This document shows, piece after piece, positions 1-42,052 of a stretch of DNA of 42,052 nucleotides (the stretch's first letter is position 1; the number at the start of each line of letters is the position of its first letter). Source of the DNA: Bacillota bacterium (GTDB taxonomy: Bacteria; Bacillota; TC1); the NCBI GenBank assembly GCA_024635955.1, contig JAGXHX010000061.1, forward strand, positions 1 to 42,052, read 5' to 3'. The translations under genes were made by a program, and so were the position numbers. The notes under the pieces are model-generated. The model was not told the DNA's origin, ran no database searches, and was given only the letters and a program-made list of their open reading frames with translations.

Positions 1-599
1 AGATTACCCTCGATGTGATTACAATATTTTAATAGAGCCCTTGGACTAAGACTCGTTTTAACTTCTACTACCATATTTAAAAACATACCTTGATCTTCAT
101 ATCCAAATGGATCTGTTTCATAAACTTTACTTATTTTAGTAACTTCAATTTCTTTATTAAATTCTAATTGGTGTATAGCAGAATTCAAATAACCTTCTCT
201 ATCGCCTAGATTACTACCAAGTCCTATATAGGAAATCAATTCACGCTTAATTTCTTGTTGAATACCAAAATAATCACAAGTTACAGGGATAGGAACTTCT
301 GGTTTCATAACAAATACTTGCACAGATTTAATTCTAAAGAACTTATCGATAATTGCTTTGCCAATATCATAACCTAACTGTTCCAAAATTTTGTATTTTT
401 TACTGAAAAACACCTCATTTACAACATCATAAATATCAACATAACTTACAGAATCATCCAAATCTCCGCTTGTATGAGATAAACTTAATTCCCCATAAGC
501 CTCAATAGTGACTCTAAATCGTTGTCCTAAAATATTCTCCTCGGGAAAATAGCCGTGGTAGCCATAAAATTCAAGGTTGCTTAATACAATCTTATCCAA
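1..599 (-). CDS. folBK: Bifunctional dihydroneopterin aldolase (FolB) / 6-hydroxymethyl-7,8-dihydropterin pyrophosphokinase (FolK), C-terminus truncated by window edge
   Basis: Manual reverse-strand translation from TTG at 599: MDKIVLSNLEFYGYHGYFPEENILGQRFRVTIEAY...SVQVFVMKPEVPIPVTCDYFGIQQEIKRELISYIGLGSNLGDREGYLNSAIHQLE...; FolB start motif plus HPPK signature YIGLGSNLGDRE in one open frame. RBS-like GAGGAAA upstream. Not in ORF track (TTG start, runs off edge). Confidence 0.88.
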   Translation of the reverse strand, partial: MDKIVLSNLEFYGYHGYFPEENILGQRFRVTIEAYGELSLSHTSGDLDDSVSYVDIYDVVNEVFFSKKYKILEQLGYDIGKAIIDKFFRIKSVQVFVMKPEVPIPVTCDYFGIQQEIKRELISYIGLGSNLGDREGYLNSAIHQLEFNKEIEVTKISKVYETDPFGYEDQGMFLNMVVEVKTSLSPRALLKYCNHIEGN

Positions 600-1335
600 A
601 ACATTTCCTCCTATCTATTTCCTTTTCTAAATAATATGATTCATTAATTTTATTTAAGGTCTTTTGATCACAAATTATATTATTTTCTCTTATACCTTCT
701 ACTTTCAATATTTCTATAAGAGAATTACTGATAAAAATACCATCTGAATGTATAAAGTCATCAATAGTATAATCCCCTTCAATACAATCATTAGATTTTA
801 TTATAACTTCTCTAACTATTCCATTTAACAAACCATTTTTTAAAGCTGGTATATGAATTATTCCGGATTTTATAAAATATATATTTGCTATTGAACAACT
901 AGTAACAAAACCTTTTTCATTTAAATAAATAGTATCTAAAAAACCTGATTTTCTAGCTTTATTAAGTTCAATCAGTCTTTCTAAGTAATCATTTGTTTTA
1001 TATAAATATTTTTTGTCATTACTACTTCTAATAATAGAAGATAAATCTAAAAAACCAGACTCATTATATTTTACATCTCTAAATGATAAAATACAACCAT
1101 CAATACTACAAACTAATCTTCCACCAAATTTCCCATTCTTAGGAATATTATTATAAAGAAATGCTTTAATACTTTTTTTATTTATCTTTAAATCAAATAA
1201 ATCATTACAAGCTTTTTCTAATCTGTTTAAATGTTTATCAAAGAAAAATGGATGACCATCTTCAATTAAAAATGTTTCAAAAACACTATTGTCATATTCG
1301 ATTATGCTATTATTTTTATCAATTTTATAATTCAA
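592..1335 (-). CDS. pabC: Aminodeoxychorismate lyase (class IV aminotransferase)
   Basis: ORF 247 aa; class IV aminotransferase-like (FLDTIYLNEKGFVTSCSIANIYFI, GLLNGIVREVII); follows pabA-pabB. Confidence 0.85.
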   Translation of the reverse strand: MNYKIDKNNSIIEYDNSVFETFLIEDGHPFFFDKHLNRLEKACNDLFDLKINKKSIKAFLYNNIPKNGKFGGRLVCSIDGCILSFRDVKYNESGFLDLSSIIRSSNDKKYLYKTNDYLERLIELNKARKSGFLDTIYLNEKGFVTSCSIANIYFIKSGIIHIPALKNGLLNGIVREVIIKSNDCIEGDYTIDDFIHSDGIFISNSLIEILKVEGIRENNIICDQKTLNKINESYYLEKEIDRRKCFG

Positions 1336-2641
1336 GCTCCAAACTCCTTTTTAAACCTAATCCTTTATGTTCAGTTTCAATAAATTCAGAATTACACTTT
1401 GATTTCCAGGTTATACCACCACCAACATTATAATTGAATATATCATCTTCAACGACTATGGTTCTAATTGCAATATTAAAATCAAAATCCCCATTATTTT
1501 TAATATATCCAATTGCACCAGTATATATACCTCTAGGAAACTCTTCAAGTTCATCAATAATTTCTATAGCTCTTTTTTTAGGTGTACCAGTTATTGATCC
1601 TCCAGGAAACAATCTATAAAGAACATCAAAGGGACTTAATCCAGCTTCAATTTCGCTTGTTATGGTGCTAACCAAATGATGAACTGTTTCATAGGTTTCA
1701 AGTTTGAAAAGCTCTTTTACACTAACGCTTCCACTTTTACTCACTCTACTTAAATCATTTCTTGCTAAATCAACAATCATTAATAATTCGCTTTTATCTT
1801 TTTCACTTTTTTTTAGTTTATATCTATTTATATAATCTGAAATAACATTATTCCCTCTTTCAATTGTACCTTTTATAGGACGTGTTTCTAATATGCCAAA
1901 AGTTGATTTTATTAGTCTTTCTGGAGAGCTTGACAATATAGACCAATTGTTATGTCTAATAAAGGCTGAAAAAGGTGCTGGATTAGTATTTCTTAACTTT
2001 AGATACATGTAATTATAATTTATATTATTTATCCGTCCGGTAAACCTTCTGGTATAATTGATTTGGTAAACGTCACCTTCATAAATATAATCTTTGATTG
2101 TTTTAATTTTTTTTGAATATTCCTTGAATCTTTCATGATATGAAAATTGATAAATGTTACTAGCAACCTTCTTGTTTTTCCTTTTATAATTTTCAATCCT
2201 TTTATAGATTTCAATAGCATTCTCTTCATATTCATGGTCAAAATATATTGAAAACTTGTTATCATTAATATTCTTTACTATAACAATAGGATAATAACCT
2301 AAAAAACCTAGTGGAATTTTAGAGTTAAAAGTAAACCTGCTTTTAACATCTATGAATGTCATCCCTAAATCATAAGTTAAAAAAGAAAAAAAACTAGGAA
2401 AGGTGATTTTATCTGCACCTTTCCTGTATCTTTTATAAAAATCATTTAATTTTTCAATTGCAACTAAACCACCTGAATCAATCACAATAAAATCTATAGG
2501 GTTAATCCCGATATATGTATAAAGGCTTTGTGTATCATTTTCCCTATTACTTTCTAACATAAAAAAATAATCTTCATCTTTAAATATATCTACTATATCT
2601 TCTATTATTATATTTTTTTTTAAATCAATATGTTTTTCCAT
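1325..2641 (-). CDS. pabB: Aminodeoxychorismate synthase component I
   Basis: Chorismate-binding motifs PIKGTIERG, SELLMIVDLARNDLSRVSKSGSV, FPGGSITGTPKKRAIEIIDELE, GYIKNNGDFDFNIAIRT; PIKGT is PabB-type. Confidence 0.93.
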   Translation of the reverse strand: MEKHIDLKKNIIIEDIVDIFKDEDYFFMLESNRENDTQSLYTYIGINPIDFIVIDSGGLVAIEKLNDFYKRYRKGADKITFPSFFSFLTYDLGMTFIDVKSRFTFNSKIPLGFLGYYPIVIVKNINDNKFSIYFDHEYEENAIEIYKRIENYKRKNKKVASNIYQFSYHERFKEYSKKIKTIKDYIYEGDVYQINYTRRFTGRINNINYNYMYLKLRNTNPAPFSAFIRHNNWSILSSSPERLIKSTFGILETRPIKGTIERGNNVISDYINRYKLKKSEKDKSELLMIVDLARNDLSRVSKSGSVSVKELFKLETYETVHHLVSTITSEIEAGLSPFDVLYRLFPGGSITGTPKKRAIEIIDELEEFPRGIYTGAIGYIKNNGDFDFNIAIRTIVVEDDIFNYNVGGGITWKSKCNSEFIETEHKGLGLKRSLELEL

Positions 2642-3209
2642 TATTTATCCTTAAAAAATTGTTAAATAAATCTAATCCTTGTTCTGTTAATATTGCTTCA
2701 GGATGATACTGTACTCCATATAACATCATCTTTTTATTTTCAATGCTCATTATGGTTCCATCCTTTAATTTTGATGTTATAGTAAACATCTTATCTAAAT
2801 TACTTTCATCAATTGATAATGAATGATATCTAGTAACCTTTAAAGGGTTTTTTATATTGATATATAGTCCATCATTATCATGATAAATTTTATCAACTAC
2901 ACCATGTACAGGATGCCCTTTTATCAAAGTTCCCTTATGCATATAATTTATACATTGATAACCAAGGCAAACTCCTAATATTGGTATTTTACCTTCGTAT
3001 AATCTAATTAACTCAAGTGATAATCCAGCATTTTCAGGTCTTTTAGGCCCTGGTGAAATTATTATATGATTGATATTATTAAAATTAATGTCAAATATAC
3101 TAATATCGTCATTATTTTTCACAATGACATCTTGTTTTAAGATTTTTAAATATTCATATATATTAAATGTGAAAGAATCATAATTATTTATTAAAAGTAC
3201 CATTTTCAT
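2625..3209 (-). CDS. pabA: Aminodeoxychorismate/anthranilate synthase glutamine amidotransferase component
   Basis: Class I GATase: INNYDSFTFNIYEYL, GVCLGYQCI, GVQYHPEAILTEQG. Confidence 0.92.
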   Translation of the reverse strand: MKMVLLINNYDSFTFNIYEYLKILKQDVIVKNNDDISIFDINFNNINHIIISPGPKRPENAGLSLELIRLYEGKIPILGVCLGYQCINYMHKGTLIKGHPVHGVVDKIYHDNDGLYINIKNPLKVTRYHSLSIDESNLDKMFTITSKLKDGTIMSIENKKMMLYGVQYHPEAILTEQGLDLFNNFLRINNGKTY

Positions 3210-3302
3210 ACCTCTTCTGCAATATTATAACATAAATAAAGCTTAAAACAGGGAAAAACAATAAAAGATAATATATAATATAGTTAGAGTAAGGAGGATT
3301 AT

Positions 3303-4076
3303 ATGTATGACGAATTAAAAGTTGCTTTAAAAGCAGGCGAAATCATGTTAAGAAATGGCTCAGAAACTTTCAGAGTCCAATATATAATTAAAAAAATGCT
3401 TACTGATTTAGATATCATTTCTAAAGATGTGATTGTAATTGGAAGAGCAATTATAGTTTCTATTGAGATGAAAGATAAATATCCGATAACTTTGACTAAA
3501 AGCATTGTAAAAAGAATGAATAACTTACAAAAGTTATCATTAGTTACTAAAGTAGCTGATGATTATTCTAAACATAAAATTAGTATCAATGAAACCATGA
3601 ATAAACTTAATAATATAGACAATATTATAACATATCCATTTTGGTTAAGAGTAATTGGTACAGGTTTGGGAACATTTTCATTTACATTGGGCTTTGGTGG
3701 TTCATTTACTGGTGCGGTTGCAATTTTTTTAATTACTTTGTTTCCAGCATATTTCATAGAAATATTATACAAGAATAATGTTCCATACTTTATATCTAAT
3801 ATACTTGCCGGAGCATTAATCAGTACCTTAAGTCTTATTGTCTTTAATTTTTACCCATTATTACAATATGATAAAATGATTGCAAGTGCAATTGTTATTC
3901 TTACTCCCGGAATTGCTGCTATAACTGCTATTCGAGATGTTGTTAATGGAGATTTCATTACTGGTGCCAGTAGAGGAATTGAAGCTATTCTATCAGCAAC
4001 TGCATTAAGCATTGGAGTAGGCTTTATCTTTGCTTTATATGTATTTATTACAGGAGGTGGAGTATGGCAATTCTAG
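3303..4076 (+). CDS. Threonine/serine exporter family protein, ThrE N-terminal half (DUF1212)
   Basis: ORF 257 aa; GEIMLRNGSETFRVQYIIKKM and multi-TM tail typical of ThrE/DUF1212. Confidence 0.82.
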   Translation: MYDELKVALKAGEIMLRNGSETFRVQYIIKKMLTDLDIISKDVIVIGRAIIVSIEMKDKYPITLTKSIVKRMNNLQKLSLVTKVADDYSKHKISINETMNKLNNIDNIITYPFWLRVIGTGLGTFSFTLGFGGSFTGAVAIFLITLFPAYFIEILYKNNVPYFISNILAGALISTLSLIVFNFYPLLQYDKMIASAIVILTPGIAAITAIRDVVNGDFITGASRGIEAILSATALSIGVGFIFALYVFITGGGVWQF

Positions 4077-4513
4077 AAATAATTATGATGGGTGTAGGCA
4101 CAGGTTTTATAAGCATAGCCTTAGAAGCTAGTAAAGAGGATTTACCAATAAATGCTATGCTCGGATCTATTTGTTGGGCTACCTATTTATACGCATTACA
4201 AACTTTTGATAATAGTTTGCTATCTGTATTTTTAGCTTCGTTTTTAATTTCTTTCTTATCAATATATTTAACTAGAAGAATCGGAAAACCTCTACAAGTA
4301 TATTTAATAGCTGGTATTATACCACTTCTGCCTGGTCTGAATATTTTTTATATGGTATTTGGTTTTGTTAATCAAGATTCCAAAGCAATCATAGAAAACG
4401 CTACTCTTACTATTCAAATACTTGCAATTATAGTTTTAAGTCTAGTATTTGCTTCATCGATTACACGATTGCTAAAACGTTTAAATTTCACTAAAAAAAG
4501 ATCAGGGAATTAA
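4064..4513 (+). CDS. Threonine/serine exporter family protein, ThrE C-terminal half (DUF3815)
   Basis: ORF 149 aa; multi-TM; IAGIIPLLPGLNIFYMVFG; overlaps the previous gene by 13 bp. Confidence 0.8.
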   Translation: MAILEIIMMGVGTGFISIALEASKEDLPINAMLGSICWATYLYALQTFDNSLLSVFLASFLISFLSIYLTRRIGKPLQVYLIAGIIPLLPGLNIFYMVFGFVNQDSKAIIENATLTIQILAIIVLSLVFASSITRLLKRLNFTKKRSGN

Positions 4514-4530
4514 TCCCTGATCTTTTTTTC
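4496..4530 (+). terminator. Rho-independent terminator downstream of thrE pair
   Basis: AAAAAGATCAGGGA attaa TCCCTGATCTTTTTTT: long stem plus T-run; A-rich other side may also terminate the opposing operon. Confidence 0.88.
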
Positions 4531-4552
4531 ATGTGATTTTATTATTTAAATT

Positions 4553-6226
4553 TTATAGTAAATCTTTATAATTTGTTAAAATACTATTTATTGTAGAAGG
4601 CGCCAATTGACCTAATGAGCATAAGGATGATGATTCCATCAATTGAGTTAATGTAGCTAATTTTTCTAAATTGATTTCATTCTTTTCACCTTTGCTAATT
4701 TTATCTAATAATTCTGCTGTTCTTTTAGTTCCTTCTCTACAAGGCACACATTTACCACATGATTCCTTAACTGCAAATTCCATTGATTGCTTAGCTAAAT
4801 CCATCATTGATGTTTTACCAGCAATTACATAGATACTTGTTCCTTCCATTACACCAGAAATTAATCCATATTTTGAAGGTGTATCTAAATCTACCCCTTT
4901 ATCAAGTTTATTTAGAGGTAAAATTTGACCAATAGGACCACCAATTCTAACTCCTAATAATTCACCAATAGCACCACCAGCGTAATTATCAATAATTTCT
5001 TTTATTGTTGTGTTTGTTGGAACTTCAACAAGTGCAGGTGTCGTAACATCACCTTCAATTGATATGATTTTCATTCCAGGATTTTTTTCTGTTCCTATAG
5101 CTTTATATGCTTCAACTCCTAAATTAATTACATCAGCAACATTTATTAGAGTTTCTACATTTGCAACTAAATTAGTATAAACTATAGCAGCAACAGGACA
5201 TACTGACATACAAGTACCACATTTTATACATGCGTTTGGATCAATAATATGTAATTTTTTAGGTGCACTTTCAATACAAAAAACAGGGCAGTTTTTAGCA
5301 CATTTTGTACAACCTATGCATTTATCAGTAATAAAATACTCTAAAGGTTTACCATTTATACCAAATGACCTATTATTAATTTTTTTCTCACGATGTATAT
5401 TAATATCTCTTTCAATATATTCATCAACTTCAACTTCTCTTGGACTAATGAAGTTATCATCAGAAAATCTTACTTCTATATCAAAGGAAAAGTCCTTGCC
5501 CAATACCTTAACACCTAAAATGCCAGCTGCATATGAATCTTGAACTGCTTTTTCCATCTCTTTAGTAAAAGTTGTATAAATGTATCCACGATTTGCTCCA
5601 AGAGAATATCCAGCAATAATCATACCTTCAATCAATTTAAATGGATTGTCATTAATTATTTTTGCATCTAAAGAGTTGTTTTTGATATCAGCATTACAAA
5701 TAATGCCTTTATTATTAATATCTAAATTATTAGCAATTAATTCCCATTTAACACCAGCTGCAAAACCACCATCACCTCTACCTTTAAAACCTGAATCTTT
5801 TAAAGTTTGAATAGTATTAACACTTGAATTCGATAATACTTTTGATAAGGCACTAAATCCTCCATTAGCAATATAAGTATCAATATCCTTTAATTTACTT
5901 AAAGAATATATCTCATTTTTCTTAATTGACTCAATATCCTTTGAAGTATACTTTTTGTTTACAGATGCTACATAATTGTTTTGTACTTCTGTATAATCAA
6001 CAGACTGGTCAGTTAAAAATGAATAATATTGTATTAAATTATCTATACGAGAAATTGGTGCTCCTAATATCTCTTCAATAAGAAGAACAATATCTTTAGG
6101 AATATAACCAATTAATTCTTGAGATTTTAACAAAGCAGCCATTAAAACGCCCTTTGCTTCTCTATTGTCGTTCATATATTCAACTAATTTATCAACTATA
6201 ACTTTGTTTTTTTCTATTACAAACAT
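4553..6226 (-). CDS. NuoE(truncated)-NuoF-like subunit with inserted 2[4Fe-4S] ferredoxin domain; putative electron-transfer partner of the formate dehydrogenase
   Basis: NuoE helical N-terminus (KSQELIGYIPKDIVLLIEEILGAPISRIDNLIQYYSF), NuoF-like DSGFKGRGDGGFAAGVKW, CNADIKNNSLDAKI, KLIEGMIIAGYSLGANRGYIY, then CIGCTKCAKNCPVFCIESAPKKLHIIDPNACIKCGTCMSVCPVAAI, then NuoF SLBB region and CGKCVPCREGTKR. Confidence 0.85.
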   Translation of the reverse strand: MFVIEKNKVIVDKLVEYMNDNREAKGVLMAALLKSQELIGYIPKDIVLLIEEILGAPISRIDNLIQYYSFLTDQSVDYTEVQNNYVASVNKKYTSKDIESIKKNEIYSLSKLKDIDTYIANGGFSALSKVLSNSSVNTIQTLKDSGFKGRGDGGFAAGVKWELIANNLDINNKGIICNADIKNNSLDAKIINDNPFKLIEGMIIAGYSLGANRGYIYTTFTKEMEKAVQDSYAAGILGVKVLGKDFSFDIEVRFSDDNFISPREVEVDEYIERDINIHREKKINNRSFGINGKPLEYFITDKCIGCTKCAKNCPVFCIESAPKKLHIIDPNACIKCGTCMSVCPVAAIVYTNLVANVETLINVADVINLGVEAYKAIGTEKNPGMKIISIEGDVTTPALVEVPTNTTIKEIIDNYAGGAIGELLGVRIGGPIGQILPLNKLDKGVDLDTPSKYGLISGVMEGTSIYVIAGKTSMMDLAKQSMEFAVKESCGKCVPCREGTKRTAELLDKISKGEKNEINLEKLATLTQLMESSSLCSLGQLAPSTINSILTNYKDLL

Positions 6227-6227
6227 C

Positions 6228-8903
6228 TTAGGCCTCCTTTGCTAATTTTACTGCAGTAACTTTATATTCAGCAGTTTTAGTTACTGGATCATATGCTGAG
6301 TTTGTTAACTCATTAACAGGTGACTCATGAAAATGGAAGGTCATATAGATGGTTCCTGGTTGAACGCGTTTAGTGATTTTCACATTAGCAGTAACAGAAC
6401 CTCTTCGTGATGTTACTCTAACTATACTATCTTTATTCAGATCATATATTTTAGCATCTTCAGGATGTATTTCTACTCTCTCCACTGGGCTTATTGCATC
6501 TAAGGTTTCAGAAATTCTAGTAGATACATTATAGTGATATAACATTCTACCAGTATTCATTAGTACTGGATACTCATCATCTACTAATTCTGCAGGTGGT
6601 AGGTATTCAATAGGTAACATCAGACCTTTTCCTCTAACAAATTCACAAGCATGCAAAAATTTACTTCCTGGACTGTCTATTGTAAGGCAACCCCATTGTA
6701 AGCCATCTTTATCAATTCTGTCATAAGTAATACCAGCATATGTAGGCATTGTTTTTCTTATTTCTTCAAATATTTCTTCTTCGGAATTATAATCAAAACC
6801 TTTATAGCCTAATCTTTTAGCAATTTCTGCTACCATTTTCCAGTCAAGCATTACGCCTTTTGGTGGTTCTACTGCTTTCCTTACTCTTTGTACTCTTCTT
6901 TCAGTATTTGTAAAAGTACCATCTTTTTCGGCATATAGAGTAGCCGGAAGAATAACATGAGCTAATTTAGCTGTTTCTGTTAAGAAAATATTTTGAACAA
7001 CTAATAACTCTAAGCTTGACATCGCTTTTCTAACATGGTTAGCATCTGGATCTGTCAATACTGGATCTTCACCCATAACATACATTGCCTTTACATCACC
7101 ATCAACAATTCCATCAAGCATCTCTGGTATTCTTAAACCTTTATGATCACTTAATTTCACACCCCAGTATTTCTCGAACACTTCAATATTATCTTTATCG
7201 TCACATGCTTTGTATCCTGGGAAATAGTTTGGTAGAGCAGCCATATCACATGCTCCTTGAACATTATTTTGGCCTCTCAAAGGATTAATCCCAGCATGTT
7301 CAAATCCTATATGGCCAGTTAGCATGCCCAGATTAGCTAAATTCATTACATTATCAGTACCAGTAGTATGTTCTGTTATACCTAATGTATAGAATATACC
7401 AGCTTTCTTAGTATTTGCATATAATTTTGCTGTTTTGTAAAGCATATCTTTACTAATACCTGTAATTTCTTCAACAACTTCTGGAGGATAATTAGCTACA
7501 TTCTCTTTTAGGCTTTCATAACCTGTGCATCTATTTGCAATGTAATCAGCATCTTGCCAATTTTCTTTAATAATAATGTGCATTAATCCATTAATTAAAG
7601 CAGCATCTGTTCCTGATTTTAATCTAAGATGATATTTAGCCATAGTTGCTAATTCTGTTTTTCTTGGATCTATAACTATTAATTTTGATCCTTTTTGAAC
7701 AGCTCTTTTCATTTTATTACCAATAATCGGATGAGCTTCAGTAGCATTTGAACCGATGATGAACAATACATCATTACCTTCAACTTCTTCAATTGAATTA
7801 GTCATAGCTCCACTACCTAATGTAGTTGCAAGACCTGCAACTGTAGGAGCATGTCAGGTTCGAGCGCAATGGTCAACGTTATTTGTTCCAAAACCAGCTC
7901 TAAATAATTTTTGAAAAATAAAATTATCTTCATTTTTACAACGAGCTGATGATAAGCCAGTTATTGAATCAGCCCCATACTTATCTTTGATTTCTTTAAT
8001 TTTATTCACAATATATTCAAAAGCTTCATCATATGACACTTCTACAAACACACCATCTTTTTTTATTAAAGGAGTCGTTAATCTTTGTTTACTACTAATC
8101 ATATCTGTATGATATCTACCTTTTACACATAAAGAAGTCCCATTAACTGTTGCTTCTTCAAGTGGCGTAACGCCAATTACTTTTCCATCTACAACATTCA
8201 AATCAAAGTTACAACCAGTACCACAGAAAGGACAGGTGGTTCTAACTTTTTTAATTTTAGAAGGTTCTATATTTGCAAGTTGTTTATTAATCAAAGAACC
8301 TGTTGGACAAACACTAACACATTGACCGCATAAGCGACAATTATCCGTGCTTATAGGTAAATCAAATGCTGTAGCTATTTTCGTATTAAACCCTTTACCC
8401 AAGAAATCAATTGTATGTGAAATTTGTATTTGATCACAAGTGCTTACACATTGTCCACATAATATACATTTATTAGGGTCACGAATATATGCTTCATTAG
8501 CAGAATCAATTTCGTAATTTTTCTTCTCTCCATCATAACTACCTTTAAGAACTTCATATTCTTTTGCATATTCTTGAAACTTATTATTACCCACTTTCAC
8601 TTGAGTAAATAATCCTTCCGGGTGATTAGAAATCAATAAATCCAGTATTTCTCTCCTGGATTTCAGAACTTTATCAGAATGGGTTTGTATTACCATTCCC
8701 TCCAAAGGTTTAGTTGAACATGATGCGGCTAAGTTTTTTCTGCCTGTTATTTCTACAACACACATCCTGCATCCAGCAAATAACTTCAATTTTTCATTAT
8801 AACAAAGAGTTGGAATATCTATGCCATTTTCTCTGGCAATTTCCAGCAGACTCTTTTCCGCACTTGTTTCCATCTTTTGACCATTAAGTGTAATTGAAAC
8901 CAT
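6228..8903 (-). CDS. fdhA: Selenocysteine-containing formate dehydrogenase alpha subunit (Sec at codon 350, in-frame UGA at 7854-7856)
   Basis: The two listed ORFs (7854..8903 and 6228..7805) are one frame interrupted by a single TGA: ...[38 protein letters not shown]..., matching the Sec-FDH motif (CARVUHGPSVAGL in E. coli FdhF). N-terminus has [2Fe-2S] and 2x[4Fe-4S] motifs. Confidence 0.95.
7807..7856 (-). promoter_or_regulatory. Bacterial SECIS element (UGA plus hairpin) in fdhA
   Basis: RNA after UGA: CAU GCUCC UAC AGUUGCA GGUCU UGCAACU ACAUUAG GUA GU GGAGC; 7-bp apical stem AGUUGCA/UGCAACU, loop GGUCU, basal stem GCUCC/GGAGC. Apical GUUGCAGGUCU resembles the E. coli fdhF SECIS (GGUUGCAGGUCUGCACC). 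Confidence 0.9.
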
Positions 8904-8908
8904 AAATG

Positions 8909-9385
8909 TTATTCTCCTTTCAAAAATCTAAATTTAATAAAATCAATGATATTCATAATATCATCAATATTAAAGCAACTATCATTTTCCACTAAATCTG
9001 GAATATTATCAGTAATTATTCCAATTAGGTTATCTAAATTATAATCTATTTCTTTTATGTTTTCTCTTTTTATATAAAATTTTGGGTAAGCAAGTTTTTT
9101 AAAACCTTCTAAAATTATTAAATCAATATCCTTTAAACTTAATATTTTAATAATATCTTCAGGTGATTCTTCTCCGATTAATAAAAAAACTTCTTTAGCC
9201 CCACTTTGTAAAAATCTATCTGTATCTTTGATTTCAGCTATAGAGTTTCTATTTTCTATATGACCATGATGTTTTATTACAGCAATTTTATAATCTTTAT
9301 TGATTTCTTTCAGTATTTTACAGATCAATGTAGTTTTACCTGAATTTGAATATCCTACAAAAGAAATAACAGGTTTAGTATCCAT
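8909..9385 (-). CDS. mobB: Molybdopterin-guanine dinucleotide biosynthesis protein B
   Basis: P-loop GYSNSGKTTLICKI, VIKHHGH, LIILEGFKK. Confidence 0.9.
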   Translation of the reverse strand: MDTKPVISFVGYSNSGKTTLICKILKEINKDYKIAVIKHHGHIENRNSIAEIKDTDRFLQSGAKEVFLLIGEESPEDIIKILSLKDIDLIILEGFKKLAYPKFYIKRENIKEIDYNLDNLIGIITDNIPDLVENDSCFNIDDIMNIIDFIKFRFLKGE

Positions 9386-10608
9386 TAATTCTCATCCTCA
9401 TTGACAAATGAAAACTCTACCTTATCTCCAATTTTAACTGGTTCATCTGGATTCGTAATTTTAGCTAAAGCCGTATAGCTTAACATTGATTGAAGAACTC
9501 CGGCATTTTGTTTACCAGAAAGATGAATTTCATAACCCTCAATTCCAGTCCTAATATAAACTCTAAGGAATCTACTAATATTACTGAGTTTTTTAAAATT
9601 ATCCTTCATTATCCCTGATCTTTTTTTAGGTATATAATCATTATAACCCATAAAAAACTTAATTGCTGGCTTAGCAATTACTTCATAAGTAATTAAACTA
9701 GCAGCTGGTGAACCAGGCAATGAAATTATTAATTTATCACCAAATTGACCTGCCATTACTGGTGTTCCTGGTTTCATTTTTACTGACCAAAAGATTTTTT
9801 CTATATTCAACAAACTGTATACGTCTTGAATATAATCATAATCGCCAACAGAAACTCCTCCAGTAGTAATTATAACATCATTTTCTTCTAATGATAAATT
9901 AATTTTTTCTTTTAAATCATCAATCGTATCACCTGCAACACCATAATCATGTGCTTTTATGCCTAATTCATTTATAAAAGCTAATAAGGCATATTTGTTA
10001 CTATTATAAATTTTACCTGGTTTTAATTCTTTATTTAAATCAATAATTTCATCGCCTGAAGTAATTAGTCCTACTTTGGGTAATTGAAATACCTCAACTT
10101 CATAAATACCAATTGCAGCTAGCATTGCTACAGCGCCAGGTTTAATTTTCGAACCTTTTTCAATAATTTTAACTCCAGCTCCAACATCTTCACCAATTCT
10201 TATAATATTTTCACTTGGATTACCTTCTTTATAAATTAAAACATAATCAGATCCATCATTTGTATCTTCCTTTTTAATTACAAAATCACAAAATTCTGGA
10301 ACCTGTGCCCCAGTCATTATTTTATATACTCCCTCAACTAATAATTTAATGTCATCTCCAGCTTTAATAACACCTTGTATTTCAAACCTAATCGGATTAT
10401 CACTACTAGCTCCTTTTGTATAATCACTATTTAGACAATAACCATCAAAAGGCGATTTTCTAAAATTAGGTATTGGCACTTTAGTATAAATGTCAGTAGC
10501 TAGAATCCTGTTAAATGAGTCTTCTAGTTTGATAATCTCTTTATTTTTTTTTTTCATTTTAGATATGATAAGCTCTATCGCTCTATCAGTATCGATAAAT
10601 TTCTCCAT
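9385..10608 (-). CDS. moeA: Molybdopterin molybdenumtransferase
   Basis: MoeA motifs: RILATDIYTKVPIPNFRKSPFDGYCL, IMTGAQVPEFCDFVIKKE, VGLITSGDE, DVIITTGGVSVGDYDY, KPGTPVMAGQFGDKLIISLPGSPAAS. Confidence 0.93.
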   Translation of the reverse strand: MEKFIDTDRAIELIISKMKKKNKEIIKLEDSFNRILATDIYTKVPIPNFRKSPFDGYCLNSDYTKGASSDNPIRFEIQGVIKAGDDIKLLVEGVYKIMTGAQVPEFCDFVIKKEDTNDGSDYVLIYKEGNPSENIIRIGEDVGAGVKIIEKGSKIKPGAVAMLAAIGIYEVEVFQLPKVGLITSGDEIIDLNKELKPGKIYNSNKYALLAFINELGIKAHDYGVAGDTIDDLKEKINLSLEENDVIITTGGVSVGDYDYIQDVYSLLNIEKIFWSVKMKPGTPVMAGQFGDKLIISLPGSPAASLITYEVIAKPAIKFFMGYNDYIPKKRSGIMKDNFKKLSNISRFLRVYIRTGIEGYEIHLSGKQNAGVLQSMLSYTALAKITNPDEPVKIGDKVEFSFVNEDEN

Positions 10609-10634
10609 ATTTTACCCACATTCACTGTATTGAA

Positions 10635-11213
10635 TTAAGTTGCTCTGCTACCAGGTTTTATAATTGGTAATCCTGCCTTGCATAATGGACATTCTTCAGC
10701 TTCATATGACTTAACATCCATAGAAAGACAAGCTTCAACTCTTGTGCCTAAATCGACTTTTCCATTACTTCTATCTACTAGTAGTGCAACGCCTACAACA
10801 ATGCCACCATGTTCTTTAACAATATCAATTACTTCTTTAACACTGCCACCAGTAGTAACAACATCTTCAACTACTAATACTTTTTGACCTGGTTCAATTG
10901 TAAAATTTCTCCTTAGAGTCATTTTGCCATCAACTCTTTCAGTAAATAGTGATGGAACACCTAAATGGCTAGCCATTTCATAAGACATAATAATTCCACC
11001 TGTAGCTGGTCCAATAACTACTTCTATACCATCATCTTTAAATGCTTCGGCTAAATGACTGCATAATGCTGAAGTATATTTTGGTTCCATTAAGACTCTA
11101 GCGCATTGAATATATCTATCACTATGTCTTCCTGATGTTAATTTGAAATGTCCTTCTAGTAAAGCTCCAGATTCAATAAATATTTTTTTGATCTCTTCAG
11201 TTGATAATTTCAT
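10635..11213 (-). CDS. pyrE: Orotate phosphoribosyltransferase
   Basis: PRPP motif VLVVEDVVTTGGSVKE; LTSGRHSDRYIQCARVL. Confidence 0.94.
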   Translation of the reverse strand: MKLSTEEIKKIFIESGALLEGHFKLTSGRHSDRYIQCARVLMEPKYTSALCSHLAEAFKDDGIEVVIGPATGGIIMSYEMASHLGVPSLFTERVDGKMTLRRNFTIEPGQKVLVVEDVVTTGGSVKEVIDIVKEHGGIVVGVALLVDRSNGKVDLGTRVEACLSMDVKSYEAEECPLCKAGLPIIKPGSRAT

Positions 11214-11222
11214 ATTTACCTC

Positions 11223-11939
11223 CTATATTCCTTCCATTTCAACAACTATTTTTCTTGCTGCTTCTTTGACATTTTCTGATTTAGTAATAGGTCTTCCTAC
11301 AACAATATATGTTGAACCACCCTTAATTGCTTGTCCAGGTGTAGTAATTCTTTTTTGATCTCCAACATCACCACCAACAGGTCTTACGCCAGGAGTAACA
11401 GTAATAAAGCCATCATGACAAACATTTTTTATCAATCCAGCTTCTAAAGGTGAACAAACCACTCCATCTAAACCAGCTTTATCAGTTAGAATGCCAAGCT
11501 TTTCGACCATTTCTTTAGCACTTTTTATATACCCGATTTCTGCAACTTCGGTATCTCCCAAACTAGTTAATATTGTTACAGCTATAAGCATTGGTGGTTT
11601 CATACCTAACTCTAATGCTGTTTTAATACTAGTTTCCTTAGCTAACTTCATCATCTCATAGCCACCTTGACTATGCACGTTCATCATATCAACACCAGAT
11701 TTAGTTAACACTCTTACAGTCTCACTAACTGTATTAGGAATATCATGTAATTTTAAGTCAAGGAATACTTTCCCACCTTTTTCTTTAATATATGATATTA
11801 TATCATTTCCCATACTTGTATATAATTGTAAACCTACCTTGAACATACCAATTTCATCTTTTAGTTCCTTTACTAAATATTCAACTTCTTCCATTGTATC
11901 CACATCAAGAGCTACAATTAATCTTTCTTTTGCTTTCAT
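11223..11939 (-). CDS. pyrF: Orotidine 5'-phosphate decarboxylase
   Basis: LIVALDVDTMEEV, KGGKVFLDLKLHDIPNTVSE, VTPGVRP. Confidence 0.95.
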   Translation of the reverse strand: MKAKERLIVALDVDTMEEVEYLVKELKDEIGMFKVGLQLYTSMGNDIISYIKEKGGKVFLDLKLHDIPNTVSETVRVLTKSGVDMMNVHSQGGYEMMKLAKETSIKTALELGMKPPMLIAVTILTSLGDTEVAEIGYIKSAKEMVEKLGILTDKAGLDGVVCSPLEAGLIKNVCHDGFITVTPGVRPVGGDVGDQKRITTPGQAIKGGSTYIVVGRPITKSENVKEAARKIVVEMEGI

Positions 11940-11950
11940 TTAAATTCTCC

Positions 11951-12862
11951 TTATTTATGTGCTATACCAATAATTTGTGTATATGATGTTAAACCTTTTT
12001 TATCTAAAAAAGCTTCTAATCCTTTAATGATGTTAATAGGAATATATGGATCAACAAAATTTCCAGTACCCACACTAATGGCTGAGGCTCCTGCCATTAT
12101 AAACTCTAAAGCATCATTAGTATTCATTATTCCGCCCATACCAATAATTGGAATATTAACGGCTTTATATACTTCATAAACCATTCTTAAGGCTACCGGT
12201 TTTATAGGTGGTCCTGAATAGCCTCCAATTATATTATTAATGACAGGCTTTTGTTTTTCGATATCAATAGCCATACCTATTAAAGTATTGATCATTGAAA
12301 TTATATCAGCACCTCCACTTTCTACTGCTTGTGCCATTATAGCAATATTACTTACATTAGGAGATAGTTTCATTATTATTGGTTTAGATGTATTTTTCTT
12401 AACCATCTTTGCAACTTCATAAGCCATTTGAGGATCTGTACCAAAGGTAATTCCGCCTTCTTTTACATTAGGACAGGAAATATTAACTTCTAATGCACTA
12501 ACACCCTCAATACTTAATCTTTCAGCCATATAACCGTAATCATCAATTGAGCTTCCTGAAATATTGACAATTATTTCTGTACCATAATTTCTTGCTTCAG
12601 GTAAAATATTTTTAATAAAATCATCTACACCGCCGTTAGCAAGACCAATAGAGTTTATTATTCCTCCGCTGGTTTCAACTAAGCGTTGAGGCTTATTACC
12701 AACTTTTTTTTCAGGTGTAGTTCCTTTTACCATAATTCCACCTAAAAGAGCAAGATCATAAAAATCTTTAAATTCCTTGCCAGACCCAAATGTTCCTGAG
12801 GCAACAGTAACTGGGTTTTTCATTTTAAAATTCCCTAAAATACATTCAAGTTTATTCATCAA
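11951..12862 (-). CDS. pyrD: Dihydroorotate dehydrogenase, class 1B catalytic subunit
   Basis: KNPVTVASGTFGSG, NISCPNVKEGG, IIMKLSPNV, IIGMGGIMN; adjacent pyrK supports the NAD-dependent 1B type. Confidence 0.94.
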   Translation of the reverse strand: MMNKLECILGNFKMKNPVTVASGTFGSGKEFKDFYDLALLGGIMVKGTTPEKKVGNKPQRLVETSGGIINSIGLANGGVDDFIKNILPEARNYGTEIIVNISGSSIDDYGYMAERLSIEGVSALEVNISCPNVKEGGITFGTDPQMAYEVAKMVKKNTSKPIIMKLSPNVSNIAIMAQAVESGGADIISMINTLIGMAIDIEKQKPVINNIIGGYSGPPIKPVALRMVYEVYKAVNIPIIGMGGIMNTNDALEFIMAGASAISVGTGNFVDPYIPINIIKGLEAFLDKKGLTSYTQIIGIAHK

Positions 12863-13619
12863 AGATTACCTCCTTTGCCTGGAAAACTGGGCCTTCTTTG
12901 CAAACTCTTTTATATTCTCCATCAGCCATTTTACAAACGCAGCTTAAACAAGCTCCAAGACCACAACCCATATAGGCTTCAAGAGATAATTCTAAATCTA
13001 AATTATCTTCAAGTGTTTTTATATATTTTAACATTGGTTCTGGACCACATGCATATCCTTTATTGAAAGTATTAAAATCATAATCTTTTAGTACCGCCTC
13101 TACAGTACCTTTAACTCCTAAACTACCATCAATTGTTGCAATTTTCACATTTCCTATTTTTGAAAAATAATCTATAGCATAGGAAGTTTCTCTACTACTA
13201 AAGCCTAAGATTATTTCTATTTCATTACCAGCTTCTTTCAACTTAAGCCCTAAATCATAAAGAGGAGCAATTCCTATTCCTCCACCAATCAAAAGACATC
13301 TCTTACTAAATTTCTCAACTGTAAAACCATGTCCTAAAGGTCCTATTAAATCAATTTTTTGATTTATTTTAAGTTCTGCAAGGTTTTTAGTTCCCTGACC
13401 CTTAATTTGATAAAGAATTGAAATAGTTCCTGCTGCCTTATCAACTTCAAATATACTTATTGGTTTTCTAAGTAATGGAATTGAGCCAGTTTTTATTTCT
13501 AAAAACTGGCCAGGTTTTGCTAAATTAGCAATATCTTTTTCTTTAATTTTCATTAAATATATAAATTTTTCTATTATTGGTTCATTAGAAAGAATAATTC
13601 CATAATTTTTATATATCAT
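12852..13619 (-). CDS. pyrK: Dihydroorotate dehydrogenase electron transfer subunit
   Basis: FAD/NAD-binding and C-terminal [2Fe-2S] cysteines EAYMGCGLGACLSCVCKM...CKEGPVF. Confidence 0.94.
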   Translation of the reverse strand: MIYKNYGIILSNEPIIEKFIYLMKIKEKDIANLAKPGQFLEIKTGSIPLLRKPISIFEVDKAAGTISILYQIKGQGTKNLAELKINQKIDLIGPLGHGFTVEKFSKRCLLIGGGIGIAPLYDLGLKLKEAGNEIEIILGFSSRETSYAIDYFSKIGNVKIATIDGSLGVKGTVEAVLKDYDFNTFNKGYACGPEPMLKYIKTLEDNLDLELSLEAYMGCGLGACLSCVCKMADGEYKRVCKEGPVFQAKEVIFDE

Positions 13620-13621
13620 TA

Positions 13622-14905
13622 TTAAATCACCTTACCATTTTTTAAGGCAAAGTCACCTTTTACAATTGTATGAATAACCTGACCATCTAGGTTCCAGCCT
13701 TTAAATGGTGTATTTCTCCCCATAGAATAAAATTCATCAGGATTTACTATCCATTCAATATTTGGATCAAATAAAGTTATATCAGCATCATTACCTATTT
13801 TCAATTCTCCTCCTAAATTAAATATTCTCCCAGGATTATTTGCCATCTTTTCTATTAATGTACTATATTTTATTATTCCAGTTTTAACTAATTTAGTATA
13901 CATTAAGGAAACTGCTGTTTCTAGTCCTACAACTCCAAAAGGAGCATAAGCAAATTCGACTTCTTTTTCCCATCTAGCATGAGGAGCGTGATCCGTAGCT
14001 ATCATATCTATTGTGCCATCAATTAAACCAGCAATTAAAGCTTCTCTATCTTGTTCACTTCTAAATGGGGGATTTATTTTTGTTGAAGTATCAAAAGATT
14101 CCACTGCTTGGTCTGTAAGAACAAGATGCTGTGGTGTAACTTCTGCAGTAATATTTATCCCCTGTTTTTTGGCTTCTCTAACTAAATCCACTGAATTTTT
14201 ACTACTAATATGAGCAATATGAACCTTGCCCCCCGTCATTTTTGCAAGCGCTATATCTCTTGCTACTATTAAGTCTTCGGCTTCTCTAGGTATACCTTTT
14301 AAACCTAATATAGTTGAGTAGTAGCCTTCATGAATAAATCCTCCATTAGCCATACTTTCATCCTCACAATGTTCAATTAATATAAGGTCAAATTTTTTTG
14401 CATATTCCAAAACTCTTCTAGTTATATAAGCATTTTTAACAGGCTTACCATCATTACTTATAGCAACTATGCCAGCTTCTTTCATGTCTCCCATTTCAGT
14501 AAGTTGATCTGAATCTATATTTTTAGTAGCTGCACCAATCACTTTTAAATTTACCTTGGCACCTCTAGCTTTTCTATCTAAAGCTTCTACTATAGTCCTT
14601 TCATCAATGGCAGGTTTGGTATTAGGCATACAAGCTATAGTTGTAAATCCACCTTTTGCTGCTGCTGCTAATCCAGTTTTTATAGTTTCTTTATATTCAA
14701 ATCCTGGCTCTCTTAAATGTACATGCATATCAATAAGACCGGGGAACACCATAAGTCCTTTTGCATTAATAATTTCATACTCAGGTTTAACTTCTATATT
14801 CTTTTCAATCTTACTAATTTTTTCATCGATAATTAATATATCCATAATGTCATCAATTGAATTAGCAGGGTCGATTATATGACCATCTTTAATTAATTTC
14901 ATCAC
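13622..14905 (-). CDS. pyrC: Dihydroorotase
   Basis: VFPGLIDMHVHLREPGFEYKETI, ATDHAPHA, amidohydrolase. Confidence 0.95.
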   Translation of the reverse strand: MMKLIKDGHIIDPANSIDDIMDILIIDEKISKIEKNIEVKPEYEIINAKGLMVFPGLIDMHVHLREPGFEYKETIKTGLAAAAKGGFTTIACMPNTKPAIDERTIVEALDRKARGAKVNLKVIGAATKNIDSDQLTEMGDMKEAGIVAISNDGKPVKNAYITRRVLEYAKKFDLILIEHCEDESMANGGFIHEGYYSTILGLKGIPREAEDLIVARDIALAKMTGGKVHIAHISSKNSVDLVREAKKQGINITAEVTPQHLVLTDQAVESFDTSTKINPPFRSEQDREALIAGLIDGTIDMIATDHAPHARWEKEVEFAYAPFGVVGLETAVSLMYTKLVKTGIIKYSTLIEKMANNPGRIFNLGGELKIGNDADITLFDPNIEWIVNPDEFYSMGRNTPFKGWNLDGQVIHTIVKGDFALKNGKVI

Positions 14906-15824
14906 TGGTTTTACCTCCTAACATCATGAATAATAGAGCCATTCTTATTGCAACACCATTTGTTACTTGCTCATCAACTACAGAGCGTGGATCTTCATAT
15001 ACTTCCGGCATGATTTCCACACCTCTGTTCATAGGACCTGGATGCATAATAATCCCATCCTCTTTAATAAGTTCTAGTCTTTTTGAAGTTAAACCCCAAA
15101 ATTTATTGTATTCTACTAAACTTGGTAATAGGCCACTTGATTGTCTTTCCTTTTGAAGTCTTAATACATTAACTACATCTGCTCCTTTCAAAGCTTTGTC
15201 AACATCAGTATATACTTCAACTCCCATTTTCTGCAGCTCTATAGGTAGTAATGTTTCTGGACCAACTACTCTTACATTTGCACCATATTTTGTTAGTCCC
15301 CAAATATTACTTCTAGCAACTCTACTATGAGCAACATCGCCTAGTATAGTAACTGTTAAATTACCTAGATCACCTTTTTTATCTTTCATAGTGAACATGT
15401 CTAATAATCCTTGAGTAGGATGTTCATTCATTCCGTCTCCTGCATTGATAATTCTTGCTTTTGTATTTCTTCCAAGAAAATGTGGAGCACCACTTGCACC
15501 ATGTCTCATAACAAATAGTTCAATGCCCATGACCTCTAATGTAATTGCAGTATCAATTAAGGTTTCACCTTTTTGAACACTACTAGTGCTTACAGCTAAA
15601 TTGGTGCAATCTGCACTAAGGTACTTGGCTGCTATTTCAAATGAACTTTTAGTTCTTGTACTATTCTCAAAGAATAAAGTAGCCATTGATTTACCACGTA
15701 ATGTTGGAACCTTCTTTATATCACGCATAATAATATCCTTCATAGGAATGGCAACACGCATGATTTCATCCATCTCATCTGTTGAAAGAGTTCTTAACCC
15801 TAGTAGATCTTTTGCTTTTAGCAT
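14889..15824 (-). CDS. pyrB: Aspartate carbamoyltransferase catalytic subunit
   Basis: FFENSTRTKSSFE, NAGDGMNEHPTQGLLD, MHPGPMNRGVEI. Confidence 0.95.
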   Translation of the reverse strand: MLKAKDLLGLRTLSTDEMDEIMRVAIPMKDIIMRDIKKVPTLRGKSMATLFFENSTRTKSSFEIAAKYLSADCTNLAVSTSSVQKGETLIDTAITLEVMGIELFVMRHGASGAPHFLGRNTKARIINAGDGMNEHPTQGLLDMFTMKDKKGDLGNLTVTILGDVAHSRVARSNIWGLTKYGANVRVVGPETLLPIELQKMGVEVYTDVDKALKGADVVNVLRLQKERQSSGLLPSLVEYNKFWGLTSKRLELIKEDGIIMHPGPMNRGVEIMPEVYEDPRSVVDEQVTNGVAIRMALLFMMLGGKTSDEIN

Positions 15825-16385
15825 TTATTCATCCTCCTCCATCAATTCTTTTATAACTACTCTGTCTATCCCATCAATTTCTTTAAGGAGAACATCAATT
15901 TTTTCCCTTTTAGATGTTGGTACATTTTTACCAACAAAATCCGCTCTTATAGGCAATTCTCGATGACCTCTATCTACCATCACTACAAGTTGTATTAGTT
16001 CTGGTCTACCCATGTCAATAATTGAGTCTAAAGCAGCTCTAATAGTTCTTCCTGTATAAAGAACATCATCAACCAATATTATCTTTTTACCTTTTATACC
16101 AACTGGTATTACAGTTTGATGGATTACAGGTTGTTCAGTCAAAGATGTTAAATCATCTCTATAAAGATTTATATCTAACACACCGATTGGTAAAACAAGA
16201 CCATGTATTTCCTCTATTGTTTTTTTAAGTCTTTCTGCTAAAGGTAAACCTCTAGTTCTAATCCCAAGAATAACAGCATTATCTAATGTCTTGTTTTTCT
16301 CTAAAAGTTCATGAGCAATCCTTTTCCATGCTCTATCCATTTGATCCTGATCCATAATTACAGCTTTTTCAATAAATTTTTTCAT
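15825..16385 (-). CDS. pyrR: PyrR bifunctional transcriptional attenuator / uracil phosphoribosyltransferase
   Basis: IILVDDVLYTGRTIRAALD, GRPELIQLVVMVDRGHRELPIRADFVGKNVPTS. Confidence 0.95.
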   Translation of the reverse strand: MKKFIEKAVIMDQDQMDRAWKRIAHELLEKNKTLDNAVILGIRTRGLPLAERLKKTIEEIHGLVLPIGVLDINLYRDDLTSLTEQPVIHQTVIPVGIKGKKIILVDDVLYTGRTIRAALDSIIDMGRPELIQLVVMVDRGHRELPIRADFVGKNVPTSKREKIDVLLKEIDGIDRVVIKELMEEDE

Positions 16386-16396
16386 GTCTACCTCCT

Positions 16397-16435
16397 AAAA
16401 AAAAATAGTCTATCTGACTAAATCAGATAGACTAT
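16397..16435 (-). terminator. PyrR-type attenuator terminator hairpin upstream of pyrR
   Basis: Minus strand: ATAGTCTATCTGA TTTAG TCAGATAGACTAT followed by TTTTTTTT; 13-bp perfect stem + T8, immediately upstream of pyrR. Confidence 0.9.
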
Positions 16436-16495
16436 AGTATTTCATAAATTGCAAAGCAAAGTTACATTAAAATATTATATTCTTATTATCTTTCT

Positions 16496-16509
16496 AGTCT
16501 CTCGTACCA
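16496..16509 (-). promoter_or_regulatory. Candidate PyrR-binding loop (anti-antiterminator)
   Basis: Minus RNA UUGGU-ACGAGAG-ACUAG: 5-bp stem (with wobbles) presenting CGAGAG, compatible with the NGNGAG core of the PyrR-binding consensus ARUCCNGNGAGGYU; lies between promoter and terminator. Confidence 0.55.
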
Positions 16510-16529
16510 AATTAAAGATTACAATATCT

Positions 16530-16558
16530 ATTTTACTATTAATGGTATTTTTTGTCAA
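16530..16558 (-). promoter_or_regulatory. Sigma-A-type promoter of the pyr operon
   Basis: Minus strand TTGACA-N17-TAAAAT upstream of the attenuator. Confidence 0.75.
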
Positions 16559-16626
16559 TTATGTTTTAGATATTATTGTAATAATATGTTTGATAAGTTA
16601 CTATAAATTAAGACAGGAGTGATTAT

Positions 16627-16839
16627 ATGTATTCAAATAAATCTAGACTAATTACCTTTTTATTATGTCTCTTTCTTGGTGAATTTGGTATTCATAGATT
16701 TTATGTAGGTAAAATTGGTACAGGTATGTTATGGTTGATCAGTAACGGATTTTTAGGAATTGGTTGGATTATAGATCTTGTCATGATAATTGGTGGTAGT
16801 TTTGAAGATAAAAATGGTAATAAAATAATTGAATGGTAA
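16627..16839 (+). CDS. TM2 domain-containing membrane protein
   Basis: 70 aa: SRLITFLLCLFLGEFGIHRFYVGKIGTGMLWLISNGFLGIGWIIDLVMI, classic TM2 domain. Confidence 0.9.
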   Translation: MYSNKSRLITFLLCLFLGEFGIHRFYVGKIGTGMLWLISNGFLGIGWIIDLVMIIGGSFEDKNGNKIIEW

Positions 16840-16843
16840 ATTA

Positions 16844-16876
16844 AAATAAGAGGAAGCTTTGCTTCCTCTTATTTTA
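16844..16876. terminator. Bidirectional Rho-independent terminator
   Basis: AAAATAAGAGGAAGC ttt GCTTCCTCTTATTTT, perfect stem between convergent genes. Confidence 0.88.
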
Positions 16877-17620
16877 TGATTCATATTTAAAATTCTTTAA
16901 AAATAAACTTCCCATCTCAATTATTTCAACTGATTTATCATCACTGCTACTTAATTTAAAAGGAGTGAAAACTATTAACCCAGTACCACTCGGATACTTT
17001 TTCAAAACATCAATGTTATGATTTTTTTCTACATGAAAGGAATTTGTATCTTCGAGCATATATGCAAGGCCTTCATTAATACATTCATTTTTCAGCAAAT
17101 AACTTTCTTCAATGCCTAATGATTCTCCAATATCTAATATGAAATCATGATTAAAAAAGTTTTCGTTTATAATACTAAAATTATCTTCTCTTAATTTAAT
17201 AAAATAAATCCATAGGCCTTCTCTTCCTTTTTGGACCTTTAGTTTTTCTTTACTTGCAATACTAAATAAATTAATCAAAAAGGTTGTTGAAGAATTTGGA
17301 ACCAGTGTATGGATAAAATCAAAATTTAATTTAAATTCTTCACCAATACTTTTAATGCATCTAATAAGTTCCTCTGCAGAATTGCTATCTTCAGTGAATA
17401 TATTTACCAACCCATTATAAGGTCTATCTCCACCAATTAAAATAATTTCCGCAAGTAAAGTATTTATTTTTTCTTTAACAAGATAATAAGGCAATATAAT
17501 CTCTTTATCATATTTACCAAGACCAGCTCCAATTGAAATTTCTTGTCCTATCAATTGGTATTTAGTTGTAGAAAGTGAATTTATAAAAATATTTCTACCT
17601 GGATATCTTATTTGAATCAC
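16874..17620 (-). CDS. Conserved hypothetical protein, cotranscribed with metK
   Basis: ORF 248 aa, 4 bp downstream of metK; no confident family from motifs. Confidence 0.7.
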   Translation of the reverse strand: MIQIRYPGRNIFINSLSTTKYQLIGQEISIGAGLGKYDKEIILPYYLVKEKINTLLAEIILIGGDRPYNGLVNIFTEDSNSAEELIRCIKSIGEEFKLNFDFIHTLVPNSSTTFLINLFSIASKEKLKVQKGREGLWIYFIKLREDNFSIINENFFNHDFILDIGESLGIEESYLLKNECINEGLAYMLEDTNSFHVEKNHNIDVLKKYPSGTGLIVFTPFKLSSSDDKSVEIIEMGSLFLKNFKYES

Positions 17621-17624
17621 CTCA

Positions 17625-18806
17625 TTAATTTAAATAGTTGGCTAACATTTCTGCTTTATCTGTTTTTTCCCATGGTAAATCGAGTTCTGTTCTACCAAAA
17701 TGACCATAAGCTGCTATTTGATGATACAATGGTCTTCTTAAATCAAAATGTCTTATAATAGCTGCTGGCTTTAAATCAAAATTTGCATTTACTATATCAA
17801 CTAGTTTATCATCAGCTAATTTTCCAGTACCATAGGTATCAACAAATACTGAAATTGGTGTAGCAATACCTATCGCATATGATAATTGAATTTCACATCT
17901 ATCGGCTAATCCGGCTGCAACAATATTTTTAGCTACATATCTAGCAGCATATGCTGCTGATCTATCCACCTTTGTAGGGTCTTTACCACTAAATGCTCCA
18001 CCACCATGTGATGCAGCTCCGCCATAAGTATCTACAATAATCTTACGACCTGTAAGCCCAGTATCTCCTAATGGTCCACCGATAACAAATCTACCAGTAG
18101 GATTAATATGAAATTTAGTATTATCATCAAGGAGTTCTTTTGGAACAACTACTTTAATTACTTTTTCAATCATATCTTTATATATTGTTTCCTGTGTAGT
18201 TTCAGGGTTATGTTGTGTAGAAAGTACTATTGCCTCTATACGTACAGGTTTGTGATCATCATACTCAAATGTTACTTGAGTTTTACCATCTGGTCTTAAA
18301 TAATTTATTGTTCCATCTTTTCTTACTTCTGCTAGTTTTTTTGCTAGTTTATGAGCATACATTATTGGAGCTGGCATTAATTCTTCAGTTTCATTAGTTG
18401 CATAACCAAACATCATTCCTTGGTCCCCAGCACCTATTGCATCCTCAATTGCATATTCTCCTTTTTTACCTTCTTCAGAAACATCCACACCTAGTGCTAT
18501 ATCTGGAGATTGTTCGTCAAGAGCCACCATAACACCACAAGTATCAGCATCAAAGCCATATTTAGCTCTTGTATACCCAATGTTTCTTATTGTATTTCTA
18601 ACTATCTTTTGTATATCAATATAACACGAAGTTGAAATTTCTCCGGCTACTACTACCAATCCTGTTGTTACAAATGTTTCACATGCAACCCTACCATTAG
18701 GGTCTTCACTTAAAATGGCATCTAAAACAGCATCTGATATTTGATCACATACCTTATCTGGATGTCCTTCAGTTACTGATTCTGATGTAAAAAATTTTTT
18801 CATCAC
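17625..18806 (-). CDS. metK: S-adenosylmethionine synthetase
   Basis: [66 protein letters not shown]. Confidence 0.97.
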
Positions 18807-18814
18807 GCTTTCTC

Positions 18815-19795
18815 CTACCCTTCTATTTTAGTTTTAAGTTCATTTATAAGCTCTTCATACAATATTTTATTGTCTTTAAAAGCAATAATATCAACATCGC
18901 CTTCTTTATTAATTAATTTTACAAATGGTTTAAAACCATTTGTTGATTTACTAATCTCACTTAACATTACTATATTAACACCAGTGTTTTCAAATAAGTA
19001 TTTTATTGCATCTTCATTATCTATTAAACCATTTATAACCTCAATTATCAATTGATTGTCAGATGATAAATCTTTATCGATAAACGGCAAATACTTTTCT
19101 TCAAATTCGGCAAAATATCTTTGATATTCTATTTTAAATCGTTCACCTTTTCTTAATCCAAACCTTGGAATATTAATAGCGTCAATAACAAAATCGTATT
19201 TGAAATATTTTGAATTAAGTACAACTATTAAATCATCAATGTCCTTAACGTAAATAACATCATCAACATAAGGCACTCGTTCAATATTATCTGAAGCAAT
19301 AACACTAACATTAGCACCTGCTAATACTAAAGATTTAATCAACCCATATACAAGATCATCATTATTATAGGTTCCTATAAAATGATTATTAGTTAAATGC
19401 TCATCAAAATAACCAAGTGTAAATAAAAAGGAATATTCCATCATTTTATTTCCTTTAATACCAACTTGGATTTTTTCGATTATTAATTCTAGGTTGTCAA
19501 AATCTTTAATGAAAATAGTATTTTTTTCGTTTAAATCAACCAAATCCAGTAATTTTTTATCGAATTTATATTTATTTAAATCATCTCGTACAGGACCAAC
19601 AACTATCAAGTCCCAGTCCAAATCTTCGGCTGTGGACAATTCATCTAAACATGCAAGGGGTATATAATCATCACTAGTTTGAGTTTTCAATATAAATGCA
19701 TCATAGCCTATTTTTCTTAATTTATAGGCTAGTTCTACCATTTGATAGGCTTCTTTATCCTCTATTATACCTAAGAGAATCTTCCTGCCTATCAT
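18815..19795 (-). CDS. Degenerate CoaBC/flavoprotein-like protein (putative)
   Basis: 326 aa in the position usually held by coaBC after gmk-rpoZ; N-terminus [33 protein letters not shown] resembles CoaC KILLGVTGGIAAYKA..., later [13 protein letters not shown] and FDFVIDA-like segment resemble CoaB; catalytic motifs absent. Confidence 0.5.
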
Positions 19796-19797
19796 TT

Positions 19798-20085
19798 TTA
19801 CTCTTCCTCTTTAAAACTATAAGTTATTTTATCGTCCATTAGTTCATCAAGAGCAACTATTATTGGTTTATGATTTTGTAAAGCAAGCTTTTCTTCCTCT
19901 GTCAATAATCCAATATTATCCAAATCCGGTCTTGATTTTAATTTATCAGGTTCATCCTTAAGAATCTTGTCTTTTTGTTCCAATAATGATAATTGTCTGG
20001 ATCTTTTAGCCGCAATCATCACTAATAGATACTTACTATTCACTTTTTCAACTATTTTACTTATATTTATTAGTTTGTCATTCAT
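19798..20085 (-). CDS. rpoZ: RNA polymerase omega subunit
   Basis: MNDKLINISKIVEKVNSKYLLVMIAAKRSRQL; the listed ORF (to 20175) has a spurious N-terminal extension overlapping gmk; start reassigned to the internal Met after a gene-proximal RBS (AAGGAGTG). Confidence 0.88.
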   Translation of the reverse strand: MNDKLINISKIVEKVNSKYLLVMIAAKRSRQLSLLEQKDKILKDEPDKLKSRPDLDNIGLLTEEEKLALQNHKPIIVALDELMDDKITYSFKEEE

Positions 20086-20131
20086 TAAAACACTCCTTTT
20101 AATTTCTTTGCTAATTATATCATAATTGATA

Positions 20132-20746
20132 TTAAATATCTTTAATAAATTTTTCAATATCAAAAGTTTTTTCATCCATTTTGCATTTTTCTGCTACTAT
20201 GATCGCCTCTATTTTTGCAACTGCATCTTCAAGTTCATCATTAACAACAATATAATCATAATCCTTAATATACTTTAATTCACTAGTCACTTTATCTAGT
20301 CTATTTTGAATATCTTCTTCACAATCTCTTTTCCTTCGTAGTAATCTTTCTCTTAATTCTTTAAAAGAAGGTGGCATGATGAAAATCAATACTGCATCTT
20401 GTGATCTTTTACGAATTTGTAAAGCTCCCTGCATTTCTATTTCTAAAATAACATCAGCTTTGAGGGAAAATAATCTTTGAACTTCTTCTTTCAATGTACC
20501 GTAATAATTTCCATAAACTTCAGCATACTCTAAAAATTTATCATTTTCTATTTTAGATATAAATTTATCTTTTCCTATATAATAATATGTTTTATCAGCA
20601 ATTTCTCCGGGTCTAACGTCTCTACTTGTTGCTGATAATGAACATTGTATATTTTCAGGATGTTTTTCTACCAATGCTTTACAAATTGTTCCTTTACCAG
20701 CTCCTGAAAGTCCTGAGATAACTAAAAGCAAATTTCTGTCGTACAT
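20132..20746 (-). CDS. gmk: Guanylate kinase
   Basis: LLLVISGLSGAGKGTICKAL, SATSRDVRPGE, GNYYGT. Confidence 0.95.
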   Translation of the reverse strand: MYDRNLLLVISGLSGAGKGTICKALVEKHPENIQCSLSATSRDVRPGEIADKTYYYIGKDKFISKIENDKFLEYAEVYGNYYGTLKEEVQRLFSLKADVILEIEMQGALQIRKRSQDAVLIFIMPPSFKELRERLLRRKRDCEEDIQNRLDKVTSELKYIKDYDYIVVNDELEDAVAKIEAIIVAEKCKMDEKTFDIEKFIKDI

Positions 20747-20763
20747 TTTATAATATCTCCCTT

Positions 20764-21639
20764 CTATTCTATGTTTTGAACTTGTTCTCTTATTTTCTCT
20801 AATTCACTTTTTAATGAAACAATTATAACTGCTATATCAGTAGAAGTTGATTTTGAACCAATCGTATTAATTTCTCTATTCATTTCTTGAATGAGAAAAT
20901 CCATTTTCCGTCCAATAGGTTCATTAATTTCAAAATAATCTTTAAAATGTGTCATATGTATTTTAAGTCTTATTATTTCTTCGGTAATATTGCTTTTATC
21001 AGCAAAGGCTGCAACCTCATAAGCAATTCTATCTTCATTAACAGGAACCGCATCAAGCAATGTTTTGATTCTTTCTGTTAGTTTCTCTTTATATTCACCA
21101 ACAACCAACTCAGCATACTTATCAAGTTCAATAATATTTTTATTAATAAACTCTAAACTTTCTAAGAAAAACGCCTTAAGCTTTTCCCCTTCATCATTCC
21201 GCATTTCACTGACATTATTGCAAGCCTTTTCTAGTGCGTATTTAATATCATTCCAGACCTTTTTATCATCAATATCTTTATCATTGGAAGAAATAACTTC
21301 TGGATATCTAATAATATCTTGCAATGACAAATCATATGAAAGATTAAAGTGAGATTTAATGCTTTGTCCTGCTTTAAAATATGACTCTGCTAAATTAAAA
21401 TCAATATTAAAATCTTTAATATATTCTTTATTATTTTCAATATTTAAAAAAACTGAAAATGAACCTCGATTAAATTTAGTTTTTAAAAATTTATCAATTT
21501 TTTCTTCTACGAATAACATTCCTTTAGGAAGTCTATATTTAACTTCTAAAAATCTATGATTTACAACTCTAAGTTCTAAAGTGTAAATTCTTTCTTTAGT
21601 TTCTGTTATTCCTTTACCATATCCAGTCATACTATACAT
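20764..21639 (-). CDS. yicC: YicC family protein (DUF1732)
   Basis: MYSMTGYGKGITETKERIYTLELRVVNHRFLEVKYRLP, KMDFLIQEMNREINTIGSKS; start reassigned from 21699 to the canonical MYSMTGYG. Confidence 0.92.
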   Translation of the reverse strand: MYSMTGYGKGITETKERIYTLELRVVNHRFLEVKYRLPKGMLFVEEKIDKFLKTKFNRGSFSVFLNIENNKEYIKDFNIDFNLAESYFKAGQSIKSHFNLSYDLSLQDIIRYPEVISSNDKDIDDKKVWNDIKYALEKACNNVSEMRNDEGEKLKAFFLESLEFINKNIIELDKYAELVVGEYKEKLTERIKTLLDAVPVNEDRIAYEVAAFADKSNITEEIIRLKIHMTHFKDYFEINEPIGRKMDFLIQEMNREINTIGSKSTSTDIAVIIVSLKSELEKIREQVQNIE

Positions 21640-21719
21640 ATTGCTGTTTCCCCCTAAAATATTTTGGTATATTTTAACAATTATACCATAAAAATACATA
21701 AAAATGCTTTTAATTATAA

Positions 21720-21750
21720 AAAAGCTTGACCTATGTAGTCAAGCTTTTTC
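21720..21750. terminator. Bidirectional terminator overlapping the DUF192 gene stop
   Basis: AAAAGCTTGAC ctatgta GTCAAGCTTTTT. Confidence 0.8.
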
Positions 21751-22107
21751 TATAATTTTGATTATTTCACCTTTTATAATATTTTTAAAACAACCTGAAT
21801 TACCTTCTATACATAGGATACTTTTCCTATGTATTTTAGAAATCTTCCAAGGTAACATGTTCTTATATATTTCTAGCACCTTGTAATTTTTATCAATAAA
21901 TATAACATCAATATTAATTTTCATAAAAAAAGTATGAATACTATTACAGGGTCTTATTAAAAGTCCTGTATCAACATTTAACTTATTCTTCCCCATCAGT
22001 CCAGTTAATCTAGATAAAAAACTATCAGCGATTACCACATTCCCCAATATATTTTGATTATCAGCATTTAAAAGTTGTATAATTTTATTTTTTTGCATTT
22101 TCAACAT
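21739..22107 (-). CDS. DUF192 (COG1430) family protein
   Basis: VVIADSFLSRLTGLMGKNKLNVDTGLLIRPCNSIHTFFMKINIDVIFIDKNYKVLEIYKNMLPWKIS; start trimmed to Met near 22098-22107; overlaps the upstream gene. Confidence 0.85.
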   Translation of the reverse strand: MLKMQKNKIIQLLNADNQNILGNVVIADSFLSRLTGLMGKNKLNVDTGLLIRPCNSIHTFFMKINIDVIFIDKNYKVLEIYKNMLPWKISKIHRKSILCIEGNSGCFKNIIKGEIIKIIEKA

Positions 22108-23173
22108 ATCTGAATAATATATCACCAGAATCAAATTTACTACCATCAACAATAAAGTGTTTACTATACACAAACTCTCCGAAATTCAAAATACCCGGTT
22201 CAGTTGCTGCAACTCTAAGTTTAATAGGATTGCTATTCTTGTTAAATGATCTATAACCCTCTAAAAATTGTGGTAAATTCATTTCAGATACTTTTTCAAT
22301 AATTAATTGATAATCGTATGATCCATCTCCGATATAAAAATCTGCTTTTTTAAATTTTTGATCAAAACTAATTATAATCCTTTTGCGACGTTTTCTCTTA
22401 AAATCCATATAATTTATAAATTTATCTTCTTCTCTACTTGTAGGTTTATAATATAATTTTCCTTTTATAAAAAATCTAGGTTTAATTCTAAAGCCATATA
22501 AAAGTTGACCGATAGCAAAAAATAGAAAAATAAATAGTAAAAATGCTCCTACAATTAATTGTAATGTAGTCATTTCTCCAAAAATGGCATTAGATAAATC
22601 TTGATTAGTGTTTTTAATTGGACTTTTATTAACAACTATTTCAGCTGGTTCTAATTCCCACTTTTGATTTGCTGTTCCAGTATAAGGTTGGGCAATTACA
22701 AAACTACCTGCGTTTAATTCTCCTTCCTTAATGCTAATAGCACTATCGGTTAAATAATTAATAAAAACAACAGATTTATCACTAAGAATTCTTATGTCCC
22801 ATAATTGGTTAAACTTGCTCAAATAATCCCACTGTTGTACTGATGCACCAGGTTCTTTTGAACCATCCTTTACTTCTATAACCTTATTGTTTTTTTCTAC
22901 ACTTAAAATATATCTTAAAGAAACATCTTTACTAATCTTAAACATTTGACTTGAATTATCGGCGCCCTGTTGTTGAATACATAAAGCTCCATTCGCATTA
23001 CTGCCATATTGAATGTCAAGATATAATCCACTATAGACATTTTTAATTCTATATAACCCATTATCAATATTATTAAACTCTGCTTTAACAGTATTATTGT
23101 TCGCAAAAAAAGTCACACTAACAATCATTAATGAAAATGCTAATAATAGTATTAATTTTGAGAAGTATTTCAT
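22085..23173 (-). CDS. Signal peptide - RICIN-type beta-trefoil lectin domain - TM - cytoplasmic domain protein, Tad-locus associated
   Basis: MKYFSKLILLLAFSLMIVSVTFFA signal; GLYRIKNVYSGLYLDIQYGSNANGALCIQQQ, PGASVQQWDYLSKFNQLWDI, AGSFVIAQPYTGTANQKWELEP (three RICIN-like repeats); TM LQLIVGAFLLFIFLFFAIGQLLYGF. Confidence 0.82.
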   Translation of the reverse strand: MKYFSKLILLLAFSLMIVSVTFFANNNTVKAEFNNIDNGLYRIKNVYSGLYLDIQYGSNANGALCIQQQGADNSSQMFKISKDVSLRYILSVEKNNKVIEVKDGSKEPGASVQQWDYLSKFNQLWDIRILSDKSVVFINYLTDSAISIKEGELNAGSFVIAQPYTGTANQKWELEPAEIVVNKSPIKNTNQDLSNAIFGEMTTLQLIVGAFLLFIFLFFAIGQLLYGFRIKPRFFIKGKLYYKPTSREEDKFINYMDFKRKRRKRIIISFDQKFKKADFYIGDGSYDYQLIIEKVSEMNLPQFLEGYRSFNKNSNPIKLRVAATEPGILNFGEFVYSKHFIVDGSKFDSGDILFRYVENAKK

Positions 23174-23188
23174 ATTTTAGTCCTTTCC

Positions 23189-24106
23189 TTATATTAAACC
23201 TTTTAAATTATCCATAGCACTTAGTGCAGCCGGACCCAATACCACTATAAATATGGATGGAAACATGAAAAAAATCAAGGGAAAAATCATCTTAATCGGT
23301 AATTTCATAGATTGTTCTTCCGCTCTTTGTTTCCTTTTTTGTCGGAGCATCTTTGATTGTATTCTTAACATATTAGCAATATTAGAACCTAATTGCTCTG
23401 CTTGTATAACGGCTGTAATAAAACTATTAAGATCATCAACACCAGTTCTTTTATAAATAGCTCTAAGAGCTTCTTCTCTTTCTTTACCTTTGGCAATATC
23501 ATCTAACGCCCATTTAATTTCATTACTTAATTCACCTTTGATTTTATCAGTAGCTCTTTTCATAGACATGTCAAAACCTAGCCCCGCTTCTACTGACACA
23601 TAAAGCAAATCCAATATATCTGGAAGTTTGTTTTGGATTTCTAATGATCTTTTTCTAGCTTTTGTTCTTAGTTGAAAATATGGTAACAAAAATCCTGCTA
23701 AACTTATTGGTAAAACTACTATTGGGTTCTTGTATCCTAATAATATTAAAATTAAACCAAAAACAGTTGTTAAAATTAATGCTGTTATAATCTGCACCGC
23801 TAAAACGTTACTAGGTGTCTTTTTTTTATAATTACCAGACTGAAAAATAATTGTTTCATAGTTGTCTTTAATCGATTCCGGGGTCATTATAGACAAGAAT
23901 GACAAGAATTTTTCATATATTGGATCGCCAACACGATCAAAGAAAGATTTTCTAAACACATCGTCATCTGAATTTTCACTAGCTAATGGTTGGATTTTTT
24001 TTAATCTATTTTCAATTAAATATTTCCTATAAAAAAAGATTTGATTAAATATAATTATAACTGAGGCTATTGTTAGTCCTGCTGTAATTGCAATTAAAAT
24101 TTCCAT
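23189..24106 (-). CDS. tadC: Tad pilus inner membrane platform protein TadC
   Basis: T2SSF domain: LPDILDLLYVSVEAGLGFDMSMKRA; C-terminal MKLPIKMIFPLIFFMFPSIFIVVLGPA. Confidence 0.92.
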   Translation of the reverse strand: MEILIAITAGLTIASVIIIFNQIFFYRKYLIENRLKKIQPLASENSDDDVFRKSFFDRVGDPIYEKFLSFLSIMTPESIKDNYETIIFQSGNYKKKTPSNVLAVQIITALILTTVFGLILILLGYKNPIVVLPISLAGFLLPYFQLRTKARKRSLEIQNKLPDILDLLYVSVEAGLGFDMSMKRATDKIKGELSNEIKWALDDIAKGKEREEALRAIYKRTGVDDLNSFITAVIQAEQLGSNIANMLRIQSKMLRQKRKQRAEEQSMKLPIKMIFPLIFFMFPSIFIVVLGPAALSAMDNLKGLI

Positions 24107-24122
24107 TTCACAACCTCACTTT

Positions 24123-25100
24123 CTAAACTTTTACATTTAATATTTTTACTAAAATAAATATACCTATTGCTTGCATGCTTAGAGCCACCCCAAGTAAAAC
24201 ATTACCAATTAATGTTGTAAATAAAGGCATTACAAAATCTTTGTTTAACAAAAAAAGTATTATAACAATTACAAAAGGAATTGCTCCAATAATCCAAGCT
24301 GATAATTTAGCTTGAGCAGTCATAGAACGAATGTCACCCCTTAGCTTTACTCGTTCTCTTATAGTATTAGCGATAGTATCTAAAATTTCTGATAAATTCC
24401 CGCCGACTTGTCTTTGAATTAACACGGCAGTTACTAATATCTCAACGTCTTCATCATCTGCTTTTTCCGCAAAATCTTTTAATGCTTCATCCATCTCTTT
24501 ACCAAGGACATTATCATGAACAACCTTATTAAAATCATCAGATATTGGCGCATCCATTTCTTTCGCAACTATAGCCATAGATTGATTAAAACTTAAGCCT
24601 GCTCTCAATCCATTAGCTAATACACTTAAAGCTACAGGCAATTGACTGTTTATTTTTTTTGCTCTAGATTTTCTAACTTTATTAACATACATAATGGGAA
24701 GTTTAAAGCCAATTATAAGTCCAATTATAAAACCGATCCATCCAATACTTAAAAATAATAATAAACCTAGAATTATTCCAACTATAAGACATATGCCTAA
24801 TAATTCTTCAGGTTTAAGCAATAAACGTGCTTTAGATAAAAGAATTTTCTTTTTATCTAAATATTTATCTAGGGGTAGTATTCTACTAAAGATTCCAATT
24901 AATGTAAGATTTTCTTTTTTCTTTTCTACTTTCACTTCAGTTTCTTTAAAATCAAGATTAGTACTACCAATCGTATAAGTTTCAAGTCTATTTTTTATAG
25001 TTATTTTATTTTCAAACAACTTCAAATAGATAAGTAGAATAATAGCTGTAATTAATACCGTAATAGCAAGAAACAATCCATACAATAGTTTCACCTCCAA
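24123..25100 (-). CDS. tadB: Tad pilus inner membrane platform protein TadB
   Basis: LPVALSVLANGLRAGLSFNQSMAIVAKEM, VLIQRQVGGNLSEILDTIANTIRERVKLRGDIRSMTAQAKLSA. Confidence 0.93.
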   Translation of the reverse strand: MEVKLLYGLFLAITVLITAIILLIYLKLFENKITIKNRLETYTIGSTNLDFKETEVKVEKKKENLTLIGIFSRILPLDKYLDKKKILLSKARLLLKPEELLGICLIVGIILGLLLFLSIGWIGFIIGLIIGFKLPIMYVNKVRKSRAKKINSQLPVALSVLANGLRAGLSFNQSMAIVAKEMDAPISDDFNKVVHDNVLGKEMDEALKDFAEKADDEDVEILVTAVLIQRQVGGNLSEILDTIANTIRERVKLRGDIRSMTAQAKLSAWIIGAIPFVIVIILFLLNKDFVMPLFTTLIGNVLLGVALSMQAIGIFILVKILNVKV

Positions 25101-25112
25101 AGAAATTATTAT

Positions 25113-26468
25113 TTATTCTGCAGATTTAAATATTGCAGATTGTACATTTTCGCCATGAGCTCTAAGTTTTTCCATAAATGTTGGTACAACACCTGTTGGA
25201 ATATAATGGCCAAGAACTTTATTAGTTTCATCAAAACCTTCTTGATTAAAATGAAAGACATCTTGCAAAGTTATAGTGTCGTTTTCCATACCTACAACTT
25301 CTGTTATTTTCGTAACTTTTCTTGTTCCATCATTAAATCTTGATATTTGAATAATTAAATCAATAGCAGAAGAAACTTGTTCCCGTATTGCTCTTGTTGG
25401 TAAATCCATACCAGACATTAAAACCATGGTTTCTAGCCTGGACAGAGCATCTCTTGGAGTGTTAGCGTGAACTGTAGTAATAGAACCGTCATGGCCAGTA
25501 TTCATAGCTTGTAACATATCTAAAGCTTCACCACTTCTTACCTCACCAACAATTATTCTGTCCGGTCTCATCCTTAAGGAGTTAATTACTAAATCTCTTA
25601 TTGATATTTTACCTTTACCTTCAATGTTAGCTGTTCTGCTTTCAAGAGTTACAACATGCTCTTGTTGTAATTGCATTTCTGCAGCATCTTCTATTGTAAC
25701 TATTCTTTCGTCATGTGAAATAAAACCTGAAATAACATTCATTAATGTGGTTTTACCACTACCAGTTCCTCCAGAAACTATAATATTTAATCTACCTCTA
25801 ACACAAGCTCTAAGAAATTTTGCCATGCTCATATTTAAAGAACCAAAAGTTATTAAATCTTCAAGACCATACGGGTCAGCAGAAAATTTTCTTATGGTAA
25901 TAGTTGGCCCTTTTATAGCTAAGGGTGGAATAATTATATTAACACGAGACCCATCAGGTAACCTTGCATCTACCATAGGACTGCTTTCATCGACTCTTCT
26001 ACCAATTGGGGCTACAATCTTATCAATAGTATGTAAAACATGTTGATTGTTTCTAAATACTTTATCAGATTTTTCAATTTTACCAAATCTTTCAACGAAA
26101 ATTTTATCAGGACCATTAACCATAACCTCGGTTACACTCGGATCTTCAAGTAAAGAAGTAATTGGCCCAAAAGCTATAATTTCATCTATAACAAGCTTTG
26201 CAATTTTTTGTTTATCTCCAGGTAATAGGTGTTTATTACTTTTAGCTGCTAATGAATTTAATGTTTCATATATTTGCTCATTAAGAATTTTCAAATCCTC
26301 AGCACTTGTTTTGTTAGGAGTAAATGTTAAATCATCAATAACACCGTCAAGAACAATTATTGCAAAATCATCAAACTCTTTTTTCTTTTTTTCCTGTATA
26401 TCTTCAGATGGTTTTTTTTCTTCATTGATAATTTCATTTTGATTCGGTCCAAAATTTATAAAGTTCAT
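25113..26468 (-). CDS. tadA: Tad/CpaF family secretion ATPase TadA
   Basis: GGTGSGKTTLMNVISGFI, EDAAEMQLQQEHVVTLESR, NSLRMRPDRIIVGEVRSGEALDMLQAMNTGHDGSITTVHANTPRDALSRLETMV. Confidence 0.96.
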   Translation of the reverse strand: MNFINFGPNQNEIINEEKKPSEDIQEKKKKEFDDFAIIVLDGVIDDLTFTPNKTSAEDLKILNEQIYETLNSLAAKSNKHLLPGDKQKIAKLVIDEIIAFGPITSLLEDPSVTEVMVNGPDKIFVERFGKIEKSDKVFRNNQHVLHTIDKIVAPIGRRVDESSPMVDARLPDGSRVNIIIPPLAIKGPTITIRKFSADPYGLEDLITFGSLNMSMAKFLRACVRGRLNIIVSGGTGSGKTTLMNVISGFISHDERIVTIEDAAEMQLQQEHVVTLESRTANIEGKGKISIRDLVINSLRMRPDRIIVGEVRSGEALDMLQAMNTGHDGSITTVHANTPRDALSRLETMVLMSGMDLPTRAIREQVSSAIDLIIQISRFNDGTRKVTKITEVVGMENDTITLQDVFHFNQEGFDETNKVLGHYIPTGVVPTFMEKLRAHGENVQSAIFKSAE

Positions 26469-26491
26469 AATTTCACCTTCTTTTGTTCAAG

Positions 26492-27652
26492 TTAATTTTG
26501 ATTAATTGTAATGTTCTTGACAATATTAATAAAGCTCTTAGCAATCTCGCTTCTAGAGTATTTCTGAATATATGGAATACCTTGATTTAAGGATGCTGTT
26601 ACTTTAAGATAATCATCAGGTATTTTATACAATATATCGTACCCTAGAATCTTTTCTATATCATTAGATCTAATATCACTATTTTTAGAAAATTTATTTA
26701 AGACAATATTAATTTTATTTTTAGGATAATTAAAATCAGTCAAGGTTGTTATTGCACCTTTTATATTTTTCACTGACATAATTTCTGGAGTTGTTATTAG
26801 AAATAATTTTTCAGAGAAAATAAAAGCTGGATTTGTAGCATCATTAAATCTTGATGACATATCAATAACCACATAATCATATGCTGACTGGAAAGCTTTT
26901 AATATTATTTGTATATGTTCACTATTTATAAAATCATTTACATTAGTTTCTTTACTTGCAGCTAAAACTTTTAAGCCAGATTCATGATTAGTCAAGAAAG
27001 TTTCAATGTAGTCTGAATCTACACTTTTAATATCATCAATAACATCAATTATTGTGAATTTTGGTACGATATCTAAAGCTAGAGAAACGTTTCCATAATC
27101 AAGATCAAAATCAATCAAAACAACTTTTTTATTTGTTTCTTTTAATAAACTAAGTGCTAAGTTAGTTGCGAAGAATGTTTTTCCTGTACCACCTTTTGTG
27201 CTGAACACAGAAAACACTTGCCCATATCCGCTTGTTTTTTTCCTATTTACATCCGACTTCCTATGAAATTCTAATCTTTTCTTAGTAATTTTATTAGCCT
27301 TATATATTGAATCTACAAGTTTATTAGGTTTAACAGGTAATAAAATAACATCCTTTGCTCCAGAAAACATAGCTTGATACATACTATCTTCATTTATTTC
27401 TTTTTCAATGATTATAGTTGCTTTATCAACAAATTCTGTTGATAATTTTTCAGCTACATCATAACCACTGCCATTAAAACTACTAGAAACCAATATTACA
27501 TCTACTAAATCACTATCAATTATTGCTTGAGCTTCTTCAAAATCATCAGGAGTCCTAACCATTTCAATATAATCAATATTGGCTAAAGCATTTTCTATTT
27601 CAAACCTTTCTTCAAGATTATTGTTTAAAATTATCACTTTAATCTTATCCAT
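26492..27652 (-). CDS. tadZ: TadZ/CpaE-like MinD-family ATPase with receiver-like N-terminus
   Basis: VFSVFSTKGGTGKTFFATNLALSL deviant Walker A; N-terminal receiver-like domain; Tad synteny. Confidence 0.9.
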   Translation of the reverse strand: MDKIKVIILNNNLEERFEIENALANIDYIEMVRTPDDFEEAQAIIDSDLVDVILVSSSFNGSGYDVAEKLSTEFVDKATIIIEKEINEDSMYQAMFSGAKDVILLPVKPNKLVDSIYKANKITKKRLEFHRKSDVNRKKTSGYGQVFSVFSTKGGTGKTFFATNLALSLLKETNKKVVLIDFDLDYGNVSLALDIVPKFTIIDVIDDIKSVDSDYIETFLTNHESGLKVLAASKETNVNDFINSEHIQIILKAFQSAYDYVVIDMSSRFNDATNPAFIFSEKLFLITTPEIMSVKNIKGAITTLTDFNYPKNKINIVLNKFSKNSDIRSNDIEKILGYDILYKIPDDYLKVTASLNQGIPYIQKYSRSEIAKSFINIVKNITINQN

Positions 27653-27658
27653 TAAAAA

Positions 27659-28378
27659 TTACCTACCTCTCCAATTAGCAATATTGTTATCACCGTACTC
27701 AGTTAGTGTGACTTTAGTATTATCTGTAGGGTTTCTTAAAGTTACCACTATTGGGTTATTCATATTAAGTGCAAAAGCTACAACTTCTGCCTGGGCTGGG
27801 GTAACTAATATTGTTAAAGAATCTGTCAAGCCTTTATTTACTGCTTGTAGTTCTATATTATTTATTGCATTTGAGCCCTTTTGCAAAACAATGATATTTT
27901 GCAATTGGGTTGATGTAATATTTTTACCAGCCACAACATTATTTATTAACAAATCTATCTTATCACCAACTGTAATATATCCAGCTACACCTGAGGTCTC
28001 TTTAATAGGTATAGAAATAGCTCTCATATTTTCTGGTATAGTAAATGATATTGCTGTATTAGTTTGACCTACAGCTAATCTTTCAGTTATTATTTGTTCA
28101 CCTGAAATAATACTTGAACTTGTTATTTGACCTACCGCCTCGCTTAAGCTTCTAATAGCCGTAACTTGTATACTAGTTGCCGGAACATCTTTTATTGCAA
28201 CCATATCATTGGTTATTTCGGTATTAGTAGGTATGTCTTTAATAGCTACAATTACCTCTTCAGTTTTTAAACTTGCCGGTATTTGATTTTTACTGCTGTT
28301 TAAATAAGAAATTGTTAAGAATGCTGTTAATAAGGCAGCTATTACAGCTATAATATAAATGCTTTTTTTAATTTTCAT
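27659..28378 (-). CDS. cpaB: Flp pilus assembly protein CpaB/RcpC (SAF domain)
   Basis: VIVAIKDIPTNTEITNDMVAIKDVPA, ISIPIKETSGVAGYITVGDKIDLL. Confidence 0.92.
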   Translation of the reverse strand: MKIKKSIYIIAVIAALLTAFLTISYLNSSKNQIPASLKTEEVIVAIKDIPTNTEITNDMVAIKDVPATSIQVTAIRSLSEAVGQITSSSIISGEQIITERLAVGQTNTAISFTIPENMRAISIPIKETSGVAGYITVGDKIDLLINNVVAGKNITSTQLQNIIVLQKGSNAINNIELQAVNKGLTDSLTILVTPAQAEVVAFALNMNNPIVVTLRNPTDNTKVTLTEYGDNNIANWRGR

Positions 28379-28401
28379 TGGACAATCACACTCCTCAAAT
28401 A

Positions 28402-29526
28402 TTATTGAATAAGTTTACTGTATTTAGAACCACTAGTAATAGTTAAAAAATTACCATCTTGATCGTTTTGTTGGATTATTACTTCTAATTCTCTGACTTC
28501 ACCAGTAAACCTGCCATATATGGCTCCTTTTTCATAATCTTTGCCACCATTATCAGCAGGAGAATATGTTTTACTATATCCAATTCTAGTATAGTTAGAA
28601 CCTAATAATGCCTCTGGTGAACCTATGTTGTTTGCAGTCATTATATCTAGTATTTCATAAACTGCAAATGATTTTATTTGAAAAGATACTGTATTACCTT
28701 GACCGCTATAGTATGAGGCAATTGGCACAAGACCATACATATAAGCTCTTCTATCATCAGCTGTTGTAAAAGTTTGTGCTTTTTCCATCCTAGCTTCTAC
28801 AGCTCCAATTACTGATTGAGCTACACCTGATTTACCTTCAAACAAGGAGTCTAATCCCATAGTGATTTTAGTAGGAATACCTTCAATGGCTTTATTTATA
28901 ATATTTTGACCATTCCAAACTGGATCTAAATATATAAATCCTCTTTGATTTGGATACATAGTATCATTAAAAGTCATCTTGCCACTATGTAAAGTACTAC
29001 TTTCTAAAAATAATTCAGGAGTTGTATATATGGGTAATATCTGTCCTGCAGTTACTTTAGAAACATAACCCCAAGTAGCAATAGCTGTACTACTAACATT
29101 TATATTCAACTTATCGATAAATCTAAAGAATATTAAGTTTTGCTCAGAAGTTACTCTTACTTTAATTACATCTCTATAATCAATATTTCCACTTGCCATT
29201 TTAACATTCATTTTCTCTATAACAACTTCGGGTTCTCCTTCTGCTCCATTTTCAATTGCAATACTTTTAGCAATATTAATGGCTTTAGCTTTAATCAGAC
29301 TAATGTTGCTAGAACTGGTTGAACCTAAGGCTGTTTCCATCTCTTTTGCACCAGCTAAAGCGGCTGCATCTGCTGAAGTTGTCATTTGCTTCCTATTACT
29401 GTAAATAAACCCAACGTCAATTACAACAGCTGCAAAAGCTAATAGTACAAACATAAATATAAGAATTGTAAATATACTTACTGCGCCTCTATTATTTTTT
29501 AAAGATTCCATTTTCATAGGTACCAC
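28402..29526 (-). CDS. TadG-like pilus assembly protein (Flp pilus-assembly TadE/G-like)
   Basis: NNRGAVSIFTILIFMFVLLAFAAVVIDVGFIYSNRKQMTTSADAAALAGAKEM. Confidence 0.88.
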   Translation of the reverse strand: MVPMKMESLKNNRGAVSIFTILIFMFVLLAFAAVVIDVGFIYSNRKQMTTSADAAALAGAKEMETALGSTSSSNISLIKAKAINIAKSIAIENGAEGEPEVVIEKMNVKMASGNIDYRDVIKVRVTSEQNLIFFRFIDKLNINVSSTAIATWGYVSKVTAGQILPIYTTPELFLESSTLHSGKMTFNDTMYPNQRGFIYLDPVWNGQNIINKAIEGIPTKITMGLDSLFEGKSGVAQSVIGAVEARMEKAQTFTTADDRRAYMYGLVPIASYYSGQGNTVSFQIKSFAVYEILDIMTANNIGSPEALLGSNYTRIGYSKTYSPADNGGKDYEKGAIYGRFTGEVRELEVIIQQNDQDGNFLTITSGSKYSKLIQ

Positions 29527-29529
29527 CTC

Positions 29530-29958
29530 CTATTCAATTCTCATTACTGCTCTTGAATTTATCACAAAAGGATTATCCACAAACAGTCCTATTATAGGCT
29601 CCACATTACCTTTAATCTCTACTACAGCATTTCTAATGTTATTAACTGTATCTTCCTCTTCATAATAATTATAATGTGCACTATCATTGATTAAAGTTAT
29701 TCCGCTTACACCAGTAACCGCTTCATTTGCTGCATTAAAAGCTCTTGTATCTCTAGAAACAGTAGATACGACAGCAGCCCTTACACCTTCTCTTGCAGCA
29801 CTAGTTAAAGTGATTTTAGCATTCAATAACCAACCAAACTCAAGAATACCTAAAATAAATACTAGAAGAATTGGGACAACCAAAGCAAATTCTACTAATG
29901 ATTGCCCACTTTCATTTTTAAGTTTTTTAATTGATTTAATAGATTTCATCTTAAACAC
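29530..29958 (-). CDS. TadE-like minor pseudopilin
   Basis: NESGQSLVEFALVVPILLVFILGILEFGWLLNAKITLTSAAREGVRAA. Confidence 0.9.
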   Translation of the reverse strand: MFKMKSIKSIKKLKNESGQSLVEFALVVPILLVFILGILEFGWLLNAKITLTSAAREGVRAAVVSTVSRDTRAFNAANEAVTGVSGITLINDSAHYNYYEEEDTVNNIRNAVVEIKGNVEPIIGLFVDNPFVINSRAVMRIE

Positions 29959-29965
29959 CTCTCTA

Positions 29966-30550
29966 CTATATCAGTAGAATATTAAAATTACTTATTAAAA
30001 TAAACATTGTTCCTAAAGCAATTGGAAGAGCATAAGGAATATATAAATCAGAGTTTTCTTTCTTAATTTCATTAAAATAAGTAAATATTTTTTTTGCTAA
30101 ATTATTACTAGAATTCAAATAAATTAGCTTTGCTATTGGTCTAATAATAATTCCAACCATATTAATTAGCGTTTTGAGAAACTGCCTTTTATATATAACA
30201 TAAACTATAACTAGAATACCACCAGCAATTCCGGCTGCAACTAATGAATTGAAAGTGAAAATAAAACCCTTGAGTGCTCCAATAGCAGCCATAAGTTTCA
30301 AGTCCCCTGCGCCCATAAATCCAACTAAAACTGGTATTAAAAATATTAAAAATCCTAGAAGGAATCCATAGAAGCTATTTTGTAATCCAGCAAACCCACC
30401 ATGTATGGTCATTAAAACAAAACCACTTACTATTGCCGGTATAGTATACTTATTTGGAATGATTTTATATTTCATATCTTTATATGAAACTATTATTAGT
30501 AAAATAACTAATAAGAAGTTAATTATCAGTTCTATTAAAAATTTAAACAT
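29966..30550 (-). CDS. tadV: A24 prepilin peptidase (TadV/CpaA)
   Basis: SYKDMKYKIIPNKYTIP and MGAGDLKLMAAIGAL (conserved Asp motifs). Confidence 0.92.
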   Translation of the reverse strand: MFKFLIELIINFLLVILLIIVSYKDMKYKIIPNKYTIPAIVSGFVLMTIHGGFAGLQNSFYGFLLGFLIFLIPVLVGFMGAGDLKLMAAIGALKGFIFTFNSLVAAGIAGGILVIVYVIYKRQFLKTLINMVGIIIRPIAKLIYLNSSNNLAKKIFTYFNEIKKENSDLYIPYALPIALGTMFILISNFNILLI

Positions 30551-30649
30551 TTTACTCCTTATGCTTTATTTGATCAATTTATAACAGAATATTACTTACT
30601 TAATATATATTATTTAGAGTAATAGTTAATACAACCTATTCTTATAACC

Positions 30650-30678
30650 ATTATCACTTTTTTTAGACTTTTAGTCAA
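30650..30678 (-). promoter_or_regulatory. Promoter of the tadV... assembly operon
   Basis: Minus strand TTGACT-N17-GATAAT, same layout as the two pilin promoters. Confidence 0.7.
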
Positions 30679-30753
30679 TATAAACCTGCAATTTTTCTTT
30701 GTACTTAAAAGTCAAGTTTCACTATCAACTAAATATTTAGTTGGGAAAAAACA

Positions 30754-30776
30754 AAAAGCCCCCATAGGAGGCTTTT
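30754..30776 (-). terminator. Terminator after Flp pilin 2
   Basis: Minus RNA AAAAGCCUCC UAU GGGGGCUUUUUG. Confidence 0.82.
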
Positions 30777-30792
30777 CATAAATTAAATTAAT

Positions 30793-30969
30793 TTATTCAG
30801 GAACTTGATCCTGCACAGTTTTTTCAAGCCCTGTGAATAAGTTCGCTTCGCTAGGACCAAATAATAATAAAGCTGCTACAACTACGCCAACAATTAAAAT
30901 TACCAAAAGTCCATATTCCACTAAACCTTGTCCACTCTCGTCATTCCATAATTTTTGTAATAATTTCAA
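30793..30969 (-). CDS. flp: Flp/Fap pilin 2 (TTG start; absent from ORF track)
   Basis: Manual translation MKLLQKLWNDESGQGLVEYGLLVILIVGVVVAALLLFGPSEANLFTGLEKTVQDQVPE*; SD AGAGGAG; class III prepilin motif G|LVEYG. Confidence 0.92.
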   Translation of the reverse strand: MKLLQKLWNDESGQGLVEYGLLVILIVGVVVAALLLFGPSEANLFTGLEKTVQDQVPE

Positions 30970-31029
30970 CTCAATCTCCTCTTTTCTTGTTTAATTAAAT
31001 AAAATTGTAATATCAAGTTTTATAATTTT

Positions 31030-31058
31030 ATTATCATTTTTTTCAGATATTTAGTCAA
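31030..31058 (-). promoter_or_regulatory. Promoter of Flp pilin 2
   Basis: TTGACT-N17-GATAAT on minus strand. Confidence 0.7.
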
Positions 31059-31132
31059 TATAACCTGCAATTTTTCTTTATACTTAAAAGTCAAGTTTCA
31101 CTATCAACTAAATATTTAGTTGATAAAAAACA

Positions 31133-31155
31133 AAAAGCCTCCTATGGAGGCTTTT
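31133..31155 (-). terminator. Terminator after Flp pilin 1
   Basis: AAAAGCCTCC (ATA) GGAGGCTTTT perfect 10-bp stem with T-rich tail on minus strand. Confidence 0.85.
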
Positions 31156-31176
31156 CATAAATTAAATTAATTTAAT

Positions 31177-31362
31177 CTAAGGAGTAGTAACAGGCACTTG
31201 TTCATTAATTTTAGATTCAAGACCACCAAATAAATTAGCTACACTTGGACCAAATAATAATAAAGCTGCTACAACTACACCAACAATTAAAATTACCAAA
31301 AGGCCATATTCCACTAAACCTTGTCCACTCTCGTCATTCCATAATTTTTGTAATAATTTCAT
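31177..31362 (-). CDS. flp: Flp/Fap pilin 1
   Basis: MKLLQKLWNDESGQGLVEYGLLVILIVGVVVAALLLFGPSVANLFGGLESKINEQVPVTTP. Confidence 0.95.
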   Translation of the reverse strand: MKLLQKLWNDESGQGLVEYGLLVILIVGVVVAALLLFGPSVANLFGGLESKINEQVPVTTP

Positions 31363-31423
31363 CTCAATCTCCCCTTTTCATGTTTCATTAAATTTACCTA
31401 TAATCACTAGGTCTCTTTTTCTT

Positions 31424-31452
31424 ATTATCACTCTTAATCCAACTAGAGTCAA
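31424..31452 (-). promoter_or_regulatory. Promoter of Flp pilin 1
   Basis: TTGACT-N17-GATAAT on minus strand. Confidence 0.72.
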
Positions 31453-31571
31453 GGATTTTTATAGTATTTATATATTTCATATTAATTTATAATAATCAAC
31501 TTAAGTGTACCTTAAAGCAGACTTGATTTAATTATACATTTATTCTATTTGTCTTTCTTTGAATATGACAC

Positions 31572-33719
31572 TTAATTAATACTAAAATAAACAGCCAATC
31601 TATCAGCTAAATAACTATTTCTTTTCAAAACATTCTCTCTTTTAATGGTTGCCTGTATAACTTCATCCGTGGAAATTAATACCAATATTTTTTTTGCTCT
31701 AGTAACGGCTGTATACAATAAGTTTTTTTCTAACATAATATAATGTTGGTTGGATAACAGAATAATTACAACCTCATATTCACTCCCCTGGCTTTTATGT
31801 ATAGTTATACAATACCCAAGAAGTAACTCATCCAATTCACTTTGCTCATAAAAAACTATTTCTCCATCAAAATCAACGATTAGAATATTTTCATCATCAA
31901 TATCTTTAATCCTGCCAATATCACCATTAAAAATTCTTTTTTCATAATTATTTCTAATTTGCATAACTTTATCGCCTATGCGAAAAATATTATCTCCATA
32001 AACTAAAGATTTTCCATGAGGATTTAATACACCTTGTATAACTTTATTTAAGTTAACACTACCATGAATACCCTTTTTCATTGGTACTAACACTTGAATA
32101 TCATTTATTGGGTCAATACCATATTTTTCTGGAAGTCTGACTGTGCATAAATCGACCAGCAATTCAACTGCTTTTTCAACTTTAGGTTCCCTTATATAAA
32201 AGAAATCACTGTCATTACAATTAGTTAAATCAGGTTTTTGTTTCTTATTTATCAAATGTGCATTTTTTATAATTTTACTTTCTTTAGCTTGTCTGAAAAT
32301 TTCCTCTAAATACACAACTGGTATAACTTTAGAATCAATAATATCTCTTAATATAGATCCGGGTCCTACTGAAGGAAGTTGATCAACATCACCTGCAAAT
32401 ATTAAAGAAGATTTATCAGGTAAAGCCAGTAAAAAACTATAAAGTAAATTTACATCAATCATTGAAGCTTCATCCAAGATAAATACATTCCCTGTTAATT
32501 TATTTTCATTATTTCTTTGAAAACCAATTTCCATATTATATTCTAATAAGCGATGAATTGTCTGTGCTTCACAACCAGTTACTTCTGATAAACGCTTTGC
32601 AGCTCTACCAGTTGGCGCTGCTAAAACAACTGACAAATTCATTTTTTTCAACATTTCAATAATGCCTATTACCGTAGTGGTCTTCCCTGTTCCAGGACCA
32701 CCAGTAAGAACTAATATTTTGCTAAGGTAACTTAATCTGATTGCATTAATCTGTGCATCATTGTAAAGGAATTTATTTTCTTCAACTAATTTATTAATTA
32801 TCTTATCAATATTATTTGTTTCATTTGAATTATTTTTATCACTCAATCTAAATAATTCTTTAACAATTCCAGTTTCAGCTAAATATAAATAGGATAAATA
32901 TATCCGTTCTCTATTATCCTCATCAGATAAAAATAATTTATTTTCTTTTATTAAAAGGTCTAATGCATATGAAATTTGTTCATTTTCAATATTAACAATT
33001 TTACTCACATAGGCCTCTAATTCTTTTCTATATACGAATACATGTCCAGCTCTACTTTTATCTTTTAAAGCATAAAATATAGCAGCCTTTGCTCTTGCCA
33101 AAGAATTTTCATCAAAGCCCATTTTAAGAGCTATTTGATCAGCTATAATAAATCCTATGCCAACTATATCTTCAGCAAGTTGATATGGATTTTTAGAAAC
33201 TATATCTATACTTTCATTTCCATAATTTCGATAAATCTTTAAAGCATAATTTGATGATATCCCAAAGCCACTTAAAAATAACATTACTTCTTTAATATCC
33301 TTTTGTTTTTCCACTGAAGACAATATAGAATCAACTTTTTTTTCACCAATACCCGGAATTTCTAAAAGTCTTTTCGTGTTTAGCTCTAATATATCTAAAG
33401 TACTTTCACCAAATCTTTCAATTATTTTTTTTGCATAAATAGGCCCTATACCCTTTATAAATCCACTAGCCAAGTATTTTTCAATATTTTCTAAAGTAAG
33501 AGGCGGTCTTTCGCTATAATTAACCGCCTCGAATTGTTCTCCATATTTAGTCATATTTACTTGTCCTGATATTTCAAGGCTTATTCCTGGATGAATATTA
33601 TAAAATATACCTTTAACAGTAATTTGTTTGTCATTATCCGATTTAAAACGAAATATGGTAAAATCATTACTAATATTTCTATAAACAATTCTTTCAACTG
33701 TACCGGTTATTTTATCCAT
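31572..33719 (-). CDS. recD2: RecD2-type ATP-dependent DNA helicase
   Basis: MDKITGTVERIVYRN, LTGGPGTGKTTTVIGII, APTGRAAKRL, LDEASMIDV, AGDVDQLPSVGPGSILRDII, YCITIHKSQGSEY, LYTAVTRAKK. Confidence 0.95.
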   Translation of the reverse strand: MDKITGTVERIVYRNISNDFTIFRFKSDNDKQITVKGIFYNIHPGISLEISGQVNMTKYGEQFEAVNYSERPPLTLENIEKYLASGFIKGIGPIYAKKIIERFGESTLDILELNTKRLLEIPGIGEKKVDSILSSVEKQKDIKEVMLFLSGFGISSNYALKIYRNYGNESIDIVSKNPYQLAEDIVGIGFIIADQIALKMGFDENSLARAKAAIFYALKDKSRAGHVFVYRKELEAYVSKIVNIENEQISYALDLLIKENKLFLSDEDNRERIYLSYLYLAETGIVKELFRLSDKNNSNETNNIDKIINKLVEENKFLYNDAQINAIRLSYLSKILVLTGGPGTGKTTTVIGIIEMLKKMNLSVVLAAPTGRAAKRLSEVTGCEAQTIHRLLEYNMEIGFQRNNENKLTGNVFILDEASMIDVNLLYSFLLALPDKSSLIFAGDVDQLPSVGPGSILRDIIDSKVIPVVYLEEIFRQAKESKIIKNAHLINKKQKPDLTNCNDSDFFYIREPKVEKAVELLVDLCTVRLPEKYGIDPINDIQVLVPMKKGIHGSVNLNKVIQGVLNPHGKSLVYGDNIFRIGDKVMQIRNNYEKRIFNGDIGRIKDIDDENILIVDFDGEIVFYEQSELDELLLGYCITIHKSQGSEYEVVIILLSNQHYIMLEKNLLYTAVTRAKKILVLISTDEVIQATIKRENVLKRNSYLADRLAVYFSIN

Positions 33720-33720
33720 A

Positions 33721-33972
33721 TTATTTATCCGTTTCCTTATCAATAATTGAATTCACTAAATCATCATGCTGTTTTTTCAGTCTATAATACTTAAGTCCAA
33801 AAATACTTATTGTCCATAAAACACCAAATAATATAAACATAAGCATAAATAAACTTATAGGTATATCTTTAATTACTAAACCTAATAAATTAATTGTAAT
33901 TAGACCTGGATTCATTTGGCTTAATACTATTACAAATATTAATAATATTAATGTAAAAAACAACACTATCAT
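33721..33972 (-). CDS. LapA domain (DUF1049) small membrane protein
   Basis: 83 aa, two TM segments, SQMNPGLITINLLGLVIKDIPISLFMLMFILFGVL. Confidence 0.75.
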   Translation of the reverse strand: MIVLFFTLILLIFVIVLSQMNPGLITINLLGLVIKDIPISLFMLMFILFGVLWTISIFGLKYYRLKKQHDDLVNSIIDKETDK

Positions 33973-33984
33973 AATAAATTCCCC

Positions 33985-34257
33985 CTATACTTTATTACTT
34001 CCAAGCTCCATCATTTTAGCTAAGTTTTTAAGTTGATTATATTCTTTTTCAATTTTATTCTTTTCATCTAAAATTTGCAGGGCAACTAATGACATAATTT
34101 GTATGTCCGAATGTTTATTCTCCATACTTTCAGAAGATTTAATTCTTTGATTTAATTCTTCTGCTAAATTAATTAAATATGAATCATCATCAGTTGTTCT
34201 TAAAAGATATTTTCTATCGAAAATAATAACTTCAACATTTTTAAAATCTTTACTCAT
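33985..34257 (-). CDS. zapA: Cell division protein ZapA
   Basis: VEVIIFDRKYLLRTTDDDSYLINLAEELNQRIK, 90 aa, upstream-adjacent pheT as is common in Firmicutes. Confidence 0.87.
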   Translation of the reverse strand: MSKDFKNVEVIIFDRKYLLRTTDDDSYLINLAEELNQRIKSSESMENKHSDIQIMSLVALQILDEKNKIEKEYNQLKNLAKMMELGSNKV

Positions 34258-36647
34258 TATCTTAATCTCGCTCCAAGTTTATTTACTAAATCATTTACAA
34301 TAATATTATGAATTTCACTGACTTCTTCATCAGTCATAGTTTTATTCGGATTTTGATAGGTTAAAGAAAAGGCCACACTTTTAACATCGTCACCAATTTG
34401 TGATCCTTCAAAAATATCGAATATCCTACAGCCAACAACCATTTTGTTAGATGATTCAGAAATAACATCATAAATTTTTTCATAATCTAAATCTTTAGGT
34501 AAAATTACTGCCATATCTCTTTCTATTGTAGGATATTTTGGCAAACTACTATATTTTTTAACTATTGGTTCTTTAAATGATTTGAAATCTAGTTCTAAAT
34601 AAAATGCTTTTTCTTTTATATCATACTCAGTAAGTACATTAGGATGAATTTCACCAATTTGTCCAATTATTTCATTATCTGCTATAATACTTGCTGCTCT
34701 TCCTGGATGCAATGTATTCATATCTGTTAATTTTAAAAATTTTAATTTTTTATTTGAAATTGCCGATATTAATTTTTCTAAAATACCTTTTAAAGTATAA
34801 AAATCATTTTTAGTCTTACCATACCATTCTTTAACTTCATTTTCTAATAAAAATATTCCTAACTTCAAGTTTTCTTCAGGCAATTTATTATCTGAGCCTT
34901 TAAATGCTCTTCCTACTTCAAAAATTCCAATATTTCTTCTTTGTCTTTTATAGTTTCTGCTGGCTATCTCTATTATTCCTGGTAATAATGTTTCTCTCAA
35001 AAATGATTGATTTTCACTTAATGGATTCATAACTTTTAATCTTTTATCACCTGAAAAATCATAGCCGCATTTTTTATAACTTTCTTTGTCAATGAAGCTA
35101 TAGCTTACAATTTCATTCAACCCATAATCAGTCAAATGAGTTTTTATTTCTTCAATCAATTTAATTTTATAATCTACCTTGATGGTATTAGTTGCGCCTA
35201 CAGGTAATGTTGCTGGAATATTTTCATAACCATATATCCTTACAACTTCTTCCACTAAATCAATCTCAGATTTTACGTCAATTCTATGTGCTTCTGGTGT
35301 GACCAATAAGTTATCTCCGTCAATTTCAACTTTGAAATTTAACTTTTTGTATATTGCTACAATCTCTTCTCTTTGAATATTCATTCCCAAAATATCATTT
35401 ACTCTTTTTACAGTTGATTTAATTGTTGGAATTACTTGTTTAACTGGATAAGACTCGAAATATGATTTATCAACTTCCCCTGCATCTAATAGTTCAACTA
35501 GAAACATAGCTCTATCCATAGCTTTTAAAGCATTTTCTTCTGATAATCCTCTTTCAAATCTACCTGAGGCTTCAGAACGAAGTCCTAATTTACGACTAGT
35601 TCTTCTAATGCTTGCACTATTAAAATTGGCTGCTTCAAACAGAATGTTTTTTGTATACTCATCAACTTCAGAATTTAAACCACCCATGACGCCTGCTAAA
35701 GCTACACTTTTAAGTCCATCTTTAATTAAAAGCATATCTTTCTCTAATTTTCTTTCTTTTCCATCCAAAGTTATAAATATCTCTCCAGCCTTAGCATTAT
35801 CCACAACAATTTTACCACCTTCTAATTTGTCATAATCGAAAGCATGCATTGGTTGTCCTAACTCAAACATAACATAATTAGTTATATCCACAATATTATT
35901 GATTGGTCTAATACCTACATTTCTCAAAAGATTTGAAAACCATAAAGGTGATGATTTTATATTTACATTTTTAATTTTTCTAGCCACATATCTATGACAT
36001 AAATTTTCATTGTTAATTTCAATTTTAAAACTTTGTTCAGATTTTTCCCCTTTTAAAATTTCAAGTTTTTTTAAAGTGAAATCTTTTTTTAGAATAATTT
36101 CTTTTGCGACATTATACATACCATAACAATCAGCTCTATTAGGTGTTAAGCCTAAATCTAAGACTTCATCATGTAAAGAAAATACTTCAAGCAGATCTTG
36201 TCCTAATTCCAAACCTTCAGCTAAAGGTAAAATACCTTCTTTTTCTTTGTCTGATAACAAACTACTATCTATAGCTAGTTCAGCGCCTGAACATAGCATA
36301 CCATATGAAGGTAGGCCTCTTAAATTAGATTCGGAAATATTTCCACCTACAACTTTTGACCCTACTAAAGCAACAGGTACATTCATACCTACAAAAACAT
36401 TTTCTGCTCCTGTTATTATTTGTAATTTTTCATTTTTTCCAATATCAATCATACAAATTTGCAATTTATCTGCATTTGGATGTTTCTCTAATTTTATTAT
36501 TTTACCTACAACAACATTAGAAAATGCTTGATCTAGCTTTTCTCTATTTTCGACTTCTAAACCTAGCTTAGTTAATATTATTTCTATCTCAGAACCATCA
36601 AGATTTTCATTAAAATATTGTTTTAACCAATTTAAACTAACTTTCAT
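34257..36647 (-). CDS. pheT: Phenylalanyl-tRNA synthetase beta subunit
   Basis: MKVSLNWLKQYF, tRNA-binding domain, ASGRFERGLSEENALKAMDRA, FDX-ACB C-terminus. Confidence 0.97.
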   Translation of the reverse strand: MKVSLNWLKQYFNENLDGSEIEIILTKLGLEVENREKLDQAFSNVVVGKIIKLEKHPNADKLQICMIDIGKNEKLQIITGAENVFVGMNVPVALVGSKVVGGNISESNLRGLPSYGMLCSGAELAIDSSLLSDKEKEGILPLAEGLELGQDLLEVFSLHDEVLDLGLTPNRADCYGMYNVAKEIILKKDFTLKKLEILKGEKSEQSFKIEINNENLCHRYVARKIKNVNIKSSPLWFSNLLRNVGIRPINNIVDITNYVMFELGQPMHAFDYDKLEGGKIVVDNAKAGEIFITLDGKERKLEKDMLLIKDGLKSVALAGVMGGLNSEVDEYTKNILFEAANFNSASIRRTSRKLGLRSEASGRFERGLSEENALKAMDRAMFLVELLDAGEVDKSYFESYPVKQVIPTIKSTVKRVNDILGMNIQREEIVAIYKKLNFKVEIDGDNLLVTPEAHRIDVKSEIDLVEEVVRIYGYENIPATLPVGATNTIKVDYKIKLIEEIKTHLTDYGLNEIVSYSFIDKESYKKCGYDFSGDKRLKVMNPLSENQSFLRETLLPGIIEIASRNYKRQRRNIGIFEVGRAFKGSDNKLPEENLKLGIFLLENEVKEWYGKTKNDFYTLKGILEKLISAISNKKLKFLKLTDMNTLHPGRAASIIADNEIIGQIGEIHPNVLTEYDIKEKAFYLELDFKSFKEPIVKKYSSLPKYPTIERDMAVILPKDLDYEKIYDVISESSNKMVVGCRIFDIFEGSQIGDDVKSVAFSLTYQNPNKTMTDEEVSEIHNIIVNDLVNKLGARLR

Positions 36648-36656
36648 CTCATCCTC

Positions 36657-37748
36657 CTAAAACTGTTCCAAGAATCTTAAATCATTATCAAATAATAGTC
36701 TCATATCATCTATTCCATATTTTAACATGGCAATTCTTTCAATTCCTATGCCAAATGCAAATCCTGTTACCTCATTTGGATCATAACCTGCCATTTCAAG
36801 TACACTTGGATGAACCATGCCACTTCCAAGTATTTCTATCCAGCCAGTATATCCACATACTCTACAACCTTCTTGATTGCAATTTCCACAAGATACGTCC
36901 ACCTCAGCACTTGGTTCCGTAAAAGGAAAATAGCTAGGACGTAACCTGATTTTACGTTCTTCACCAAAAATAGATTTAAGCAAGTGTAGTAAAATACCTT
37001 TTAAGTCTGCAAATGTTATGTTTTTATCAACCATTAAGCCTTCAATTTGATGAAACATTGGTGAATGTGTAGAATCATCATCTCTTCTAAATACTTTTCC
37101 AGGTGCAATAATTTTCACAGGTAGTTGAGGACACATCATATCCATAATTCTTGCTTGTACTGGTGATGTATGTGTTCTTAAAACAACATCTTCATTTAAA
37201 TAAAAAGTATCTTGCATTTCTCTAGCAGGGTGATCTTTTGGTATATTCAATCTTTCAAAATTATAATAATCTTCCTCAATTTCAAAACCTTCAACTACAG
37301 TGAATCCAATATTGGTAAAGATTTCTTTTACTTGTTCTTCAACTAAAGTTAATGGATGTTTATGTCCGATTTGTGAGTTGCAACCTGGTAAAGTTACATC
37401 AATTTTTTCTGCTTCTAGTTTAGCTTGTCTTTCAGCATTTTTTAAAGCAGTTAATCTTTCATTAAATTTGTTTTCCAAAGTGATTTTAAAATCATGAATT
37501 ATTTTGCCGAGAACAGGTTTATCCTTATTACTAACCTTTCCCATATATTTCATTAAATCTGGTAATAATCCTTTTTTACTACAATATTTGGTTTGAATTA
37601 TTTTCAACTCATCAACTGTTTTACCATTATCTATTTCTGATAAACCTTCATTTTCTGCTAACAAAAGTATGTTTATCAAAACATCACTTTTTGATTCTAA
37701 TGAATCAGCTTCTAATACTTCAAAAAAACTTTTAATTTTTTGCAACAT
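36657..37748 (-). CDS. pheS: Phenylalanyl-tRNA synthetase alpha subunit
   Basis: GHKHPLTLVEEQVKEIF, DTFYL, LRTHTSPVQARIM, GSGMVHPSVLEMAGYDP, AFGIGIERIAMLKYGI; start reassigned to MLQKIKSFF because the listed upstream extension lies inside the T-box. Confidence 0.96.
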   Translation of the reverse strand: MLQKIKSFFEVLEADSLESKSDVLINILLLAENEGLSEIDNGKTVDELKIIQTKYCSKKGLLPDLMKYMGKVSNKDKPVLGKIIHDFKITLENKFNERLTALKNAERQAKLEAEKIDVTLPGCNSQIGHKHPLTLVEEQVKEIFTNIGFTVVEGFEIEEDYYNFERLNIPKDHPAREMQDTFYLNEDVVLRTHTSPVQARIMDMMCPQLPVKIIAPGKVFRRDDDSTHSPMFHQIEGLMVDKNITFADLKGILLHLLKSIFGEERKIRLRPSYFPFTEPSAEVDVSCGNCNQEGCRVCGYTGWIEILGSGMVHPSVLEMAGYDPNEVTGFAFGIGIERIAMLKYGIDDMRLLFDNDLRFLEQF

Positions 37749-37764
37749 TTTACACCTCCAAAAA

Positions 37765-37995
37765 AAATAAATACTTTCATCCCAAGGGACGAAAGTATTT
37801 CGCGGTACCACCCTAATTAGCCTAAGCTCATCTTAAATTTCTTAACGCGAATAACGTCTTCCCTACTAAATTTCAGGTCGCAGCTCCAAGATGAATTTCA
37901 CTCACTGTATAATAGGAAAACTTCCAGTCTGAATTTCCCCTCCCTGTATCTACATTCCTGAGTTACTTATTCTTTTCATCGCCTTTGGTTAATTC
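37765..37995 (-). promoter_or_regulatory. T-box leader (tRNA-Phe responsive) upstream of pheST
   Basis: T-box sequence AATTAGGGTGGTACCGCG (complement at ~37799-37817); terminator AAATACTTTCGTCCC..GGGATGAAAGTATTTATTTTTTTT; candidate UUC specifier in GTGAAATTCATCTTGGAGC. Confidence 0.92.
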
Positions 37996-38020
37996 TATCA
38001 AAAATAGTGCTATTATTCAA

Positions 38021-38671
38021 TTAATTCATTAACATTCGAACAGCATATTTCACATCTATTATTCTAAACTCATCTCCATTATCAATATCTTTTTCACTAA
38101 TTAGTTCTTTTATTTCATTATACATTGCTTTGGGAACAGAAAAATTTTTAGTAGCTTCTAAATCTTCTTTTTCAAAGAAGTTAAATACTAATTCATCATT
38201 TTCAATTTTATCAAAAGCAGCTCTACCCTCCAATAATTTCAGTTGGGTTCTAGCTAAAATCTTGCAGCCTTCAACTACTCTATCATCTAACTGAGCATCA
38301 AATATTAAAACCTTTTCTAAAAGATTATAGTATTCAAAAACAATTCTTTTTCTATTGTTATAACCAGAATCCAATATATTTAAAGTCTTTTCTCTTAGAT
38401 TAGATAATAATTTACCTTCTTCTTTTTTATCAATTGGAAAATCAGGTATTAAATATATGAAAAATTTTCTTTTTGTATCATTATAATATAATGGAATATC
38501 AATTCTGCTTACAAAACCACATTTTTTACAGACTAAATTATTTATTTCTTCTGTAAATAACTTTTCTTTTAAATCTGGGTTCATATCAACATTAACTTTT
38601 TCCCATAATATTACTTCATTTTCTTCGCTACAATTTGGACAGTTAATTTTTTTAATAATTTGTTGTAACAA
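38021..38671 (-). CDS. CpXC domain-containing protein
   Basis: N-terminal INCPNCSEENEVILWEKVNVDMNPDLKEKLFTEEINNLVCKKCGFVSRIDIPLYYND. Confidence 0.8.
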   Translation of the reverse strand: MLQQIIKKINCPNCSEENEVILWEKVNVDMNPDLKEKLFTEEINNLVCKKCGFVSRIDIPLYYNDTKRKFFIYLIPDFPIDKKEEGKLLSNLREKTLNILDSGYNNRKRIVFEYYNLLEKVLIFDAQLDDRVVEGCKILARTQLKLLEGRAAFDKIENDELVFNFFEKEDLEATKNFSVPKAMYNEIKELISEKDIDNGDEFRIIDVKYAVRMLMN

Positions 38672-38740
38672 TTTTACTTCCTCCTAATTATTATACCGAC
38701 TATCATTATATCATAATTTAAAAAATATTTAAGTTACTAA

Positions 38741-38935
38741 TTACATTTTAAATCTTCTTAATTTTAATGCATTACTAACTACTGATACTGAACTAAAGAG
38801 TTGCATCGTTTATAGTATCACCAACCATAGCAACAGAATTACCCTCATTCTGTAGTACTTTAATAATTTCTGCTTTTAGTGTGGAAGTATGCCCCAGAGC
38901 CTTTGTTTCTAAACATTCTATAAATTCTGTCTATA
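38741..38935 (-). pseudogene. Decayed C-terminal relic of a copper/heavy-metal P1B-type ATPase
   Basis: Minus-strand fragments LKAEIIKVLQNEGNSVAMVGDTINDAT and, after a frame change, FSSVSVVSNALKLRRFKM*; intervening TM region deleted; in-frame stop (EEV*TEF) upstream. Confidence 0.82.
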
Positions 38936-38981
38936 CTTCTTCGTTAAAAGTTCATTATCAGTTATATTTGGTCTGCAACTT

Positions 38982-39011
38982 AATTTAAATAATTGATCAA
39001 TTATTTAAATT
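38982..39011. repeat. 30-bp perfect palindrome
   Basis: AATTTAAATAATTGA|TCAATTATTTAAATT. Confidence 0.95.
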
Positions 39012-39024
39012 TTTGAGAAAATCA

Positions 39025-39053
39025 TTGTATTTACATGTTATTTATGTTATAAA
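39025..39053 (+). promoter_or_regulatory. csoR promoter
   Basis: TTGTAT-N17-TATAAA just upstream of the CsoR operator. Confidence 0.55.
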
Positions 39054-39059
39054 TAAATT

Positions 39060-39076
39060 ATACCCCCAAAGGGTAT
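39060..39076 (+). promoter_or_regulatory. CsoR-type operator
   Basis: ATACCC-CCAAA-GGGTAT perfect inverted repeat upstream of csoR, resembling known G/C-tract CsoR operators. Confidence 0.75.
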
Positions 39077-39110
39077 TTTATGGTATGTTTATTGAAAGGA
39101 AGTATTACAT

Positions 39111-39398
39111 ATGGATGAAAATTCTAAAAAGACAATTCGTGATGAAAATCTAAAATCCAAACTTATTATAAGACTTAACAGGGTAGAAGGACAAGTTAGA
39201 GGTATAAAAGGAATGGTAGAAAGAGATGTTTATTGTGATGATATACTAATACAAATATCAGCTGCTCAAGCTGCAATAGACTCAATAAGTAAACTTATTC
39301 TAGAAAATCATATTAAAGGATGCTTAGTTGAAAAAATCAAAAATGGCCAAAATGAAGTAGTTGATGAATTAATTGTTACCATCGGTAAATTACTTTAG
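39111..39398 (+). CDS. csoR: Copper-sensing transcriptional repressor CsoR
   Basis: LIIRLNRVEGQVRGIKGMVERDVYCDDILIQISAAQAAIDSISKLILENHIKGCLVE; C-H-C copper ligand pattern. Confidence 0.92.
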   Translation: MDENSKKTIRDENLKSKLIIRLNRVEGQVRGIKGMVERDVYCDDILIQISAAQAAIDSISKLILENHIKGCLVEKIKNGQNEVVDELIVTIGKLL

Positions 39399-39623
39399 TA
39401 TTAAATAATAATAATTAATTTGAACTAAAATAAAAAGTGCCTTAATCAAAAAACAAAAAAAAATAATAGATAATACTGTACTATTTCAATTAAAATCAAT
39501 GTAGTTTTAGAAAAAAGTAAATTCATACTGATAATTGATTTAAAATGAATGAATTTAAAGTAACCAATGCTGGATATTACAAATTGAAAAGTCAGTTGAT
39601 AAAAAGAAAGGATTGAATATATT

Positions 39624-42052
39624 ATGAAAAAAGAAAGTTTAGACATAAACGGCATGACCTGTGCTTCCTGTGCCCAAAGAATTGAAAAATCTGTTGGCAA
39701 ATTAGACGGAGTTTCTAAAGCTTCAGTCAACTTCGCTACTGAAAAACTAACAATTGAATACGATGACCAAAATCTTAAAGCTGATACTATAAAAAATACT
39801 GTCGAAAAACTAGGCTATGAAGTTTTAGATGATACCCAAAATAACCAAGTTACTCTATCAATTGATGGCATGACTTGTGCATCCTGTGCTCAAAGAATTG
39901 AAAAATCAGTAGGCAAAATTGAGGGTGTAACAAATGTATCAGTTAATCTAGCCACCGAAAAAGCTACTATTAGTTATGATGTAAATAAGGTAAGATTATT
40001 AGCTATCAAACAAAGCATAGAAAAAATAGGCTATAAAGTTATTGATTCCCAGGGAACTGGTATGATTGATAAAGATAAACAACGTAAAGAAAAAGACATT
40101 AAAATACTTTGGAGAAAGTTTTACGTTTCTTTGATCTTTAGTGTTCCATTACTATATTTGGCTATGGGTGGCATGATCAAGTGGCTACCTTTTCCTATTC
40201 CAAGTTTCTTGAGCCCTATGGATAATCCAATAAATTATGCATTGACCCTTTTATTTCTGACTATACCAATTGTAATAGCTGGATATAAATTTTACACTGT
40301 CGGCTTTAAAGCATTGATACAAAGAAGTCCAAATATGGATTCATTAGTAGCAATAGGAACTTCTGCTGCTATAATCTATAGTTTGTATTCAACCTATCAA
40401 ATTTTTATAGGAAATATTTCTGCTGTTGAAGGTCTCTATTATGAAACTGGGGGAATAATAATAACTTTAATATTACTTGGCAAATCACTAGAGGCTGTAT
40501 CTAAAGGTAAAACTTCTGATGCAATCAAAAAGTTGATGGGACTAACTCCAAAAACTGCAATTATAATACAGGCTGGAAAAGAAATACAAATTCCTATTGA
40601 TGAAGTAGAAATCAATGATATCATCTTGGTAAAGCCTGGAGAAAAAATACCAGTCGATGGTGTCATAATTCAAGGACATACAGCAATAGATGAATCTATG
40701 TTAACTGGTGAAAGTATGCCTGTTGATAAAAACAAAGATGATAAAGTCTATGCAGCCAGCATCAATAAAAATGGAGTAATCCAATTTAAAGCGACCAAGA
40801 TAGGTGGCGATACTGCTTTAGGACAAATCATCAAACTTGTCGAAGATGCACAAGGATCAAAAGCACCAATAGCCAAGTTAGCTGATATTGTATCAGGTTA
40901 TTTCGTTCCTATAGTTGTTTTAATTGCATTATTAGCTTTTATAGGATGGATGATTGCAGGACATACTCTAGTATTTTCCATGACTATATTTATAGCGGTT
41001 TTAGTTATCGCTTGTCCTTGTGCACTGGGACTTGCAACTCCAACAGCAATTATGGTAGGTACAGGCAAGGGAGCTGAATATGGAATACTTATCAAGGGTG
41101 GTGGAGCTTTAGAAACAACTCATAAGATCACAACTATAATTTTAGATAAAACTGGAACTATTACAGAAGGAAAACCTGAAGTTACTGATATTGTAACCTC
41201 TCCAAATATAGAAAGTGCGAGACTTTTACAAATCGCAGCATCTGCGGAAAAGGGATCAGAACATCCTCTAGGAGAAGCAATAGTTAGGAAAGCTGAAATA
41301 GACAATCTTGAAATTTTAAAAGTAGATCATTTTGAAGCGATTACAGGATTTGGCATTGAGGTTATAATTGATGGCATCAATACAATAATCGGTAACAAAA
41401 AACTTATGGATGAAAGAAATATTTCGCTTGAACAACTTGAAAATATATCTGATAAACTTGCAAGTGAAGGAAAAACACCAATGTATATTGCAATGGATAA
41501 CAAGATTTCGGGTATCATAGCTGTAGCTGACGTGGTTAAGAAGAATAGTGCTAAAGCAATTAAACAACTAAAGGATATGGGTATTACTGTTATCATGATA
41601 ACTGGCGACAATATTAAAACTGCTGAAGCTATTGCTAAGCAAGTCGGGGTTGATAGAGTATTAGCTGAAGTTCTTCCACAGGATAAATCCAACGAAGTTA
41701 AAAAGCTACAATCTGAAGGAAATATTGTAGGCATGGTTGGTGATGGTATCAATGATGCACCGGCTTTGGTCCAAGCTGATATTGGAATAGCTATAGGTAC
41801 TGGTACAGATGTGGCAATTGAGTCTGCTGATATCGTTCTAATGAAAAGCGACTTGATGGATGTTCCGACAGCAATACAGCTTAGTAAAAACACCATACGC
41901 AATATTAAGCAAAATCTATTTTGGGCATTTGCCTATAATGCAGCAGGAATACCTGTTGCAGCTGGTATTCTTTACATCTTTGGTGGTCCTTTGCTTAACC
42001 CAATATTTGCTGCTGCAGCAATGTCATTAAGTTCAGTATCCGTGTTGACCAA
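39624..42052 (+). CDS. copA: Copper-translocating P-type ATPase, C-terminus beyond window
   Basis: Manual translation from ATG 39624: two GMTCASCAQRIEKSVGK HMA domains, TGES, CPCALGLATPTA, DKTGTIT, SEHPLGEAI, MVGDGINDAPAL; open to window end so absent from ORF track. Confidence 0.96.
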   Translation, partial: MKKESLDINGMTCASCAQRIEKSVGKLDGVSKASVNFATEKLTIEYDDQNLKADTIKNTVEKLGYEVLDDTQNNQVTLSIDGMTCASCAQRIEKSVGKIEGVTNVSVNLATEKATISYDVNKVRLLAIKQSIEKIGYKVIDSQGTGMIDKDKQRKEKDIKILWRKFYVSLIFSVPLLYLAMGGMIKWLPFPIPSFLSPMDNPINYALTLLFLTIPIVIAGYKFYTVGFKALIQRSPNMDSLVAIGTSAAIIYSLYSTYQIFIGNISAVEGLYYETGGIIITLILLGKSLEAVSKGKTSDAIKKLMGLTPKTAIIIQAGKEIQIPIDEVEINDIILVKPGEKIPVDGVIIQGHTAIDESMLTGESMPVDKNKDDKVYAASINKNGVIQFKATKIGGDTALGQIIKLVEDAQGSKAPIAKLADIVSGYFVPIVVLIALLAFIGWMIAGHTLVFSMTIFIAVLVIACPCALGLATPTAIMVGTGKGAEYGILIKGGGALETTHKITTIILDKTGTITEGKPEVTDIVTSPNIESARLLQIAASAEKGSEHPLGEAIVRKAEIDNLEILKVDHFEAITGFGIEVIIDGINTIIGNKKLMDERNISLEQLENISDKLASEGKTPMYIAMDNKISGIIAVADVVKKNSAKAIKQLKDMGITVIMITGDNIKTAEAIAKQVGVDRVLAEVLPQDKSNEVKKLQSEGNIVGMVGDGINDAPALVQADIGIAIGTGTDVAIESADIVLMKSDLMDVPTAIQLSKNTIRNIKQNLFWAFAYNAAGIPVAAGILYIFGGPLLNPIFAAAAMSLSSVSVLT

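Follow-up and report, generated by a model that had tools for sequence, protein, structure and literature searches.

Within the window, a 42,052-nucleotide stretch of DNA from a Bacillota bacterium that was analysed as a whole, a selenocysteine-containing formate dehydrogenase gene (fdhA) is followed, one base after its stop codon, by an open reading frame for a NuoF-type protein with a ferredoxin domain in its interior. This leads to the question whether such a subunit can still exchange electrons with NAD(H) or bifurcate them, or whether it only connects the formate dehydrogenase to ferredoxin. The open reading frame, coordinates and motifs quoted in an earlier note on this DNA were borne out on re-reading of the sequence. 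The protein and its parts are:

4553..6226, minus strand: rearranged HydB/BfuB (NuoF-type) protein, 557 aa
5981..6226, minus strand: helical N-terminal part of NuoE/HydC, residues 1-82 (PF01257 positions 4-69 of 145, on protein residues 17-82)
5465..5902, minus strand: first part of the Rossmann-type FMN domain (Complex1_51K), residues 109-254 (Pfam and phmmer)
5747..5782, minus strand: Gly-rich loop GRGDGG...K, residues 149-160 (Gly to Asp at one position in each of the five genomes that make up the genus; Lys160 kept)
5666..5695, minus strand: NADIKNNS--LD where HydB has NADEGDPGAFMD, residues 178-187 (Asn178 and Asp180 kept)
5345..5464, minus strand: rewritten second FMN/NAD loop SDDNFISPRE...GINGKP, residues 255-294, in register with GAGAFVCGEE...KPPFPA...GLWGKP
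5171..5344, minus strand: inserted 2x[4Fe-4S] ferredoxin, residues 295-352 (Cys-303, -306, -309 and -313; Cys-333, -336, -339 and -343)
4802..5170, minus strand: VANVET strand and SLBB region, residues 353-475 (Pfam and alignment)
4556..4801, minus strand: four-helix N3/B1 [4Fe-4S] domain, residues 476-557 (PF10589, E 6.5e-25)

A Pfam search of the protein placed Complex1_51K at residues 143-267, two 4Fe-4S ferredoxin motifs at approximately 301-348 and NADH_4Fe-4S at 476-555. Complex1_51K and NADH_4Fe-4S passed the Pfam cut-off, and SLBB (388-421) gave a weak match below it (E 4e-4). The domain scan by HMM that the earlier note had proposed thus recovered a NuoF-type FMN domain, SLBB, the N3 4Fe-4S domain and two mid-protein Fer4 motifs, and it also confirmed the fusion of a helical NuoE part to NuoF. 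With Complex1_51K, SLBB and NADH_4Fe-4S, the protein belongs by fold and descent to the NuoF/51-kDa superfamily. Its best relatives in the PDB (NfnB, HoxF-like and HydB) have the same three pieces, with the ferredoxin at the C terminus. An AlphaFold2 run with five close homologues reached a pLDDT of 46.8, and a run with two FdsB-like proteins from IMG/VR added gave a mean pLDDT of 57.5 with the insert below 50, in which the fold is visible and the pocket is not; Foldseek with this low-confidence model returned HydB/NuoF as best matches. Residues 1-82 are 38% identical to NuoE of the sister genus (E 4e-9). The description of NuoE as truncated was correct, as only the N-terminal 69 of 145 family positions were matched and the thioredoxin-like [2Fe-2S] half is absent. 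Because the first 176 residues of the protein contain no cysteine, the NuoE-derived part cannot hold a cysteine-ligated cluster.

The invariant core of bifurcating Bfu enzymes has been described as FMN, BfuC and the clusters B1-B5 (PMC9304861). As in that family, cluster B1 (N3) is complete, all four cysteine residues Cys-490, Cys-493, Cys-496 and Cys-536 being kept and invariant. The B2 site is lost: the three cysteines and one histidine that are invariant in HydB have all disappeared, with Ser473 standing for one of the cysteines and neither the C-terminal His nor the other two Cys present in the protein. The [2Fe-2S] clusters B5 and C1 (HydB N terminus and BfuC) likewise have no site, since there is no cysteine before residue 177 and the NuoE match covers the helical part only; both thioredoxin-like [2Fe-2S] domains (HydC and HydB) are missing. 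The cysteines for the two [4Fe-4S] clusters of the B3/B4 ferredoxin are present, but the domain is internal instead of C-terminal.

HydB ligands and loops were numbered according to the NiFe-HydABCSL structure (PMC8880783), and the protein was compared with nine canonical HydBs. Of the HydB-invariant columns, the Gly loop retained a fraction of 0.65 and the N3 bundle one of 0.61, with a core mean of 0.47; the NADE loop retained only 0.20, the 278-310 segment 0.17 and the MGSGG loop 0.00. The equivalents of HydB Lys177, Asn194 and Glu287 are kept, as is the Gly-rich loop save one Gly to Asp exchange; the HydB equivalents of Lys160 and of the kept Asn are FMN contacts (PMC8880783). Lost are Glu197 (Ile or Ser), the AFM loop, GAGAFVCGE (SDDNFISPR), KPPF except its Lys, and MGSGG. 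The first motif had been reported as altered, and indeed NADIKNNS--LD, compared with NADEGDPGAFMD, lacks the FMN-binding Glu and carries a two-residue deletion. The NADE/AFM loop is shortened and changed, with smaller changes in the Gly loop and the GGPSG loop. The NAD(H)-contacting residues of the diaphorase subunit do not match those of an NAD-dependent formate dehydrogenase, the position of F180 reading L/A/L/F/Q and that of F307 N/N/N/N/V, with GEE changed to PRE. The pocket loops for FMN and NAD therefore do not conform to the Bfu family.

The second motif had been described as gone and replaced by the ferredoxin. It has diverged heavily, from GAGAFVCGEE to SDDNFISPRE, yet the loop itself is present and in register: in phmmer, residues 109-294 were collinear with T. 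maritima HydB 155-347 without a large gap, and an ungapped register scan placed 255-294 best on HydB 280-319 (z 5.3; runner-up 3.6). Hence the ferredoxin has not displaced the NAD-binding segment; it is an addition of 57 residues between the loop end GKP and the VANVETL strand, with all its cysteines intact. A shared His and its spacing had also raised an alternative, in which the ferredoxin brought the C-terminal linker of HydB with it and this linker now forms the preceding loop. This was rejected, as the register scan prefers the Rossmann loop; the linker was outside the top five registers for 248-294, 255-294 and 262-294 in the ungapped scan. The protein is of BfuB/HydB descent but was not filed as a bifurcating enzyme because it fails the cofactor tests that define the family.

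The internal ferredoxin is closest, among the domains compared outside the genus, to the C-terminal ferredoxin of the sister-genus HydB (63-66%), and a C-terminal ferredoxin copy is absent from the 557-residue protein. For both reasons the domain was probably relocated from the C terminus to the interior. The sister-genus locus comprises moeA, mobB, an fdhA that has the His-Cys3 motif, a NuoE that retains the [2Fe-2S] half and a canonical HydB that ends in a ferredoxin starting SLEYFITDKCIGCTKCARNCPVSCIEG. FdhA is 55-64% identical between the sister genus and the window, compared with only 33-42% for the NuoF/HydB pieces outside the ferredoxin. In a tree of the NuoF core, the 557-residue family is on a very long branch and not beside the sister-genus HydB, and it was left unplaced. 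The protein likely originated as a rearranged Bfu-type bifurcating formate dehydrogenase subunit whose own C-terminal ferredoxin moved inward, and the simplest account of the sequences would be a deletion fusing nuoE to nuoF together with the ferredoxin relocation. The unplaced tree position counts against this account, and so does the state of the sister-genus locus itself (L048 9127-15559, genome G001): its moeA-mobB-fdhA-nuoE-nuoF genes carry many frameshifts amid intact flanking genes, owing to decay or sequencing error. A GRDB gene of the same genome is also broken.

Every one of the five genomes in the genus encodes the protein, the four relatives being 60-79% identical to that of the window, and the gene order moeA-mobB-fdhA-557-residue gene is common to all five. 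Selection on it is purifying: the overall dN/dS is approximately 0.16, with 0.05-0.13 for the ferredoxin, depending on the pair, and 0.13-0.29 for the rewritten loop. The recurrence of protein and gene order in four other genomes, together with the overall dN/dS, excludes chance or mis-assembly, and the value for the rewritten loop indicates that it is constrained and not decaying. Beyond the genus, a two-peptide pattern scan of 84,980 species genomes matched only the four genus mates, although such short patterns could miss divergent copies. A junction-segment HMM run on 399 genomes of the phylum matched the genus and, apart from it, only the sister-genus C-terminal ferredoxin. With a whole-protein model, matches elsewhere were only to the C-terminal halves of NuoF/HydB-type proteins; the 28 inspected were ordinary, and none of these comparison proteins has an internal ferredoxin. 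Their NxDEG(D/E)PG motif is kept in 27 of 28, the remaining one ending before the motif. Among plasmid records no match extended across the junction; the match with the best coverage was to an ordinary HydB-type protein. As far as this partial search reached, the architecture is restricted to one genus of uncultured Bacillota. The earlier note had suggested a survey for the same insertion beside Sec-formate dehydrogenases; within this scope it was seen in the four genus mates and in none beyond them, and the suggested little-described class of formate dehydrogenase partner is a fair description of a narrow class.

Each of the five genomes, two of which are 98% complete, has a single NuoF-type gene. 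Rnf, formyl-THF synthetase (FTHFS) and tRNA-Sec are present in the genus, and neither an [FeFe] hydrogenase nor an acetyl-CoA synthase (CdhC) was found in its genomes. GRDB (glycine/sarcosine/betaine reductase type) occurs in the four genus mates and was not found in the window's 77%-complete genome. The genus (G000, G002-G005) resembles a small-genome glycine-type fermenter. The genes preceding that of the 557-residue protein, and the sites in FdhA, are:

9385..10608, minus strand: moeA, molybdenum cofactor synthesis (Pfam; same operon, order conserved)
8909..9385, minus strand: mobB-like gene, molybdopterin guanine dinucleotide synthesis (Pfam; same operon, order conserved)
6228..8903, minus strand: fdhA, Sec-containing formate dehydrogenase alpha with N-terminal [2Fe-2S] and two [4Fe-4S] clusters (profile searches)
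8583..8624, minus strand: site of the His-Cys3 [4Fe-4S] motif, FdhA residues 94-107 (its three Cys are missing from all five genomes but not from the sister genus)
7854..7856, minus strand: TGA codon of selenocysteine 350 of FdhA (tRNA-Sec in the genome)

The location next to a Sec-formate dehydrogenase gene was confirmed, with fdhA directly preceding and its TGA codon in frame for selenocysteine. FdhA scored 859 bits with TIGR01591 (Fdh-alpha; cut-off 666) and has U350 at the active-site position, as expected of a Mo/W Sec-formate dehydrogenase. RNA folding of the stretch immediately 3' of the TGA was not significant. The other cluster ligands of FdhA are present in the five genomes, and related formate dehydrogenases keep the His-Cys3 motif. 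The His-ligated cluster joins two trimers in T. maritima HydABC (PMC9499530) and is off the main electron path in R. capsulatus formate dehydrogenase (PMC7171172).

Taken together, the sequences argue, with somewhat better than even probability, for a bifurcating formate dehydrogenase simplified to a linear formate:ferredoxin oxidoreductase that carries a decommissioned bifurcating subunit. We infer how the rearrangement proceeded, which way electrons travel and to which acceptor, and that FMN is absent, as follows. The ancestor would have been a Bfu-type enzyme of FdhA, HydC/NuoE and HydB/NuoF with a C-terminal ferredoxin 'bridge', and this complex would have ceased to use NAD(H) and to bifurcate. 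NuoE would have become fused to NuoF, both thioredoxin-like [2Fe-2S] domains and B2 would have been dropped, the flavin/NAD loops rewritten, and the 2x[4Fe-4S] ferredoxin of HydB moved from the C terminus to a point between, in sequence, two segments that form the flavin/NAD pocket. Electrons from formate at the Mo/W-Sec centre of FdhA would pass through its [4Fe-4S] clusters and [2Fe-2S] to B1 (N3), and from there through the internal ferredoxin domain to soluble ferredoxin. The path would be reversible, so that CO2 reduction with reduced ferredoxin is also covered. Bifurcation itself is very unlikely because the NAD contacts, C1, B2 and B5 are lost. The chain left is that of the FdhA clusters, B1 and the two [4Fe-4S] clusters, so that the exit would be the ferredoxin-like domain, which in HydB is the prime candidate for the ferredoxin contact (PMC8880783). 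The proposal that the subunit no longer uses NAD(H) and has an all-FeS, ferredoxin-linked role is thereby well supported at the level of sequence, the loops being rewritten and the B1 and ferredoxin cysteines intact. As the genus has Rnf and FTHFS and is without [FeFe] hydrogenase or CdhC, a ferredoxin-linked formate dehydrogenase could feed or drain the formyl-THF pool: Rnf would couple ferredoxin to NAD and set the ferredoxin/NAD balance, and formyl-THF synthetase would consume or supply formate.

Whether the linear enzyme would also be free of flavin is a separate matter. Judged from the loops, loss of FMN is likely. The full version of the proposal, a flavin-free all-FeS formate:ferredoxin oxidoreductase in which the mobile bridge ferredoxin has come to lie beside the flavin/NAD pocket and a gated branch has become a fixed wire, is about evenly balanced. 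Flavin binding is still conceivable because Lys160, Asn178, Asp180, Asn356 and Glu264 (which matches the NAD-ribose Glu) are kept. FMN might accordingly relay electrons between B1 and the inserted ferredoxin, or give them another way out there, with NAD(H) unbound and reduced ferredoxin as the product. The invariance of the first four of these residues and of most of the Gly loop in the family is in keeping with this, but they may serve the fold only, and the changes of E197 to Ile or Ser, of Gly-Glu to Pro-Arg and of a loop Gly to Asp, together with the loss of MGSGG, make an FMN relay rather unlikely.

Continued dependence on NAD, by way of a redesigned pocket, appears quite improbable. The loop is in register, and Glu264 and Lys281 correspond to the Glu and Lys that contact NAD in HydB/Nqo1, but the two Phe positions that sandwich the adenine are unconserved or lost, the NADE/AFM loop is shortened, MGSGG is lost, and NxDEG(D/E)PG is kept in all but one of the 28 comparison proteins. 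Instead of soluble ferredoxin, a dedicated protein partner such as the glycine reductase system or Rnf could also dock on the insert and act as the acceptor. Rnf is found in all genomes and GRDB in four genus mates, and no separate ferredoxin gene was seen within the operon; yet no linkage of the Rnf or GRDB genes to the formate dehydrogenase operon was seen either, and 2x[4Fe-4S] domains of this kind are generic ferredoxin contacts, leaving a dedicated partner improbable.

Several known systems share parts of this arrangement. With HydB/BfuB and Fdh-Bfu Type 1 (PMC9304861; 7P5H, 7T2R/7T30), the protein has in common the NuoF core, SLBB, B1 and a 2x[4Fe-4S] ferredoxin, and with Fdh-Bfu Type 1 also a partner FdhA with BfuA-type N-terminal clusters; it differs from HydB/BfuB in the internal position of the ferredoxin, the absence of B2, B5 and C1, the rewritten loops and the lack of a separate BfuC. 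FdsB/FdsG of the NAD-dependent formate dehydrogenases of R. capsulatus and C. necator are likewise a NuoF-type diaphorase partner to an alpha subunit with N-terminal FeS clusters, but FdsB retains the FMN and NAD sites (PMC7171172) and is without the B3/B4 ferredoxin domain (PMC9304861). In HoxF of NAD-reducing hydrogenases, a NuoE-derived part without [2Fe-2S] is fused to NuoF (PMC8880783), but HoxF belongs to an NAD-reducing enzyme and has none of B2-B5, the ferredoxin domain being among the missing parts (PMC9304861). NuoF2 of Nitrospina gracilis and Kuenenia is said to lack the FMN site and to carry extra ferredoxin-type clusters, and was proposed to serve ferredoxin (PMC3578206); it can be likened by description only, and differs in being part of complex I and in reportedly retaining the NADH-binding domain and an extra [2Fe-2S] (PMC3578206). 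An FMN-free NuoF serving ferredoxin has thus already been proposed (PMC3578206); the novelty lies in the internal ferredoxin, the formate dehydrogenase context and the evidence for a domain move.

The mechanism of electron splitting at the single FMN of HydB-type enzymes is a matter of debate, and the functions assigned to B2, C1 and the mobile ferredoxin bridge are hypothetical (PMC8880783, PMC9499530). In this family B2, C1 and the mobile bridge were lost together, but the catalytic partner remains, as do both end clusters. The family is thus a naturally occurring means of telling the parts that serve bifurcation from those that serve plain electron transfer. It would offer biochemists a naturally 'disarmed' version of an electron-bifurcating machine, and would add a two-subunit, non-bifurcating, ferredoxin-linked CO2/formate enzyme of interest for CO2 reduction.

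Elsewhere in the window, positions 592-3209 hold what by eye is a pabA/pabB/pabC-like aminodeoxychorismate set, adjoining ThrE-type exporter genes at 3303-4513 on the plus strand. An open reading frame with a ricin-type beta-trefoil lectin domain (22085-23173) lies in a run of minus-strand open reading frames. A ParA/CbiA-like ATPase (26492-27652) is encoded in the same run, as is a type IV leader peptidase (29966-30550), and the run may represent a surface system of the pilus type.
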